A stretch of 64,000 nucleotides of DNA from an uncultured Acidobacteriia bacterium (GTDB lineage Bacteria > Acidobacteriota > Terriglobia > Bryobacterales > Bryobacteraceae). The notes beneath the pieces are model-generated. The model was not told the origin of the DNA. It saw nothing but the letters and a program-made list of their open reading frames with translations, and made no database searches. This document shows positions 1 to 64,000 of this stretch, in pieces. The stretch covers positions 28,985 to 92,984 of the forward strand of contig CAIVPR010000179.1 in the NCBI GenBank assembly GCA_903907865.1, read 5' to 3'. Every line of letters starts with the position of its first letter. The first letter of the stretch is position 1. A program made the translations under genes and the position numbers.

Positions 1-145
1 ATCGCACGCTGGTGCGCACTCCACTCCCCGAGGTCGAGGAGGGTACCCACGTCTATGGAGTTGTTTTGTTCTGGGCGGGACAAGCGGATCTAGCCTATCA
101 GACGCTACCAGCATCAAGCCGCGAGGGCCTGCCAGCTCAATGCGC
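1..145. other. window-edge segment, no gene seen
   Basis: The left edge holds no reading frame I can defend. The plus-strand ORF starting at 12 has no family features and lies mostly antisense to the lipoprotein gene, so I treat it as a shadow. This stretch is the 3-prime flank of that lipoprotein. No clear terminator hairpin is visible. Confidence 0.4.
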
Positions 146-436
146 CTACTTGGCCTTGGGCTTTTCGGTCTTTCCCGCTTCCTTCTCTTCCACTTCCGGA
201 ACCTTCGGCGCACCCTGCTTCGAGTGCAGGGATTCGCTGGAACTGGAAAGTGACGCGCTGTGGCGCTCCTCCGGCTGACCCGGGGCGGGCGGCGGGTATC
301 CGTTGTCGGAGACGCCGGTCATGGTCTGGTTCCGGCTTCCACCGGGACCCGGCGAACTGGTACCGCATCCGCAGAGCAGGGTTGCCGCAAGCAATGCGAC
401 TGTGGCGAGGGCTTTCAGAAACATCTTTTTTATCAT
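146..436 (-). CDS. small predicted lipoprotein
   Basis: A 96-residue exported protein of unknown function. The internal ATG at 436 is chosen because it gives MIKKMFLKALATVALLAATLLCGC, a basic start followed by a hydrophobic stretch and an LCGC lipobox-like cysteine near residue 24. The longer 138-residue ORF has no sensible signal. The mature part is rich in Gly, Pro, Ser, Glu and Lys (ending EKPKAK) and looks disordered. It stands alone, divergent from nrdJ with about 370 nt between the starts. No catalytic motif is visible. The lipoprotein call is inferred from the signal; the function is unknown. Confidence 0.55.
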   Translation of the reverse strand: MIKKMFLKALATVALLAATLLCGCGTSSPGPGGSRNQTMTGVSDNGYPPPAPGQPEERHSASLSSSSESLHSKQGAPKVPEVEEKEAGKTEKPKAK

Positions 437-803
437 CGCATGGTGGCTTTCCACAGAGCGATCCTGTCCTCGTCCGCAGAACTCCGGTCGCGCTGCGACC
501 GCGGCGTTTGTTTCTCCCTGGCCGAGGCCGACAATCGGGTTCAGGAGACAGGCGACGAGCAAAAAGGGGCGACCCCAATGATTTAGGTTTGACTAAATCT
601 ATCGTTCTGGGATCGACTTCTCAACACGCGCCCGAGCGACCGAACGCGATCCGGCCGGTAGACCCGGAAGGTCTTTCTTTTCAGCGTTCCGCGCGGTAGA
701 CACACAGCATATGGACTTTTTCCTTGACACCACACCACATCTTGGGGCAAGATTGCAGATGCGCTACTACTTTACTTTTGCAGTGCGCCGCTAGAAGCAC
801 CCT
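437..803. other. divergent regulatory region upstream of nrdJ
   Basis: This 367-nt region separates the lipoprotein gene from nrdJ. It contains a perfect 7-bp inverted repeat (GATTTAG, 580-586, against CTAAATC, 593-599) and a consensus-like -35 hexamer TTGACA at 724-729. A convincing -10 is not obvious: CAAGAT at 748 is the best candidate, with 18-nt spacing. I looked for a cobalamin riboswitch, which would suit a B12-dependent reductase, and for NrdR boxes, and recognised neither. Confidence 0.35.
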
Positions 804-3713
804 ATGGCACAGCAGACAATCGAACTGAGTCCCGTCGTCGCGGGCACTCCCATTGGCTCCACACTCGCGGATCCCCCTACCCGGGCTTCCAAAACCCCGA
901 CACGGGAGGGGATCTCCTTCCCCCGTTATTTCACAGGCAAAGGCACCGCCAAGACGCCGTATGACGAGGTGCAGTGGGAAACCCGCAACGCCACCATCGG
1001 CAACGGCAAGGGCGCCATCATTTTCGAACAGCGCGACGTCGAAGTGCCCGTCGACTGGTCGCAAACCGCGACGAACATCGTCGCAAGCAAGTACTTCCAC
1101 GGTAAGATGGGCTCGCCCGAGCGGGAGCGCAGTGTCGCGGAACTGGTGCATCGCGTTGTCGACACCATTGCGGACTGGGGCATCGCCGACAAGTACTTCA
1201 CCACCCCTGCGGACGCCGAGAACTTCCGCTGCGAGCTGGCGCACCTGATGCTGCACCAGAAGGCGGCGTTCAACTCGCCCGTCTGGTTCAACGTCGGCGT
1301 CAAGGAATCGCGCGGCTACGGCTGGTTCTACGACAAGCAGGCCGACTCCATAAAGAAACTCACGAACGAAGTCAAGCCCCAATGTTCGGCCTGCTTCATT
1401 GTTTCGGTGAGGGACTCGCTCGAATCCATCCTCGACCTCGCCAAGACTGAGGGCATGCTCTTCAAGTGGGGCTCGGGCACCGGATCCAACCTGTCGGCGC
1501 TGCGCGAGGAGGACGCCATCCTCTCCGGCGGCGGCCGCGCCTCCGGCCCGCTCTCGTTCATGAAGGGTTTTGATGCCTTCGCCGGCGTCATCAAGTCGGG
1601 CGGCAAGACCCGCCGCGCGGCCAAGATGGTCATCCTGAACGCCGAGCACCCCGATATCACCCGCTTCATCTGGTGCAAGGCGAAGGAAGAGAAGAAGGCC
1701 CACACGCTGATTGAGGCCGGCTATGACTCCTCGCTCGACGGCGACGCCTACAGCTCCATCTTCTTCCAGAACGCGAACAACTCCGTCCGCGCCACGGACG
1801 ACTTCATGGAAGCCGTTGTGGAAGACCGCGACTGGTGGACCAAGTCCGTGTTCGACGGCAAGGCCAAGGACCGCTACCGCGCCCGCGACGTGATGCGCGA
1901 AATCGCCGAAGCCACTTGGCAGTGCGGCGACCCCGGCATGCAGTTCGACACCACCATCAACCGGTGGCACCCGTGCAAGAACACGGCACGCATCAACGCG
2001 TCCAACCCCTGCTCGGAGTACATGTTCCTGGACGATTCGGCCTGCAACCTGTCCTCGTTGAACCTGATGAAGTTCCTGGGTCCGAACGGCCAGTTCGACG
2101 TCCCGGCCTTCCGGCACGCCGTGGACACGCTGATCGTGGCGCAGGAAATCCTCGTCGGCAACGCGGCCTACCCGACCGACAAGATCGCGGCCAACTCGCA
2201 CGACTACCGCCCGCTCGGCCTGGGCTTCGCCAACATCGGCGCGCTGCTGATGTCGCTCGGCATCCCATATGACAGCGACCGCGGCCGCGACTGGGCCGGT
2301 GCCATCTCCGCCATCATGTGCGGCCAGGCCTACCTGACCAGCGCCCGCATCGCCGAGACCACGGGGCCGTTCCCCGGCTATGCCAAGAACGAGGAGCCGT
2401 TCCTCGACGTGATCCGCATGCACCGCGATTCGGTCCACGGCATCAACCACCGCAACGTTCCGAGCGAGATGTACCACAACGCGCGGAAGGTGTGGGAGGA
2501 CGCGCTGGAGCTCGGTCGCCGCAACGGCTACCGCAACGCGCAGATGTCGGTGATCGCCCCGACGGGCACCATCGGCTTCATGATGGATTGCGACACGACG
2601 GGCATCGAGCCGGATCTGGCGTTGGTGAAGTACAAGAAGCTGGTCGGCGGCGGCGTGATCAAGATCGTGAACAACACGGTCCCGCAGGCGCTGATCAAGA
2701 TCGGGTACACGCCGGAGCAGGTGGAGACCATCGTCAGCCACATCGACTCGACGGGCACCATCGAGGGCGCGCCGGGCTTGAAGCCGGAGCATCTGGCGGT
2801 GTTCGATTGCAGCTTCCGTCCGATGAACGGCACGCGGTCGATCCACTACATGGGCCACCTGAAGATGATGGCGGCGGTGCAGCCGTTCGTTTCGGGCGCG
2901 ATCTCGAAGACGATCAACATGCCGGAAGAGTGCACGGTGGACGACATCATGGATGCGTACATCGAGAGCTGGCGGCTGGGACTCAAGGCGGTGGCGATCT
3001 ACCGCGACAATTCGAAGAAGGTCCAGCCGATGAGTTCGGGCTCGGGCTCGAAGGACGAAAAGGCGAAGGCGGACAAGAAGGCCGCCGGGTCCATCAGCGC
3101 TCCCGGCTTGGTCACGACGACGACCGGCGTGCAGGTGGTTCAAGCGGCCGTGGCCGAGAAGGTCGTGTTCCGGCCCGTACGCCGCAAGCTGGAGGACGAA
3201 CGGCAGTCGATCACGCACCGGTTCGCGATTGGCGGACACGAGGGGTATATAACGGTCGGCATGTTCCCCGACGGGTCGCCGGGCGAGATCTTCATCACGA
3301 TGGCGAAGGAAGGCTCGACGATTTCGGGGTTGATGGACTCGTTCGCGACGTCGATCAGCTACTGCCTGCAGTACGGCGTGCCGCTGAAGTTCCTTGTGGA
3401 CAAGTTCGGGCACGTGCGGTTCGAGCCGAGCGGTTGGACGGGGAACCAGCAGATCCCGTACGCGAAGTCGATTCCGGATTACATTTTCCGGTGGCTGGGC
3501 GCGAAGTTCCTCGGGCCGGAGTATGCTTTGGCGAATAACGAGGCGGGTTCGACGACGGTGTTGAGGCCGACTGAGCCGAGTGCTCAGGAGTCGTTGCCGT
3601 TCCCGACGGTGGCGTCCGATGCTCCGCTGTGCGCCGAGTGCGGCGGGATGATGACGCGGAACGGGAGTTGTTATAAGTGTGAGAATTGCGGGGGGACTTC
3701 GGGTTGTAGTTAG
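804..3713 (+). CDS. nrdJ: adenosylcobalamin-dependent ribonucleoside-diphosphate reductase (class II)
   Basis: Reduces ribonucleotides to deoxyribonucleotides in the cytoplasm, using a coenzyme-B12-derived thiyl radical. At 969 residues it matches the long vitamin-B12-dependent NrdJ form. Visible motifs: the N-terminal redox cysteine in PQCSACFIVS (about residue 193), NPCSEYMFLDD with CNLSSLNL (about 400-415), and the loop PTGTIGFMMDCDTTGIEP (about 585). A tail after about residue 700 ends in paired cysteines (CAECGG, CYKCENCGG), the expected swinging-arm/zinc-ribbon redox end. It is monocistronic and followed closely by a strong terminator. The plus frame carries all the family motifs, so the 910-residue antisense ORF is a shadow. 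Product call very secure. Confidence 0.97.
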   Translation: MAQQTIELSPVVAGTPIGSTLADPPTRASKTPTREGISFPRYFTGKGTAKTPYDEVQWETRNATIGNGKGAIIFEQRDVEVPVDWSQTATNIVASKYFHGKMGSPERERSVAELVHRVVDTIADWGIADKYFTTPADAENFRCELAHLMLHQKAAFNSPVWFNVGVKESRGYGWFYDKQADSIKKLTNEVKPQCSACFIVSVRDSLESILDLAKTEGMLFKWGSGTGSNLSALREEDAILSGGGRASGPLSFMKGFDAFAGVIKSGGKTRRAAKMVILNAEHPDITRFIWCKAKEEKKAHTLIEAGYDSSLDGDAYSSIFFQNANNSVRATDDFMEAVVEDRDWWTKSVFDGKAKDRYRARDVMREIAEATWQCGDPGMQFDTTINRWHPCKNTARINASNPCSEYMFLDDSACNLSSLNLMKFLGPNGQFDVPAFRHAVDTLIVAQEILVGNAAYPTDKIAANSHDYRPLGLGFANIGALLMSLGIPYDSDRGRDWAGAISAIMCGQAYLTSARIAETTGPFPGYAKNEEPFLDVIRMHRDSVHGINHRNVPSEMYHNARKVWEDALELGRRNGYRNAQMSVIAPTGTIGFMMDCDTTGIEPDLALVKYKKLVGGGVIKIVNNTVPQALIKIGYTPEQVETIVSHIDSTGTIEGAPGLKPEHLAVFDCSFRPMNGTRSIHYMGHLKMMAAVQPFVSGAISKTINMPEECTVDDIMDAYIESWRLGLKAVAIYRDNSKKVQPMSSGSGSKDEKAKADKKAAGSISAPGLVTTTTGVQVVQAAVAEKVVFRPVRRKLEDERQSITHRFAIGGHEGYITVGMFPDGSPGEIFITMAKEGSTISGLMDSFATSISYCLQYGVPLKFLVDKFGHVRFEPSGWTGNQQIPYAKSIPDYIFRWLGAKFLGPEYALANNEAGSTTVLRPTEPSAQESLPFPTVASDAPLCAECGGMMTRNGSCYKCENCGGTSGCS

Positions 3714-3746
3714 CCTGCGGACAACCGGAGGATCGTGTAGTGCTGA

Positions 3747-3775
3747 GGGCCGCCCGTGGTTGGGGCGGCCCTTTT
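3747..3775 (+). terminator. rho-independent terminator of nrdJ
   Basis: GGGCCGCC (3747-3754) pairs perfectly with GGCGGCCC (3764-3771) across a 9-nt loop and is followed by TTTT. It starts 33 nt after the nrdJ stop codon. Confidence 0.85.
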
Positions 3776-3917
3776 GCTTATTTCATGCCTGATACCCAAG
3801 CTGAGAGGTCTGTGCGGCAAGAGCGCCGTCGTAGGAAGTACGTCAACGGACAGCACGCGAGGCTTATCTCGCAGGGTCTGCACGGCGCGGTCAGCCTCTT
3901 GCGCAGTTTATGACCGG

Positions 3918-3946
3918 TTGACAACGAGCGCCCCGTCTGATACCGC
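3918..3946 (+). promoter_or_regulatory. probable promoter of tRNA-Arg
   Basis: A perfect -35 hexamer TTGACA (3918-3923) is followed after 17 nt by a poor -10, TACCGC (3941-3946), about 18 nt before the tRNA. The position fits a tRNA promoter; the -10 match is weak. Confidence 0.4.
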
Positions 3947-3963
3947 TGGAGCGTAGTACAGTT

Positions 3964-4036
3964 GGCCGTGTAGCTCAGTGGATAGAGCAGCCGCCTACGA
4001 AGCGGTTGGTCGGGGGTTCGAGCCCCCCCACGGGAA
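3964..4036 (+). tRNA. tRNA-Arg (anticodon ACG)
   Basis: Reads as a cloverleaf: T8-A9, D stem GCTC/GAGC, anticodon stem GCCGC/GCGGT with loop CTACGAA (anticodon ACG, arginine), a 5-nt variable loop, and T stem GGGGG/CCCCC around TTCGAGC. No CCA is encoded. The acceptor stem GGCCGTG/CACGGGA pairs in only five of seven positions; the outermost two are G-A and G-G mismatches. The rest of the fold is intact, so I call a tRNA but flag the acceptor end. Confidence 0.88.
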
Positions 4037-4052
4037 TCATAAACTTCATACC

Positions 4053-4085
4053 AAAGCCGGACTCGTTGATGGGGGCCCGGCTTTT
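4053..4085 (+). terminator. rho-independent terminator after tRNA-Arg
   Basis: AAAGCCGG (4053-4060) pairs with CCGGCTTT (4077-4084) and runs into a T tract, 17 nt after the tRNA. A-rich before and T-rich after the stem, so it could work in both directions and also stop the minus-strand HEPN cassette. Confidence 0.8.
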
Positions 4086-4243
4086 CTAGCTGTAACCCAG
4101 CCGTACCGCCAGCGACCACCAAACGGTTCTCATCGACAAGGCGACCATTTCGCCAAGAATGTCTCGCATTACGGTGTCTCGACGTGGAAGGGGCCAATGC
4201 TTCGGAGTACGTCGGAAGGGTCCCAGACAATGATCGAGCACGC

Positions 4244-4591
4244 CTAGGCAAGCGACTTCGCCATCAGTGCCGCGGCGTCCAATTGCCGTTCGACGGATCC
4301 CAACGGCAATGGCTCAGCGTCATAATCCGCCAAGATTCTCAACGAGTGCATTCGCCGCCCGAGCACTCCAACTACCCTCAGTTCTGGATTCCGACTACCT
4401 TGGCACCACGCCCACAATTTGGAATGGAGGGACGGCGGTGTACCGCCAAAACCGAGAACTCGAGCTCGATTGAGAACCGAGTTGTACGAATAGTAGTACG
4501 CGCGACTGATGGCGGATCGCTGGGCACCCTCGGCAGTCTGTTCAGCCAAGCTCCGCGCTAGAGTTAGGTATTCAAGCCAGTCGAACGGCAT
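4244..4591 (-). CDS. HEPN-like protein, probable toxin of a three-gene cassette
   Basis: A 115-residue helical protein beginning MPFDWLEYLTLARSLAEQ. The DWxEYLxLAxxL opening, the RSAISRAYYYSY helix (about residues 25-36) and the ADYD near the C terminus resemble small HEPN proteins that occur beside partner genes in many bacteria. The strict HEPN RNase motif RX4-6H is not evident; what remains is RRMHSLRILADYD. The start at 4591 is preferred over 4645 because it begins with the conserved opening and overlaps the upstream gene by 20 nt, implying translational coupling. Last gene of a cassette of three. A toxin role is inferred from family and layout; substrate unknown. Confidence 0.6.
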   Translation of the reverse strand: MPFDWLEYLTLARSLAEQTAEGAQRSAISRAYYYSYNSVLNRARVLGFGGTPPSLHSKLWAWCQGSRNPELRVVGVLGRRMHSLRILADYDAEPLPLGSVERQLDAAALMAKSLA

Positions 4592-4949
4592 CTCGCAACT
4601 CGTAATCGAACACCAAGGCCGCGCCTGAGCGCCCGCAATTGCCAAGCCACCAGGTTCGGTCGAATTCGTCCAAAGCGCCAGTTGCCCCTGCGAAGGTCGT
4701 CGGCAGTTGAATCGCGGCCCTCAGGAGTATATCCTCGTCGGTCCACTGCGCCATCAGCTCGAGCCGTGGTTCGCCGCCGAAACTGCGCCGGATTGGGCCA
4801 ACCGCTTCGAGCAGCAGTTCCTGCAAGTCGGGATCGGATTCAAGGGCTTTGGCGACATCGGCCTCGGATCCCTTGATTGTGTAGAATGGCCGGACCGCTC
4901 CCAGCCTGTCTGTCAGAGCGACGTTGATCGTGTCGGAGGTGCGACGCAT
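4572..4949 (-). CDS. conserved partner protein of the HEPN gene
   Basis: A 125-residue soluble protein, middle gene of the cassette. Its C-terminal half, GALDEFDRTWWLGNCGRSG followed by ALVFDYEL, matches the pattern LDxFDxxWWLDN...L.(F/Y) that I know from small proteins encoded just before HEPN genes of this kind. An AGGAACAGG stretch a few bases upstream of the ATG can serve as ribosome binding site. It overlaps the HEPN gene and follows the first cassette gene by 12 nt, so the three are probably one transcript. It has no nucleotidyltransferase motif, so it is not an MNT antitoxin. Possible neutraliser or accessory factor; this is inference. Confidence 0.55.
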   Translation of the reverse strand: MRRTSDTINVALTDRLGAVRPFYTIKGSEADVAKALESDPDLQELLLEAVGPIRRSFGGEPRLELMAQWTDEDILLRAAIQLPTTFAGATGALDEFDRTWWLGNCGRSGAALVFDYELRDAVRLA

Positions 4950-4961
4950 ACGAACCTGTTC

Positions 4962-5213
4962 CTATTCTACGTCGCCCAATCCCAAATTGGCCAGATCCCG
5001 CTCATCCCTCACCGGCTCCATGAGCACATCGGCATCGTCGACCGAGATAGGCACACCGGTTCGATAGACCCAGACTCCTCGCTCCAGCATCACAATGGCG
5101 CCGTCAGTTGGGGCGACGTCGCAGGTATCAGCTACGGCCAGATCATAGTACTTGCCCCACACTCCCGGACCGAGCTTGGCGAGGTCGTACTCGGGCCGGA
5201 GATCGTCGTCCAT
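4962..5213 (-). CDS. small antitoxin-like protein, first gene of the HEPN cassette
   Basis: An 83-residue acidic protein starting MDDDLRPEYDLAKLGPGVWGKYYD. The LRPEYDxxxLxxGxxGKY opening is typical of small antitoxin-like proteins encoded in toxin-antitoxin neighbourhoods. The start at 5213 is supported by GGAG five bases upstream; the two in-frame starts further up (5237, 5267) lack a Shine-Dalgarno sequence. The cassette lies between a tRNA gene and a metabolic operon, a common place for inserted units. DNA-binding or toxin-binding activity is not shown by the sequence. Confidence 0.5.
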   Translation of the reverse strand: MDDDLRPEYDLAKLGPGVWGKYYDLAVADTCDVAPTDGAIVMLERGVWVYRTGVPISVDDADVLMEPVRDERDLANLGLGDVE

Positions 5214-5332
5214 CGCCGCTCCAATATCGTCCGTCATGTTGCTTGTGGAATGACTCGCCGCACCCATGGCAATACCATTCTATCCGAGAATTCGACACCC
5301 TCCACCCCCATCCTCTAAACTCAAAGATTCCC

Positions 5333-6733
5333 ATGGCCCTACACCGAGCCGCAATCCTGCTCCTGATCGCGTCGCAGGTCTACGCCGCCGACTTCGCCGC
5401 GCGCTACGCCGAAATCACCCAATCCGCCACGCCCGCCGAGCTCTACGCATTCCTCAACGCCCTGCCCAAAGGCGGTGACATCCACCACCACAACGGCCTC
5501 TCCGCGCCGGCGCGCCTTTGGTACGACACCGCGACCTCGCCCGGCACCCTCGCGCGCAACTCCTTCTACACGCTCACCCGCCCAGCCGCTTGTGCCGGAG
5601 ACCCACCCGTCCCGTCCCCCCGCTTCCTGACCATTCAGAAATCCCGCCACGACCAACTCGACAGCTGCCACAAGCCGCAGTACGAGCCGCTCGCAGCCCT
5701 CTCCCCGGCCCTGCGCGAGGAATGGGTGTCGTCCTTGATATTGGACCGTCCCGGCGAGGCCCGCGACGAGTTCTTCGAACGCATCGTCCCCCGCTTCGGC
5801 GACCTCTCCCATGACCTGTACCTCGTCGCCGACGTCATCGCTGGCAACATGAAGCTCTTCGGGTCCGAGCACGTCCGCTATATCGAATCCCAACTCGGCG
5901 TCGCGGGCTTCCTCGACGCGGCGGGCCGTCCCATGGACCCCGAAGGCGCATGGCAGATCATCCGCAACCGCCTCGGCCAGCCCGATGTCGCCGCATCCGG
6001 CGTCGCGATCCGCTTCCAAGCCGTGCTCATCCGCTTCACGCCCGACGCAGAGCAGCGCCTCGAAAGCCTCTACGCATGGGTCGCCGCCCACCGCGCGGAC
6101 TGGGTCGGCATCAACATGGCGGGCCGCGAGGACAACGACAAGGGCTACGCACTCCGCTTCCTCCCCACCTTCCGCAAGATGCGCCGCACCTATTCCGACA
6201 TCCCGCTCTCCATCCACGGGGGCGAGAAGGACAGTCCCGGCCACGAGGTGCGCGACACGCTGCTGCTCGGGGCGTCCCGCATCGGCCACGGTGTCAACCT
6301 AATCACCGACCCCGACACCATGCTGCTGATGCGCAACAACAAGTACTTGGTGGAGGTCAACCTCGTCTCAAACCGCGTGCTCGAATACGTGCCCGACACG
6401 GCCCAGCACCCCTTCCCCGAGTACCTGCGCTTCGGCATTCCGGTGTGCCTCAACACCGACGATCGCGGCTCCTGGGACTCGAACATGACCGACGAGTACT
6501 TCACCGCCGTCACCAACTTCCGGCTCACCTGGTCCGAAATCGCCCAACTGGGTCGCAACAGCCTGTCGTACTCGTTCGCCGAGCCCGCCCTGAAGGTGCG
6601 GATGCTTGAGGCATACGACCGCGACCGGGCCGCCTTCGAGCAGCGTTTCGACACCCCGAATTGGCGCGAAATCCTGAAGTCCGTGAAGCCGGCCGTGTCC
6701 GGCTACGCTACCAGAACGTGGAAACTCCAATGA
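5333..6733 (+). CDS. secreted adenosine deaminase family protein
   Basis: Predicted to deaminate adenosine or a related purine nucleoside outside the cytoplasm. The start at 5333 gives a clean signal peptide, MALHRAAILLLIASQVYA, before ADFAARY; the longer ORF reads through upstream non-coding sequence. Zinc-site motifs of the adenosine deaminase fold are present in order: DIHHHNG (about residues 49-54), SIHGGE, ASRIGHGV and CLNTDDRG with the catalytic aspartates. At 466 residues it is longer than cytosolic Add and closer to the exported ADA growth-factor-like branch. Its stop overlaps the next start (ATGA), so the two are translationally coupled. Confidence 0.85.
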   Translation: MALHRAAILLLIASQVYAADFAARYAEITQSATPAELYAFLNALPKGGDIHHHNGLSAPARLWYDTATSPGTLARNSFYTLTRPAACAGDPPVPSPRFLTIQKSRHDQLDSCHKPQYEPLAALSPALREEWVSSLILDRPGEARDEFFERIVPRFGDLSHDLYLVADVIAGNMKLFGSEHVRYIESQLGVAGFLDAAGRPMDPEGAWQIIRNRLGQPDVAASGVAIRFQAVLIRFTPDAEQRLESLYAWVAAHRADWVGINMAGREDNDKGYALRFLPTFRKMRRTYSDIPLSIHGGEKDSPGHEVRDTLLLGASRIGHGVNLITDPDTMLLMRNNKYLVEVNLVSNRVLEYVPDTAQHPFPEYLRFGIPVCLNTDDRGSWDSNMTDEYFTAVTNFRLTWSEIAQLGRNSLSYSFAEPALKVRMLEAYDRDRAAFEQRFDTPNWREILKSVKPAVSGYATRTWKLQ

Positions 6734-7767
6734 CAAAACTCCTGATCGCCTTGGCGCTCGCCGCCGTTTCCCTGTCGGCACAGACAAAGCCGATTCCTGT
6801 GAAAGTAGTCGTCGTGGCCATGTTCGAAAGGGGCGAGGATACCGGCGACACCCCCGGTGAATACCAATTCTGGGTCGAGCGCGAGCACCTTGATCGCGTC
6901 ATCCCCATGCCCGCAGCCCATCACGCCGTCCGAATGAACGATTCCGGCGTTCTCGGCATGGTGACGGGCATCGGTACCGCCAAGGCCGCTGCCTCGATCA
7001 TGGCGCTTGGCCTCGATCCGCGTTTCGACCTCTCGAAAGCCTACTGGATTGTCGCAGGGATCGGCGGTGGCGATCCCGCCGACGTCTCGCTCGGGTCCGC
7101 CGTATGGGCCGAGCGGGTGCTCGACGGCGACCTAGCTTACGAGATCGACGCCCGCGACATCCCGAGGGACTGGCCCACGGGCATGATCCCGCTCCGCCGA
7201 GAGACGCCCTACGAGCAGCCTGTCCGCCCGGAACTCGAAGGTGAACTCTACAACCTGAACCCGGGGCTTGTCGACTGGGCCTACCGGCTCACCAAGGACA
7301 CCAAACTGGCGGATACGGACCAAATCCGCCGCTCCCGCGCCCGTTTCACCGGTTTCCCGGTGGCCCAGCGCCCGCCGTTTGTGGCCAAGGGCGACACCAT
7401 GTCGTCCAGCACCTTCTGGCACGGTACACGGATGGACGCGTGGGCCAACGCGTGGACCCGGTACTACACCAAAGATGCGGGGAACTACATGATTTCGGCC
7501 ATGGAGGATTCCGGCACGCTGCAGTCGCTGACATTCCTCGGCAAGGCGGGCAAGGTGGACCGCGACCGAGTTCTGGTGCTCCGCACCGTAAGCAATTACG
7601 ATGTCGAAGCTCCGGGCTCGACCCCAGCCGAAAGCCTTAAGGGGCTGGTGGGCGGGGCATATTCCGGCTACATGTCGTCGCTGGAGAGCGCGTGGGCCGT
7701 CGGATCGAGGGTGGTCCACGAACTCACCGGCAATTGGGACAAGTACGCCGCAGCGCTTCCCAAATAG
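6730..7767 (+). CDS. NUP-family (purine nucleoside permease-type) exported protein
   Basis: A 345-residue protein with a Sec signal (MTKLLIALALAAVSLSAQ) and the NUP family pattern: KVVVVAMFERGEDTGDTPGE, GTAKAAASIMALGLDPRFD, AYWIVAGIGGGDP and TMSSSTFWHG. NUP proteins are named for a fungal purine nucleoside permease, but apart from the signal this one has no membrane segments. A periplasmic nucleoside-binding or cleaving role is therefore more plausible (inference). It starts inside the stop codon of the adenosine deaminase gene, so the pair probably handles extracellular purine nucleosides in sequence. Confidence 0.82.
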   Translation: MTKLLIALALAAVSLSAQTKPIPVKVVVVAMFERGEDTGDTPGEYQFWVEREHLDRVIPMPAAHHAVRMNDSGVLGMVTGIGTAKAAASIMALGLDPRFDLSKAYWIVAGIGGGDPADVSLGSAVWAERVLDGDLAYEIDARDIPRDWPTGMIPLRRETPYEQPVRPELEGELYNLNPGLVDWAYRLTKDTKLADTDQIRRSRARFTGFPVAQRPPFVAKGDTMSSSTFWHGTRMDAWANAWTRYYTKDAGNYMISAMEDSGTLQSLTFLGKAGKVDRDRVLVLRTVSNYDVEAPGSTPAESLKGLVGGAYSGYMSSLESAWAVGSRVVHELTGNWDKYAAALPK

Positions 7768-7769
7768 GG

Positions 7770-9194
7770 CTACCCGATCATGTCCCGGATGACGGTCCCA
7801 CCAAAATCCGTCAGCTTCTCGTTGCGTCCGTTGTGCAGGAACCAGAGGCGGTTCTGGTCCATGCCGAGCAGTTCCAAGATCGTGGCGTGGAAATCCCGCA
7901 TGTGGTAGCGGTTGCCGACGCCCTTCAACCCCAGTTCATCGGTCTCGCCGATGGCCGATCCGGCCTTGACGCCGCCGCCCGCGAACCACATCGTGAAGCC
8001 GTAGGGATTGTGGTCGCGACCGTTGCCGCCTTGGGACATCGGGAGCCGCCCGAATTCGCTACCCCAGATGACCAGCGTCGTATCGAGCAGGCCGCGCCGC
8101 TTCAGGTCAGTCAAGAGGGCTGCGACCGGCTGGTCGGTCATGCCGCACATCTTCTCGTGGTTCGCGACCAAGTCCTTGTGTGCGTCCCACTGGACCGAAA
8201 CCGGGCCGCCGCCTGAGTACAGCTGCACGAAACGAACGCCGCGCTCAACCAAGCGGCGGGCCAGCAGGCAGCGGGTCCCGAACTCGGCGGTCTGCTTGCG
8301 GTCCAGCCCGTAGAGTTGGCGGGTTTCGTCGGTCTCCTTGGTCAGGTCGACCGCCTCCGGGGCGTGGCTCTGCATCCTGAACGCCAGCTCATAGGAACTG
8401 ATCCGGGCAGCCAGTTCCGTATCGGAATCGAGAGCATCCATCTCGTTCATCGATTGCAGGAAGTCCAACGTGCGCCGCTGCCGTTCGGGGGACACCCCGG
8501 ATTCCGGCTTCAGGTTGACAATCGGGTTGGGGCCCGGCCGGAAGACGGTGCCTTGGTAGACAGCGGGTAGGAACCCGGCCCCCCAGCACGGGGTGCCACC
8601 CTCGGGAGTGCCCTCGGGTTGGGGCATCACCACGTAGGCCGGCAGATTTTCGCTCTCGCTGCCCAACCCGTATGTCACCCACGAGCCCATGCTGGGGTAG
8701 CCCATCAAAATACGCCCGGTATTGACTTGGTACATAGCGGGGGCATGGACGGTGCTCTCGGTGTAGAACGACCGGACGAAGCTGATGTCGTCCACATGCC
8801 GCGCCACGTTGGGGAACAGCGTGGAGACCTCGCGCCCGGACTGGCCGTACCTGTTGAACTTCCAAGGGCTCTTGAGAAGCGGCGTGTCGCCCTTGGTGAA
8901 CTGGCTCACGATGGTACCGTAGCTGGGGGGCAGCGGCTGTCCATCGTACTTTTCCAAGGCTGGCTTGGGATCAAACGTATCGATGTGGCTGGGGGCCCCG
9001 ACCATGAACAGGAAGATCACCGACTTAGCCTTAGGGGCGAAGTGCGGCGGCTTGGCGGCGAGCGGGTTGACCCGCCTTGATGCCGCCCATGCGGGCGGAT
9101 CTAGAAGCGAGGCAAGCGCGATTGAGCCGAAACCATGGGCCGCGCGCCCGAGGATATCGCGACGGGTGACGAAATTCGGCGGCAGGTTCGGCAT
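7770..9194 (-). CDS. DUF1501 family protein with Tat signal
   Basis: An exported protein of the DUF1501 family, whose members share the alkaline phosphatase/sulfatase fold. A Tat-like start, [15 protein letters not shown], precedes a hydrophobic stretch; then come the family landmarks [81 protein letters not shown] and the terminal H-rich region. The ORF track start is a GTG at 9212; the ATG at 9194 just after the upstream stop codon looks better. The usual DUF1553/DUF1549 partner is absent and an unknown gene stands in its place. Substrate unknown. It ends 2 nt from the convergent NUP gene. Confidence 0.88.
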
Positions 9195-9199
9195 CGCGG

Positions 9200-9790
9200 C
9201 TACATCTCCCACTGGTCCGACAGCATCTTGGCGTATTCCTCGGACGCGTACAGTTCAAAATCGTAGTCCTTCGGCGTAAGCGAAAAAAAAGGCCGAAGGT
9301 GTTGGAAGCAAATGTAGGCGTGATCTGCGTAGCGGTGGTAGTTGCGCAGGAAAATCGGCGACAGGGTTTCGACCGGCGGCGGCGCGGCAAATAGGCTGTG
9401 GATGCCGATCGCACGGGAAAACACCGCTCGCCGGTCCGACACTCCCCATTTTTCCAACTTCTCCCGCACAAACTTGGGCGGATCGTCCACTACCAGCGCC
9501 GCGAAGCTCTGTTCCGAAATCCTCGGATCGATGGTGCTCGACCGGGACACGAAATCGCAGCACTGGTCTATCCATCGGAAGATGTCCTTGCCCAGGAACA
9601 GCAGCATTCGGATCTCCTGGTAGCGGCCCACAAGGACTTTGCGCTCCAGTTCGAATTCGTCGTCCTTGGTGGTGCCGCCGAATCCCTGCAGGGCAAGGGC
9701 GGCCTTCGAGCCTTCCAGGAGTTCCTCGGCGCTGCTCGCCCCGCCGAACGGGTGCAGGATCAACGGCGGCAGTACATTGGGTCCGGACAT
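9200..9790 (-). CDS. hypothetical protein upstream of DUF1501
   Basis: A 196-residue protein I do not recognise. It lacks a signal peptide and cysteine motifs and is rich in aromatic residues towards its end ([21 protein letters not shown]). Its stop lies 5 nt before the ATG of the DUF1501 gene, so the two are probably co-transcribed. In related genomes this slot usually holds a DUF1553 protein; this sequence is much too short for one and shows no cytochrome CXXCH site. It may form a complex with or assist the DUF1501 protein, but nothing in the sequence shows that. A second start codon lies at 9802. Confidence 0.6.
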
Positions 9791-9851
9791 GGTGGCAATC
9801 ATCCTTTTGCTCTGGATACTGATCGGCGGAACGCGCCCAAACCTTTAGTGT

Positions 9852-11663
9852 TTATTTTCTCTCCGTCAGTTTCACCTTGGTTGAGACCTTCTTGTCCCCC
9901 CGCAGAACCTCGACCAGCACCTCGTCGCCCGCCTTGTGGGACCGCAACGCATAGGTGAAGTCGTACAAGTTGGCGATGTCGCGGTCCCCGAACGTGATGA
10001 GGATGTCGCCCGCCTTCAGGCCGCCAAGCGCCGCCGGAGACCCTTCCTTGACATCGGCGAAGCGCACACCCTTCGGCGGCTCCGCGAAATCGGGGATACT
10101 GCCGAAGTTCGGCCCGTAGCCGCCCCCACCGCCGCTAGATGACGGCGCGTTGTCGCCGCCGTGCGCGCTCACCTTGGGCTCAACCCGGATGAACTTCGGC
10201 ATTTCCGGTGCCCCGTCCACCTGCCCCGCGATGTCGGCCACCAAGCTCAACACCTCGACCGCCGCCGCGCTGTCGATCTTGTCCCAAGTGTCGCCCGGCT
10301 TGTGGTAATCCCCGTGCAGCCCCGAGAAGAAGAAGAGCACCGGCACCTGCTTGGTGGTGAACGAGGTGTGGTCGCTTGACCCGTAACCGCTGTCGGAATA
10401 ATCGATCTGGAACTTGTATTTCGACGCGCTGGAGTCCAGAAGCGGCTTCAACCCTGTCCCGGTACCGGCACCGCCAACATATAACTTGCCTTCGCGCACC
10501 CGGCCGATCATGTCCAAATTGGTCATCAGGGCCGCTTTGGCCAAGGGCAACAGGGGGTGGTTGGCGTAGTAGCCGGACCCCAGCAGCCCCAGTTCCTCCC
10601 CCGCGAAACTCAGGAACAGCATCCCGCGCTTTGGCTTGGGCTTGCCCGCGAAGTAGCGGGCCAATTCGAGCACCCCGGCGGTGCCGGACGCGTTGTCGTC
10701 CGCCCCCGGATGGACGGTTCCAGCCATGGACGGTGCCATGGAATACTGTTCTCCCAGCCCGAGGTGGTCGTAATGCGCCCCGATGACCACGTACTCGTCG
10801 GTCTGTCCCGGCAGGTAGGCCACCACATTGTTTACGGTCTTGACCTCGCGCTCGATCTCGATTTTTTCGTGTATCCGTACGCCGGCCAATTCGAACGACT
10901 GCGGCTTGAGGTCCGTGTCGAGGGCCTTTTCCAAATCCCTCAGCGACTTGCCACCCAGCCATGCGTTCGCAACATCCTCTTTCACTTGGATGGTGGGAAT
11001 CGGTGCCTCGGCCGGACCGTCGGTGCGTCCGAAGGTCTCGAGCGACTCCGTGTCCGTCGCGTGGTTCATCCGGTCCGCAACCACGATCACGCCTCGCGCG
11101 CCGTGCGCCCTCGCGTTGGCCGTCTTGCTATAGGTCTGGGCGTGGTCGGTGTAGACCTTGCCCGCGAAAATGCTCTTTTCGTCGAACTCCTGCGGCTCGT
11201 GCGCCAAGACCAGAACGAACTTGCCCTTGGCGTCGATCCCCTTGTAGTCGTCGTAGTTGTACTCGGTGGCGGTAATCCCGTAGCCTGCGAAGACGACCGG
11301 CGCGTCGAACGTGCCGCTGGCCGAGAAGCTCAACGGAATGAAGTCCTTCTCGGGCTGCAGGTCCGTGGTCTGGCCGCCAACGGAGACGTCCAGTTGGTTC
11401 CGCTTCCCCAACTTCGCCGCCGTCGTGACTTGGAACGGCTGCAAATAGCCGGTTCCCGCCACCGGCTTTAAGCCCAAGGCTTGAAACTGTTTGGCGATGT
11501 AGGCGGCTGCAGCCTCCAACTCGGGGGAGCCGGTGGCCCTTCCGCGCAACTCCGGCGACGCTAGGTACTTGATGTGGTCCAAGTAACGACCTGCGTCAAA
11601 GCCCGGGAGAGCCGCCCTGAGGAGCCCGGAAAGGACGAATGAAATTAGGATGATGCGGCGCAT
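9852..11663 (-). CDS. secreted M28 aminopeptidase with PA and PDZ domains
   Basis: A 603-residue zinc exopeptidase expected outside the cytoplasm. The start at 11663 gives MRRIILISFVLSGLLRA, a signal peptide; the upstream part of the ORF is non-coding. A PA-like insert (about residues 105-250) precedes the M28 core with its zinc ligands: GAHYDHLG, HPGADDNASG, FAGEELGLLGSG, LDMIGR and SSDHTSF. A C-terminal PDZ domain (GVRFADVKEGSPAALGGLKAGDIL) follows a Gly/Ser-rich linker. It begins 4 nt after the DsbA-like gene and is the last gene of that operon. The domain architecture is common among acidobacterial exported peptidases. Confidence 0.92.
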   Translation of the reverse strand: MRRIILISFVLSGLLRAALPGFDAGRYLDHIKYLASPELRGRATGSPELEAAAAYIAKQFQALGLKPVAGTGYLQPFQVTTAAKLGKRNQLDVSVGGQTTDLQPEKDFIPLSFSASGTFDAPVVFAGYGITATEYNYDDYKGIDAKGKFVLVLAHEPQEFDEKSIFAGKVYTDHAQTYSKTANARAHGARGVIVVADRMNHATDTESLETFGRTDGPAEAPIPTIQVKEDVANAWLGGKSLRDLEKALDTDLKPQSFELAGVRIHEKIEIEREVKTVNNVVAYLPGQTDEYVVIGAHYDHLGLGEQYSMAPSMAGTVHPGADDNASGTAGVLELARYFAGKPKPKRGMLFLSFAGEELGLLGSGYYANHPLLPLAKAALMTNLDMIGRVREGKLYVGGAGTGTGLKPLLDSSASKYKFQIDYSDSGYGSSDHTSFTTKQVPVLFFFSGLHGDYHKPGDTWDKIDSAAAVEVLSLVADIAGQVDGAPEMPKFIRVEPKVSAHGGDNAPSSSGGGGGYGPNFGSIPDFAEPPKGVRFADVKEGSPAALGGLKAGDILITFGDRDIANLYDFTYALRSHKAGDEVLVEVLRGDKKVSTKVKLTERK

Positions 11664-11667
11664 GTCG

Positions 11668-12693
11668 TTACTTTTTCTTGGCTGGAGCCGATTGCAGCGA
11701 GCCGGGCTTGGCGTCCGGAGCCGCTCCGCCGAAGGTCGGCAGCCGAACATCGCAACCGCAGTCCTCGCCCGCGTTCTTGGCCGTCTTCTGGTAGCCGATC
11801 TCGAAGTCGATGACGTACTTCAGGTCAGGCCACGAGGATACGCCGCCCAGCCGCCGACCGTTGACGAAGATCGTCGGGGTCTGGTTGACCGAAAGGCTTT
11901 GGCCGATCAACTGCGACCGGTCCACCTCCTTCTCGGTGTCCTTGGACTCGATGCAGCTGTTCAATTGAGCGGCATCAAGGTCCGACTTGGTCTTGGCGAA
12001 CTCCAGCACCTTCGCGGTCAGGTTGTCGGCGTTGATGTCGGCCTGCTTGTCGAAGATCCAATCGTGGAAATCCCAATAGGTGGACGCACTCTGCTTGAAC
12101 ACGCACCGACCGGCGCGCGCCGCGGGACGCGCCCACGGATGGATCTGCTCCAAGGGATAGTCGAAATAATAGAGCCGGACCTCGGTCGGGAAGGCCTTCA
12201 AAAGGTTGTCGCGGAGGGATTTCGATTGTTCGCGGCAGTACGGGCACTCGTAGTCGCTGAATTCGGCGATCACCACCGGCGCGCCGGGCGTGCCGAACGC
12301 CGGCTGGCCCTCGGTCTTGATCTTGTCCAGTTCCGGCTTGAACGGGTTGGCTGCGATGTCGTAGACCAAGCCGCGGATGATCCGCTGTCCGTCGTAGGAA
12401 ATGTAGAACTTTTCGTCCTGCATCTGGGCCCCGCTGATGCCGCGTACGGAGACCTCGTAGTAGCCGGGCATGGGGCCCGGTTTCTGGTCCTTGATGTCGA
12501 CGGTGATGCCCTCGGGCCAGACGAACAGATGGCGTACGTAGGCTTCGAGATCGGCCTTGCTGAGGGCCGACTTCTTGGCGGACGCAGGGCCAGCCGGAGC
12601 CGGTACCTTGACCGGTGCCGCCGGTTTCGGGGCCGGGGTCTGTGCGGCCAGCACGCCGGCAAGCGACAGAATCGGGATGAGCTTCTTGACCAT
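11668..12693 (-). CDS. exported DsbA-like thioredoxin-fold protein
   Basis: A 341-residue periplasmic thiol oxidoreductase of the DsbA/DsbG-like Thioredoxin_4 group. MVKKLIPILSLAGVLAAQ is the signal, followed by an Ala/Pro linker. An N-terminal domain resembling that of other long DsbA homologues (about 40-130) precedes the thioredoxin fold with VVIAEFSDYECPYCREQS (CPYC near residue 150) and the cis-proline loop QTPTIFVNG. An extra DCGCDV pair near the C terminus is unusual. The start at 12693 is chosen for its signal; an ORF start 30 nt upstream has none. It lies between the altronate dehydratase and M28 genes and may help fold exported proteins. Confidence 0.87.
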   Translation of the reverse strand: MVKKLIPILSLAGVLAAQTPAPKPAAPVKVPAPAGPASAKKSALSKADLEAYVRHLFVWPEGITVDIKDQKPGPMPGYYEVSVRGISGAQMQDEKFYISYDGQRIIRGLVYDIAANPFKPELDKIKTEGQPAFGTPGAPVVIAEFSDYECPYCREQSKSLRDNLLKAFPTEVRLYYFDYPLEQIHPWARPAARAGRCVFKQSASTYWDFHDWIFDKQADINADNLTAKVLEFAKTKSDLDAAQLNSCIESKDTEKEVDRSQLIGQSLSVNQTPTIFVNGRRLGGVSSWPDLKYVIDFEIGYQKTAKNAGEDCGCDVRLPTFGGAAPDAKPGSLQSAPAKKK

Positions 12694-12723
12694 TCTCTTA
12701 AACCTTCCTACTGGGACTGCCAC

Positions 12724-14265
12724 CTACATCACCGGACCGATGCGCCACGGCACGAATTCGTGGTGGCCGAGAATTTCCGCCTTGGTGCGCTCGCCCGACG
12801 CCGCCCGCAGGATTGTGTCGAAGATGTCCTTGCCCACTTCCTGCACCGTCCGGTCGCCGTCGGCAATCGCGCCCGCGTTGATGTCCATATTGTCGAGCAT
12901 CCGCCGGTACGTGTTGCTGTTGCTCGCGATCTTGATCACCGGCACGGTCGGGAACCCGATGGCCGACCCCCGCCCGGTGGTGAAGACGATCATGTTGCAA
13001 CCGCCCGCGGCGAGACCGGCAAGCGAAGGCGGATCGTAGCCCGGCGTGTTCATGAAGTTGAAGCCGGGCACCGTGATGCGTTCGGCATAGCCGACGGCGT
13101 CGTTCAGCGTGGAGGCTCCTGCCTTGGCGACCGCGCCCAAGGACTTTTCGACAATGTTCGTCAAGCCGCCCTCCTTGTTACCGGGGGAAGGATTGTCGTC
13201 AAAGGTGCCGCCGGTAAACTGCTTGAGGTAACGCTTGTACATGTCGACGTAGCCGAGCAGCTTCTCCGCTACCTCGCGGTTGCGCGACCGGCGGACCAGC
13301 AGGTGTTCGGCCCCGAAGATCTCCGTCGTTTCCGCCAAGACCGTGGCGCCGCCGAGCGCGGCCAGCATGTCGGACGCCACGCCCAACGCCGGGTTGGCAG
13401 TGATGCCGGAGAACGAGTCCGACCCGCCGCAATTCAGACCCAATGTGATCTTCGATGCAGGCACGGTGGTGCGCTTCTCGGCGGCGCACTGCTCCAGCAA
13501 CTGCTTGATCTCGCGGCGTGCGGCCTCGGTGGCTCCGCGCGTGCCGCCGGATCCTTGGAGCGTCAGTCCGACCAGCCGGTCCGTGCGGGGCGCGTTCGGC
13601 CCCAAGTAGTGTTCGATCTGGTTGACTTCGCAGCCCAGGCCGAGGATGACGGCCGCGGAGACGTTGGGGTGCGCCAGTACGCCGGAGAGAGTGCGGCGCA
13701 ATTGCCGCTCGTCCTCGCCCCGCGACATCCCGCAGCCTTCGCCGTGGGGAAACGCGACTACGCCGTCTATGTTGTCCGGCAAGGTTTCACCCAGGAAGCT
13801 GCGTTCGATCAACTGCGTCGTGTAGGCCGCGCAGTTGCTGGCCGCGACGACGGCGATGTAGTTGCGCGTGCCCACCCGCCCGTCCTCTCGGACATAGCCC
13901 TCGAAAGTGGGCATGTTGGCGGGCGTCGGCGGAAACGGGACCTCGCCCACGGGGAATTGGTAGTCGAACGCCATTTCCTCGAAGGCCACGTTTTGGGTGT
14001 GGACGTGTTCACCTATGCGGATCGGGCGGCTGGCCGGGCCGATGCGTTGGCCGTAGCGGTGCAATTGGGATCCGGCCGCGATGTCCGTCAGGGCGATCTT
14101 GTGGCCTGCGGGGACCGGCGTCGCGACTGTCAATTCCACGCCTCCGATCCGCAGCACCTGGCCGGGCGTAAGGGGCACGCGCGCGATCGCGACATTGTCG
14201 GACGGGTGCAGCTGGATGGCGGAATTTTCGGGGGTCGGGAGCTTTTGGATTTCTAGAAGAGCCAT
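12724..14265 (-). CDS. altronate/galactarate dehydratase family protein (UxaA-like)
   Basis: A cytoplasmic sugar-acid dehydratase that probably converts an aldonate or aldarate to its 2-keto-3-deoxy product. The 513 residues comprise an N-terminal SAF domain (about 15-90) and the large dehydratase part with [35 protein letters not shown] and [21 protein letters not shown], the Cys/Gly-rich segments expected for the iron site. It is one full-length chain like E. coli UxaA. The neighbours (HIT-like, DsbA-like, M28 genes) are not sugar-acid genes, so the substrate cannot be read from context. Confidence 0.9.
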
Positions 14266-14289
14266 GTTTTCAGTTGGTTGGCGCCGGTT

Positions 14290-14877
14290 TCAGCGCATCA
14301 GGATATGTTCGGTGGTCTGTCCGCCGCTGTGCAGGTGCAGGCGGTTGTAGAGCGGGTGGAACCAGAGGCCGGTGCCGTCGGGGGTGGCGGGAATTTCGGC
14401 CGGGGAGTCGATGAAAATGCCGGATTCGGTGTCGTCCTCGTCCCGACCATCGTCGAGCAGCTTGCCGATATGGGCGTGGAGGTGGCATTGGGTCCGCGAG
14501 GCGTCGCCGTTGAATGCGATCCCCCACTGGTCACCCCAGACTTCCTTGGCCTTGGCGATGGCGGCGGACCAGAACCGGAGGCGCTCGGCGGGAGACATGC
14601 GGGCGAGCGGATTGGCACCATCATAAACGGCGCGGGGCACAGCCAGCCAGCGGTTGGGCTTGGTGGGATTCACGTCCTTGATGAGTAGGACGGGCTCGTC
14701 GCCCGGATGTTTCGAGATTTCGACACACAAACTGCAGGTGCGCTGGGCGGCTGAGCGGGGGTCGGACAGATCGCAGACGCAGCCGCGGATGTCGGCCCGC
14801 AGGGCAGAAACCGTGAGGAGTATCGCGATAAGACAGGCCCGCACCAAATCATTAGTATATGGGGTGCCGGCTGTCAT
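14290..14877 (-). CDS. exported HIT-like protein
   Basis: About 195 residues with a signal-like segment (VRACLIAILLTVSALRA) and a mature domain that contains four N-terminal cysteines (GCVCDL, TCSLCVE) and the histidine-triad-like motif CHLHAHIGKLL near residue 150. This recalls HIT hydrolases and CDP-diacylglycerol pyrophosphatases, which use an HXHXH-type site to cleave nucleotide-linked phosphates. The exported location and cysteines argue against an ordinary cytosolic HIT enzyme. The true start is uncertain, as several ATG/GTG codons precede the hydrophobic stretch. First gene of the run that continues into the altronate dehydratase gene 24 nt downstream. Confidence 0.65.
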   Translation of the reverse strand: MTAGTPYTNDLVRACLIAILLTVSALRADIRGCVCDLSDPRSAAQRTCSLCVEISKHPGDEPVLLIKDVNPTKPNRWLAVPRAVYDGANPLARMSPAERLRFWSAAIAKAKEVWGDQWGIAFNGDASRTQCHLHAHIGKLLDDGRDEDDTESGIFIDSPAEIPATPDGTGLWFHPLYNRLHLHSGGQTTEHILMR

Positions 14878-15019
14878 GAGAGGCGGCACTCCGATACGGG
14901 GAAACAGCAGCCGGCGCAGGGCGTTGACGGCTGTCGTCAGGCACGTCGGCGCGGTACCCCTCCGGGCTGGCTCGCCCGCCGTGTGCGGTCGACTCGACGT
15001 TTGATATTCTCACTAGGCA

Positions 15020-16195
15020 ATGGCAGACAACGGAATTCGGTTTTCGCGGGTGGCCGCGACATTTGCGCTCATGGCGCTCGTAGGCGGCGCGCAGACGGCG
15101 GGACCGGTTTTCGACCCGATCATGCGGTCGCTCCTCGACAGCCACCAGTTGGCCGGGGCTGTTGTGATGGTGGCGTCCAAGGACTCTGTGTTGAATCTGG
15201 AGGCGTCCGGTTACGCCGATCTCGCGGCCAAGACGCCCATGAAAACCGATTCCCTGTTCTGGATCGCATCCATGAGTAAGCCGATCACGGCGACCGCATT
15301 CATGATGCTGGTGGACGAGGGCAAGGTCAACGTCGACGATCCAGTGGAAAAGTATTTGCCCGAATACAAGAACCAATGGCTGGCGGTCGAGGAGGACAAG
15401 GAGCACCTGCTGTTGCGGCGACCCAAGCAGAAAATCCTCGTCCGGCACATTCTGAGCCATACGAGCGGATTGCCCGCGACGTCCCTGATCGAACAGCCAA
15501 CGCTGGACCTGCTGCGGCTGCGCGACGCCGTGCTCAGCTACACGCTGACTCCGCTGAAGACGGAGCCGGGAACAAAGTACTCGTACTCGAACGCCGGGAT
15601 CAATACGGCCGGTCGGATCATTGAAGTGGTTAGCGGAATGCCCTACGAGGAGTTCCTGCAGAAGCGGCTGTTCGACCCGCTGGGGATGACGGACACGACG
15701 TTCTGGCCCAGCGAGGCGCAACTCAAGAGGCTGGCAAAGTCGTACAAGCTGAAGAAGGACGGGAGCGCGCTGGAGGAAGAGACTGTGACCCAGTTGCGGT
15801 ATCCGCTCAACGACCGGTCGCGGCAGCCGATGCCGGCGGGCGGGCTGTTTTCCACGACGGCGGACACGCTGCGCTTTTGCCAGATGATTCTGAGTGGCGG
15901 GGTGTACAAGGGTCGGCGGTACTTGTCCGAGGCGGCGCTGAAGCAGATGACGTCGTTGCAGACGGGCGATTTGCCGGAGGGGTATGGATTCGGCTGGTCG
16001 GTGTTGAAGAAGGCCGCAGGGGACGGACGCAGCGCTGGAACGTTCGGACACGGCGGCGCGTACAAGACGGCGATGTGGATCGACCCGGCGCTGGGGCGGA
16101 TTTTCATTCTGATGCGGCACGAGGCTGGGACCGACAACACAAAGCTGGAGCCGGATTTCCTGAAGTTGGCGGTGCAGCGGTTCGGGGGACGGTAA
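15020..16195 (+). CDS. serine hydrolase, beta-lactamase (class C/EstB) family
   Basis: A 391-residue exported hydrolase of the penicillin-binding/class-C beta-lactamase fold. A short signal (FSRVAATFALMALVGGAQT) precedes the catalytic SMSK (SxxK), the YSNAG (YxN) motif about 120 residues later and HGGAYKT in place of KTG. Members act as esterases, D-amino peptidases or, rarely, beta-lactamases; the sequence does not decide among these. It is transcribed alone, divergent from the HIT-like gene. A -10-like TATTCT (15005-15010) sits only 9 nt before the ATG, which suggests a very short leader. Confidence 0.88.
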   Translation: MADNGIRFSRVAATFALMALVGGAQTAGPVFDPIMRSLLDSHQLAGAVVMVASKDSVLNLEASGYADLAAKTPMKTDSLFWIASMSKPITATAFMMLVDEGKVNVDDPVEKYLPEYKNQWLAVEEDKEHLLLRRPKQKILVRHILSHTSGLPATSLIEQPTLDLLRLRDAVLSYTLTPLKTEPGTKYSYSNAGINTAGRIIEVVSGMPYEEFLQKRLFDPLGMTDTTFWPSEAQLKRLAKSYKLKKDGSALEEETVTQLRYPLNDRSRQPMPAGGLFSTTADTLRFCQMILSGGVYKGRRYLSEAALKQMTSLQTGDLPEGYGFGWSVLKKAAGDGRSAGTFGHGGAYKTAMWIDPALGRIFILMRHEAGTDNTKLEPDFLKLAVQRFGGR

Positions 16196-16486
16196 GGGGC
16201 TTTAGGGCTGGCGCGGCATGAGCAGAGCACCGGGTGGAAGTCGAAAACGAATGCCTGGCGATTCCGACGTCAACCTAGAAACGGCAGTTGGCCGTGTCAC
16301 GGCGCATTCCCGGTTCCCCGAACAAACACTCCCTAGCGGTCGTGGCTCTGCCGAATCAGCATGGTACCGAGCCACGACCGCTAGGGAGTGCTTGTTTCGA
16401 GCCCTGCGCAGACTCGGAACAAGAGTCCCATCCGGCGCACCGTCGCGTGTCGTACTCTTCTTCGCTAACCTTCCCCTACTGGGCCC
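16196..16486. other. convergent intergenic region carrying a large palindrome
   Basis: No coding sequence is credible in these 291 nt between two convergent genes. The main feature is the 64-nt inverted repeat annotated separately, which may also serve as a two-way terminator. Confidence 0.5.
16327..16390. repeat. 22-bp perfect inverted repeat of a dispersed family
   Basis: CACTCCCTAGCGGTCGTGGC + TC (16327-16348) is repeated exactly as its reverse complement at 16369-16390 across a 20-nt spacer, and partial matching continues outside both arms. The left arm with the spacer start (16329-16357) matches 25 of 29 bases of the sequence found twice at 54269-54297 and 54331-54359. This points to a mobile or amplified palindromic element (REP/MITE-like) rather than a one-off terminator. 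No T-run follows. Confidence 0.8.
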
Positions 16487-17758
16487 CTACTGGGCGGCGC
16501 GCACCACGGTGCCGCCCTTCATCACGAACTTCACCCGCTCCAAAGCGCTGACATCCTTCAAAGGGTCGCCCGGAACGGCCACAATATCGGCCAAATAGCC
16601 AGGCTTCAGCACCCCGATCCGCGTCTCCCACCCAAGCAGCTTCGCGGCGTTCATCGTCCCCGCTTGGATCGCCCCCAGCGGCGTCATCCCGTTCTTCACC
16701 AACAGCGTGAACTCGCGCCCCTGCGTCCCGTGCGGAAACGGTCCCACGTCCGACCCCATCGCTACCGGCACGCCGGCGGCCAACTGCTTCTTAAACTCGG
16801 CCTCGTGCAGCCGGATCAGCTCGGCGTAGCGGGCCTTGCGCGCGGGCGAACCAGCGTGGTCGGCGAAGTACTGGAGGATGGTGAAGGTCGGCACGGCGAA
16901 GATGCCTTTTTCGCGCATGATCCGCATGGTTTCGTCGCTCAACTGCTCGGCGTGGTCGATTGACGACACCCCGGCCCGCGCCGCGAACAGGGTCCCCGGC
17001 TCGCCGGAGGCATGCACGGCGACCTTCTTGCCGACCCGCGCGGCCTCGTTCACCGCCGCGGTCAAATCGGCCTCGCTGTACTGCCACGGGGTCTTCAAAT
17101 GCCCGTCGACGATGGAATCCTTGCCCGTCTCGTAGATCTTGATGAAGTCCGCGCCTTCCTTGAACTGCTGGCGGATCACGGCGACCAACTCCGCGGCGTT
17201 GTTTGCGACGGTCGCGTTCGAGAGCACGTGCTGGTCGGGGTTGTAGCCGACGGCGTCCTCGTGGCCGCCTAGAATGTCGACCGCATTGCCGCTGATGCGC
17301 AGGCGCGGGCCGGGAATCAGGTCCTTGTCGATGGCGTTGCGGACGGCGGTGTCGGCGGATCCGGCCCCTTCCGTGCCCATGTCGCGCTCGGCGGTGAATC
17401 CGGCCAGCAGGTCGGCCTTGGCCGCGAGCGTGGCGATGATGGTGCGCTGGGGCACCGACTCCTCCACGGTCTGCAGGTCCTCGGCGCCCGGATGTAGGAA
17501 CAGATGGACGTGGGTGTCGATCAGGCCCGGCAGCAGCGTTGAGTCGCCGAGTTCCACGACCTCCGCGCCGGTGGGGCGGGCCACCGTCGTGCCCACGGAG
17601 ACGATGCGCTCGCCCTGGACGAGGATTTCGCCGGGGGCCGTGACGCGACCGGTTTCGACGTCAAGAACGCGGGCGGCGCGCAGCACGACCGCCTTTTGCT
17701 GCGCGTCAAGCAGTCCGCAACAAAACAAACCCAGTGCCAACGCTACCCGGAAACTCAT
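16487..17758 (-). CDS. exported amidohydrolase (imidazolonepropionase/prolidase-like)
   Basis: A 423-residue metal-dependent hydrolase with a signal peptide (MSFRVALALGLFCCGLLDA). The amidohydrolase metal site is visible: LLPGLIDTHVHL (HxH), FIKIYETGK (the position of the metal-bridging Lys), VAVHASGE, SIDHAEQL and GSDVGPF. The pattern is nearest to the exported peptidase-like amidohydrolases (Xaa-Pro or Xaa-Arg dipeptidase type), but substrate cannot be assigned. Its ATG overlaps the stop codon of the upstream YVTN gene (ATGA), so both are translated from one mRNA. Confidence 0.88.
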   Translation of the reverse strand: MSFRVALALGLFCCGLLDAQQKAVVLRAARVLDVETGRVTAPGEILVQGERIVSVGTTVARPTGAEVVELGDSTLLPGLIDTHVHLFLHPGAEDLQTVEESVPQRTIIATLAAKADLLAGFTAERDMGTEGAGSADTAVRNAIDKDLIPGPRLRISGNAVDILGGHEDAVGYNPDQHVLSNATVANNAAELVAVIRQQFKEGADFIKIYETGKDSIVDGHLKTPWQYSEADLTAAVNEAARVGKKVAVHASGEPGTLFAARAGVSSIDHAEQLSDETMRIMREKGIFAVPTFTILQYFADHAGSPARKARYAELIRLHEAEFKKQLAAGVPVAMGSDVGPFPHGTQGREFTLLVKNGMTPLGAIQAGTMNAAKLLGWETRIGVLKPGYLADIVAVPGDPLKDVSALERVKFVMKGGTVVRAAQ

Positions 17759-18825
17759 CGGCGGACCGCCCAGGCCATGCCGTCCGGTTGCTTGCCCGCG
17801 TCGAGACGCCCGGTGATCGTGAGCGTCTTCAGGTCGATGATGGCGACCGAATTCTCCGGGGTGCAGGCGACGAAAGCGCGTGCCCCGTCCGGCTGCATTT
17901 GGATGCCGGCCGCGCCCTTCTCGATCTTGAGGCGCTTGATTTCCTTGCGGGTAGCGACGTCGAAGATCGCGACTTCGGGCGCGCCCAGCATCGACACGAA
18001 GGCCAGCTTGCCGTCCGGCGTGATCTTGAGGCGGTTCGCGGATTTCACGTTGGCTTGCAAGGTTTGGGATACGGCCTTGGCCTTGAGGTCGAGGATAGAG
18101 ATCGTGCCGTCACCCGCGTTGGCCGCCCAGAGTTCGACACCGTTCGGGGCCACGTCGAAGCCTTCGGCACCGGGCCCAACCGGCACCACCGTTTCGAGCC
18201 AATCCTTCCGGGGACCGCCGGGGCCGGGACCACCGGGTCCACGTCCGCCTGGAGGGGGTCCGCCCGGAGGAGGTCCACCCGGTCCACCGGGTCCACGACC
18301 CTGGCCGGGCGTCGTTTCATCAATGATGGTCATGGTGGCGGAGCTGATGTTCGACGTCACCATGCGTTTCAAATCGTCGAACACGTAGATCATGTGGGTC
18401 CGGTTCTGGCCGGTGCCGAGGATCCAGTCGATCTTGCTGGTTGCGGGATCGTAGCTGCCGATGGCCTTTGCCGCTTCGGCCGTGAACCACACCTTGCCGC
18501 CCGCGAACCACAAGCCGTGGGGACCGCGCAGGGGGCCGAGGTCGATGGTGGGCAGGGCCTGGATCTTCACCAGGTCCACCACGGAGATGGTGTTGTAGCC
18601 TCCGCCCGCGTAGTTGGAAATATAGGCGGTCTTGCCGTCCGCCGACACGGTGACTTCGTGGGGATCCGGACCGCTCGGGGCCTTGCCCAGCACCTTCAGG
18701 GAGACCGGATCGATGACCGACAGCGTCTGGTCGGCCTTGGAAAGGACCAGCAACGACTGGGACTGTGCCCAGGCGCCGGTAGCGCAAAGGAGCAGGGCCG
18801 GGAAGAGGATGGATCTACGCTTCAT
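17755..18825 (-). CDS. exported YVTN-type beta-propeller protein
   Basis: A 356-residue secreted protein of the YVTN/40-residue beta-propeller kind. After the signal MKRRSILFPALLLCATGAWA come repeats such as SLLVLSKADQTLSVIDPVSLKVLG, KTAYISNYAGGGYNTISVVDL, GVELWAANAGDGTISILDL and AFVACTPENSVAIIDLKTLTITG. A Gly/Pro-rich insert (GPGGPGGPPPGGPPPGG) interrupts the propeller at about residue 155. Start at 18825 is preferred; 18837, with AAGGTGG before it, is a good alternative. Co-translated with the downstream amidohydrolase; a binding or scaffold role is inferred. Confidence 0.85.
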   Translation of the reverse strand: MKRRSILFPALLLCATGAWAQSQSLLVLSKADQTLSVIDPVSLKVLGKAPSGPDPHEVTVSADGKTAYISNYAGGGYNTISVVDLVKIQALPTIDLGPLRGPHGLWFAGGKVWFTAEAAKAIGSYDPATSKIDWILGTGQNRTHMIYVFDDLKRMVTSNISSATMTIIDETTPGQGRGPGGPGGPPPGGPPPGGRGPGGPGPGGPRKDWLETVVPVGPGAEGFDVAPNGVELWAANAGDGTISILDLKAKAVSQTLQANVKSANRLKITPDGKLAFVSMLGAPEVAIFDVATRKEIKRLKIEKGAAGIQMQPDGARAFVACTPENSVAIIDLKTLTITGRLDAGKQPDGMAWAVRR

Positions 18826-18879
18826 CTCGACCACCATACCACCTTCGAACTGCAACCGGCACGCTATCCTGTTTTGTTC

Positions 18880-20166
18880 GTGCCGCATTCCAACCCAACA
18901 CCACTTACGCGCCAACAGCGCCGGTCCTTCCTTGCGGCGTGGGGCGGAATCGCGCTCGACGGCGTTGATTCCTTCATCTACGCGCTCGTTCTGGTCCCGG
19001 CCATGAAGGAGTTGTTGCCGAAGTCCGGAATCCCCGCGACTCCCGGCAATTTGGGCCTCTACGGTAGCATCCTGTTCGCAATCTTCCTCGTCGGCTGGGG
19101 CTTGGCCTCGGCCTGGGGCCCGCTGGCCGACCGTTTCGGGCGCGTCCGCACCATGATGCTGGCCATCCTCTTCTATTCCGTGTTCACCTTTCTTGGTTGC
19201 GTGGCGCAGGATGTCTGGCAGTTGGGCCTGTTCCGCATGCTGGCCGGCTTCGGCGTCGGCGGCGAGTTCGTCGGGGCGACGGTGCTGGTGGCGGAAGGCA
19301 TGCCGGAGAACCGGCGGATCCAAGGTGCCGGGTGGATGAACAGCGGCTACTACGTGGGGACGTTTATCGCGGCGGCGCTGAACTACATTGTGGGGTCGCA
19401 CTACGGTTGGCGCGCCATGTTCGCGGTGGGCGGGTTGCCGGCGTTGTTCATCGCGTATATCCGGTACGGGGTCGAGGAACCGCAAAAATGGCGGGACCGG
19501 AACGCCGAGACCGGCGGCATCTCGGTGCGCGAGTCGTTCATGGGCCTGTTTACCCCCGAATACCGCCGCAGGACGGTGCTCAACTGCACGTTGATTCTGA
19601 TCTCGATGATCGGGCTCTGGGCCGGTTCCGTCTACGCGCCCGGGGCGGTGACGCAGGTGGCGGTGCGCGAAGGCTATTCCGCTGCGGACGCCGCCAAGAT
19701 CGCTTCGTGGGCGACGATGCTGCTGGCGGCGGGCACCATCATCGCCTGCCTTTGCATGCATTGGATCACGGAACGGCTGGGACGGCGCGGGGCGGTGGCC
19801 TTCTTCTTCGCCGTGATGGCGGTGTCGGTCTCCTTCGGATTCGGTTACGCGTTCTACCTGAAGGAACACGCGCTTACGGTGTTCATAGCGTCGCTGTTCT
19901 TCGTGGGAATCGGCGGCGGGTCCTTCCCCGTCTATTTCGCTTGGTTGCCCGAGCAGTATCGGACGGCGAGCCGAGGCAGTTCGCTGGCGTTGGCGATGGG
20001 GGTGGGACGGTTTGTGGCGGCCGGGGCGACATTCCTGGTCGGAGCCGGAATTTCCCGCTACGGCAGCATCGGAGTGCCGGTCGCTACGACGTCGCTGGCC
20101 TTCGTCATCGGCCTTTGTTTGGTGTGGCAGGGGGTCGAAACCAAGGGCGGGGCATTGCCGGACTAG
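18880..20166 (+). CDS. MFS transporter
   Basis: A roughly 428-residue inner-membrane secondary transporter with about 12 hydrophobic segments. The loop 2-3 signature GPLADRFGRVRTMM and its half-repeat WITERLGRRGAVA are present, as is the motif GEFVGATVLVAEGMPENRR in TM4-5. The closest general type is the metabolite:H+ symporter/sugar-porter-like group. The start is the GTG at 18880; a TTG lies 6 nt upstream. The upstream in-frame part of the 810-residue ORF is antisense to the YVTN gene. A -10-like TATCCT ends 9 nt before the start. Substrate unknown. Confidence 0.87.
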   Translation: MPHSNPTPLTRQQRRSFLAAWGGIALDGVDSFIYALVLVPAMKELLPKSGIPATPGNLGLYGSILFAIFLVGWGLASAWGPLADRFGRVRTMMLAILFYSVFTFLGCVAQDVWQLGLFRMLAGFGVGGEFVGATVLVAEGMPENRRIQGAGWMNSGYYVGTFIAAALNYIVGSHYGWRAMFAVGGLPALFIAYIRYGVEEPQKWRDRNAETGGISVRESFMGLFTPEYRRRTVLNCTLILISMIGLWAGSVYAPGAVTQVAVREGYSAADAAKIASWATMLLAAGTIIACLCMHWITERLGRRGAVAFFFAVMAVSVSFGFGYAFYLKEHALTVFIASLFFVGIGGGSFPVYFAWLPEQYRTASRGSSLALAMGVGRFVAAGATFLVGAGISRYGSIGVPVATTSLAFVIGLCLVWQGVETKGGALPD

Positions 20167-20188
20167 TTTCCGGCTAAACTTGAAGGCA

Positions 20189-21076
20189 ATGAAGCGGCTT
20201 GCGACAAGATTGGCTGTTACGCTCGCGGTCGGTGCGGCCGCCGGTTTCTGCGCGGTGGCGATCCGTTCCGCCGAGGGCGCCCTCCATCCAACCCGCCGGG
20301 CCGTGGCACCCGAATGTCCGTGCGTGACCCATGTCCGTTGCGGCGACGCATCGGTGACAGCCCCGGACACGACCAAGCTCAGTGCCTGGTATTACCAGCC
20401 CGACCAGCCCAACGGCGCGGCGGTGATCCTGCTTCACGGGGTCGGTGCCAACCGCGAGGATCTGGTCGGTTTCGGTACCCTCTTCGAAAAGGCCGGCTAT
20501 TCCGTCCTGGTGCCCGACCTCCGCGGCCACGGGCGCAGCGACGGTTTCACGACCTATGGAGCATTCGAGGAACAGGACATCCATGCCTGGGCCGATTGGA
20601 TGCTGGCGCGGCCGGGCATTTCGCGCATCTACGGTTACGGCGTGTCACTGGGCGGCTCGGTGCTGATCGAGAGCCTGAACCGCGAGCCGAGATTCCGCGC
20701 CGTGGTGGCCGAATCCGCCTACACCACGTTCCCCGACGTCGCCGACGAGCGCATTGCCCGTCTCCTGCCCGCGCCCGCGCGCTGGATCGCCCAACCTTTT
20801 GTCAGCGCCGGCCTGTTATGGGGACGCCTGCGCTACGATGCCGACCTTCGCCGCGCCTCGCCGCTGGACGCTGTCCGGCACGCCAAGACCCCGATCCTGC
20901 TGATCCACGGGCTGGCCGACCACAAGACGGAGGCGGACAACTCGCGTCGTCTTGCTGCTGCCAATCCGGGGACGACGACCCTCTGGCTGGTGCCCGGCGC
21001 GGGCCACGCAAACGCCCGCGCCACCGCCAAGCAGGAATTCGACTCACGCGTGATGGACTGGTTCCAGCAACACTGA
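20189..21076 (+). CDS. alpha/beta hydrolase with N-terminal signal anchor
   Basis: A 295-residue alpha/beta hydrolase. The N terminus MKRLATRLAVTLAVGAAAGFCAVA is a signal or membrane anchor. Oxyanion loop VILLHGVGANRED, nucleophile elbow GYGVSLGGS (Ser of GxSxG), acid loop ILLIHGLADHKTE and a histidine in VPGAGHANA define the triad. It resembles the YqkD/BEM46-like exported or membrane-tethered esterases acting on small substrates. GAAGG lies just before the ATG and a -10-like TAAACT ends 8 nt before it. It starts 22 nt after the MFS gene, in the same direction. Confidence 0.88.
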   Translation: MKRLATRLAVTLAVGAAAGFCAVAIRSAEGALHPTRRAVAPECPCVTHVRCGDASVTAPDTTKLSAWYYQPDQPNGAAVILLHGVGANREDLVGFGTLFEKAGYSVLVPDLRGHGRSDGFTTYGAFEEQDIHAWADWMLARPGISRIYGYGVSLGGSVLIESLNREPRFRAVVAESAYTTFPDVADERIARLLPAPARWIAQPFVSAGLLWGRLRYDADLRRASPLDAVRHAKTPILLIHGLADHKTEADNSRRLAAANPGTTTLWLVPGAGHANARATAKQEFDSRVMDWFQQH

Positions 21077-21101
21077 CCGAATCCGCGCTAAGATTGGGCT
21101 G

Positions 21102-22718
21102 ATGCGCCGAATCTCTGCTGTACTCGCGTTCGCCGCCGCAGCCTCCGCCCAACCCCCGGTCATCCTGATTTCCGTGGACACGCTCCGCGCCGACCACTCC
21201 AAGACCCCCGCCATCGAAGGCTGGGTGTCGCACGGGGGCACCCGCTTTTCCAACATCGTGACCCAAATTCCCCTGACCCTGGCCTCCCACACCGTGATGA
21301 TGGCGTCGCAATATCCTTATGAGACGGGCGTTGAAGAGAATGCGGGCAGCGTCCCCAAGGGAGTTCCCACATTGGCGGGAGTGCTCAAGGGCCGGGGCTA
21401 CCGTACAGCCGCCTTTATCGGCAGCATCTTCCTGGAAAAGGAGCTGGGCCTCGATCAGGGTTTCGACACCTACGACAGCCCGTTCAGCTTCGGGGCGTTT
21501 TCCAAACTTTCGGGTGAGCTGCTGTTCGCGGGAGGGGCGCGCAATAGCTACTCGGTGCGCGAGCGCCGTCCCGCCGCGTTGGTTTTCCGCGCCGCGAACG
21601 CCTTTCTCGCCGCCCACAAGGGGGAGCCGGTTTTCGTCTTCATCCACCTTTTTGATATGCACAAGCCTTGGAGGGCACCCACGTACAAGGCGCAGTCGGA
21701 GCTGGTGGACCAGGCTCTGGGGGGATTCGAGCAATCTTTGAAGCGCGAAGGCTGGTGGGACAAGTCGCTCGTCGTGCTGACTGCCGACCACGGGGAGGGG
21801 CTGGGCGAACATGGCGAGTCGGACCACGGCTACTTCGTCTACCAGAGCACGTTGCATGTGCCTTTGGTGGTGCATTGGCCGGTCGGAGCGGCGATGGCCG
21901 TGAATCCCGACAGGCCCGGCGGCTTGGTGGATCTAGCCCCGTCGATTCTGGATTTCCTGAAGATCCCGCAGCCCGCGTCCTTCCACGGCAAGAGCCTGTT
22001 CAGCGGGCCGGGACCGACCGCCGTTTTCGCGGAAAGCGTCTACGCGCGGGACGCTTTTGGCTGGGCGGCGCTCCGCAGTCTGCGGGTGGGAGGTCTTCAG
22101 TACGTCGATGCGCCCAAGCCCGAACTCTACGACTTGGACAAGGACCCCGCGGAACGCGAAAATCTCATCGCCCGTCGACCCGCGGACGCTGCCCGGCTGA
22201 AGTCCCAATTGGCAACCTATAAGGTTGCGGCCAAACCGACGGCAGCACAGGCCGGAGACCCGGCGCGCCGCAAGGAAGTTCTGGAATCGCTGGGGTACTT
22301 GGCACCGGGACCGGCCGGGGTGGGCTCGGGAGCCGATCCGAAGGACCGACTCCCCGACCTGATCCGGTACGAGGAAGCCCTCGACAAGATGGCCGAACGC
22401 CGCTACGACCTCGCAATCGCCAGTCTCCGGACGATCTTGGCGCGCGATCCCGGAAACCTGCTCGTTCGCCGCGATTTAGGTGCCGCCCTTGTCGAGTCCC
22501 GCAAATTCGCGGAGGCCGCCGCCGAGTTGCAGCGCGTCGCGTCGGCCTCGCCCGGCGACTACATTACTCGCTACGAACTGGGCCTCGCCTATGAGGGGCT
22601 TTCGAAATTTCCGGAGGCCAAGGACCAGTTCGACGCCGCCTGTAAACTGGCACCAGCCGCGGCCCAGTGCCTTAGCGCCGCTGAACGGGTCGCAGCCAAG
22701 ATCAACGGGAAACGCTGA
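21102..22718 (+). CDS. sulfatase-fold hydrolase fused to TPR repeats
   Basis: A 538-residue exported protein: a short signal (MRRISAVLAFAAAASA), an alkaline-phosphatase-superfamily domain (about 20-370) and C-terminal TPR repeats (about 425-530). Metal-site motifs VILISVDTLRADH and VVLTADHGEGLGEHGESDHG are intact. The formylglycine motif C/S-x-P-x-R is missing: the aligned position reads PLTLASHTVMM, so Thr may be the nucleophile and the enzyme need not be a sulfatase. Phosphodi- or monoesterase activity is possible. The ORF ends 17 nt inside the convergent pirin gene. A -10-like TAAGAT lies 7 nt before the ATG. Confidence 0.87.
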   Translation: MRRISAVLAFAAAASAQPPVILISVDTLRADHSKTPAIEGWVSHGGTRFSNIVTQIPLTLASHTVMMASQYPYETGVEENAGSVPKGVPTLAGVLKGRGYRTAAFIGSIFLEKELGLDQGFDTYDSPFSFGAFSKLSGELLFAGGARNSYSVRERRPAALVFRAANAFLAAHKGEPVFVFIHLFDMHKPWRAPTYKAQSELVDQALGGFEQSLKREGWWDKSLVVLTADHGEGLGEHGESDHGYFVYQSTLHVPLVVHWPVGAAMAVNPDRPGGLVDLAPSILDFLKIPQPASFHGKSLFSGPGPTAVFAESVYARDAFGWAALRSLRVGGLQYVDAPKPELYDLDKDPAERENLIARRPADAARLKSQLATYKVAAKPTAAQAGDPARRKEVLESLGYLAPGPAGVGSGADPKDRLPDLIRYEEALDKMAERRYDLAIASLRTILARDPGNLLVRRDLGAALVESRKFAEAAAELQRVASASPGDYITRYELGLAYEGLSKFPEAKDQFDAACKLAPAAAQCLSAAERVAAKINGKR

Positions 22719-23565
22719 TAGTGCCCATCCGGCCCGCCCGGTAGTCTTCGAACGCCTGCGCCAACTCCTCCTTGGTGTTCATCACGAAAGGGCCGTAGCG
22801 GGCGACGGGCTCGTGGATCGGCTCGGCGGAAAGCAACAGGATCTGGGTTTCGCCGGAGGCCGTGAATTCCACCGTGTCGGCGTCATTGTTCAATACCGCC
22901 AGATGGTACTTGGGGATGAAACCACCGCCCAGCATCAGCCCGCCGGAAATCACATAGATCATACTGTTCAGGCTGTGCGGAACCTCCTGGATGTGCTTGG
23001 CCCCGTCGGCCATCTTGAAGTGCAGGTATTGGATGGGGATGTGGGTCTCGACCGCGCCGTTCACTCCCAGCGAATCGCCGGCGATGACCTTGATCTCCAC
23101 GCCTTCGCCCGTGGCGGTGGGGATATGGGCCGCGTCGCGCTCCTGGTAGCGGGGGGCTTTCATCTTGTCGCGCTTGGGCAGATTGACCCAAAGTTGGAAG
23201 CCTTCGAGCTTGCCGCCGTTCTGCACCAAGTTGCGGCTGGGAACTTCGGAATGCACCAAGCCGGATCCCGCAGTCATCCACTGGACGTCGCCAGCCTTGA
23301 GGACGCCGTGGTGGCCGAAGGAATCGCGGTGCTCGAATTCGCCCGAAAGCAGATAGGTAACGGTTTCGAATCCGCGGTGGGGATGGTCCGGGAAGCCCTT
23401 CGCTTCACCGGGTTTGAGGTCCATGGGACCCATATGGTCGAGGAGGAGGAAGGGGTCGAACTCGCTCAAATCATGGTTGGGGAAGGCGCGGTGGATCTGC
23501 ACTCCGTCGCCATCGGAGACAAGCGGGGCGGGTATCGCGCGGTTGAGGGTTCTGTGTGTAGCCAT
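22702..23565 (-). CDS. pirin family protein
   Basis: A 287-residue bicupin of the pirin/quercetinase family. The iron-binding segment PDHPHRGFETVTYLLSGEFEH with the later GSGLVHSE is intact in the N-terminal cupin, and the C-terminal cupin carries SMIYVISGG. Pirins bind Fe(II) and include quercetin dioxygenases and redox-sensing regulators; which applies here is not visible. The start at 23565 is the conserved MATHRTLNRAIPAP. It is divergent from the membrane protein at 23621 (55 nt between starts) and overlaps the sulfatase gene tail-to-tail. Confidence 0.92.
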   Translation of the reverse strand: MATHRTLNRAIPAPLVSDGDGVQIHRAFPNHDLSEFDPFLLLDHMGPMDLKPGEAKGFPDHPHRGFETVTYLLSGEFEHRDSFGHHGVLKAGDVQWMTAGSGLVHSEVPSRNLVQNGGKLEGFQLWVNLPKRDKMKAPRYQERDAAHIPTATGEGVEIKVIAGDSLGVNGAVETHIPIQYLHFKMADGAKHIQEVPHSLNSMIYVISGGLMLGGGFIPKYHLAVLNNDADTVEFTASGETQILLLSAEPIHEPVARYGPFVMNTKEELAQAFEDYRAGRMGTISVSR

Positions 23566-23620
23566 TTGGTTGCTTGGATGCGGAAGTCGTCGAAAGGGTT
23601 CGAGGGGGGAGAATAGGGGG

Positions 23621-25798
23621 GTGCCGGGACTTGGCCTCGTTTTGTTTGGAGCGTTGTTCACCGTGGCCTCGTGCTGGGCGGCGGGCGGGATCGTGCTGCG
23701 CCGCATGCGTCTTGCACCGGTGGAAGGCGCGCTGTTGGAGGGGGCGGTCGGAGCGTCGGTGTTGAGTCTGGCGGTACTGGCTTTGTCTTTGCTGCACTTG
23801 GCGTACCCGGTGGTGTTCGCGGTTGTGGGCGCGGGAACGTTGGCGACAAGGTGGCGGTTGGGTGTCCGCCGGGGCGGGGAACTGCCGTTTTGGGAATTGA
23901 CGTTCTTGTGGACGGCGCTGTTCGGGGTCGTGTTCGGGGTGTATGCGTTGTTGTACCTGTCGGTGTCGCTCGCCCCGGAGCACAGCCCCGACGGCCAGAC
24001 CTACCACCTCGGCCTCGTCTACCGCTTCTTCCGCGAACACGGCATGGGCCCGATTACTTCGACCATGTATGCCCCCATGCCGCTCGCCACCGAGATGCTC
24101 TTTCTGTTTGCGTTTGCCTTCGGCCGGAACGCGGCGGCGGCGACGGTGCATCTGGGCAGCCTGTTCGCGCTCTTTGGGCTCGTCGTTTGTTATGGACGGC
24201 GCATCGGGCGGCCTTGGGCGGGTGTTTGCGCCGGACTGCTCGTGTTCCTTTCCCCCATCGCTGGAATCGACGCGGCCAGCGCCTACAATGACGTCGCGTT
24301 GACCACGGCGGCCTTCGCGATGTTCTACTTGGTCGAGGTCTGGCGCGATGGCGACGATTCGGCGCTCGTACCGACCGGGCTTCTGGCCGGATTCTGTTTC
24401 GCCATCAAGTACACCGGTTTCGTTGCGTTCCTGTATGCCGCGGTCGTGATCTTGTGGCTGCGCAGGCCGAGGGCGCTGCTGCCTGTGACCCTCGCCGCCG
24501 GACTGGTTGCGCTGCCGTGGGTCGTGAAGAACTGGATCTGGTACGGGAATCCGGTAGCCCCTTTGCTGAACCGCGTGTTTGAGAACCCGTACGTCCATGT
24601 CGCCAACGAGGAGGCATTCCGCGCCTACTTCCGGCACTACACGCTTTCCAGCCTCTGGCAGGTCCCTTGGGCGGTCACGGTGACGGGAGAAACGGGCGGA
24701 CAACTGGGGCTGGTCTTCCTGTTGGCCCCCCTCGGACTGTTGGCCCTGCGCGGCGCGGTGGGGCGTCGGGTGCTCGTCGTTGCGGCCATCTTTCTGATCC
24801 CGTACCCGCTGAACATCGGAACCCGGTTCTTGTTACCCGCACTGCCGTTCGTCGCGCTGGCCATGGTCATGGCTTGCGGGCGTTTGCGAGTTTTGCAGGT
24901 CGGGCTGGTTCTGGTCGCCGCCGTAACGGCCTGGCCGAAGGTGACGGCGCGGATGGAAAAGCCGGGCAACATGCGGGTGACGGGCTTCGACTGGAAGGCC
25001 GCCGTGGGAGTCGAGTCGCCAGAAGGTTTCCTGCGCCGCAGGTCGCTCGAATGGCGGGTGGCGCAGATGCTGGAATCGCACGTGCCGCCGGACAAACGGA
25101 TTTGGAGCAGCCAACCTTTGGCGGAGTCGTACTTGCAGTCCAATATCTTGGTGAGCTACCTGTCTGGCGAGGGTGAATTGATCCGCGACATCATCTCCAA
25201 CGCCGCAAGCGACCCCGACCGCGAACCGACCTGGAACCTGCGTTTCGACTTCCGGCCCCAATCGATCCAGCACCTCAGGGTCACGCAGTCCGCCCACAGC
25301 CTGACCGACACTTGGAGTATCGGGGAGCTCTACCTCTTTCGCGCTGGCCGTGAAGTTCCGCCCACTCCGCGCTGGCATGTGGACGCCGCGCCCTATCCAT
25401 GGGACGCCGCGCTCGCCTTCGACCGCAACCCGGCCACCCGCTGGATGACTTGGCGTTCCATCGAGCCGGGCATGCATTTCGACATCTTGACTGATAGGCC
25501 AGTTGAACTCGACAGCGTGGAGATCCGCTGCGCACGGGACCAATGGAAGATCGAATTGCGCCTGGAATCGTGCGACGGCGGCGATTGCAAGGTGATTGCG
25601 GGCAAGCCACGGACTTCCGTTCTGCCGCCAATCGGCGATTTCCGGTTGGCGGCTATGAAGGCAGTCCGGGCCCACGGTATCGACTTCCTGCTGATTGACA
25701 AGGACGACCCCAACGCAGCGGACATTGCAGTCAACCCGGCGCGTTGGGGCCTGGTGTTTATCGCGGAAGCCGAAGGCCGCCGGTTGTACCGGACTTAG
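23621..25798 (+). CDS. GT39/ArnT-like polytopic membrane protein with C-terminal beta domain
   Basis: A 725-residue protein with about 11-12 hydrophobic segments up to residue 430. The first loop, LAPEHSPDGQTYHLGLVYRFF, has the acidic residue typical of lipid-linked-sugar glycosyltransferases of the GT-C (GT39/ArnT/PMT) fold. The C-terminal 290 residues are soluble; AFDRNPATRWMTWRSIEPGMHFDI resembles an F5/8-type (discoidin) carbohydrate-binding pattern. The GTG at 23621, preceded by a G-rich AGGGGGG stretch, is the likely start since nearly all upstream in-frame sequence is antisense to pirin. Its stop overlaps that of rsgA by 3 nt. Probably glycosylates envelope material; substrate unknown. 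Confidence 0.75.
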   Translation: MPGLGLVLFGALFTVASCWAAGGIVLRRMRLAPVEGALLEGAVGASVLSLAVLALSLLHLAYPVVFAVVGAGTLATRWRLGVRRGGELPFWELTFLWTALFGVVFGVYALLYLSVSLAPEHSPDGQTYHLGLVYRFFREHGMGPITSTMYAPMPLATEMLFLFAFAFGRNAAAATVHLGSLFALFGLVVCYGRRIGRPWAGVCAGLLVFLSPIAGIDAASAYNDVALTTAAFAMFYLVEVWRDGDDSALVPTGLLAGFCFAIKYTGFVAFLYAAVVILWLRRPRALLPVTLAAGLVALPWVVKNWIWYGNPVAPLLNRVFENPYVHVANEEAFRAYFRHYTLSSLWQVPWAVTVTGETGGQLGLVFLLAPLGLLALRGAVGRRVLVVAAIFLIPYPLNIGTRFLLPALPFVALAMVMACGRLRVLQVGLVLVAAVTAWPKVTARMEKPGNMRVTGFDWKAAVGVESPEGFLRRRSLEWRVAQMLESHVPPDKRIWSSQPLAESYLQSNILVSYLSGEGELIRDIISNAASDPDREPTWNLRFDFRPQSIQHLRVTQSAHSLTDTWSIGELYLFRAGREVPPTPRWHVDAAPYPWDAALAFDRNPATRWMTWRSIEPGMHFDILTDRPVELDSVEIRCARDQWKIELRLESCDGGDCKVIAGKPRTSVLPPIGDFRLAAMKAVRAHGIDFLLIDKDDPNAADIAVNPARWGLVFIAEAEGRRLYRT

Positions 25799-26739
25799 GC
25801 CTGCGAATTCTCAACTTCCGCCAGTAGCCGCAAATACGCGGAATGCCGGATCCCGCCCGCCTCTCGCACGGGGCAGTCGGGTTCTTCCTTGTGCCTGCAG
25901 TCGCGGAATCGGCAACCTGCGTCGAGGAACTCTGGAAACGCCTGTTGGACCTCTTCCAGCGTGATCGTCCCCAGCCCGAACTCCCGGATACCGGGCGTGT
26001 CGATGATCCGCGCCCCGTTTTCCAGTTCGTATAGGCGCGATGCGGTGGTGGTGTGCTGCCCTTTGCCCGTGGCCTCGCTGATTTCGCCGGTCTTGGCCCG
26101 TACCTCACCCGCCAGCGCGTTCAGCAGCGAACTCTTCCCGACCCCGCTCTGGCCCACCAGCACCGCCGTGCTGCCTTCGAGCAGGTCGCGCAGTTCGTCG
26201 AGACCTTTGCCGGTCGGCTTGGAGTAGCGCACGACTGGAATCCGGAAGTTGTCGGCCATCGCCGTGTCGCCCAGATCGGTTTTCGTGAGGCATAGGATGG
26301 GCGTCACTCCGCCCCGCGCCGCCGCCAGCAAGTAGCGGTCCACGAGGCCGGGTCGGAAGGGCGGGCTATCCACCGCCGACACGATCACTATCAGGTCGAT
26401 ATTCGCCGCGACAACCTTGTCGATATGAACGTTGCCGGGGTCCTTGCGGGAAAGGGTGGTGCGCCGGGGGGCGATTCCGCTGACCGCCTCGTTTTCAATC
26501 GAGACCATGTCGCCGGGCGCGACCGGCATCATGTAGCGCACCCAGCGCGGTTCCTCGCCTTCGACAGCCACAAGGCACAGCCCCGACGACACACCGATCA
26601 CCAGAGCCTCGGGTGCGCCTTCCTTGATTTCGCGGCGGTCGTTCTTCTTCTTGGCTTGGGCGGCCTGGAGTTGCTGGAGCTTGATTTTCCGTTCCCGATG
26701 GCGGAAGTCGCCAAAGGCCCTTACGTCCTGTCTGTCCAT
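25795..26739 (-). CDS. rsgA: ribosome small subunit-dependent GTPase A
   Basis: A 314-residue circularly permuted GTPase that assists late 30S maturation. An N-terminal OB domain (about 40-105) is followed by the permuted G motifs: LTKTDLG (G4), GQSGVGKSSLLNALAG (G1), TTTAS (G2) and DTPGIREFGL (G3). Then comes the zinc knuckle CRFRDCRHKEEPDCPV. The N terminus DFRHRERKIKLQQLQAAQAKKK is basic, as expected for rRNA contact. AAGGA lies upstream of the ATG at 26739. The 1187-residue ORF in the track merely continues upstream through non-coding sequence. Secure. Confidence 0.96.
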   Translation of the reverse strand: MDRQDVRAFGDFRHRERKIKLQQLQAAQAKKKNDRREIKEGAPEALVIGVSSGLCLVAVEGEEPRWVRYMMPVAPGDMVSIENEAVSGIAPRRTTLSRKDPGNVHIDKVVAANIDLIVIVSAVDSPPFRPGLVDRYLLAAARGGVTPILCLTKTDLGDTAMADNFRIPVVRYSKPTGKGLDELRDLLEGSTAVLVGQSGVGKSSLLNALAGEVRAKTGEISEATGKGQHTTTASRLYELENGARIIDTPGIREFGLGTITLEEVQQAFPEFLDAGCRFRDCRHKEEPDCPVREAGGIRHSAYLRLLAEVENSQA

Positions 26740-27474
26740 TTGAGATCTAGTCCTTTTGTCCTGCCGTACGTGAAGGCGCGCACCACCGGCGTTGGAGCCG
26801 ACGGGCGACCGGGCGAAAGACCGAAGGGCCGTTGGGGGCCCGGTTGGACTAGCGGACAGACATAGGCAAGCCTCAGGATACCAGAATCGGCAGGAGCCCG
26901 TGTGGGCAGGTTGGCAACCTGCGGCGGGATCGCGGATACCGCCACGCCCTCTCGAATCTACTCCGCCGGAAACCACCGCTGTCGCTCCACCCACTCCACC
27001 CCAGCAGCCTGCACCCCATGTCAGGCGCTGGAGATGCTGGAACATGGAGGCTGACCCACATCGCGAACGTGTCGGACTCAACCCTCTCATCCGAGGTCCG
27101 CATGACCGCCGGACCATTTCTGACTGCATATCTCGCGCTGGAACGCGCCGTGGTCGACGTCGACGATGCTTGCAACCCGCCTCCGCGCTCCACTGCCCTT
27201 GCAAACTCAAGTCGCAACTATTTTCAACTATATTTTCAATCCCCTCAACAACTTCCAAAACCCACCGTTCGGAATCGCCTCCCGCCCATGCTGCAACGGG
27301 CGCGGGAGATTCCAGGTGCCAACGCTGCAACAGATCGCAGCTAACCGACAACGCAGCCAAACCGCCGGGTGCATCGGACACGTTGTTGTCCAGTAGTGGC
27401 AAATACCAACGACAGGCCAAGCTTGACCAAAACCCCTCCATCCTGATAGCTTGGTACCCGGCCACCCACCATTT
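26740..27474. other. 735-nt non-coding region between rsgA and the GMC operon
   Basis: The ORFs here have no homologue I recognise and biased composition (for example the 228-residue ORF from 26792). The left half holds one copy of the dispersed hairpin motif, GCAGGTTGGCAACCTGC with GTGTGG before it (about 26899-26922). The right half (27190-27450) is noticeably richer in A and T. Just before the GMC operon TTGACC (27423-27428) could be a -35 element, with a weak -10 such as ATAGCT 17 nt on. I see no RNA gene. Confidence 0.5.
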
Positions 27475-28095
27475 ATGAAACGACGCCGTTTCCTCCAAGC
27501 CCTCTCGACCGCGCCCGCAGTCCCCGCGCTCGTCCAAGAAGCCAACGCCCAGCAACCCGGACGCGCAGGAGGCGGTCGCGGCACCGGGGCTGCCACCGAC
27601 ATCCCCCACATTCCGGTCGCCGCACCGGACGACGCAGCCGACACCGTCGCCAAGTTTTTCACCCCGGCCCAGTTCGCCACACTGCGCAAGCTGGCAGGTA
27701 TCCTCGTCCCGCCCGTGAAGGGCAACCTCGGCGCGCTCGACACCGACGCCCCGGAGTTCCTCGACTTCCTCGTCGCGTCGTCGCCTGCCGACACGCAGAC
27801 GCTCTACCGCAGCGGCCTCGACGGGCTCGCCGCCACCGCACGCCGGCAATTCAGCAAGGCTTTTGCCGACCTCGACGCCAAGCAGGCCGACCAAATCCTG
27901 AAACCCCTCCTCGTCCAGGTCCCCTGGGTCTACGACCTGCCCAAGGACCCCATGAAGCATTTCCTCTACCAAGTCCACTCCGACCTCCGCACCGCGACCC
28001 GCAACTCGCCCGAAGCAGCCAAAGCCGTCGCCGCCAGTGGCCGCCGCAGCCTGTCCACCACAGGCCTCTACTGGAACCCCATCGACCCCGTCTAG
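27475..28095 (+). CDS. gluconate 2-dehydrogenase subunit 3 family protein
   Basis: A 206-residue small subunit of a membrane-associated FAD dehydrogenase. The Tat signal MKRRRFLQALSTAPAVPAL is clear and probably carries the flavoprotein partner across the membrane. The core FFTPAQFATLRKLAGILVPP and the aromatic YNGxxxxxWxxxNPI-type ending (STTGLYWNPIDPV) match the family. The GMC gene begins 33 nt downstream. In characterised systems a cytochrome c subunit takes the electrons; none is encoded next to this pair. Confidence 0.88.
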   Translation: MKRRRFLQALSTAPAVPALVQEANAQQPGRAGGGRGTGAATDIPHIPVAAPDDAADTVAKFFTPAQFATLRKLAGILVPPVKGNLGALDTDAPEFLDFLVASSPADTQTLYRSGLDGLAATARRQFSKAFADLDAKQADQILKPLLVQVPWVYDLPKDPMKHFLYQVHSDLRTATRNSPEAAKAVAASGRRSLSTTGLYWNPIDPV

Positions 28096-28128
28096 CCGCC
28101 AGCACTTAGGTAAACCCAGAGAATTCCG

Positions 28129-29703
28129 ATGCCGAAAAAAGAATACGACGTCCTCATCGTCGGCTCCGGCCACTCCGGTGGCATGGCAGCCAGCATCCTC
28201 ACTAAGAACGGCATCTCCTGCCTGATGCTCAACGCCGGTCCCGAAGCCGACTACCAGCGCGACCGCACCACCAAGGCTGCCCACGAGCTCCCCTATCGCG
28301 GCTTCAACAAGCCGGGCCGCCTCTCCCACGTCTACCAAGCCAACGAGTTCAACGCCAACCAGTGGGTCGACGAAAAGGAAAACCCCTACACCCACGACCC
28401 CGCCAAGCCCTACAACTGGGTCCGCGTCCGTCTTCTCGGCGGCCGCAGCCTCTTCTGGGCCCGCCAATCGTTCCGCCTGAGCGACTACGAGTTCAAGGCT
28501 GCGGAAATCGACGGCGGCGGCGACAGTTGGCCCATCAGTCTGGCCGACCTCGCCCCTTTCTACTCCCGCGTCGAAGGCATTTTCCACGTGACCGGTCGCA
28601 AGGAGGGCTGGCCGCAGTTCCCCGACGGCAACTTCATCGAACAGTCCTACCCCTCCGACTCGCAAACCATCGCCAAGGTGACCGACCTCTGCAAGGCGCG
28701 CGGCATCGGCGTCTCCAAGATGCGCTCGTCCCAAGGTGAAGGCGGCCTCGCCAGTTCGATCAACCTGCTCCTGCCCGGAGCGGTCGATACCGGTAAGCTG
28801 GACATCGTCTCCAACGCTATCGTCCGCGAAATCACCGTCGACAAGAAGACAGGCAAGGCCAACGGAGCGTTCTTCATCGACCGCCACTCCAAGCGCGAGA
28901 TGCATGCCAGCGCCAAGGTCGTCATCCTCGCCGCCGGAACTTTGGAAACGACCCGGCTTCTCTTGAACTCCGGGATCGCCAATTCGAGCGGCGTCCTCGG
29001 ACACTACCTGCACGACCAGATTTACGGCGTTTCCGTGGTCGCATCCGTCCCCGAGGCCCGCGACGGCAAGGCCAAGCCCGGCATGATGGGCGGAAGCGCC
29101 TTCATCCCCCGCTTCCGGAACCTGTCCAAGGACAAGAAGAGTAGCTTCATCAAGGGCTACTGTGCCATCATCGGCAGCGGCGGCTCCGCCAGCCCGAACC
29201 ATTTTCCGGCCTACGGCGAGGAACTGCAGGCCAAGTTGGACAGCTACCAAGGTTCCTGCGTCTCCGGCAGCATCTACGGCGAGCGCACCGTGCGCTTCGA
29301 AAACCACGTCCGCATCAACAAGGACGTGAAGGACGCCTGGGGCATCCCCGCGCTCCACATTGACGTCAAGGACACACCCAACGAGTTCGCCATGGCCAAG
29401 GATGCCGCCGACACCTTCGAGGAGCTATTCAAGGAAGCGGGCTGGGACATCCTCTCCAAGACCGACAAGTTCTATCCGCCAGGCTACAGCATCCACGAAG
29501 TCGGCACCGCGCGTATGGGCGACAACCCGAAGTCCAGCGTGCTCAACAAATGGTGCCAAAGCCACGACATCAAGAATCTGTTTGTCGTCGACGGCTCCAG
29601 TTTCGTCACCTGCGGATGGCAGAACCCGACTATGACGATTCTGGCGCTCTCGATGCGCGCATCGGAGTACTTGGTGGAGGAAATGCGCAAGGGCAACGTC
29701 TAA
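28129..29703 (+). CDS. GMC family FAD-dependent oxidoreductase
   Basis: A 524-residue flavoprotein, large subunit of a gluconate/sorbitol-dehydrogenase-like complex. The Rossmann motif [18 protein letters not shown] lies at the N terminus. [15 protein letters not shown] (the GGSS-like FAD motif, here GGRS) follows, and the C terminus has [18 protein letters not shown] with [20 protein letters not shown], the catalytic His/Asn region. No own signal is visible, which fits co-export with the Tat-bearing subunit 3. Substrate is probably a sugar or polyol (family inference). It ends 14 nt from the convergent coiled-coil gene. Confidence 0.92.
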
Positions 29704-29717
29704 CGAAAGGCGGGCTC

Positions 29718-30716
29718 CTAGATCATCGGGGCCATCGGAGTTCGAGGCTTCCTGCTTGCCTCCGTCTCAGGCTTCAACTCGATGCGCGGCCGGAAGTCAG
29801 GGACGATCATCTGGTCGTCAGGATCGCCCAATGACGACGGTTCGGGCAGTCCTCGTTGCATCGACGAGTCGGAGGCGGCCGCAATGGCGTGCTCGAGGCG
29901 GATCCCCGGTTCATACCGCGAACCTTGGTCGGCGCGTCCCAACGGGACTGTCGTGGCCAAGGGATGCATCGCGTTCCCGTTGCTTTCGAAAATCCGTTCA
30001 ACGGCTGCGATCAATCGTTGTAGCTGGAAATCGGTCGCTTCCGCCCGCTCACGCAGCATGTTCACCGAGCCCGACTGCTCCGCCATCGAACGTTCAATCA
30101 CATTGATCCGGTCGGAGAGTTTCTCCTCCACCATCGCCTCGAAGGTTGCCACTGTGGTGAGTCGGGTCTCTTCCGCGTCCGTCTCGAAGCGCACCTGCAA
30201 TTCCGTCACGTGGCTTGACAGGCTGGTTTCCACGAGTACCGGCAGATCTTCGCGCAATTGGCGCACGCGTCGGTCCATGAGGTCGGCGGCCGTTGACGCG
30301 CGGCGCTCGGACTCCTTGAGTGCCTCCCGGAGGCGGTCCAATTCCGTCTGTTGTTCCCGGATGCGGAAATCGAGCGCGGCAACAGTTGAACTGTCCACGG
30401 ACGAATCGCCGCCGGGAAACATCGTCTCGGATTGTTCTATCGAAGAAAGCTTGGCTTCCAGCTTGGCCAAGTGGCGGACCAGCGTCTCCAATTCCGCGTT
30501 GACAGTATCCGGTTGCGCGGGCAGGACTGGTTCTTCCGGGGCTATCGCGATGTCGCCGGTCGTCGTTGCGCGGATCAGGTCGAACGTGTCAGACAGGCCG
30601 AAACGCGGGCCCGCCCTTCGTTTGGGCTTGTTCTCCCCGCCCACCACCATGGCGATGAGCCCCGCAGCCAGAGGACCTGCGGCCGTCAAAAGTAGGTGGT
30701 GTAGAAGATTACCCAT
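29718..30716 (-). CDS. membrane-anchored coiled-coil protein
   Basis: A 332-residue protein of unknown function. One N-terminal membrane segment (LLLTAAGPLAAGLIAMVVGG) is followed by a basic KPKRR and, from about residue 80 to 250, heptad-like sequence (LETLVRHLAKLEAKLSSIEQ, IREQQTELDRLREALKESERRAS) typical of a coiled coil. The tail is Pro-rich and loose. A TATAAT hexamer lies on the minus strand at 30736-30741. The opposite 427-residue ORF is Ser/Arg-rich and lacks any fold signature, so I judge this strand real. It may organise the envelope or cell pole; no family name is offered. Confidence 0.7.
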   Translation of the reverse strand: MGNLLHHLLLTAAGPLAAGLIAMVVGGENKPKRRAGPRFGLSDTFDLIRATTTGDIAIAPEEPVLPAQPDTVNAELETLVRHLAKLEAKLSSIEQSETMFPGGDSSVDSSTVAALDFRIREQQTELDRLREALKESERRASTAADLMDRRVRQLREDLPVLVETSLSSHVTELQVRFETDAEETRLTTVATFEAMVEEKLSDRINVIERSMAEQSGSVNMLRERAEATDFQLQRLIAAVERIFESNGNAMHPLATTVPLGRADQGSRYEPGIRLEHAIAAASDSSMQRGLPEPSSLGDPDDQMIVPDFRPRIELKPETEASRKPRTPMAPMI

Positions 30717-30809
30717 GGGCAGAGGACAACGCTCCATTATACGACTTTGGGCGGAACTGAGGTCGGGATTGCGGTACACTGGCATTTGTCAGACCGAAGT
30801 CAGAGGGGC

Positions 30810-31916
30810 GTGCTGCCGCGCAAGCGCAACTATACAATGTTCGTGTCGTGGGCACCGACCCACGGTGGCGGCGTCAATGCGGTCATGCACGGCTTGGCTG
30901 CGGCCAACGCGGATACCTACGACAGCACTATCGTCGTCACGGGCTTCGTGCGTCCCCAGAACTATGCGGGCCCTTGGCTCTACCTTCCCGACCTCAATCC
31001 GGCCCGACCGTTGGGCTACTTGGCCCGTCTCATTCCCAGCCTCTGGAAGCTGCATCGGTTGCTGAAGGATTCCGTGGCCGCGAATCCCCACTTCGCCAGC
31101 CTCGAGTGCCTCCCCGTAGTCCTGCTGCGCAAGCTGAGGCTTGGCCCCCCCGTCATCCTCTCCATCCATGGATTGGATGTGACGGATATGCTGGCAGCCA
31201 CGGGAATGCGCCGGAAACTCCTACGCTGGATGTTCGAGTCGGCAGACTTGGTGGTCGGTTGCTCGCATTCCCTGACCCGTCGGTTGTTGGAGGTGGCGCC
31301 AGGCGCCCGCACGGCGACTGCATGGAACGCTGCGACACCGGCACCGGCGGTCAGGCCTGAGCGCCCGACGCCTGGCCCCTATCTAATTTGCGTTGCCGGG
31401 TTCGAACACAAAAAGGGACAGGACATCCTGATCCAGGCCTTCGAGCGCGTGCTGGAGGTGAGGCCGGAACTGAACCTGGTCCTAATCGGGGCTACTCCCA
31501 AACACTCGTCGCTGCCCAAACTCGAGGCGCAGATTGAGCTCCTGTGCTTGTCCCAAAAAGTCAAGATTCTGACCAATCAGCCCAACACCGAGGTGTGGTG
31601 GTGGATCCGGCACGCCGAGTGTTTGGTACTTCCCTCGCGTGCCGAACCGTTCGGAATCGTGCTTCTCGAGGCTGCCAAGTCGCATGTGCCGGTCGTCGCG
31701 ACCCGCGTCGGCGGAATCCCGGAATTCGTGACCGACGGGGTGGACGGTTTGCTGTGTGATTCCGAAAATCCAGAGCAGTTGGCCGAAAAGATACTGGAGA
31801 CGTTGGCCGGCCCGGAAGCGGCTGCCAAGCGCGTCGAAACATTCGCGGCCAAGGCGGAGACGTTTACCTGGGCTGCGGCATGGGATGTCTACCGGCGGGA
31901 GGCCGGGTTGCCGTAG
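30810..31916 (+). CDS. glycosyltransferase family 4 protein
   Basis: A 368-residue GT-B glycosyltransferase. The N-terminal FVSWAPTHGGGVNAVMHGL is the usual acceptor-side glycine loop. The C-terminal half has GFEHKKGQDILIQAF and the nucleotide-sugar site LPSRAEPFGIVLLEAAKSHVPVVATRVGGIPEFV (EPFGxxxxEA). It should add a sugar to a lipid-linked or envelope glycan. The start is uncertain: GTG at 30810 follows AGAGGGG, while ATG at 30837 would give MFVSWAP. The genes further on (AAC(3)-fold enzyme, toroid protein) are compatible with a polysaccharide theme. Confidence 0.9.
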   Translation: MLPRKRNYTMFVSWAPTHGGGVNAVMHGLAAANADTYDSTIVVTGFVRPQNYAGPWLYLPDLNPARPLGYLARLIPSLWKLHRLLKDSVAANPHFASLECLPVVLLRKLRLGPPVILSIHGLDVTDMLAATGMRRKLLRWMFESADLVVGCSHSLTRRLLEVAPGARTATAWNAATPAPAVRPERPTPGPYLICVAGFEHKKGQDILIQAFERVLEVRPELNLVLIGATPKHSSLPKLEAQIELLCLSQKVKILTNQPNTEVWWWIRHAECLVLPSRAEPFGIVLLEAAKSHVPVVATRVGGIPEFVTDGVDGLLCDSENPEQLAEKILETLAGPEAAAKRVETFAAKAETFTWAAAWDVYRREAGLP

Positions 31917-31923
31917 CCTGCGG

Positions 31924-32898
31924 CTACTTCAACGCGTAGAAGTCGTAGACAATCCGCCACGTGAATTCTTTTCCGGGCGCAGTCTCTGTGTGAATATAGG
32001 CCTCGGGGCACACGGTGGGCTGGATGGACCAGTACATCAGCTTGGACGTTGGCCGGTCCGACGTCTGCCGCACCCCGGCTCCGGTACGGGTATTCTCGAC
32101 CCGGATGTCGTAATCCCTCGCATCCGTTCCGAATCCGGTGAGCTGGTTGTAGGCGGTATCCTTCAGGTCCTTCAAGTACACCAGTTGCTTGCCTTTCAAC
32201 TCCACCAAGCCCGGTTTCCAGGCGTTGACGGCCTTGACTTCGAACGGGAAAGTTACCACCACATCGGCACTCGTCGGTTTCCGGTCCAGCATGTAGAAGT
32301 TATGTTCGTAGACGTCGGAGAACAGTGGCTTCTTTCCCGTGTTTCTTAGGCGATGCTCCAGCACCAATTGAGGCTTGCCGGAAGCCAGGCGTACCGTTTT
32401 CGTGTATTCATAGCCGTATCCGGACGCGGGATCTGAGACCACCTGCGTGAAAACGATGGAATCATCCCTGGTCTGCACTGTCCACTTGCCCGGATCGACG
32501 ATTTCGTAGGTCTTGAAGTGGTCGTAGGCCTTCTCCTGGGGCTTGCGGAGGATGCCAACCCCGATCTTCACGAAGGTTCCCCCGACCGCGGCTTCGGCAT
32601 AGCCCGGTGCGTCCGCGTCGCCGAACTCCTCCACGGGCCCCACAATGGCGTCGTGCAGCTTGGGGTCGTAGGGGCGGCTATTCCATTCCCCGAAGTATTC
32701 ATGCCCTTGGAACACCAGGCTGGAAATCTGGCCCGACCAGTCGAACCGGGTCGCCCGGTAATACCCGTTTGTCGCGTCAGGCAGATACAACTTGGCACTC
32801 ACGAGCCCGTTCGTAATGGGGGCCTGCGGGAAGTCGGCAGCCTGCATCGTCGCGGCCCCGAGGCACAGAGTTATCAAGAGGTTCTTTGTGGAGATCAT
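31924..32898 (-). CDS. exported mutarotase-like protein of unknown function
   Basis: A 324-residue secreted protein: signal MISTKNLLITLCLGAATMQA, then an all-beta domain. Stretches such as NGLVSAKLYLPDATNGYYRATRFDWSGQI, EYTKTVRLASGKPQLVLEHRLRNTGKKPL and TGAGVRQTSDRPTSKLMYWSIQPTVCPEAYI recall the galactose-mutarotase-like fold, in which sugars are bound on a beta sandwich. I cannot identify catalytic His/Glu residues with confidence, so this is a fold guess. It converges on the GT4 gene with a 7-nt gap. Possibly an extracytoplasmic sugar-processing or binding protein. Confidence 0.65.
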   Translation of the reverse strand: MISTKNLLITLCLGAATMQAADFPQAPITNGLVSAKLYLPDATNGYYRATRFDWSGQISSLVFQGHEYFGEWNSRPYDPKLHDAIVGPVEEFGDADAPGYAEAAVGGTFVKIGVGILRKPQEKAYDHFKTYEIVDPGKWTVQTRDDSIVFTQVVSDPASGYGYEYTKTVRLASGKPQLVLEHRLRNTGKKPLFSDVYEHNFYMLDRKPTSADVVVTFPFEVKAVNAWKPGLVELKGKQLVYLKDLKDTAYNQLTGFGTDARDYDIRVENTRTGAGVRQTSDRPTSKLMYWSIQPTVCPEAYIHTETAPGKEFTWRIVYDFYALK

Positions 32899-32989
32899 TG
32901 CGGGTTATGGCTTTCTTCGGCCCAACCACTCTGTGGTTGCGACCGTCGACTCCCAGTCTATTATGCGGGACCGTACTTGCCCGGTGCGA

Positions 32990-33862
32990 CTACCCGACCT
33001 TCGGGGAGTAGCAGTATTGGCCTCGTGCGGCCATCTCTTTGAGAATCTGGACCGCGTCGCGCGCCCCAACCACATAGAGGTCCAGTCGGCCCACCCGTCC
33101 CTGGTGCCAGAGGCCAGCCTGTTTCATCGGCTCGATCATTTTAGTGATGTCCCGGCGCGCGGACAGGCCTGGCTCGAATAACCGCATACGGGATGGGTAC
33201 AGCACGCGGTCTTTGCCCCGGGTCTGGAACTCGAACCACTCTTCGGTGAACGGCGGGTAGGGCATGCCCGGCTCGAGCACTTCCTCGGCATAGTGGAACA
33301 GCGTCATCGAACGTATATCGACGCCTGCCAACAGCACCTTGCCATCGAATTCGAGGAGACGGCTGAAGGGCCCCGGCGCTCCGCACGGCGTCTTCGACTG
33401 GTAGTGGTCCGCAGCCAACTCGTGGGCTCGTTTCCCCCAGATCGCGACAGGGTGGGTTGGATGGATGCTGCGGATTACTTCCTTGTCCCGGCGGAAGAGC
33501 TCGGTCAGCATTCCGGTGCGGGAGTAACTCCGGGCCATATCGGTGATTACGCCGGAACGGGCGTATTCCACCGCGCTGCCATCGAACGGGATGGTGGGCA
33601 TCATGAGATTGCCCTCGGGTCCCACCATATCCTTCATCGCTTGAATCGCGTCAGGGATCCAGCCCTCGAAGCCCTCGAAACTCCCGAAGGAACTATGCAC
33701 AAGAAGTGTGTCCCCCGTGTTCACCCCGAGCTTCCGCGCCTCGGCGATCAGATCCGCGGACGTGAAAGAGAAGAATTTTTTGATCCAAGCGGAGTGCGCC
33801 TGATTCCGCCACTTCACCAAGGTGGGCTTTAGCGCAGGGGGAACGAACTTTCCGATGCCCAC
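32990..33862 (-). CDS. AAC(3)-family N-acetyltransferase
   Basis: A 290-residue acetyltransferase of the aminoglycoside 3-N-acetyltransferase (antibiotic NAT) fold. GDTLLVHSSFGSFEGFEG, MPTIPFDGSA, SIHPTHPVAIWGKRAHEL and GAPGPFSRLLEFDGKVLLAGVD are the standard family blocks, with the catalytic His in HPTHPV. Chromosomal members beside glycan genes often acetylate amino sugars rather than drugs, and that is more likely here. The GTG at 33862, one base after the upstream stop, is preferred to the ATG at 33922, which would overlap the neighbour by 59 nt. Confidence 0.87.
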   Translation of the reverse strand: MGIGKFVPPALKPTLVKWRNQAHSAWIKKFFSFTSADLIAEARKLGVNTGDTLLVHSSFGSFEGFEGWIPDAIQAMKDMVGPEGNLMMPTIPFDGSAVEYARSGVITDMARSYSRTGMLTELFRRDKEVIRSIHPTHPVAIWGKRAHELAADHYQSKTPCGAPGPFSRLLEFDGKVLLAGVDIRSMTLFHYAEEVLEPGMPYPPFTEEWFEFQTRGKDRVLYPSRMRLFEPGLSARRDITKMIEPMKQAGLWHQGRVGRLDLYVVGARDAVQILKEMAARGQYCYSPKVG

Positions 33863-33863
33863 G

Positions 33864-35057
33864 CTAGCGGGTTCCCCAGGTAGATCCGAAAGATCCGGAG
33901 TATTTTTCCAGACACAGGGCATCCACCAGGAACTTCGTGGCCCAATTCAAGATCAAGAGGCGGCCGTAGTCGCCCTGTACGGGCCAAGAGCCCGCGAGAC
34001 CCCCACGAATGCGCGGGTCGGTGTTCCTGATGTCGTGGTGCGCCATCACATAGCGGTTGAGCTTGGCGGCGGCCTCGCGATACTTGCTCTCTTTGGTCAG
34101 TTCGAACAGGATGCGGCAAACGATGGACGTCTGGGCACAACCCGTCAGGCAGGCCCACGTTGGTCCCTCGAAGCGCGCGTTCTGCGTGCCGGGGAGGAAT
34201 CCGTCCGGGCCCATGATGGAGATTTCAACGTCGGCAGTTTTGCGGGCGGCATCAATGAAGTCCTGCCGTTTCACCAACCGGCCAATCTCCACCAAGCCTT
34301 GCATTGTGTAGGCAATTGTATGGAGGAGGGGGTTGTCTGGCTCTTCCAGGTCGCAGTGCTCGAACCAGCCGTTCGCCGTCTGGCGCGTCAAACAGAATTC
34401 CGCGTTGCGGACGGCTGCCTGCACAAAATCGGGCCTGTCCAAGGCCAGCCCGGCCTCGCAGAGACCCCATGCCGCCTTCACGTTGTACGTGTTCTCGGAA
34501 CCGCCCACGAACACCGAGTTGCCGCGAATCCAATTCCCGTCCGGTTCCTGCACGCTGAGCAGCCATTCCGAGGCTCTGGTCGCTGCGACCTTGAAGCGTT
34601 CCTCCCCCGTATGCCGAATGAGTTCCGCCCAGCCCAGCAGCACCATGCCCGTGTTGAAGACAGCTGGCGTCTGGTCGGGACCGTACTTGCCGCCCATTAC
34701 CGCGCCCGAAGGCATCTGGATCTCGACTTCCCAGTCCCCCATCGCGACTGCGCGGTCCAGGAGGTTGCGGTCGCCGGTCTTGAGCCAGAGGTGCACGAAC
34801 GTCTGACAGATATAGCCGGTGGTCTCCGGGTAGCTTGGATCCCAATCGGAACCAAACTGGACACCATAGGAAACACCTCTGTCCGTACCGGCATCCTGGG
34901 CGCGCTCTAGCCAGTCGACCGCGGCTGAAATGTGCGCGTCGATGTCGAGGTTCGAGGCGTCCGGGGAATACAGCGGTGCCAAACGGCGCTCTTCTGAATA
35001 ATGATTCCACCTGTGGCGCAATGAACGGAACACCCTGCCCAGAAGCCCTCCGCCCAT
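33864..35057 (-). CDS. alpha/alpha-toroid protein (glycan-processing type)
   Basis: About 397 residues built from repeated helical hairpins: AVDWLERAQDAGTDRGVSYG, RAVAMGDWEVEIQMPSGAVMGGKYG, ATRASEWLLSVQEPDGNW, AVRNAEFCLTRQTANGWF and PDGFLPGTQN. This is the (alpha/alpha)6 pattern of family-88/105-like glycosidases, epimerases or prenyltransferase-type proteins. It lacks a signal peptide. Situated directly before the AAC(3) gene (stop TAG then GTG), it probably belongs to a glycan pathway; the reaction cannot be named. The ORF track start is a TTG at 35171; the ATG at 35057 is my choice without strong Shine-Dalgarno support. Confidence 0.7.
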   Translation of the reverse strand: MGGGLLGRVFRSLRHRWNHYSEERRLAPLYSPDASNLDIDAHISAAVDWLERAQDAGTDRGVSYGVQFGSDWDPSYPETTGYICQTFVHLWLKTGDRNLLDRAVAMGDWEVEIQMPSGAVMGGKYGPDQTPAVFNTGMVLLGWAELIRHTGEERFKVAATRASEWLLSVQEPDGNWIRGNSVFVGGSENTYNVKAAWGLCEAGLALDRPDFVQAAVRNAEFCLTRQTANGWFEHCDLEEPDNPLLHTIAYTMQGLVEIGRLVKRQDFIDAARKTADVEISIMGPDGFLPGTQNARFEGPTWACLTGCAQTSIVCRILFELTKESKYREAAAKLNRYVMAHHDIRNTDPRIRGGLAGSWPVQGDYGRLLILNWATKFLVDALCLEKYSGSFGSTWGTR

Positions 35058-35174
35058 GCCGTTGTCGCGGTCGTCGACCGCGTTGTCCACTACGCCCAAA
35101 TGTCCCCCATTCCACCCGTAAGCGATCAGGATAGCATCCGGCGATTCTGCCCTGATCCGGTGATGACGCAAATC

Positions 35175-36575
35175 CTAATGAGCCTTGGTTTCAGGGGTTT
35201 CCAAAGGCCCAAGTTCTCCCAGCACCGTCGGAATCAATTCCGATACCGTCGGGTGGATGTGCACCGCCCTTTGGATGGTCGTGTACGGGGCTTTCGCGTA
35301 CATCGTGTCCAGAATGCAATGGATCGCCTCGTCGCCGCCGACGCCCAGGATCGCCGCCCCGAGGATCTGCTTGGTCTCGGCGTGCACGGTCACCTTCATG
35401 AACCCGCGCGTGTCTCCCTTCTCCAGCGCGCGCCCGACGCGGGTCATTTGCCGTTTGCCGGTCAAGGCCGGGATTCCACGCCGCCGGATTTCGGCATCGG
35501 TCAGGCCCGCGCGGCCAAGCGGCGGGTCTATGAAAAGCCCGTAGGTGGGGATGCGGTCGGTGACTCGACGGGGTTCTTCCGCAGTCTCCAGAAGGTTGTG
35601 CGCCACGATCTCGTAGTCGTTGTACGAAGTGTGGGTGAATCCGCCCCTTCCGTTGCAATCGCCCATCGCCCAAATGCCGGGGACATTTGTCCGCAGCTCG
35701 TCGTCCACTTGGATGTAGCCATGCTTATCCATCAGGACGCCCGCTTGTTCGAGGCCCAGGTCCGACGTGTTCGAAACCCGCCCAATGGCAAGCAGCACAT
35801 GCGAGCCCACCAACTCCGCGGCGGGGTCGCGCAAATTCAAACCCACTGCCACGTCCCCGTCCCTTTTCGAGAAGCGTATATTGTCGGAATTCAAACAGAT
35901 GCGGACGCCTTCGCCTTCCAGGATGCCCTGAACGGCCTCGGAGACATCCTCGTCCTCTCGCGAAATCAGCCGGGTGCCGCGTTCGACAATCGTGACCTCG
36001 CTCCCGAACCGCCGATACATCTGCGCGAACTCGAGCCCGATGTAGCTGCCGCCGACAATGATCAAATGCCGGGGCAGGAAATCGACCTCCATCATGCTGC
36101 TGTTGGTCAGGTAGGGAATGCCCTGGATGCCGGGCATCTCCGGCACGGACGCCCGCCCGCCCACATTGATGAATATCTTCGGGGCGGACAGCAGTTCCTC
36201 CCCCACACGCACGGTCGTCGGCGACTCGAAACGAGCGTGCCCTTCGAACACCGTCACATTCGCGGTACCCTTCAGCCACGCCTCGACGCCGGTCCGCGAC
36301 CGTCCCGAAACGTCGTCCTTGCGGGCCTTGACGGCCCTCATGTCGACCGTCACCGGCCCCGTGGAAACCCCGTAGTCCGCCGCCCGCCGTGCGAGGTAGG
36401 CCGCGTAGGCGCTCGCGATTAGGGTCTTGGTCGGGATGCACCCGGTGTTCACGCAGGTGCCGCCGAACAGCTTCCGCTCCACCATGGCGACCTGCATGCC
36501 CGTTCCCGCCAGCCGCGTCGCCAACGACGGACCGGCCTGGCCAGCCCCTATCACAATCGCGTCGAACGGTCTCAT
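35175..36575 (-). CDS. pyridine nucleotide-disulfide oxidoreductase, mercuric-reductase-like
   Basis: A 466-residue FAD/NAD(P)H flavoprotein of the class I disulfide reductase family. The FAD fold (DAIVIGAGQAGPSLA), the redox-active disulfide GGTCVNTGCIPTKTLIASA, the NAD(P)H fold IVGGSYIGLEFAQMYRRFG, GIWAMGDCNGRGGF and the C-terminal HIHPTVSELIPTVLGEL are all intact. It lacks the heavy-metal-binding N-terminal domain and the C-terminal vicinal Cys pair of true MerA, so Hg(II) reduction is unlikely. Its ATG overlaps the stop of the DUF4126 gene upstream; last gene of the M20-DUF4126 operon. Confidence 0.9.
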   Translation of the reverse strand: MRPFDAIVIGAGQAGPSLATRLAGTGMQVAMVERKLFGGTCVNTGCIPTKTLIASAYAAYLARRAADYGVSTGPVTVDMRAVKARKDDVSGRSRTGVEAWLKGTANVTVFEGHARFESPTTVRVGEELLSAPKIFINVGGRASVPEMPGIQGIPYLTNSSMMEVDFLPRHLIIVGGSYIGLEFAQMYRRFGSEVTIVERGTRLISREDEDVSEAVQGILEGEGVRICLNSDNIRFSKRDGDVAVGLNLRDPAAELVGSHVLLAIGRVSNTSDLGLEQAGVLMDKHGYIQVDDELRTNVPGIWAMGDCNGRGGFTHTSYNDYEIVAHNLLETAEEPRRVTDRIPTYGLFIDPPLGRAGLTDAEIRRRGIPALTGKRQMTRVGRALEKGDTRGFMKVTVHAETKQILGAAILGVGGDEAIHCILDTMYAKAPYTTIQRAVHIHPTVSELIPTVLGELGPLETPETKAH

Positions 36576-37051
36576 TGAAACCTCGACAGTATCAGCAACC
36601 CGCCGCCGATCGCGACCACATCCTCGACGACCGCGACCGGCCAGTCCCGTATGCCCAGCATCCTCACCAGCCCGACTCGAACCTCATAGCCCCCGAACGT
36701 GCCGCATAGCGCGCCAGCCGCACCGGCGAGGAAGCCGAAATATGCCTCCTGTCCCGCCGCCGACGCCAACGCTGCCGCGCAGGTGCCGCCCAGGATCAAC
36801 CTGGTTGCCAGCGCGCCGGGTTTCTTCCGGCTGGGCATCCACGCTTGCTTGTCGGCGTAGAGTTCCCCCAGTGCCAGCACGCAGAACAGTGGAGCCGCCC
36901 ACGCCGCGTCCAGGAACGCGAACGCCGTGGCTCCGAAATGCGCCCACCCAAGCCGTGCACCCAGACTGAGCGTGGAAAGGCCCGAGAATGACCGCAACCC
37001 GTTCACGCAGCCCAGCGCAAACGCCAGCGCGAACACGAGGGGGGCGGCCAT
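36572..37051 (-). CDS. DUF4126 membrane protein
   Basis: A 159-residue integral membrane protein with four to five hydrophobic segments and the family opening LALGCVNGLRSFSGLSTLSL. GELYADKQAWMPSRKKPGALATRLILGG and AGAAGALCGTFGGYEVR fit DUF4126. Function is unknown for the family. Its start shares a base with the stop codon of the M20 gene (TAATG) and its stop overlaps the next start (ATGA), so all three are tightly coupled. That coupling to a flavoprotein could hint at a redox or membrane-lipid role, but this is speculation. Confidence 0.85.
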   Translation of the reverse strand: MAAPLVFALAFALGCVNGLRSFSGLSTLSLGARLGWAHFGATAFAFLDAAWAAPLFCVLALGELYADKQAWMPSRKKPGALATRLILGGTCAAALASAAGQEAYFGFLAGAAGALCGTFGGYEVRVGLVRMLGIRDWPVAVVEDVVAIGGGLLILSRFQ

Positions 37052-38694
37052 TACGGTTTCACCGAGGGCTCTCTCACAGTTGGATACTTGATGCCGAGCT
37101 GCTCCAGGTAGTTGTCGTACTTGGTCGGGTCGTAGTACATCTCCTTCATCTTGGGCCGGTACTGCTCCATCGTCTTCTGGTTCAGCCAGATGGCGGGCTT
37201 GTCATCGGGGCGCAACAGGCTCTTGTACTTCACCGTCTTGGTCTGGACATTGTTGTAGTAGTCCCAGGCCTTGGTGACCAGTTCCGGCTTGAGCAGGATG
37301 TCGAGCATGGTCATCGCCTGCACCTTCGCGCCGGCGACCACGCCCTTGTGGGCAATCGGCGTCGCCATGGAGATTGCATTGGCCCAATTGTGGCCGGGAC
37401 CGCCGGGAATGTTGGAGGGGTAGTTGAGGGTCACGGTCGGTACGACCCACGATACGTCGCCGATGTCGTCCGACCCGCCGCCGGTCGGCTGCTGCTGTTG
37501 GCCGCCTTCCGCCTCGGGGTCGCCCTCCGTGGCCTTCGGCTTGCGGAGTTCCGGAATCTTGGACGCCAGACCGCGCACCGGAACCTTCAACTCGGTCTGC
37601 AGCGCCTTGGCGAGCTTCTGGTCGTCGTCGGACCATTGCGGCAAGCCCACCTTCTTGATGTTTTCGTACATCGCCTCGGCGATCGGCACGTTGAAGTGGC
37701 CTGGCCAGGCGGAACCGAGCACGCGCGAGGTGTAGGTCGTGTCGGTCATCAGCGTGGCAGCCTGGGCCATGTTGTCGCCGATCTTCCAGAGGTTCATGAT
37801 GTGCTCGTAGTCGGCCTCGCGGAAGTAGTACCAGACGGCGGCGTTGGGCGGGACGACGTTGGGCTGGTCGCCGCCGTTGGTGATCACGTTGTGCACGCGG
37901 GTGGCGAGGCGCAGGTGCTCGCGGCGGAAATTCCAGCCGACGTCCATCAGTTCGACGGCGTCAAGGGCGCTCTTGCCGCGCCAAGGCGCTCCGGCGGCGT
38001 GGGCGCTCTCGCCCTTGAACATGTACTCCACCGAGATCAGGCCGTTTTGTGTGGTGGGTCCGCTGCTGACTTGGAGGTTGTTGCCGACGTGCGTGAAGAG
38101 GACGACGTCGACATCTTTGAACATGCCGTCGCGCACATAGTAAGCCTTGGTGCCGACCAGTTCCTCGGCCACTCCAGGCCAGAGCCGGATGGTCCCCTTG
38201 AGGTGTTCGCGCTCCATCGTCTGCTTGACCGCGATGGCGGCGAGGATGTTCAGCGGCAGGCCGGAGTTGTGTCCTTCGCCGTGGCCGGGTGCACCCTCGA
38301 TCATCGCTTCGTGATAGGCGACGCCGGGTTTTTGCGAGGCTTGGGGGATGTCGTCGATGTCGGAGCCGAGCGAGATCACCGGCTTGCCCTCACCCCAGGA
38401 TGCGACCCAGGCCGTCGGGATGCCGGACACGCCGCGCTGGATCTTGAAGCCTTCCTTCTCTAGCAGACCGGTCAGGTATTTGGAGGTTTCGACCTCCTGG
38501 AACCCGAGCTCGGCGAAGCTGAAGACGCTGTCGACCATGACTTGTGCCTGTTTCTTCATGCCTTCGATCTGGCCCGCGAGGTCGGCCTTCATGGCGGCCT
38601 GTTTCTCGGGCGAGATGGTGGTCTGGGCCGGAAGTGTGGCGGCGAGGGAGATCGCCAAAACAATGCGAAGCGCGGGCGCGTGTGTGAGCTTCAT
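37051..38694 (-). CDS. exported M20-family amidohydrolase (AbgB-like)
   Basis: A 547-residue zinc hydrolase of the M20D/AbgB group, which cleaves amide bonds such as those of p-aminobenzoyl-glutamate or indole-amino acids. The signal MKLTHAPALRIVLAISLAATLPAQ is followed by SVFSFAELGFQEVETSKYL, ISLGSDIDDIPQ, GHGEGHNSGLPLNI (zinc His), LWPGVAEELVG, FKGESAHAAGAPWRGKSALDAVEL (dimer domain) and GGPGHNWANA. A Gln/Gly-rich insert (EGGQQQQPTGGGSDD) lies near residue 430. Start 38694 is fixed by the signal; a TACACT box lies 6 nt before it. First gene of the operon with DUF4126 and the flavoprotein. Confidence 0.88.
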   Translation of the reverse strand: MKLTHAPALRIVLAISLAATLPAQTTISPEKQAAMKADLAGQIEGMKKQAQVMVDSVFSFAELGFQEVETSKYLTGLLEKEGFKIQRGVSGIPTAWVASWGEGKPVISLGSDIDDIPQASQKPGVAYHEAMIEGAPGHGEGHNSGLPLNILAAIAVKQTMEREHLKGTIRLWPGVAEELVGTKAYYVRDGMFKDVDVVLFTHVGNNLQVSSGPTTQNGLISVEYMFKGESAHAAGAPWRGKSALDAVELMDVGWNFRREHLRLATRVHNVITNGGDQPNVVPPNAAVWYYFREADYEHIMNLWKIGDNMAQAATLMTDTTYTSRVLGSAWPGHFNVPIAEAMYENIKKVGLPQWSDDDQKLAKALQTELKVPVRGLASKIPELRKPKATEGDPEAEGGQQQQPTGGGSDDIGDVSWVVPTVTLNYPSNIPGGPGHNWANAISMATPIAHKGVVAGAKVQAMTMLDILLKPELVTKAWDYYNNVQTKTVKYKSLLRPDDKPAIWLNQKTMEQYRPKMKEMYYDPTKYDNYLEQLGIKYPTVREPSVKP

Positions 38695-38799
38695 GGAAGC
38701 AGTGTAGCGCTTTGTGGGGGCTGGATGGGGTGGAAGTCTATTTTCTTCCGTGACCATCCAGCAACCGATGGCGGCTGGGGATAGAATAGGGAGGGTACC

Positions 38800-39219
38800 G
38801 TGTTCCAGACAGAGCCGGAAAATACGCGTGAACTTCGATGGCGGCAACGGTTCGAGCACCTGCGACGGGCGTACTCCCGTTTGGATGCTGCGTGCCAGCA
38901 AGACTCCTACTCGGAATTGGAGCTGGCCGGACTCATCCAGATGTTCGAGTTTACCTTCGAGCTCGCTTGGAAAACCATGAAGGACTTGTTGACTTATGAG
39001 GGCTTCGAGGTCAACTCCCCGCGGGAGGCGATCCGGGTTGGCCTGTCAGCCGGACTCGTTGGTGACGGTGTGGTCTGGATGGAGGCACTGGAAAGCCGCA
39101 ATCGCTTCAGTCACACCTATGACGCCAAGGCTGCGGAAGAGGCCGAACATTTGATCAAAGATACATTCGGTCCCATGATTGGGGTGTTTGTGTCGCGTTT
39201 GGCGGAGCGGGAACGGTGA
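38800..39219 (+). CDS. HEPN toxin of a HEPN-MNT system (HepT/HI0074-like)
   Basis: A 139-residue all-helical protein of the nucleotidyltransferase-substrate-binding (HI0074/HepT) family. It carries the catalytic HEPN RNase signature RX4HXY as ESRNRFSHTYD near residue 100, including the Tyr that cognate MNT enzymes modify with AMP. The helices LELAGLIQMFEFTFELAWKTMKDLL and EVNSPREAIRVGLSAGLV are typical. A GTG start at 38800 is preceded by GGGAGG and, 12 nt before the codon, by a -10-like TAGAAT. It overlaps the MNT gene by 4 nt (GTGA). Predicted RNase-type toxin; here it opens an operon that also holds a reverse transcriptase. Confidence 0.88.
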   Translation: MFQTEPENTRELRWRQRFEHLRRAYSRLDAACQQDSYSELELAGLIQMFEFTFELAWKTMKDLLTYEGFEVNSPREAIRVGLSAGLVGDGVVWMEALESRNRFSHTYDAKAAEEAEHLIKDTFGPMIGVFVSRLAERER

Positions 39220-39572
39220 GCGACGGACTGCGCCCAGCGCAGCGCGAGGCAATTAGGCGATTGTTCACCGAGTTTCCCAAAGTGGAGCGGGTAGTTCTGT
39301 TTGGCTCGCGGGCCATGGGGAATTGGTCGGAAGGTTCCGACATCGATTTGGCCTTGTTCGGAGACGAGCTTCAGTTGCGCGACGAACTTCGGATCGCGGC
39401 ACGACTCGAGGATCTTGCGCTGCCGGTCCGGGCGGACTTGGTCCGCTACGGCGTTGCGGACGAGGCGTTGCAACTCCATATCGCGAGGCGTGGTTTGGAA
39501 CTCTTCCTGAAACCCCGCATCGGAACGCTCGCAGAGCCCGGGGCTGCTGTAGACGGGGGATCTGCCCAATAG
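39216..39572 (+). CDS. minimal nucleotidyltransferase antitoxin (MntA/HI0073-like)
   Basis: A 118-residue nucleotidyltransferase with the polymerase-beta signature VVLFGSRAMGNWSEGSDIDLALFG (GS...DxD) at about residues 26-50. In characterised HEPN-MNT pairs the MNT protein silences the toxin by adding AMP to its RX4HXY tyrosine, and both residues are present here. The C-terminal tail after LELFLKP (about 18 residues, Gly/Ala-rich) looks like an extension towards the next gene. Its TAG stop shares one base with the GTG of the reverse transcriptase gene, so translation of all three is coupled. Confidence 0.88.
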   Translation: MSDGLRPAQREAIRRLFTEFPKVERVVLFGSRAMGNWSEGSDIDLALFGDELQLRDELRIAARLEDLALPVRADLVRYGVADEALQLHIARRGLELFLKPRIGTLAEPGAAVDGGSAQ

Positions 39573-41038
39573 TGACGAAGGAGTTCGTTCTGGAGGCACT
39601 GCTTCGTCACAATTATTTCCCAATGCAGAAAATGCATCAGGACGAGATGCCGCCGGTTTTCTCGTCTACCGGCTTCCAACCGTCTGTTGCTGAAGCGCTT
39701 GACGCTCTGGCCCCACGGAAAGGCGGGTACGACAGCGTCGAATACCGGGCAACCCGGTTCAATCTCGTCCCCCGCAGACTCTCAATCCCACACCCTCTTC
39801 CGTATTCGCGTTTGGCTCGGCGGATCGCCGAAAACTGGGAGCATGTGAGCTACATTGCGGGGAACGAAGTCAGTGTCATTCGACCACGGCAGCACGCCGA
39901 CGGGCGCTTGATCGTCATGGACTACGAGAGTTCCCGGGCAAAACAGCAGCGAGCCAATCAAATGCAATTTGGATGTAGGTTCACTGCCCATGCTGACGTG
40001 GCCAACTGCTTCCCCAGCGTGTACTCCCATGCCGTGCCGTGGGCGGTCGTAGGATTCGCGGAGGCAAAGTCCAAACAGGGGCCCGCTTTCAAAGATCTAT
40101 GGTTCAATCAACTCGATATTGCTCTGCGAGCAACGAATCGAAACGAAACGAACGGCGTCGCAGTCGGGCCGGCGACGTCGAACGTCTTGTCCGAAGCGAT
40201 CCTCGCCCGCGTCGATGAAGAGCTGTCAGAGTTCAGGTTTGTCCGCTTCATTGACGACTACACGGCCTACTGCCACGACTACAACGAAGCCGAGCGGTTC
40301 ATCGACCGACTGGGAATTGAGCTTGGGAAGTACAGATTCTTGCTGAATCCTGTGAAGACCAGAATCTCAGCACTTCCGAGCTGGGACAGTGACTGGGTCT
40401 CGGGACTCGCCCTGGCGCTTCCGCACGGCAAAGGCTTGGATCCCAGCACGGCTCAGCATTACCTCAACCACGCGGTCGCCATGTCCCACAAGGTCCCGGA
40501 TGCCAGCATTCTGAAGTTTGCGGTCAAATCGCTTTGCGGGCGGCACCCCGATGCAGGGGTTGTTCGATCAATCATGCCCCAAGTATTAGGCCTCGCATTC
40601 CACCGACCAGCCCTCCTCCCGGCGATGGCCAGCTTGTTCAGCAAGCTCGGTTGCGGACCGGGTTCGGAATACAGCGCTCATTTGGCCCGTATCGCTGCTG
40701 AACACGCCCGACAAAGGCGTTCGGACGGCATGTGTTGGAGCCTTCACTACCTCAATAAGTACGGAGACGGGGTGACGGATGACGTTGCCAATGCCGTTGT
40801 TGGAACTCAGGACTGTTCGGCGATGGCCATCTTGGGCACCATAAGCCCTCAGCACCTCCCAATTATCATTCAATTCAAGACAACTCTGGACGGGGAGGAT
40901 GCCTACGCTTTGGACCGATACTGGCTACTGCTGTACCAGCTATTCCGCAGCGGCAGCATCGACAATCCATATCCCGGTGACAAAACATTCGGCATCCTCC
41001 GGGATGCCAAAGTGGATTTGATCAGGAGCGGGCCGTAG
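39572..41038 (+). CDS. defence-type reverse transcriptase (UG/Abi/DRT-like)
   Basis: A 488-residue RNA-directed DNA polymerase. The opening LLRHNYFPMQKMHQDEMPPVFSS resembles the YFP...(E)(L/M)PPxF signature of abortive-infection and 'unknown group' RTs. Motif A is HADVANCFPSVYSHAVPWAV (about 137-156), motif B NGVAVGPATSNVLSEAILARVDEEL (about 190-214) and motif C RFIDDYTAYCHD with FIDD in place of YADD (about 223-234). After about residue 290 comes a helical region with no maturase or endonuclease domain, so this is not a group II intron. The GTG at 39572 overlaps the MNT stop. A role in phage defence is inferred; subgroup (for example Drt3b- or Drt4-like) not settled. Confidence 0.82.
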   Translation: MTKEFVLEALLRHNYFPMQKMHQDEMPPVFSSTGFQPSVAEALDALAPRKGGYDSVEYRATRFNLVPRRLSIPHPLPYSRLARRIAENWEHVSYIAGNEVSVIRPRQHADGRLIVMDYESSRAKQQRANQMQFGCRFTAHADVANCFPSVYSHAVPWAVVGFAEAKSKQGPAFKDLWFNQLDIALRATNRNETNGVAVGPATSNVLSEAILARVDEELSEFRFVRFIDDYTAYCHDYNEAERFIDRLGIELGKYRFLLNPVKTRISALPSWDSDWVSGLALALPHGKGLDPSTAQHYLNHAVAMSHKVPDASILKFAVKSLCGRHPDAGVVRSIMPQVLGLAFHRPALLPAMASLFSKLGCGPGSEYSAHLARIAAEHARQRRSDGMCWSLHYLNKYGDGVTDDVANAVVGTQDCSAMAILGTISPQHLPIIIQFKTTLDGEDAYALDRYWLLLYQLFRSGSIDNPYPGDKTFGILRDAKVDLIRSGP

Positions 41039-41101
41039 GCAACGAGGCAGGGCGTCGCGCCACCGCCGCATCGCGAATGGAAAACACCGACGCCGCTCCA
41101 G

Positions 41102-42199
41102 CTAACGCAACGGCGAACCCCCAACATACCCCGTCATTTCCAAGTACCCCACGCCCTTGTGGCTCCCCGAGTAATCGACCGCCCCCTCCCAATACCCCAC
41201 GCTCCCGCCCTTGGGTTTCAACTCCTGGTCCTTCACAACCGCCCGGCACAACAAATCCACCCCCAGGGACGGCACCCGCACCCGCCATTCCACCGGGTAC
41301 TTCCCGTGCATCGCGGTGTCCGACGGCGTCAGCGTGAAATCCTTGCTGGCCAGATGACGCGCCTTCCCGTCCTTACCTATGAACGTGCCCGAAGAGTGCG
41401 GATCCACCCCGCCCCCGGCAAGGCGGAAGCGGTACAGCATCAATTCCGTCCCGTTGTCCAACTGCATGCTGAACCAGTCCCAGCCCAGTTGATCCGGGGC
41501 CAGCGTGTTGCTGAACCACTCGTGGTCCATCCATGCGGTTCCCGACACCTTGTGGGAATCGATCGTCCCGCCAACCCGCAACCTCGGAAACGACACGTAG
41601 TGCGATGCCATTCCCTTGCCCTCGGCCTTCTGGCTGACGCCGTTTTCCCCTTGGATCACCGGAGGCTTTTCCGGAACCAGTTCCAAGTGGAAACGGAATT
41701 TCGGGGTAAGCGCATCCAGCACCTGCACTTCACCCTGTCCCCACTGCACCGACCAGTTCGCGTTCCAGACACGCCTCTGCGCAAACGACGCGCCGGCGAT
41801 TCCCGGCCCTGCGCGGTTCAATCTTTCTTCCGAAAAGAACCGGTTTCCGGTCGCGTCGGTAAGCGCCGCATGGGCCAAGTAGGCGTCTTTCAGCGACCAC
41901 GCCGACCGGTTCTCGGCCCCGGGCGGCACTCCCTGCCGGAAGAACACCAGTTCGAACCCGAACCGTTTGCCCCCCTCGTCCACCACATTGCCCGTGTAAT
42001 ACCACCATTCCGTGCGGAAGTCTTCGTGCTCGAAATGGTCCCGTGGAAACTGGTAGTTGTATCCGGGCAGTGCTTGGCGCCACAAGAAATCCGTGGATGC
42101 CCAAGCCACAACCGCCGAGGCCGCAAGCAACGCTAGCGGCCATGCCGCCCTGATACCATGAGATGACTTCGAATGGTTGTTGAGACCCGATCCGCTCAA
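41102..42199 (-). CDS. exported AttH/CrtC-like (lipocalin-fold) protein
   Basis: About 365 residues of the predicted secreted hydrolase/carotenoid-1,2-hydratase-like family (AttH, two lipocalin-like domains). Family marks: [70 protein letters not shown] and a C-terminal [11 protein letters not shown]. The N-terminal [15 protein letters not shown] is the signal or anchor. No in-frame ATG exists at the front; TTG at 42199 is the best long start but overlaps the divergent metX by 27 nt, and TTG at 42130 is an alternative. Often encoded beside ABC transporter genes, which are absent here. Substrate unknown. Confidence 0.8.
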
Positions 42200-43306
42200 T
42201 TTGACAGTATCTCCCTTGACTCCGGTGCCACGTTGTCGCCCGTTGAAATCGCTTACGAAACCTACGGGCACCTGAATGATGCGAAATCCAACGCCATCCT
42301 GATCACCCACGCTTTCACCGGCGACGCGCACGCCGCCGGGATCAGCCACGAAACCGGCAAGCCCGGCTGGTGGGATAACATGATCGGTCCAGGCAAGGCG
42401 TTCGACACCGACCGCTATTTCGTCATCTGCTCCAACGTCCTCGGCGGCTGCCAAGGCACCACAGGCCCAGGCGCGAAGAATCCGGCAACGGGCCGCCCTT
42501 ATGCGATGTCGTTTCCGGTGATCACGATTCGAGATATGGCGCGGCTGCAGCGTATGCTCGTGCAATCCCTGGGTATCGAACGGCTGCTCTCTGTGGCGGG
42601 CGGCTCCATGGGCGGCATGCAGGCACTCGAATGGGCCACCAGCTATCCCGAAATGGTGCTGTCTGTGATCCCCATCGCAACCACGTGGCGGCACAGCGCC
42701 CAACAGATCGCCTTCAATGAAGTCGGCCGCCAGGCCATCATGGCCGATCCCGACTGGAGCGAGGGCAACTACTACGACTCCGGCAAGCTTCCCGGGCGCG
42801 GACTCTCCATTGCCCGCATGGTCGGGCACATCACTTACATGAGCGACGAGTCCATGCGCGAGAAATTTGGCCGCCGCCTCCGTGAGAAGGAGAAGTTCGG
42901 CTTCGACTTCGGCGTGGATTTTGAAATCGAAAGCTACCTCCGCTACCGGGGCAACCAGTTCGTCTCCCGGTTTGACGCCAACTCCTACCTCTACATCACC
43001 AAGGCCGAGGACTACTTCGACCTGACCAACGGTACCGGACGGCTGGCCGACGCGTTCCGCGATGTGGGCACCAGGTTTCTCGTCATCAGCTTCACGTCGG
43101 ACTGGCTTTATCCAAGCTATCAGTCCCAGGAAATCGTCCGTGTGCTGCGCCGCATGAACGGGGACGTCGCCTACTGCGACCTCCAGTCGAACTATGGCCA
43201 CGACGCCTTTCTGGTGGACATAGCCGAACAAACGGAGATTGTCCGGGGCTTCCTCGAAAGTACGGCGCGCACCGCACTGACCGCAAGCCCGAAAGGGGTT
43301 CGCTGA
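42173..43306 (+). CDS. metX: homoserine O-acetyltransferase
   Basis: A 377-residue alpha/beta-hydrolase-fold enzyme that acetylates (or succinylates) L-homoserine in methionine synthesis. Visible blocks: [37 protein letters not shown], the nucleophile elbow [29 protein letters not shown] (catalytic Asp) and [10 protein letters not shown] (catalytic His). Start ATG at 42173 gives the usual short lead before the YETYG block. Its stop TGA overlaps the metW start (TGATG), the classical metXW arrangement. No SAM riboswitch is recognisable upstream, where only a few tens of bases separate it from the divergent gene. Confidence 0.95.
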
Positions 43307-43905
43307 TGCCGGGCAAGGGCAAGCTTTCAGATCGTCCCGACTTCCATATCATCGGCGAGTTGGTCGAAGCCGGCAGCCGGGTTCTGGACCTAGGATGCGG
43401 CGAGGGCGAGTTTTTGGCATGGCTGGTCGCGAACAAGGGGGTGGTTGCCCGCGGTGTCGAAATCTCGGCAGCCAAGGTGCGCAAGGCGATCACGCGCGGT
43501 GTGTCCGCCTACCAAGGGGATTTGGACGAAGGCTTGGCGGATTATCCTGACCAGGCATTCGACTACGTCATCCTGAGCCAGACTCTGCAGGAAACCAAGG
43601 CTCCGCTGCATGTGCTGCGCGAGATGCTGCGCGTGGGTCGCCGGGCGATCGTCTCGTTCCCGAACTTCGGCCATTGGTCGGTGCGGCGCGCGATGCTTTT
43701 TACCGGGCAGGCACCCAAGACGGAACTGTTCCCCTACGACTGGTATAACTCGCCCAACATCCACTTCCTCAGCATCAACGATTTTGAGAGCCTTTGCCGC
43801 GAGACGCCGTTTCCAATCTCGAAGCGGTACTTCCTCTCGGGATCAAGGCGTGTTACCGTCGCGCCGAACCTAATGGCGCAGACGGCAGTCTTTCTTCTGG
43901 GCTAG
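43306..43905 (+). CDS. metW: methionine biosynthesis protein MetW
   Basis: A 199-residue SAM-methyltransferase-fold protein that partners MetX. GSRVLDLGCGEGEFLAWL is motif I, FDYVILSQTLQETKAPLHVLREMLRVGRRAIVSFPNFGHW the characteristic MetW block, and PYDWYNSPNIHFLSINDFE the ending. It is translated from the overlapping TGATG with metX, which supports obligate joint expression. MetW is thought to stimulate MetX; methyl transfer itself is not established. The gene is full length and ends 27 nt before the zinc-ribbon protein. Confidence 0.95.
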   Translation: MPGKGKLSDRPDFHIIGELVEAGSRVLDLGCGEGEFLAWLVANKGVVARGVEISAAKVRKAITRGVSAYQGDLDEGLADYPDQAFDYVILSQTLQETKAPLHVLREMLRVGRRAIVSFPNFGHWSVRRAMLFTGQAPKTELFPYDWYNSPNIHFLSINDFESLCRETPFPISKRYFLSGSRRVTVAPNLMAQTAVFLLG

Positions 43906-43932
43906 GCTTTAGAGTGGTGTGCGGGGATCGCG

Positions 43933-44244
43933 ATGACCTGTCCAAAATGCAAAAGTCGGGATGCGCACAGGGTGCTGCGGGAAGGTCCGCGGGACGCGTT
44001 GGCCAATTGGCTGCTTATGAAGCCTTATCTATGCCCGTCCTGCGCGAACCGCTTCCACGTCATTCCCAAAGGCGGTGGCCACCCGCCGTTGTTGGAACAA
44101 TTCGAACTCAGGATGGCCGAGGCCCGAAGGGGCAAGGCCGGGCGGTGGTTGCGTCGGACGGGACTGCTAACCTATCTGCTCGCAATTGTCTTGTTTGCTT
44201 TGCTGTTTGCGGTCGTGCTCCGCTTCCTCCCCGGAGCGCAATAA
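43933..44244 (+). CDS. zinc-ribbon membrane protein
   Basis: A 103-residue protein with an N-terminal zinc ribbon, MTCPKCKSRDAH and YLCPSCANRFH (CxxC pairs at about residues 3-6 and 34-37). A single C-terminal membrane helix (LLTYLLAIVLFALLFAVVLRFL) follows. The ribbon would face the cytoplasm if the basic RRGKAGRWLRR before the helix stays inside. I do not recognise a named family. It lies downstream of metXW in the same direction and may be read through from that operon. No enzyme motif is seen. Confidence 0.75.
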   Translation: MTCPKCKSRDAHRVLREGPRDALANWLLMKPYLCPSCANRFHVIPKGGGHPPLLEQFELRMAEARRGKAGRWLRRTGLLTYLLAIVLFALLFAVVLRFLPGAQ

Positions 44245-44299
44245 TCAATCCCGAAGAAGAGTGTACCCCCCTCGGAAGCTTCGACACAAGAAAAATCTA

Positions 44300-44328
44300 T
44301 TGCGCGCGCGAATTCTTAGTGATATGCT
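44300..44328 (+). promoter_or_regulatory. promoter of the small basic-protein gene
   Basis: TTGCGC (44300-44305), a 17-nt spacer and TATGCT (44323-44328) end 11 nt before the ATG at 44340. The spacing is ideal and implies a leader of only a few bases. Confidence 0.5.
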
Positions 44329-44339
44329 GGGGCTGAACT

Positions 44340-44624
44340 ATGGTAACTGATCGCGAAATACTTGAAGCTGCCCTCTTCGGCTTCCAAGCGCAACTCAAAG
44401 AGGTCGAAGCGAAGATTGCGGAAATCCGCACTCAGTTGGCGGGACGCACCGCAGTTGAACGCGCCCCTGAAGCCCAGCCGAAGAAACGGGCCGGTCGTCC
44501 GAAGTCCCAGCCTGTGGAAGCCCCGACAAAGAAAAAGCGTGTTATGTCCGCTGCGGCACGGGAACGGATCGCGGAAGCCCAGAAGCGTCGTTGGGCCGCG
44601 CATCACGCTCAGCAGGGAAGCTAG
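44340..44624 (+). CDS. small basic protein with AT-hook-like linker
   Basis: A 94-residue protein. Residues 1-35 form a likely coiled coil (LEAALFGFQAQLKEVEAKIAEIRTQL). A basic, Pro-rich linker with an AT-hook-like KKRAGRPKSQP follows, and the end is a second basic helix, RVMSAAARERIAEAQKRRWAAHH. The ending resembles a motif I have seen in many small acidobacterial proteins (SAAARxRIAxAQxxRW) and suggests nucleic-acid contact. It has its own promoter and a strong terminator, so it is a single-gene unit. Function unknown; a nucleoid- or RNA-binding role is an inference. Confidence 0.72.
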   Translation: MVTDREILEAALFGFQAQLKEVEAKIAEIRTQLAGRTAVERAPEAQPKKRAGRPKSQPVEAPTKKKRVMSAAARERIAEAQKRRWAAHHAQQGS

Positions 44625-44673
44625 TCCCAGACTATTTCGGATCGCACCGAAAAACAGACGAATACTTCGGACT

Positions 44674-44704
44674 AAGGAGACGCGGATGACGCGTCTCCTT
44701 TTTT
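44674..44704 (+). terminator. rho-independent terminator of the small basic-protein gene
   Basis: AAGGAGACGCG (44674-44684) pairs perfectly with CGCGTCTCCTT (44690-44700) over a 5-nt loop and ends in a T run. An 11-bp stem makes this one of the strongest terminators in the window. Confidence 0.9.
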
Positions 44705-44795
44705 GTGTCCCAAAGGTTCTCAAACCGCCGCGCCTGAAGGCGGGCCGACCGATTCATCCACCGGCCAATAAACCGGAGTTTGCGCATTGGGACGC

Positions 44796-44830
44796 AAAAA
44801 AAAGGAGGCTGCGATTCCTCGCGCCTCCTT
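44796..44830 (-). terminator. rho-independent terminator of the cold-shock gene
   Basis: On the minus strand AAGGAGGC (44830-44823) pairs with GCCTCCTT (44809-44802) and is followed by a run of eight T. A second hairpin, GCGGCCCG/CGGGCCGC (44857-44878), lies closer to the stop codon and may protect the mRNA 3-prime end. Confidence 0.85.
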
Positions 44831-44885
44831 CTCTTGCCAAAATTGCTGATGATTCGGCGGCCCGCCCGAACGGGCCGCGAGCCAA

Positions 44886-45089
44886 CTAGAGCTGGTTGAC
44901 CTGTTCCGCCTGCAGGCCCTTCGGTCCGCGCGTTACGGTGAAGCTGACCTTGGCACCCTCGTCCAACGATCTGTACCCAGTGGTCTCGATGGCCGAGAAG
45001 TGGACGAAAACGTCCTCGCCGGATTCACGCTGGATGAATCCAAATCCCTTCGCGGCGTTAAACCACTTCACTGTTCCTTGTTCTTTCAT
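44886..45089 (-). CDS. cold-shock domain protein
   Basis: A 67-residue CspA-type protein that binds single-stranded RNA and DNA. Both RNP motifs are intact, KGFGFI and VFVHFSAI, within [20 protein letters not shown] and the C-terminal [10 protein letters not shown]. The start at 45089 is the canonical family start; the longer ORF upstream is non-coding. A leader of up to about 230 nt separates it from the blaI promoter region, compatible with the long structured leaders of cold-inducible csp genes, but I cannot map a promoter. It ends with two hairpins. Which csp paralogue this is cannot be told. Confidence 0.93.
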
Positions 45090-45305
45090 GTTTCTGTTTG
45101 TCTCTTTCCAGCTATTGTAGTTCCCGGCGGAGTCAGTTTCGAAGACGGTACAGCGAGCGACGCATTGGCAGTTCGTGGTGGGTCGGTAGAAAGTGCAGCG
45201 GGTCCAAGAGCTACGACCACAGTACCATGCCCCGATGCGTGGCTCCAAATCAGCGCGTTGGGCCACCCGCCTCGGCGGCGCCCGGACGCGCGCCAAAGAA
45301 AACGC

Positions 45306-45341
45306 TTGACATCCGAACCGCCTAGTACTAATTTTTTAGTA
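45306..45341 (+). promoter_or_regulatory. blaI promoter with palindromic operator
   Basis: TTGACA (45306-45311), 17 nt, TAATTT (45329-45334) form a good promoter. The -10 is embedded in the perfect palindrome TACTAA-TTTT-TTAGTA (45326-45341), close to the TACTACA/TGTAGTA dyads bound by BlaI/MecI repressors. It lies 13 nt before the blaI start, so autorepression is likely. Confidence 0.75.
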
Positions 45342-45354
45342 TGAGGCGTTCGAG

Positions 45355-45741
45355 ATGAGGCCGCGGAGTGCAACCCTGACCGAGCAGGAGCTCGAGATCA
45401 TGAAAATCGTCTGGGACCGCGAGCCGGCGACCGTCAGGGATGTCTTCGAGATCCTTCTGGAGCGGCGCAAGCAGGAATCCCGTTCCCTTGCCTACACCAC
45501 CGTCATGACGATGATGAAGATCCTGGAGCAGAAGGAATACCTGCGCAAGGACGAGTCCGACCGTGCTTTCGTCTACCGCCCCACCCAGCCCAAAGGCACG
45601 GTGATCGGGGCAATGGTCCGCGAATTCGTCAACCGCGTCTTCAACGGGTCCGCCGAGCCGCTTCTGGTCCATCTGGTGGAGGAGCACAACCTCTCGAAGG
45701 ATGACCTCGACGAAATCGCCCGGATCAGGGGGAAGCAATGA
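45355..45741 (+). CDS. BlaI/MecI/CopY family transcriptional repressor
   Basis: A 128-residue winged-helix repressor. LTEQELEIMKIVWDREPATVRDVFEIL and SLAYTTVMTMMKILEQKEYLRKDESDRAFVYRP form the DNA-binding domain (about 8-75), followed by the dimerisation helices FVNRVFNGSAEPLLVHLVEE. It probably binds the palindrome overlapping its own promoter and is inactivated by the M56 protease encoded next. Stop and start codons of the two overlap (ATGA). In acidobacteria such pairs usually control envelope genes rather than beta-lactamase; no beta-lactamase follows here. Confidence 0.92.
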   Translation: MRPRSATLTEQELEIMKIVWDREPATVRDVFEILLERRKQESRSLAYTTVMTMMKILEQKEYLRKDESDRAFVYRPTQPKGTVIGAMVREFVNRVFNGSAEPLLVHLVEEHNLSKDDLDEIARIRGKQ

Positions 45742-47663
45742 ACCTCGACAACCTTCTCGTCTACTGCGCCCAAGTGTGCGTGGTGGTTGCGGTCTCCGGC
45801 GTTGTCTCAAAGCTGACCCGCCTCAAGAGCCCCGATGTGCGGCTGGTCTGGTGGCAACTCGTCTTGGGAGCCTGCCTTGCGCTGCCCGCGATGCGGCCCT
45901 GGACCGTGCCGCAAGTATTTGTTTCAGCCGCGGATGGCCCGTCCATCCCGCTGGCTCCCGTCACCCGTGCGGCATCCTCATTCCATGTGGATTGGGCACA
46001 GGCCGTAACGCTGGTGCTCGCCGCCGGGATCACTTGGCGCCTGGTCCTGCTGCTGGTCGGCTTCGTCCGCCTTTCGCGGTATCGAAAGAACTCCGAGCCG
46101 CTCGATCCGCCCTCAACTTGGGGGTTCGAGGCCGAGTTGTTGGTCTCACCCGAAATCTCCGGCCCGGTCACGTTTGGCATCCGGCGTCCCGTCGTGCTGC
46201 TGCCGACGCGCTTCCGGGACTTCGACGAGGCCACGGTCAACGCCATCCTCTGCCACGAGATCCTGCACGTCCGCCGCAAGGACTGGCTATTCACCGTGGC
46301 TGAGGAGTTGGTGCGGGCCGCGCTATGGTTCCACCCGGCGGTGTGGTGGGTGTTGGCGGAGATCCAACTGGCCCGGGAGGAGACCGTCGACCAGGCCGTG
46401 ATCGAAATGACCAAGTCGCGGGACAGCTATGTCGACGCCCTGTTGACGATTGCCGGCGGCGGACGCGAGTCGGAGCTGGCACCGGCCCCGCTGTTCCTGC
46501 GGAGACGGCATCTGAAGCAAAGGGTTGTATCCATCCTGGGCGAGGTTGGAATGTCGAAGGGATCGAAGATCGCGGCGATGGCCGCAAGCGTGGCGATGCT
46601 CGCGGCGTCGTGCTGGTTCACAACGGCAGCGCTGCCACTGCAGGCCGCGCCGCAGGAAGTTGTGGATTCCACTGGGGTTGCCGTCCAGCCAGGCGGTGCC
46701 GAGGTGATGCACAGGAGCGCAATTGCGTACCCACGGCAGGCGATTGAAAAGGGAGTGGAGGGCCAAGTGGTCGCCCAGGTCAGGATCGACGCGTCTGGCA
46801 ATGTTTCCGACGCCAGCATCCTTTCGGGTCCAGACGAACTGCGCAGGTCGGTTCTTCAATCGGTGCTCGGTTGGCACTTTGTGAAGGATGCCGCGAACTC
46901 AACCCGCCAGGTTACGGTCCAGTTCCGATTACCGGAAGCTGACCTTGCGCAGGCACGTCTACAGCAGGACCAGAAGAAACTGGCGGCAATGTCCAATGAG
47001 CAGCTGTTCCGGGATTTCCAGTCGGACAGGGTAACCCAGCCGAGGCCGTCCAGTTCGGTCGTACCGCAAATTGTTCACAGTATCCGCGTCCAAGGCGTCA
47101 GCGACCGGATTGAACGCGAGATCTTGGACCGGATCGGCGTTAGCGTGGGCTCGGTTCTCACACCGGAGAAGACCGTGGGGATGGTGCGGGCTGTTGGCGA
47201 GTACGACAATCACTTGGTCGTGTCGGTAAGGCCCAGTCTTTCCGGCAAGGCGGATGTCGTGATCGCCGCGCCTGTCTCGATTGCACCGGTTACAACGACC
47301 GAGCCTGCCCGCGCGCCTTCGATCAGTACGCTGCTTGACCCGAGACAACCGCTGTACGCACCCTCCACCCCGGAGCAAATCCGGGTCGGAGGCAACGTGC
47401 AACAAACTAATTTGATCAATCAGCCCAAACCGGCGTATCCTTCGGCGGCAAAGCAGGCGCGCGTCCAAGGCGTGGTGCGTTTCGAGGCTGTTATCGGCAA
47501 GGATGGGGCCATCAAGGATCTGAAACTCTTGTCAGGGCACCCGCTCCTCGTCCAAGCTTCGATTGAGGCTGTTCAGCAGTGGATGTACAAGCCCACATTG
47601 CTGAACGGCAACCCGGTGGAAGTTATCACCACAATCGATGTAAACTTCACATTGTCGGAGTAG
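45738..47663 (+). CDS. M56 (BlaR1-like) peptidase fused to TonB domains
   Basis: A 641-residue membrane protein. The N-terminal part has four predicted membrane helices and the M56 zinc protease motif ATVNAILCHEILHVRRKDWLF (HEILH, about residue 173) with downstream EETVDQAVIEM. Instead of the penicillin-sensing domain of BlaR1, the periplasmic portion carries two TonB-C-like domains (about 310-395: HRSAIAYPRQAIEKGVEGQVVAQVRID...; about 555-640: NQPKPAYPSAAKQARVQGVVRFEAVIG). The region between is low in recognisable features. It should cleave BlaI on an unknown envelope signal. Confidence 0.88.
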   Translation: MNLDNLLVYCAQVCVVVAVSGVVSKLTRLKSPDVRLVWWQLVLGACLALPAMRPWTVPQVFVSAADGPSIPLAPVTRAASSFHVDWAQAVTLVLAAGITWRLVLLLVGFVRLSRYRKNSEPLDPPSTWGFEAELLVSPEISGPVTFGIRRPVVLLPTRFRDFDEATVNAILCHEILHVRRKDWLFTVAEELVRAALWFHPAVWWVLAEIQLAREETVDQAVIEMTKSRDSYVDALLTIAGGGRESELAPAPLFLRRRHLKQRVVSILGEVGMSKGSKIAAMAASVAMLAASCWFTTAALPLQAAPQEVVDSTGVAVQPGGAEVMHRSAIAYPRQAIEKGVEGQVVAQVRIDASGNVSDASILSGPDELRRSVLQSVLGWHFVKDAANSTRQVTVQFRLPEADLAQARLQQDQKKLAAMSNEQLFRDFQSDRVTQPRPSSSVVPQIVHSIRVQGVSDRIEREILDRIGVSVGSVLTPEKTVGMVRAVGEYDNHLVVSVRPSLSGKADVVIAAPVSIAPVTTTEPARAPSISTLLDPRQPLYAPSTPEQIRVGGNVQQTNLINQPKPAYPSAAKQARVQGVVRFEAVIGKDGAIKDLKLLSGHPLLVQASIEAVQQWMYKPTLLNGNPVEVITTIDVNFTLSE

Positions 47664-47675
47664 GAGAATCAAACG

Positions 47676-48050
47676 ATGATCAAAAGCACTTGGGCCGTGG
47701 TAGCGGCCACAATCCTGTTCCTCGCCGCGGCCGCGCCGCAGGCGTCCGCCGAACCGCAGAACCCCATCCGGGTTGGCGGAGGCGTCCAACAACACAACCT
47801 GGTCAAGCAGCCAAAGCCCGTCTATCCAGCCGAGGCCAAGGCCGCCCGTATCCAGGGCACCGTCCAAATGCAGATCACCATCGGCAAGGACGGCAAGGTG
47901 CAGAGCCTCAACGTTCTCTCCGGTCCGCCGGAACTGGTGCAGGCGGCGGTCGACGCGGTGAAGGAGTGGGAGTACAAGCCGACGCTGCTCAACGGCGAGC
48001 CGGTCGAAGTGCTGACCACGGTCGACGTCAACTTCACCTTGGCACAGTAG
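47676..48050 (+). CDS. stand-alone exported TonB C-terminal domain protein
   Basis: A 124-residue periplasmic protein: signal MIKSTWAVVAATILFLAAAAPQASA followed by one TonB C-terminal domain, QPKPVYPAEAKAARIQGTVQMQITIGKDGKVQSLNVLSGPPELVQAAVDAVKEWEYKPTLLNG. It closely resembles the last domain of the preceding M56 protein, including RVGG.VQ..NL..QPKP.YP and the TL.NG.PVEV.TT.DVNFTL ending, so it arose by duplication within this operon. It lacks the TonB membrane anchor and Pro-rich spacer, so it is not an energy-coupling TonB. It may compete for or transmit the same signal. Confidence 0.87.
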   Translation: MIKSTWAVVAATILFLAAAAPQASAEPQNPIRVGGGVQQHNLVKQPKPVYPAEAKAARIQGTVQMQITIGKDGKVQSLNVLSGPPELVQAAVDAVKEWEYKPTLLNGEPVEVLTTVDVNFTLAQ

Positions 48051-48060
48051 GAGTTCCACG

Positions 48061-50424
48061 ATGCCGGGCAGCATCGAATACTCGCTCCGCCACCTGCGGA
48101 AGCACCCAGGCTTCCTTGTGACGGCGGTGCTGTCCCTCGCCTTGGGGATCGGCGCGACGACCACGGTCTTCAGCGCCTTCCGCGCCGTGTTTCTGCGGCC
48201 CCCGCCGTACGCCGAGCCCGACCGCCTCGTTTACCTCACCAAGCCCTCAGCCCAAGGCGGAACGGTCTCCGCCACGATAGCCGACGCCAATTTCCTCCGC
48301 GAGTCTAGCCACTCCTTCAGCGCAGTCGGAATCACCGGCGGGTTCCGGTCTCCGACGATGACAGGCGGCCTTGAGCCCGTAAGCGCCGTTGTCCGCGTGG
48401 TGCAGCCGGACCTGTTTTCCATCCTTGGAGCGACTCCGGTAGCAGGCCGTATCTTCGCACCGCGCGACGCCCAAGACGGCAACCCGAAGGTCGTCGTCCT
48501 GTCGTACCCCATGTGGCAGGAGCAGTTCCACGGCGATCCCACCATCATCAACCACCAAGTGATGCTCGATGGCGAAAGCTACACCGTCATCGGCGTGATG
48601 CCCGATGAGTTCCAATTCCCCAGCCGCTTCTTCAACATGTGGATTCCGGATCGCGACCTGCATCCGCCCCCGACAAACCGGGTCGAGATCCTGGCGCGCC
48701 TCCGGCCCGGCGTTTCAATCGAGTCGGCACAGGCGGAATTGGACCGCATGACACCGGCGCTACTGCTCCAATACCCGGAGGCCCGTCGTCACTTCACGTT
48801 GCATTTGGCCCCGATTGTCGCCCGGACTGGCAAGACGTACGACGCATTCCTGATTCTGTGCGGCGCGGTCGGACTGCTGGTGCTGATCGCCTGCCTCAAC
48901 GTGGCGAACCTGGTGATCGCGCGCAGCGTGTCGCGCGAAGGGGAGTTCGCGGTCCGCAGCGCCCTCGGAGCCAGCCGCGGCCGCCTGATGGTGCAGGTGT
49001 TCGGCGAGAGCCTGGTGTTGGCGGTTGTGGGCGGAAGCGCGGGGCTGATCTTGGGATGGCTCGGCAACCGTGCTCTAGTGGCTTGGCTTCCAGCCCAGTA
49101 TTCCATCGAGAAGCTCCACGGCACCCGGGTAGACGCGACCGTGCTCTTGCTCTGCCTCGGAGTGACCATGCTCACGGCGCTGCTGTGCGGACTCGGCCCC
49201 GCGCTGCTGCTCTCCCGCTGCGAACTGCGGGAACTGGGCCGGGCCGCGACCCACGGCGTCAGCCGCATCCGCTGGCGCGCGGGCCTAGTGGTGGCGGAAC
49301 TGTCGCTGTCGGTGGCGCTGCTGGTGGGATCGGGGCTCTTGATCCGGAGTTTCCTCGCCATGGCCAACACCGATCCGGGTTTTCGTCCGGATCACTTGCT
49401 CTCCGCGACGGTCCCCGCCAGCCCGTTGGTTTCCAAGGACAAGGCCAAGCTTACCCAGCGCTTGACAGAAATCCTCGACGGCGCACGCCAGATTCCCGGT
49501 GTCGAATCGGCGGGCCTCGCCACCGCGATTCCCATGGGCCATATCAACGTCAGCCTGGCCTTCATCCTGCCAGACAGGCCCAGCGAGGAAATCGGCATCA
49601 ACTACCGGGCCGTGAGTTGGGACTACCTGGCCACGATGGGTGTGCCGCTCAAGATTGGCCGGATGTTCACGGCACAGGACAACGCCGGGTCGCCCCGAGT
49701 CATCATCGGCAACGAGACGTTCGCCAAGAAGTACTTCCCGGGCAAGAACCCCGTCGGCCAGAAGTTCCTTGACCAGTACGGCAGCACCGTCGTGGGTATC
49801 GTGGGCGACTTCCACGGCAAGTCCGGCGGCCCCCCGACGGAGCCCGAACTCTACGGCGTCTACAGCCAGTACTTGGGACCGGCACCGGGTGCCACGATCC
49901 TGATGCGCACCTCGTCGGACCCCGCGAGCATCGTCGCGACATTCCGCAAGACTGTCCACAGCCTGTACCCCGACCAGCCGGTCACGGACGTCGCCAGCAT
50001 GGACGACCGCATCGCCGATTCGATGGCCGAGCCAAAGTTGTACGCGGTCCTGTTGGGCGTTTTCGCCGCCGTGGCGCTCGCGCTGACCGCAGTGGGCACC
50101 TATGGCACCGTGTCTTACGCCGTGGCGCAAAGGACCAGGGAAATCGGCATCCGCATGGCGTTGGGGGCGGATGCGGATGACGTACTGGGCGAGGTGCTGG
50201 GACGTGGGGTGACGCTTGTCGCGCTGGGCGTGGCAGGGGGGCTGGCTGGAGCTTGGAGCCTCAGCCGATTCCTCGAGAGCCTGCTGTTCGGGGTGACGGC
50301 GCGGGACGCGGTGTCGTTCGCTGCGGGCCCGGTGGTTCTGGCGGTGGTCGCGATGCTGGCCTGCTATCTGCCTGCCCGACGCGCGGCCATGATCGACCCG
50401 AACGTGGCGTTGCGGCAGGATTGA
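48061..50424 (+). CDS. ABC transporter permease of the ADOP/MacB-FtsX type
   Basis: A 787-residue 'acidobacterial duplicated orphan permease'. Two FtsX-like halves, each with transmembrane helices and a MacB-type periplasmic domain, are visible: HPGFLVTAVLSLALGIGATTTVFSAF at the start, CLNVANLVIARSVSREGEFAVRSALGASRGRLMVQVFGES in the middle, and RTREIGIRMALGADADDVLGEVLGRG near the end. No ATP-binding subunit is encoded nearby, as is usual for ADOPs. It follows the TonB gene by 10 nt, so the BlaI-M56 pair probably controls it. Role: likely mechanotransmission or export at the envelope. Confidence 0.92.
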   Translation: MPGSIEYSLRHLRKHPGFLVTAVLSLALGIGATTTVFSAFRAVFLRPPPYAEPDRLVYLTKPSAQGGTVSATIADANFLRESSHSFSAVGITGGFRSPTMTGGLEPVSAVVRVVQPDLFSILGATPVAGRIFAPRDAQDGNPKVVVLSYPMWQEQFHGDPTIINHQVMLDGESYTVIGVMPDEFQFPSRFFNMWIPDRDLHPPPTNRVEILARLRPGVSIESAQAELDRMTPALLLQYPEARRHFTLHLAPIVARTGKTYDAFLILCGAVGLLVLIACLNVANLVIARSVSREGEFAVRSALGASRGRLMVQVFGESLVLAVVGGSAGLILGWLGNRALVAWLPAQYSIEKLHGTRVDATVLLLCLGVTMLTALLCGLGPALLLSRCELRELGRAATHGVSRIRWRAGLVVAELSLSVALLVGSGLLIRSFLAMANTDPGFRPDHLLSATVPASPLVSKDKAKLTQRLTEILDGARQIPGVESAGLATAIPMGHINVSLAFILPDRPSEEIGINYRAVSWDYLATMGVPLKIGRMFTAQDNAGSPRVIIGNETFAKKYFPGKNPVGQKFLDQYGSTVVGIVGDFHGKSGGPPTEPELYGVYSQYLGPAPGATILMRTSSDPASIVATFRKTVHSLYPDQPVTDVASMDDRIADSMAEPKLYAVLLGVFAAVALALTAVGTYGTVSYAVAQRTREIGIRMALGADADDVLGEVLGRGVTLVALGVAGGLAGAWSLSRFLESLLFGVTARDAVSFAAGPVVLAVVAMLACYLPARRAAMIDPNVALRQD

Positions 50425-50460
50425 CGGGGCGGACGTACGATACGCTGGTACATTCCAGCC

Positions 50461-51930
50461 ATGCCAAGCGTCCACCAAATCGACAACGTCCTGAACTGCA
50501 TCGGAGGCGAGTGGAGCGTCGGGCGCTCCACGGAAGCATTCGACGTCTTCAATCCGGCTTCGGGGGATGTCCTTGCCCGGGTGCAGTTGGCTTCCGCCGG
50601 GGACGTGGACGCCGCCGTCGAAAACGCCGCGGCGGCTTTCCCGGAATGGCGTCGCACGCCGCCCCAGAACCGGATCCAGTTCCTTTTCAAGTTCCGCGCC
50701 CTGCTTGAGGAGCATGCCGACGCCATAGCCCGCGTCTGCACGTTGGAAAACGGCAAGACCTTCGCCGAATCCCGTGCCGAGATCACGAGGGGCATCGAGA
50801 ACGTGGAGGTCGCTTGCGGCATCCCGACGCTCATGCAGGGGTACAACCTGGAGGACGTGGCGAGCGGCCTCGACGAGATGATGATCCGCCAGCCGTTGGG
50901 CGTGACGGCGGCCATCGTGCCCTTCAATTTCCCGGCCATGATCCCGATGTGGTTCCTGCCCTATGCCATCGCGTGCGGGAACACGTTCGTCCTCAAGCCG
51001 TCGGAACGGGTGCCGCTGTCCTCGAAGTACCTGGTGGAACTTCTGCACCAGACGGGGCTCCCGAAGGGCGTGGTCAACATGGTCACCGGCGGACGCGAAT
51101 CGGTCGACGCGCTCCTGCAGCACCCCAAGGTGCGGGCCATCAGCTTCGTCGGTTCCACTCCCGTGGCCCGGCACGTATATACCGAAGGCGCGAAGTACGG
51201 CAAGCGGGTCCAATGCCAGGGCGGCGCGAAGAACTTCGTGGTGGTTATGCCGGACGCCGACATCGAGATGTCGGCCAAGATCATCAGCGATTCGGCGTTC
51301 GGCTGCGCCGGGCAGCGGTGTCTCGCGGTGTCGGGGGCGATCGCCGTGGGCGGGGCAGGGAAGGCGTTCACCGGCGCGATCGCGGACCTGGCGTCGAGCC
51401 TGCGTGTTGGCGACGGGCTCGAGGCTGGCGTCCAAATGGGGCCGGTCATTTCGCCAGCCAGCCGGTCGCGGATCGAGCACCTGATCGGGAAAGGCCTCCA
51501 CTCCGGCGCGTCGGCGGTTCTGGACGGCCGCGGACAGGGCGGGGCGTTCCTCAAGCCGACCATCCTTTCCGGCTTGGCCGAGGACAACGAGCTGATGGGC
51601 ACCGAAATCTTCGGCCCCGTGCTGGCCATCAACGAGGTGGAAACCCTCGACGACGCCATCGCCATGATCTCCCGCAGCGCCTACGGCAACCAGGCGTCCA
51701 TCTTCACCGCCAGCGGTGCCGCCGCCCGGAAGTTCCGGTATGAGGCTCCCTGCGGCAACATCGGGGTCAACATTGGCGTTGCCGCCCCCATGGCCTATTT
51801 CCCGTTCAGCGGCTGGAAAGACAGCTTCCTGGGCGTGATGCATGGCCAAGGGCGCGACGGCGTGGAGTTCTACACGGACAAGAAGGTCGTGGTGGAGCGC
51901 TGGCCGAAGGAGTGGTCGCGCAAGTTCTGA
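50461..51930 (+). CDS. mmsA: CoA-acylating methylmalonate-semialdehyde dehydrogenase
   Basis: A 489-residue aldehyde dehydrogenase of the MMSDH type, converting (methyl)malonate semialdehyde plus CoA and NAD+ to propionyl- or acetyl-CoA in valine or inositol breakdown. Family blocks: [79 protein letters not shown] and the catalytic-Cys region [15 protein letters not shown], ending in [26 protein letters not shown]. The asparagine in [10 protein letters not shown] is typical for MMSDH. No other valine or inositol genes are adjacent. Confidence 0.94.
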
Positions 51931-51961
51931 TAGCCTCGCTGCCTGATAACCTCGTTGCTTG

Positions 51962-52876
51962 ATGCGCAATGTCCTCCTAGTCCTCCTCCTGCTCGCACCC
52001 CGGCTGCCCGCTCAGATCCGCAAGCTGCACACGCGCGACCTCACGCGCCTCAGCCAGGTTCAGATCGCCGACCAGCTGAAGCGCAGCGACGTCATCTTCA
52101 TCCCGGTCGGGGCCGTTGAATCCAACGAGATCCTGCCCAGCGACCGCAACTACGTCCTGCCGCTCGGGATGGCCATGGCCATGGCCGAGGATGCCGACGC
52201 GCTTTACATGCCCGGCCTGATCTGGTCCTACCCCGGCACGTCCGTGGTTGCCTCGGCCGGTATCCGCATGACCCCGACCGAGGGCACCGCGTTCCTGCGC
52301 ACCCTTTCGGAATCGCTCTTGAAGCAGGGCTTCCGGCGGCAGGTTTACGTCTCCTTCGGGCAGGGGCCGGCCCCTCTGACGGTGGGGACCCTCGTCCGCG
52401 AGTTCTACGACGAGCGCCATGTCCCGCTGCTCTACATCAACATGGACACCTACCTCCCGCGCCTCAACCTCAAGCCGGAGCAGCGGTCCAAGGTGACCTT
52501 CGGGGCGTACCACCTGGCGGGCAGGGTGGAGGATATCCCTGTCCAAGGCGACTACGGTCCGGCGGAATCGGCCCCTGCCGGACCCGTCCCTGCCGACCCC
52601 GGTCTGCAAGGACTGTCGAAACTCGGCCTGACCGGCAGCCTCGCAGTCGGCTCCTGGCTGCCCGACGTGATGGCCCATCCCAGCGGCCGCGAAGCCGCCC
52701 TGCCCGCCAATGCCGTCGAGCGCGAGGCGTGGGGTAAGGAGGGCCGCGCCCAGATCACCGCCATCGTGAAGCAGATGCAACTGCGGGAAGCCATGCAGGA
52801 TCTGAGGCTCCACGACGAGTTCACGAACAAGGTGCTGGTGCCGAAGTTCGGGTCCGTCCTGCCTGGCGTGAAGTAA
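51962..52876 (+). CDS. exported creatininase-family protein
   Basis: A 304-residue protein with signal MRNVLLVLLLLAPRLPAQ and a creatininase-like amidase domain. DVIFIPVGAVESNEILPSDRNYVLPLGMAMAMAEDADALYMPGLIWSYPGTS fits the family opening. The usual metal-binding stretch ExHGPHLPxxTD is altered to ESNEILPSDRN, losing a histidine and one aspartate, so metal binding and catalysis may be changed. The TTG at 51959 in the ORF track is directly followed by the better ATG. A -10-like TAACCT ends 9 nt before the start. Confidence 0.72.
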   Translation: MRNVLLVLLLLAPRLPAQIRKLHTRDLTRLSQVQIADQLKRSDVIFIPVGAVESNEILPSDRNYVLPLGMAMAMAEDADALYMPGLIWSYPGTSVVASAGIRMTPTEGTAFLRTLSESLLKQGFRRQVYVSFGQGPAPLTVGTLVREFYDERHVPLLYINMDTYLPRLNLKPEQRSKVTFGAYHLAGRVEDIPVQGDYGPAESAPAGPVPADPGLQGLSKLGLTGSLAVGSWLPDVMAHPSGREAALPANAVEREAWGKEGRAQITAIVKQMQLREAMQDLRLHDEFTNKVLVPKFGSVLPGVK

Positions 52877-52903
52877 CTCGGGCGCGGGCATATACTTTTG
52901 GGC

Positions 52904-54256
52904 ATGGACAGACGCGCGTTCCTGGCTTCCTCGATCGGTGCGGCGGCAGCCGCCTCCAACACATACGCCATGCAGGCGGCGGGCAAGACCCGGCGGGTCG
53001 GCCTGATCGGCACCGGCTGGTACGGCAAGATCGACCTCCTCCGGCTCATCCAAGTCGAGCCGGTGGAAGTCGTCTCGCTTTGCGATGTCGACTCGAACAT
53101 GCTGGAGGCTGCTGCCACCTTGGTCGCGTCGCGCCAGAAGTCGGGCAAGAAGCCCCAGCTCTTCCACGATTACCGGGACATGCTGAAGCAGAGCGGCCTC
53201 GACCTCTGCCTGATCGCGCCGCCCGACCACTGGCACGCCCTCGCCATGATCGACGCCGTCAAGGCCGGGGCCGACGTCTACGTGCAGAAGCCGATCAGCA
53301 TCGACGTCACCGAAGGTCAGGCGATGGTGGCGGCGGCGCGCAAGTACAAGCGCGTCGTGCAGGTGGGCACACAGCGCCGCAGCACGCCCCACATCGTGGA
53401 GGCCAAGGAGAAGTTCATCGACACGGGCCGGTTGGGCAAGATCTCCTACGTCGACATCCACTGCTACTACCACATGCGGGCCACGGACAACCCGCCCGAC
53501 GGCGCGCCGCCAGCCAACCTTGACTACGAGATGTGGACCGGTCCCGCGCCCATGCGCCCGTTCAACTCGCTGACCCACCCCCGCCGGTGGCGCGCCTTCA
53601 TGGAATACGGCAACGGGATCGTGGGGGACATGGCGATCCACATGTTCGACATGACCCGTTGGATGCTGAAGCTCGGCTGGCCGACCACCGTTTCCTCGGA
53701 CGGCGGCATCTACATGGACCGCAAGAGCAAGGCCAATATTACCGACACCCAGATCTGCACGTGGGAGTACCCCGACCTCAGCATCGTCTGGAACCACCGC
53801 ACGTGGGGCGACGCCGGGGAGCCCGACCCCAAGCACGCCTGGGGCGCGACCTTCTACGGCGAGAAGGGTCGCCTGAAAGTCGGAGTCTATTCCTGGGACT
53901 TCATTCCGAACGGCAAGGGCGAGCAGCCGGAACACCGCGACGTCACCTACGAGTTCGACAAGTACCCGGAGGACAAGACCGAGAAGGACCTCGAAACCCA
54001 TGTTGCACCGGCCGTCCGGCACCACATGATGGACCTACTGGCAGCCATCGACAAGCGGGGCAAGCCGGTGGCGGACATTGAGGAAGGCCACATTTCGACG
54101 GTATCCTGCATCTTGGCGAACCTTGCTATGAAGGCTGGCCGCAAGTTTACCTGGGATGCCCAGAAGCAACTCGTGGTCGGGGACGCGGAGGCGAACAAGA
54201 TGCTGACCCGTGCGTACCGGAAACCTTGGACGCATCCGGACGCCAAGTCGGTGTGA
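52904..54256 (+). CDS. Gfo/Idh/MocA family oxidoreductase, Tat-exported
   Basis: A 450-residue NAD(P)-dependent sugar oxidoreductase. MDRRAFLASSIGAAAAAS is a Tat signal. The Rossmann motif VGLIGTGWYGKID, the family hallmark VYVQKPISIDVTEGQAMV (EKP-like, here QKP) and GNGIVGDMAIHMFDMTRWMLKLGWP are present. Exported members with Tat signals are abundant in acidobacteria and planctomycetes and probably act on glycosides or polysaccharide-derived sugars. TATACT lies 7 nt before the ATG. The last five codons and the stop lie inside the first unit of a 62-bp tandem repeat. Confidence 0.9.
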   Translation: MDRRAFLASSIGAAAAASNTYAMQAAGKTRRVGLIGTGWYGKIDLLRLIQVEPVEVVSLCDVDSNMLEAAATLVASRQKSGKKPQLFHDYRDMLKQSGLDLCLIAPPDHWHALAMIDAVKAGADVYVQKPISIDVTEGQAMVAAARKYKRVVQVGTQRRSTPHIVEAKEKFIDTGRLGKISYVDIHCYYHMRATDNPPDGAPPANLDYEMWTGPAPMRPFNSLTHPRRWRAFMEYGNGIVGDMAIHMFDMTRWMLKLGWPTTVSSDGGIYMDRKSKANITDTQICTWEYPDLSIVWNHRTWGDAGEPDPKHAWGATFYGEKGRLKVGVYSWDFIPNGKGEQPEHRDVTYEFDKYPEDKTEKDLETHVAPAVRHHMMDLLAAIDKRGKPVADIEEGHISTVSCILANLAMKAGRKFTWDAQKQLVVGDAEANKMLTRAYRKPWTHPDAKSV

Positions 54257-54402
54257 TCAACCTGAACGCTCCCTTGCGGTCGCGGCTCGGCTGAATCTAG
54301 GATGCCAAGTCGGTGTGATCAACTTGAACGCTCCCTTGCGGTCGCGGCTCGGCTGAATCCCGGACGCCAAGTTGGTGTGACCACGCGCGCGGCTCGGCTA
54401 GG
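54242..54402. repeat. 62-bp tandem repeat, 2.6 copies
   Basis: Unit starts GCCAAGTCGGTGTGATCAAC at 54242 and 54304, and GCCAAGTTGGTGTGA at 54366, all 62 bp apart. Units one and two are almost identical; the third has lost about 25 bp. Each full unit contains CTCCCTTGCGGTCGCGGCTC, related to the palindrome at 16327. The first unit includes the stop codon of the upstream gene. Confidence 0.9.
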
Positions 54403-54408
54403 AATGCT

Positions 54409-56019
54409 CTAATCCAGGCTTTTCAGGCGGATCTCGACTTCGAGGCCGGACGGGATCCGGTTGCGGCATTGGACGCTGCCCCTGCAGGACTCGACGCAGC
54501 TCTTGACGATGGCGAGGCCCAGTCCGGCTCCGCCCGAAGAGCGGTTGCGCGACGTGTCCAACCGGTAGAACGGGGCGAAGATTCGCTCCAGTTCCTCGGG
54601 GGGCAGGCCCGGACCCTGGTCCGCGACGGTGACCACGATCTCTCCTCCATGCTTGTCGGCGGCGACGGCTATCGGACCCGCGGAACCGGCGTAGCGGATC
54701 GCGTTGCGGACCAAGTTTGAAATCGCGCGCACGATGTATTCCATGTCTCCGAGGGCGATCAGTCCGTCGGGTACGGTGGTTTCGACGGAGATCCCCGGCA
54801 CCTGCTCGCGCGCTACGGCGGCTCGGACGGCATCGCCCACATCGACGGCCCGGAGCGCCTTGTCCTGCGGCTCCATGCCCGCCTTGGAGAAGAGAAGCAG
54901 CTCGCCGACCAGGGCGGACATCTGCCGGATCTCGTCCCGGACGTCGGCGACAGCCTCTTGGTCGGCCTCAGCCGCGCGCTGTTCCAAGATGCCGACGCCG
55001 AACTCAATGCGGGCGATGGGGGCGCAGAGTTCGTGGGCGATGTCGCCGAGGAAGCGCTTCTGGCCGGTCACAAAGCCGGAGAGGCGGTCGGCCATGCGGT
55101 TGATCGCGGCTGACAGAAGCCCCAACTCGTCGCCCCGGTCCTCGGGGAGGTGGCGCTCGAAATTGCCCCTGGAGATCAGGTCCGTGGCGCGCGTGATGCC
55201 GGACACGGTTTTGGTTAGGCCCCGGACAAAGGGCAGCCAGCACAGGGCGAACACCGCGACGACGGCCGCCAGCGCCGCGAGCCAAGGCACAAAGTCAAAG
55301 AACAGGGGCGTCCCGTAGAACGACGGTGCCGCCAGGATCAAGGTGCCGCGCCGGGGGTGGAGCTCGCCGGGTTCCGCAATGGGAATCCTGACCCCGACCC
55401 AATACAGGTTCGCAGCCTGAACCTCGAACACGGCGTGATCCCGGAGCGGGTCTTGAGGCCCTTTGCCATCCGACTTGTCCCGATCCGCAGGTTTGCGGAG
55501 CAGGGCCCGGACCCCATCGTCTTCGGGCCGGTCTGGATCGGGACCGACTGGAGGCGGCGGTCCGGGCTCCGGCTCGGGGTCTGGACGATCCCCTTCGGGT
55601 GGAGGCGGACCTTTCAAATCTCCCTTCCGGCCCCTACCGCGGCCCCGTCCGCGGCCTCGTCCGGGTGGAGGGTCTTGGCGACCACCGGACAGTAACCGCC
55701 TCCGAACCTCCTCTGGAAGGTCGACGGGACGGCCGGCCAACTGCGGTCCCTGGTTGTCAAAGAGGTAGAAGTCGGCCTGGTTGTTGGCCGCGAACCGGCC
55801 CATCAGGCCTGTGCGGGCGGCCACGGGTGTCTGCTCCAGCAGCAGGGCGACGTCCCGTGCCACGGCGACCACCCGGTCGTGGGCAGGCGCGAACAGGAAG
55901 GTGGCCAGTTCGATGTTGTACTGGTAGCGCGCGAACACCACGAAGATGCCGGTTAGCAGGACCACGTTGACCAGCGCCAACAGTACGATCTTGGCGGAAA
56001 GGGAAAGCCGGGCCATCAT
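54409..56019 (-). CDS. sensor histidine kinase, CpxA-like
   Basis: A 536-residue membrane sensor kinase. TM1 (about 10-30), a periplasmic sensor region, TM2 (about 245-265), HAMP (about 268-320), HisKA with DIAHELCAPIARIEFGVGIL (phospho-His near residue 325), and HATPase with NLVRNAIRYAG, DQGPGLPPEELERIFAPFYRLD and GGAGLGLAIVKS. The sensor region has a striking low-complexity insert: a Gly-Arg run (GRGRGRGRGRGRK), then Pro/Glu/Asp-rich sequence to about residue 180. Its ATG overlaps the regulator stop codon (ATGA). Confidence 0.93.
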   Translation of the reverse strand: MMARLSLSAKIVLLALVNVVLLTGIFVVFARYQYNIELATFLFAPAHDRVVAVARDVALLLEQTPVAARTGLMGRFAANNQADFYLFDNQGPQLAGRPVDLPEEVRRRLLSGGRQDPPPGRGRGRGRGRGRKGDLKGPPPPEGDRPDPEPEPGPPPPVGPDPDRPEDDGVRALLRKPADRDKSDGKGPQDPLRDHAVFEVQAANLYWVGVRIPIAEPGELHPRRGTLILAAPSFYGTPLFFDFVPWLAALAAVVAVFALCWLPFVRGLTKTVSGITRATDLISRGNFERHLPEDRGDELGLLSAAINRMADRLSGFVTGQKRFLGDIAHELCAPIARIEFGVGILEQRAAEADQEAVADVRDEIRQMSALVGELLLFSKAGMEPQDKALRAVDVGDAVRAAVAREQVPGISVETTVPDGLIALGDMEYIVRAISNLVRNAIRYAGSAGPIAVAADKHGGEIVVTVADQGPGLPPEELERIFAPFYRLDTSRNRSSGGAGLGLAIVKSCVESCRGSVQCRNRIPSGLEVEIRLKSLD

Positions 56020-56759
56020 AGGTCGGGCACCACGCCCGGCTTGAGCATCATGTAGCCGACCCCGCGAACGGTCTGGATGTACTGCGGGGCCTTCGGGTCG
56101 TCGCCCAGCTTGCGCCGGATGGAGGAGATGTGGACGTCGATGGAGCGGTCGAAGGCCTCGAAGTCGCGCTCGGCAGCCTCAAGGAGCAGGCGTTCGCGGG
56201 TCTTGACGCGACCGGCGGCGCGGGCGAGGGAGATGGCCAAGTCGAACTCGACGGTCGTGAAGACGATGGCAGTGGTGCCGATCCATGCCTCGCGCGATTC
56301 GGGGTCCATGCGAAAGTCCCCCACGACCACGGCGGGCTCGCGCTCCTCCTTTCGAAGCATCGCTGTGACACGCGAGCGGCGGATCACGGCGCGGAGGCGG
56401 GCCAGTAGTTCGCGGGTCGAAAAGGTCTTGGGGAGGTAGTCGTCGGCACCGATTTCGAGGCCCACGATGCGGTCGGCCTCGTCGCCGAGGCCGGTCAGCA
56501 TCAGGACGGGCACGTTCGACTGGGCGCGGATCTTCTTCAGGACCTCGAAACCGTCGAGGCCCGGCATCATGACGTCGAGCAGGACGGCGTCGAAGCTGCC
56601 CTGGAGAGCGAGGTCGAGTCCCTCCTGGCCGGTGTGGGCGGTGGTGACGGTGTACCCGAGCGGCTCCAGGTAGCCCTTGACGAGGCGGCAGAGCTTGGGG
56701 TCGTCATCCACCATGAGGAGCTTGGTGCTGAGCGGTTTGGTGCCGGTCGACGTGTGCAT
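56016..56759 (-). CDS. OmpR/CpxR-type response regulator
   Basis: A 247-residue response regulator, partner of the adjacent kinase. Receiver: LLMVDDDPKL, phospho-acceptor VLLDVMMPGLDGFEVL, MLTGLGDEADRIVGLEIGADDYLPK (Lys). DNA-binding winged helix: FTTVEFDLAISLARAAGRVKTRERLLLEAAERDFEAFDRSIDVHISSIRRKLGDDPKAPQYIQTVRGVGYMM, very close to CpxR. Two starts are possible: ATG 56759 (GGAAG nine bases upstream) or ATG 56804 (AAGG upstream, inside the GTAAA repeats). I prefer 56759, which leaves room for a promoter. Confidence 0.93.
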   Translation of the reverse strand: MHTSTGTKPLSTKLLMVDDDPKLCRLVKGYLEPLGYTVTTAHTGQEGLDLALQGSFDAVLLDVMMPGLDGFEVLKKIRAQSNVPVLMLTGLGDEADRIVGLEIGADDYLPKTFSTRELLARLRAVIRRSRVTAMLRKEEREPAVVVGDFRMDPESREAWIGTTAIVFTTVEFDLAISLARAAGRVKTRERLLLEAAERDFEAFDRSIDVHISSIRRKLGDDPKAPQYIQTVRGVGYMMLKPGVVPDL

Positions 56760-56807
56760 AGTGCTGAACTTCCAATTTAAGCGGTTTTCAGTGTCTTCGT
56801 TCATGGT

Positions 56808-56855
56808 TTTACCTTGGCTTTACAGTTCTCCCGGTTTCGAGCACGAAGGCTTTAC
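56808..56855 (-). promoter_or_regulatory. tandem GTAAA sites, CpxR-box-like
   Basis: On the minus strand GTAAA occurs at 56855-56851, 56823-56819 and 56812-56808; the latter two are spaced by 6 nt, matching the GTAAA-N4-8-GTAAA arrangement of CpxR boxes. They lie between the regulator gene and the divergent di-heme gene and could control both. Confidence 0.55.
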
Positions 56856-56877
56856 GTTCGGGGCGTGTACTTGATTC

Positions 56878-58218
56878 ATGTCCAGACTCACCAACGTGAT
56901 TCTCATTACAGGCACCCTGGCGGCGACGGCCCTCGTGGCCCAGAACCCTCCCGGACCGCCACAGGGACCGAACGGTCCGAACAACAACAACAATGCAGGC
57001 CACCCCCTTCAGGGCCTGAACGCCACGGAGGTGGCGTGGTTCAATGAGGGGCGGTCGCGGTTCACGGAGGTCGATTCCGTCTCCGGGACGCAGCCCGGAG
57101 CACGCGGCGTCGGGCTCGGGCCGCGTTTCAACGGCAACAGCTGCGTGCAGTGCCACGCGCATCCCGGCGTGGGCGGCAGCAGCCCGGCGCTCAACCCGCA
57201 GATTCCCCTGGCGACCAACTTCGGTGCCAGAAATACAATTCCCCAATTCATTCAGCAGAACGGCCCGGTGCGGGTCGCCCGCTTTGTCCGGAACGCCGAC
57301 GGCTCGCCGGACGGCGGAGTGCATGACCTGTTCGTGATTACAGGCCGGTCGGATGCCGGCAAATGCGAGATCGCGCAACCGGATTTCGCCACGGCGGCGG
57401 CGCAGAGGAACCTCTCGTTGCGCATTCCGACGCCGGTGTTCGGGGCCGGGTTGATCGAGGCCATTCCGGAATCGACCATCATGGCCAATCTGGCCGCCAA
57501 CGCAGCCCAGAAGCAGGCGCTGGGCATCCGGGGCCGCGAGAACCGCAACGGCAACGACGGCACCATCACCCGGTTCGGGTGGAAGGCGCAGAACAAGTCG
57601 CTGCTGATGTTCGCCGGCGAGGCGTACAACGTGGAGCAGGGCGTGACCAACGAGCTCTTCCCGAACGAGCGGGACGAGACGCCGGGTTGCGCGTTCAACG
57701 GCACGCCTGAGGATCATACGAACATCACGGCCACGAACGCTCCCGCCAGCATGAGCGACCTGACGGGGTTGGCGATGTTCATGCGGCTGCTCGACGGGCC
57801 GCAACCGGGACCGCCGCCGGCGGATCCGCAGTCGTTGCAGCGGGGATCGCAGGTGTTTGCGGCCATTGGGTGCGCGCTTTGCCATACTCCGACGATGCAG
57901 ACGGGTTTGTCCAGCACTGCGGCGCTGAGCAACAAGCAGGTGCGGTTGTTCTCGGACCTGGTGGTGCACAACATGGGCACCGGGCTGGCCGACGGCGTCA
58001 ACCAGGGCAATGCCAACGGCGGCGACTGGCGGACGGCCCCGCTGTGGGGGCTGGGTGGCAGGTTGTTCTTCCTGCATGACGGCCGGACGAGCGACTTGGC
58101 GACCGCGATCACGGACCATGCGAGCCAGGGTTCCGAGGCGAACGGCGTGGTGGCGGCGTATACGGCGCTTTCGGCGCAGGCAAAGACGGATTTGCTGAAT
58201 TACCTGCGGTCGTTGTAA
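56878..58218 (+). CDS. exported di-heme oxidoreductase family protein
   Basis: A 446-residue periplasmic c-type cytochrome of the di-heme oxidoreductase (DHOR/DUF1111) family. Signal MSRLTNVILITGTLAATALVA, then an Asn-rich spacer (NGPNNNNNAGHP). Two heme sites are visible: CVQCH (about residue 91) and CALCH (about residue 333). Further blocks are PVFGAGLIEAIPESTI, RFGWKAQNKSLLMFAGEAYNVEQGVTNELFP and WRTAPLWGLGGRLFFLHDGR with the distal ligands. Likely peroxidase- or thiosulfate-dehydrogenase-like electron transfer. It is divergent from the CpxAR-like pair and shares the putative GTAAA operator. Confidence 0.9.
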   Translation: MSRLTNVILITGTLAATALVAQNPPGPPQGPNGPNNNNNAGHPLQGLNATEVAWFNEGRSRFTEVDSVSGTQPGARGVGLGPRFNGNSCVQCHAHPGVGGSSPALNPQIPLATNFGARNTIPQFIQQNGPVRVARFVRNADGSPDGGVHDLFVITGRSDAGKCEIAQPDFATAAAQRNLSLRIPTPVFGAGLIEAIPESTIMANLAANAAQKQALGIRGRENRNGNDGTITRFGWKAQNKSLLMFAGEAYNVEQGVTNELFPNERDETPGCAFNGTPEDHTNITATNAPASMSDLTGLAMFMRLLDGPQPGPPPADPQSLQRGSQVFAAIGCALCHTPTMQTGLSSTAALSNKQVRLFSDLVVHNMGTGLADGVNQGNANGGDWRTAPLWGLGGRLFFLHDGRTSDLATAITDHASQGSEANGVVAAYTALSAQAKTDLLNYLRSL

Positions 58219-58604
58219 AGTTGGGGCGGGGAAGGCCCGGGGGTGCCGGGCCTTCCCGCTGAAGCGAACAGGCCAATAACTGGCTGGCGCGCTCGGATGT
58301 GCGGTTGTGCCGGGCTGAAAGCCCGGCGCAGCCAAGAATGGCTGCCCTACAAAGGCAGGGCGAACCCCGCGCCTTGAGGGCGCGGTAACCGGCTGAAAGC
58401 CGGTTGCGGCCTGGAAAGACCGCCCCACACAGATTGCAAGCGGTCGGTGAGGTGCTGCCGCACCGGGCTGGCCGGTTACGGCTGGCTGAAAGCCTGCCGC
58501 GGGCAATATTGCCCGCCCCACGGTCGCCGAAAAAGAAGTTGGGGGGCAGGCAGTACAACGGACAGGCTTGCATGGGTTACGAAGTTGTGTAAACTACGGG
58601 AATC
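58219..58604. repeat. intergenic cluster of short hairpins
   Basis: No gene. A 12-bp stem (58229-58240/58246-58257) without T-run follows the di-heme gene. Then comes a chain of perfect short palindromes: GCCGGGCTGAAAGCCCGGC (58309-58327), GCAGCCAAGAATGGCTGC (58328-58345), CCGCGCCTTGAGGGCGCGG (58367-58385), AACCGGCTGAAAGCCGGTT (58387-58405), GCGGCCTGGAAAGACCGC (58406-58423) followed by CCCACACAG, and GCGGGCAATATTGCCCGC (58499-58516). Similar chains recur at 60603, 62709 and (one hairpin) 26899. Confidence 0.8.
58568..58595 (+). promoter_or_regulatory. promoter of the BNR-repeat protein gene
   Basis: TTGCAT (58568-58573), 16-nt spacer, TAAACT (58590-58595). The -10 ends 9 nt before the ATG at 58605, so the mRNA leader would be about 0-4 nt. 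Confidence 0.5.
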
Positions 58605-59708
58605 ATGGGTAAGGCTGCTGCCGTTGAAATCTGGGTTGGGACGCGCAAGGGCGCGTTCCGTTTCCGGTCACGGGACCGGAAGAAATGGGAACTGGACGAG
58701 CCCCAGTTCGTTGGGCAGGAGGTCCATCATGTCGCGCAGGACCCCCGCGATCCGGCCAGGATCTATGCTGCTGTCGGCACTGCGTGGTTCGGGTCCCACC
58801 TCCATGTCAGCGACGACAACGGCAAGACTTGGCGGCAGTCCGAAGAGGGGCTGACCGTCTCGGGGCTGCCCGATGTCGACGGCAAGCCCGCCACCCTCAA
58901 ACGAATCTGGCACATCGCGCCCGGTGCGGCGGACGATCCTGGCGGCGTCTGGCTGGGCGGCGATCCGGGCGTGCTGTTCCGCAGCACGGACCACGGCGCG
59001 TCGTGGAAGATGGTCGAGAGCCTGTCGAACCACCCCAGCCGCGAAAAGCACTGGAATGCGGGAGCGGGCGGCATGATGGTCCATTCGATCCAGCCTCTGG
59101 GGAAGGGCCGGATCGTCGTTGGCATCTCCGCCGCCGGGGCGTTCCGGTCCAGCGACACCGGGGCGACCTGGGAGCCGCACAACCAGGACGTGCTGGCGGA
59201 TTTCGCGCCGAACAAGTTCCCCGAGGTGGGGCAGTGCGTCCACAAGCTGCTCGCCCATCCCAAGAAGCCGACCGACCTCTACCAGCAGAACCACTGCGGC
59301 ATCTACAAGGCCAAGTTCGGCGGCAAGAAATGGAAGGACATCTCGGAGGGGCTGCCGAGCCGTTTCGGCTTCGCGCTCGCAGTGCCGGCCGAGGAGGACG
59401 AGACGCTGTTCACGATCCCGATCCATTCGGCCGCGCAGCGTTTCGTGCCCGATGGCAAGCTGCGGGTGGGTCGCAGCCGGGATGGCGGAAAGACCTGGGA
59501 ACTGCTCGGCAAGGGCCTGCCTCAGGAGAACGCGTTCGACCTTGTAGTGCGCGAGGCGATGGCGTCGGACGACCTCTCCCCCGCCGGAGTGTACTTCGGG
59601 ACCCAGAATGGCGCGGTCTACCATACGCGCAACGCGGGTGATTCGTGGCACCTGCTGGCGGACCACCTGCCGCCGGTGTATTCTGTGACATTCGCGACGG
59701 GAGTTTAA
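58605..59708 (+). CDS. BNR/Asp-box beta-propeller protein
   Basis: A 367-residue protein with sialidase-type Asp boxes: SDDNGKTW, STDHGASW, SSDTGATW, SRDGGKTW and a weaker TRNAGDSW, each on a propeller blade. It belongs to the YCF48/VPS10-like 'exo-alpha-sialidase' propellers of unknown ligand; the arginine triad of true sialidases is not evident. No signal peptide is seen, so it may be cytoplasmic or use another route. The isomerase gene starts 4 nt after its stop, so they form an operon. No Shine-Dalgarno sequence precedes its ATG. Confidence 0.87.
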   Translation: MGKAAAVEIWVGTRKGAFRFRSRDRKKWELDEPQFVGQEVHHVAQDPRDPARIYAAVGTAWFGSHLHVSDDNGKTWRQSEEGLTVSGLPDVDGKPATLKRIWHIAPGAADDPGGVWLGGDPGVLFRSTDHGASWKMVESLSNHPSREKHWNAGAGGMMVHSIQPLGKGRIVVGISAAGAFRSSDTGATWEPHNQDVLADFAPNKFPEVGQCVHKLLAHPKKPTDLYQQNHCGIYKAKFGGKKWKDISEGLPSRFGFALAVPAEEDETLFTIPIHSAAQRFVPDGKLRVGRSRDGGKTWELLGKGLPQENAFDLVVREAMASDDLSPAGVYFGTQNGAVYHTRNAGDSWHLLADHLPPVYSVTFATGV

Positions 59709-59712
59709 CAGC

Positions 59713-60591
59713 ATGAACAGACGAGACCTTTTGAAGGGCGTTCCGGCCCTCGCCTTGGCGGCGCAGGGCGGCGCTTTCGCGGAAGCCCAGGCCCCCGCCT
59801 TCACCGGACGGCTGCGTGCCGGGCTGGTGGCGTACACGTACCGGGGCGAACTGGAGTCGAAGAAGCTCAGCTATCAGGACGTGATCCGCATGACGGCGGA
59901 TTTCGGGCTGGACGGTCTGGACACCACGGTGTACTGGTTCCCCGACACGTCGGCGAGCTATTTGGCCGACCTGCGGCGGACGGCCTACAAGAACGGTATC
60001 TCGCTCTACAGCGTGGCGGCGCGGATCCGGCTTGCCCAGCCGACGGCGGACTTGCAGGCCAAGGAAGTGGCCGAGATTCGGAAGTGGGTCGACGTGGCCG
60101 AGAAGCTGGGGTCGACGCATGTGCGGGTGTTCGGCGGCGCGATTCCCAAGGGGTTGACCGAGGACCAGGCGATTGCGATGGCTGTCGAGACACTGAAGCG
60201 CGGGGCGGAATATGCCGGGTCGAAGGGCATCATTCTGGGCGTTGAGGACGACGGCGGGTTGACGACCACCGCCGAGCCGACAATCAAGATTGTGAAACAG
60301 ACCGATTCGCCGTGGGCCGGGATGAACTTGGACGCCGGGAATTTCCCGAAGGACGGCTACAAGCAGGTGGAGATGTCCATCCCCTATGCCGTCAGCACGC
60401 ATATCAAGGCCACGATCTCGACTCCCGACGGCAAGAAGGAGAAGACGGACTTCGAGAAGCTGTTCGGGTTGTTTGTGAAGGGCGGGTACCGGGGATTCGT
60501 GTCGCTCGAGTACGAGGAGAAGGATGCCTTGACCGCTGTTCCGGGGATTGTGCCGGAGTTGTTGCGGGCGGTGCGGAAGTACGGGGTTTAG
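59713..60591 (+). CDS. Tat-exported sugar phosphate isomerase/epimerase-like TIM barrel
   Basis: A 292-residue AP-endonuclease-2-type TIM barrel (xylose-isomerase-like family). A Tat signal MNRRDLLKGVPALALAAQGGAFA precedes the barrel. GLVAYTYRGELESKKLSYQDVIRMTADFGLDGLDTTVYWFP, THVRVFGGAIP, ILGVEDDGGLTTTAEPTIKIVKQ, GMNLDAGNFP and FVSLEYEEKDAL carry the expected metal-binding Glu, Asp, His and Glu positions. Exported members probably epimerise or oxidise free sugars together with Gfo/Idh/MocA enzymes, one of which lies 5.5 kb away. Immediate partner is the BNR propeller gene. Confidence 0.88.
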   Translation: MNRRDLLKGVPALALAAQGGAFAEAQAPAFTGRLRAGLVAYTYRGELESKKLSYQDVIRMTADFGLDGLDTTVYWFPDTSASYLADLRRTAYKNGISLYSVAARIRLAQPTADLQAKEVAEIRKWVDVAEKLGSTHVRVFGGAIPKGLTEDQAIAMAVETLKRGAEYAGSKGIILGVEDDGGLTTTAEPTIKIVKQTDSPWAGMNLDAGNFPKDGYKQVEMSIPYAVSTHIKATISTPDGKKEKTDFEKLFGLFVKGGYRGFVSLEYEEKDALTAVPGIVPELLRAVRKYGV

Positions 60592-60602
60592 GGGGATAGT
60601 GT

Positions 60603-60665
60603 GCGCGCCTTGAGGGCGCGTGCGGATGTCGGCGACATCCGCGCAGGATGCCATCCTGCCCCACA
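60603..60665. repeat. three-hairpin repeat module
   Basis: Three adjacent perfect palindromes: GCGCGCCTTGAGGGCGCG (60603-60620), GCGGATGTCGGCGACATCCGC (60622-60642) and GCAGGATGCCATCCTGC (60643-60659), followed by CCCACA. Same build and the same CGCGCCTTGAGGGCGCG element as the cluster at 58367. Confidence 0.8.
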
Positions 60666-61488
60666 AGGCTGCAGCGACGTTTTCAACGGTAGTCAACACG
60701 GATGTGGTTGATTCTGTTGGGGTTTCTTCGGTGGATTCGGGGGTGGTTGGGGGTGGTTCCGGTGTCGGAACAGAGCCAAACAGACCCAATAGGTCCTCGG
60801 GGAATGTACCTTCGGGGTCCGCGGGTGGAGGGATGACCGGACGGTCGTACTTGCCTTGGTAGAAGGGGTCCTCGTAGTTTCCTGCGGGGTCGGGCTCCTG
60901 ACGGTCTTTCTGCTTGGTTGCCCGGAGGCGGAGGAGGGTGGCGAGAGCCTTGTGGAAGTCTCGGTTGTGGCGAGCGGCGTCGCGGGAAAGTTGAGGGAGC
61001 ACCTTGGAGGTATCGACCAGTTCGCGGTAGCCGAGGGCATTACGGAATGCGACCGGGCTGTGGTCGGGGTGCGGTGCTGGGGCGTCCGTGTCGCGTTGTG
61101 GGAGGAGGGGCTCGGGAATCGTGTTGTACGAGTGGTCCATGAGGCGGGCCTCGAGTACGCCGAGGCGGTCGCGGCGCCAGGAGGCTGCGACCATGTCGTT
61201 CACCAGAGATTTTTCCAGATGGCCGACGGGTTGGAATTCGCGGTGGTAGCGGCGGGCGTAGCGGATGAACTGGTGGCGATCCTCGCAGGCGAGGAGGACT
61301 TCGTCGGCGAGTTTCCCATGTTGACCATTGGCGCTTTTCTGCGTTGTGCATCGGGGGGATAAGTCGGGGCCCGTCCCAACAGAGGGCAGTGCATTTTGGG
61401 CGCAGATGGATTTTCCCTCGGGGGTGCGGGGGCCGGTCGATTTTTGCGCGTTTTGCCGGTTGGCGTCGAGTTGTCGTTCCGTGGGCAT
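60666..61488 (-). pseudogene. STGPRTPEGK-family protein, 3-prime end lost (run-on frame)
   Basis: About 274 codons of a family frequent in acidobacteria and relatives, beginning MPTERQLDANRQNAQKSTGPRTPEGKS with an excellent GGGAGG ribosome binding site. The middle, FQPVGHLEKSLVNDMVAASWRRDRLGVLEARLM, is typical; the usual NALKHGL block is altered to NALPSVG. After a Pro/Thr-rich tail the frame runs into the hairpin repeat (coding LWGRMASC...) and stays open to 59410, antisense to two solid genes. The natural stop is missing, so it is either truncated by the repeat or makes an aberrant long protein. Function of the family unknown. Confidence 0.6.
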
Positions 61489-61765
61489 AGGGGTTCCTCC
61501 CGAGGTGGAGTATGGCATGCGGGACGGGGAAAACGTTCTCGGATTCCTGCAAGTTATTGATGAGGTTGGAAATATAGTTTGTGACCGGGTTTCCGGACGT
61601 ACAATAAACTGAGCGGTGCCGAAATGGCCCTCGCCCGAATCCGAGTTGTGGCCCGGCTCACCGACCATGCACGACAGGAGTTCAAGCTTTAACTCATCAA
61701 AGAGTTCCATCGCCTCAAGGTCGCAGCCTGATCCGCGAAGAGCCGTAAGAGACTACAATGGTCAC

Positions 61766-62023
61766 ATGGTGATGACTCTGCGGGAGAGCAAGGCGAAACT
61801 CTCGGAACTGGTGGAACTCGCTTGTACAGGCGAAGATGTCCTGATATCCGTTCGTGGAGTAATCCGCGCACGTTTGACGGCAACGGCAATTCCGTCACCC
61901 GAAACCATGGGCGAAAGTTGGGCAGCAAGGCTTCGCACGCTGCAACTGGGCTGGGCGGTTCCGCAAGGGCCTGGAATGACATCCGATGAGATTCTGGCCG
62001 AGCTTCGGGCCGACCGGGACTGA
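61766..62023 (+). CDS. Phd/YefM-type antitoxin
   Basis: An 85-residue antitoxin: the N-terminal MTLRESKAKLSELVELACTGEDVLISVRGVIRARLTA is the Phd/YefM DNA-binding fold, and the C-terminal part (SDEILAELRADRD) is the likely toxin-wrapping helix. Start at 61766 or 61772; TACAAT lies 6 nt before the first. It precedes the PIN-domain gene by 4 nt, the classical antitoxin-first order, and probably autorepresses the pair. Confidence 0.85.
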   Translation: MVMTLRESKAKLSELVELACTGEDVLISVRGVIRARLTATAIPSPETMGESWAARLRTLQLGWAVPQGPGMTSDEILAELRADRD

Positions 62024-62027
62024 GGCG

Positions 62028-62486
62028 ATGGATTACTGGGACACCTCGGCACTCGTCAAGCTTTACGCGCCGGAGTCGGATTCCGAGTACTTCATCCAGA
62101 GAATCGCCCGGCAGGCGGCACCGATCATGACCTCGGCAATCGCCGAGACTGAAATGGCTGCCACGTTGGTGAGAAAGGAACTCGCCGGGGCGCTTCCGCG
62201 CGGCGGCTCAAGTCGGGCTTTGGCCGAGTTTCGATCCGACTCCCGTTCCGGCGCAATCATTCTGATCCCCTACGGTGCGCAAATAGCCTCGGAAACGGAG
62301 AGGATCGCCCGCTTGGCTGCGGAGTCGATGCCACCCCTTCTGATCCGCAGCTTGGACCTGATCCACGCGGCGTCGGCAAGTTTGTTGGGGGCCGATGCCT
62401 TTGTCGGGTCTGACAAGCGACTCCGGGACCTTGCGTCGCTGTTGGGCTTGCGCCTGGTTCCGACCGTTGCCTCGACACTATCTTGA
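62028..62486 (+). CDS. vapC: PIN-domain (VapC-type) toxin
   Basis: A 152-residue PIN-domain ribonuclease toxin. MDYWDTSALVKLYAPE supplies the first Asp, SAIAETEMAATLVRKE the Glu, RSLDLIHAASASLLGADAFVGSDKRLRDLA the two C-terminal Asp residues, so the four acidic metal ligands are complete and the toxin should be active. GAGG sits just before the ATG at 62028; the ORF track start lies inside the antitoxin gene. VapC toxins typically cleave tRNA or rRNA; the target here is unknown. Confidence 0.88.
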   Translation: MDYWDTSALVKLYAPESDSEYFIQRIARQAAPIMTSAIAETEMAATLVRKELAGALPRGGSSRALAEFRSDSRSGAIILIPYGAQIASETERIARLAAESMPPLLIRSLDLIHAASASLLGADAFVGSDKRLRDLASLLGLRLVPTVASTLS

Positions 62487-62876
62487 TGGCCAAAGTCGGA
62501 ACGGTCTCGCGCGAAACCATGCCCGCCTGCTCGTCCTTGGTCCCGATGGGTGGCGGGCAACTGAGCGGCTTGGAAACCGGGACAAGTCCCGTTGTACAGG
62601 ATCTGATCGTCTATGGTGTCCAAGGGGGGCTGAGGCCGACGGCGGAGGTGGGAGCAACCACGCTGCTTGGAAAGGCCGCCCCATTGAGCAGAGGAGCCGA
62701 AAGCGAATACGCGCCTCCAAGGCGCGTGGCCGTGTTGGCCAGTGGCCACGATTTGCAGGCGAGGGACCACTTGGATAAATCCGGCAAAGGTCTGCGATTG
62801 AAAACCCGGCTGGTTGCCAACCTGCCCCACACAAACGGTGCCGGTACCCGAAGCAGTGTTGGAAGAAGCCGTTGAC
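62487..62876. other. 390-nt non-coding region with hairpin repeats
   Basis: Between vapC and the reverse transcriptase remnant. Contains ACGCGCCTCCAAGGCGCGT (62709-62727), a GTGGCC/GGCCAC stem (62726-62748) and GGCTGGTTGCCAACCTGCC followed by CCACACA (62808-62832), the last matching the single hairpin at 26899. I searched this stretch for an A-rich repeat that could be a DGR template and saw none. Confidence 0.6.
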
Positions 62877-63924
62877 TCAGAACGCAATCGCGCGAAAGAC
62901 GTTTCTCCGAAGCTCCCAAGTGTCCCCGTGCATGGCGTGCCCGATCCACGCGAGGACCGACTGCCGGACCGTCTCCCATTCCACCGCGCGCGCGCGCCGC
63001 ATCGCGGCAAGGTACTGGAGCCTCCGCCGTGCGCGCACCACGTTCGACCGGACCAGCCGAGTCCGGTCCGGGAACACCCGCCAGCCGAGGAACGTCACCC
63101 CGTCCGCCACGCGTTGCACCGCAGTCTTCCCCGGGTGCGGAGTCAGGCGGAACGGGATCAGGAAGTTCTCGATCCGTTCGCGGGCGGCGTGCAGCTTGTG
63201 CTTGTCGTCGTCGAGGAGGAGCAGGTCATCCACGTACCGGGCTTGGCAGGAAGGCCGAAGTTCCCTGGCCACGAAGTGGTCCAGCGGGTTCAGGTAAACG
63301 TTGGCGAAGAACTGCGAGGTCTGGTTGCCCAGCGGCAGTCCACGCCTGCGCTCATGGGGCGTGAACAGGGTCGCCGGGGAAGTACCAGTTGACGGTTTCC
63401 TGAGGATTGGAACTATGGATGATGGTCTTGGCGAGTTCCATGCTGGGGCGGCATTTCACCACCCGCTCCAGTTGGGCGACCAACACCTCGTGGTCAATCG
63501 ACGGGAAGTACTTCCGAATGTCCAACTTGAGCGCGTACCGATAGCGCGCGGCTGCGCTTCGCACATGCCGGAGCGCCGCATGGGTTCCCAGGCCTTTGCG
63601 GCAGGCAAACGAGGCAGGGTGGAAGCGCCTCTCAAAGACGGGCTCCAGGACACCCGTCAACGCGTGGTGGACGACCCGGTCGCGGAACGGTGCGGCCGAT
63701 ATCTGCCGGGGCTTGGGCTCGTGGATGCGGAAGACGTGGTAGGGGCCTGGGAGGTATTCGCCCGCGATCAACTCCAGCCGCAGCCGGGCGAGCTGGGTTT
63801 CGGTGTCGCACAGGAACGCCGCGACGTCGGGCCGAAACCGCTTTCCGGCAGCTGCCAGCTTGAGCGACCGGACCATGTTCTCCCAGCCGGTCAGTTCCTC
63901 CCATAGGTTGCCGACGCGTTTCAT
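62877..63924 (-). pseudogene. DGR-type reverse transcriptase interrupted by a frameshift
   Basis: Two minus-strand frames together make one RT of about 349 codons. Frame one (63924-63352): LTGWENMVRSLKLAAAGKRFRPDV, HEPKPRQISAAPFRDRVVHHAL, FERRFHPASFACRKGLGTHAAL and motif A LKLDIRKYFPSIDHEVL. After FPGD at the CCC of 63368-63370 the frame shifts, and frame two continues FTPHERRRGLPLGNQTSQFFANVYLNPLDHFV, then RYVDDLLLLDDDK and GVTFLGWRVFPDRTRLVRSNVVRARRRL. LGNQTSQ in motif B and the whole layout are those of diversity-generating retroelement RTs. Either decay, a programmed shift or a sequencing error; TR, target gene and Avd would be upstream, outside the window. Confidence 0.85.
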
Positions 63925-64000
63925 CTTAGGGCTTTTCCCAATTACTGTACACCGAGCCGGAAAGCGAGCCAGCTAGTTTGGCCGAGCCGCGCGCGCAAGC

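Follow-up and report, generated by a model that had tools for sequence, protein, structure and literature searches.

A frame-broken reverse transcriptase of the diversity-generating retroelement lineage at a contig end in an acidobacterial genome, and the probable remainder of its locus

A reverse transcriptase (RT) gene split between two reading frames lies against the right edge of the DNA analyzed here, raising the question of which system the enzyme belongs to, whether it could still work and where the other parts of its locus lie. The window, the whole 64-kb stretch analyzed, corresponds to bases 28985-92984 of contig C179 (92984 bases), so its right edge is the end of the contig and sequence beyond position 64000 cannot be read directly in the assembly. 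Taken across both frames, the RT gene occupies 63924..62877 on the minus strand. The 5′ half (63352..63924) encodes 190 aa from an ATG start to an out-of-frame stop and contains the N-terminal motifs through NWYFPGD. The second frame, which forms the 3′ half (62877..63368), resumes at LFTPHERRRGLPLGNQTSQFFANVYLNPLDHFV..ARYVDD.. and runs to 62877, carrying LFTPHERRRG, LGNQTSQ and YVDD through FRAIAF and a stop codon. Either half separately exceeds the Pfam RVT_1 cut-off of 29.6 bits (37.9 bits for the 5′ half and 33.3 bits for the 3′ half).

Comparison of the joined halves with solved structures identified the BPP-1 diversity-generating retroelement (DGR) RT (8ub7) as the best match, with residues 2-339 aligned at E 2.1e-53, whereas group II intron RTs gave far weaker matches (2e-22). 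A scan of named genomes yielded 80 related loci, and we searched these for pairs of repeats whose differences are confined to adenines of the template. Such a pair of template repeat (TR) and variable repeat (VR) was present near the RT at 58 of the 80 loci, and a control search with cytosine as the mutable base returned 8 of 80. The window RT is nested among these TR/VR-associated RTs in a starred clade with the RTs of loci L111 and L124 (support 99/96), and relatives in Cyanobacteria, Thiomargarita and Nitrospirota fit DGR clade 5 (Roux et al. 2021; Dore et al. 2024) by description only. Matches in NCBIfam and PADLOC were weak and of a general RT kind, the highest being to a group II intron RT (125 bits, cut-off 300), as might be expected of a group II intron, retron or defense RT; such an identity is nonetheless scarcely credible, as the BPP-1 RT is ahead of other solved structures by 30 orders of magnitude and the majority of relatives adjoin TR/VR pairs. 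Judged by its sequence, the window RT is a member of the DGR RT lineage, and the initial annotation, which had called a DGR-type RT at 62877-63924, is confirmed by the structural match and the tree, coordinates included. Rfam returned no RNA family at the gene. Other RTs were also seen in this genome, including an antiviral RT in the window at 39323-41038 on the plus strand (best match Drt4, PADLOC E 9e-162), an RT fused to an apparent Cas1 on C79 (L002) and an RT adjoining an apparent Cas2 on C156 (L003), the latter two likely CRISPR-associated.

To define the break, we used DNA comparison with L111, L110, L131 and L153, whose reading frame is continuous at the equivalent of 63366..63372 (minus strand). 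Relatives carry one additional residue at this site (FPGD-D/N/T/S-LF), which identifies the change in the window as a net two-base loss; of the two causes first proposed, a one-base excess or a two-base loss, only the second stands. The accompanying claim that a single break splits an otherwise preserved gene is borne out, as relatives read through the site and, of the 103 columns conserved to 94% or more among acidobacterial relatives, the window RT deviates at 4. At the same columns most intact relatives deviate at 0-6 positions and the decayed L153 at 11. Because deviations elsewhere in the RT are so few, the break is thus apparently young, or else a sequence error. The initial annotation had considered a recent, programmed or erroneous shift, and the programmed origin finds no support, since no relative examined is broken at this position and the site is an indel relative to them.

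Good preservation of both halves might still point to programmed frameshifting, or to a two-subunit RT whose halves are both produced and cooperate, but we regard this as highly improbable. All relatives examined read the site in a single frame with one residue more, and the frameshifts that do occur in relatives sit at other places, near 309-314 in L131 and in the N-terminal part of L153. By inspection, the second half also has no obvious start codon before LGNQTSQ; an ATGA at 63352-63355 leads into a third frame, and the earliest start listed for the second half is a GTG at 63272. We give a minor but real chance to a sequencing or assembly error that conceals, in the living cell, an active DGR whose RT is intact. 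The break is the only lesion, every other motif is kept, and the site lies ~630 bp from the contig end. Against an error, the two other DGR RTs of this genome are disrupted as well, in one case by an intron and in the other by a deletion, neither of them a typical read error, and a frameshift or stop occurs in 4 of ~34 acidobacterial relatives. Lesions elsewhere in the gene include stops at residue 104 in L116 and residue 28 in L133; the break in L182 is written XXXX and is probably a gap. DGR activity requires an intact RT frame, and with the frame interrupted ahead of the catalytic motif the window copy should yield no active RT.

No TR, VR or Avd was found anywhere in the 64-kb window, and for the TR this holds for the pair search, for the TRs of C174 and C184 and for an nhmmer TR profile (best E 3). 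Among the relatives the TR usually lies 20-90 bases 3′ of the RT stop. A TR in that position was sought for the window RT and none was found in the window, giving rise to an early reading of the gene as an orphan. We dropped that reading because the window RT's sisters keep the TR upstream of the RT, at 591 bases in L124 and 538 in L111, with Avd between TR and RT; the lack of a TR 3′ of the window RT is therefore uninformative. The resulting order, VR-TR-Avd-RT, is that of the window RT's two nearest relatives and would place the other parts beyond 64000, so that their absence from the window is expected.

The window ends in a repeat. The left half of a palindromic MITE-like element (63926..64000) starts 2 bp before the RT start codon, and the contig ends in its arm, CCGAGCCGCGCGCGCAAGC. 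A strict pattern for the whole palindrome returned no copy in our search, its gap limit being too short, and we instead used aligned copies on C100, C40 and C77. Bases 1 to ~90 of contig C70 align with the right half of the element that is complete at these three sites, and the halves at the window end and the C70 start agree in order and orientation, with ~8-12 bases missing between them. On the other side of the gene, ~45 bp past the RT stop, lies a dispersed repeat (62686..62832) with 42 matches in the genome and without a TR. Next to the RT, at 61767-62486 on the plus strand, we also observed a putative toxin-antitoxin pair formed by an antitoxin-like ORF followed by a PIN-like ORF.

C70 (7685 bases) carries the kinds of parts that the window lacks. 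All of its DGR and conflict genes listed here are on the minus strand, in the order SLOG, TIR-iSTAND, MoxR-like AAA, FGE target with VR, TR and bAvd, and the contig ends at base 1 without an RT. The target gene (C70:1196-4309) encodes 1037 aa with an FGE-sulfatase domain (PF03781, E 4e-47) at the protein end, and the VR (C70:1200-1312) lies at the end of this gene. The TR lies at C70:872-984, and a bAvd gene (Pfam PF22296) follows at C70:228-569, on the same strand as the RT if the contigs are joined. Of the 26 TR adenines, 19 are changed in the VR, against 2 of the 87 other bases (Fisher 7e-14).

Full-length Avds and RTs of this family each number three in the genome; two of each already adjoin one another as pairs, and the C70 Avd and the window RT are the ones left unpaired. 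From the parts, their order and the element halves, C70 likely joins the window at 64000 as the rest of the RT's DGR locus, in which case the TR should lie beyond Avd, at ~1 kb from the start of the RT. The forecast in the initial annotation of a TR and an FGE-fold target just past 64000 is accordingly very probably right, as C70 has those parts in the order seen in the two nearest relatives and its start fits the window end, although the join itself is something we infer. No read or contig spans C70:1 to window:64000, and the Avd, TR/VR pair and FGE target count for the window RT only if this join holds, the window itself having 76 bp upstream of the gene with no Avd there. The C70 Avd groups with the Avds of L122, L124 and L111 with weak, unstarred support (71/80) in a tree without the distant row L170, and falls at the base when L170 is included; TR similarity did not single out C70 as the partner of the L111/L124 clade. 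A join other than C70 is possible, given that the first 19 bases of contig C43 are identical to the last 19 of the window, although the right half of the element is missing from C43. A true orphan, an RT fragment dispersed between MITE-like repeats and outside the C70 locus, would fit the close flanking repeats, 2 bp and ~45 bp away, and a whole window free of TR, VR and Avd. It is made unlikely by the complementary halves of one element on the window contig and C70 and by the leftover Avd/RT pair.

We consider it probable that the window RT is the broken RT of a cellular DGR in a Bryobacteraceae (Acidobacteriota) relative, with the rest of the system on C70. In the intact system, by homology, RT and Avd would copy TR RNA while misreading adenines, and the cDNA would overwrite the VR at the end of the FGE/C-type-lectin-fold sensor of a MoxR-TIR ‘ternary’ conflict system, such mutagenic retrohoming diversifying the ligand-binding end of the sensor. 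The sensor role is putative and follows a proposal of Dore et al. for targets in MoxR-type ternary conflict systems (PMC10907252). In the window copy, the net two-base loss before motif B (63366-63372) would deprive the product of LGNQTSQ and the catalytic YVDD. Between the RT and the SLOG, TIR-iSTAND, MoxR-like AAA, FGE target, TR and bAvd parts on C70 there would be one or two MITE-like elements, at which the assembly would have broken. In that case only another RT working in trans could still alter the C70 VR, which would otherwise be frozen.

The assembly, which is 98% complete, yielded no DGR RT whose frame is unbroken, although one could hide in a gap. At a locus divided between C158 and C174, the VR lies in a trypsin-NACHT-FGE protein accompanied by Avd, RT and TR, and the VR departs from the TR at 19 of 27 adenines and at none of the 84 other bases. 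The RT of this locus (L057 on C158, 79-134, and L056 on C174, 1-170) is interrupted by a group II intron (RF01999) that sits directly behind the YVDD codons, and a further copy of this intron has its ends on C26 and C175. We considered whether splicing would restore this frame and set the idea aside, as splicing with standard GUGCG..AC ends leaves the joined exons one base out of frame, with the 3′ boundary uncertain. At the end of C184 (L058, C184:33584-34481), a DGR RT is intact to FFANL, where a deletion removes YVDD, and Avd and a TR follow on the opposite strand. A separate TR/VR pair at ~12.5-14 kb on C184 (L068) has 17 of 25 adenines changed and no other base; it sits beside a 26-residue Avd remnant with no RT seen adjacent, its TR is 94% identical to the C70 TR, and it may have been served in trans.

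In this one genome the lesions comprise an indel before motif B, a deletion over YVDD and a group II intron after YVDD. They could suggest that DGR RTs of this bacterial group have repeatedly been switched off around the catalytic core after diversifying a defense sensor, the intron case being one that splicing could reverse. We hold this to be improbable; if true, mutator loss fixes a useful sensor.

The BPP-1 DGR has the order VR-avd-TR-RT. The window RT is homologous to that of BPP-1 (8ub7). With C70 as its other part, the locus described here would also share with BPP-1 an Avd of the same family (PF22296 on C70) and adenine-specific TR/VR differences, and would depart from it in its cellular host, an FGE-type sensor in place of a phage tail protein, the order VR-TR-Avd-RT and the broken RT frame. 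The sister RTs of L124 and L111, with the TR upstream and Avd between, have intact frames in contrast to the window RT. The Avd gene of L124 runs into the RT gene, its stop overlapping the RT start, but the C70 Avd and the window RT would be set ~300 bp apart by repeats.

A closer precedent comes from Thiohalocapsa PB-PSB1, where Dore et al. 2024 (PMC10907252) described several DGRs in one genome and degenerate DGR loci with MITE-like arrays in or replacing RT or TR, transposon-interrupted RT genes and pseudogenized parts, the targets having a C-terminal lectin fold and being tied to NACHT and MoxR-TIR ternary conflict systems. The present genome resembles PB-PSB1 in its several DGRs, MITE-like repeats, pseudogenized parts and lectin-fold targets tied to conflict systems. 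It differs in its host phylum (‘Acidobact’ is absent from the text of PMC10907252), in an RT broken by a small indel, in another broken by a group II intron and in the finding of no unbroken DGR RT. In a literature search that was not exhaustive, we found no published DGR RT with its catalytic motif interrupted by a group II intron. Degenerate, MITE-riddled DGRs next to conflict systems are thus already described (Dore et al. 2024), and the window RT is an ordinary decayed DGR of this kind. All three DGR RTs found in this one genome are disrupted, while changes are confined to adenines in two of its three TR/VR pairs, so that resequencing could test when the mutator was lost; Acidobacteriota are also added to the published picture in which DGRs diversify conflict-system sensors and then decay through mobile repeats.
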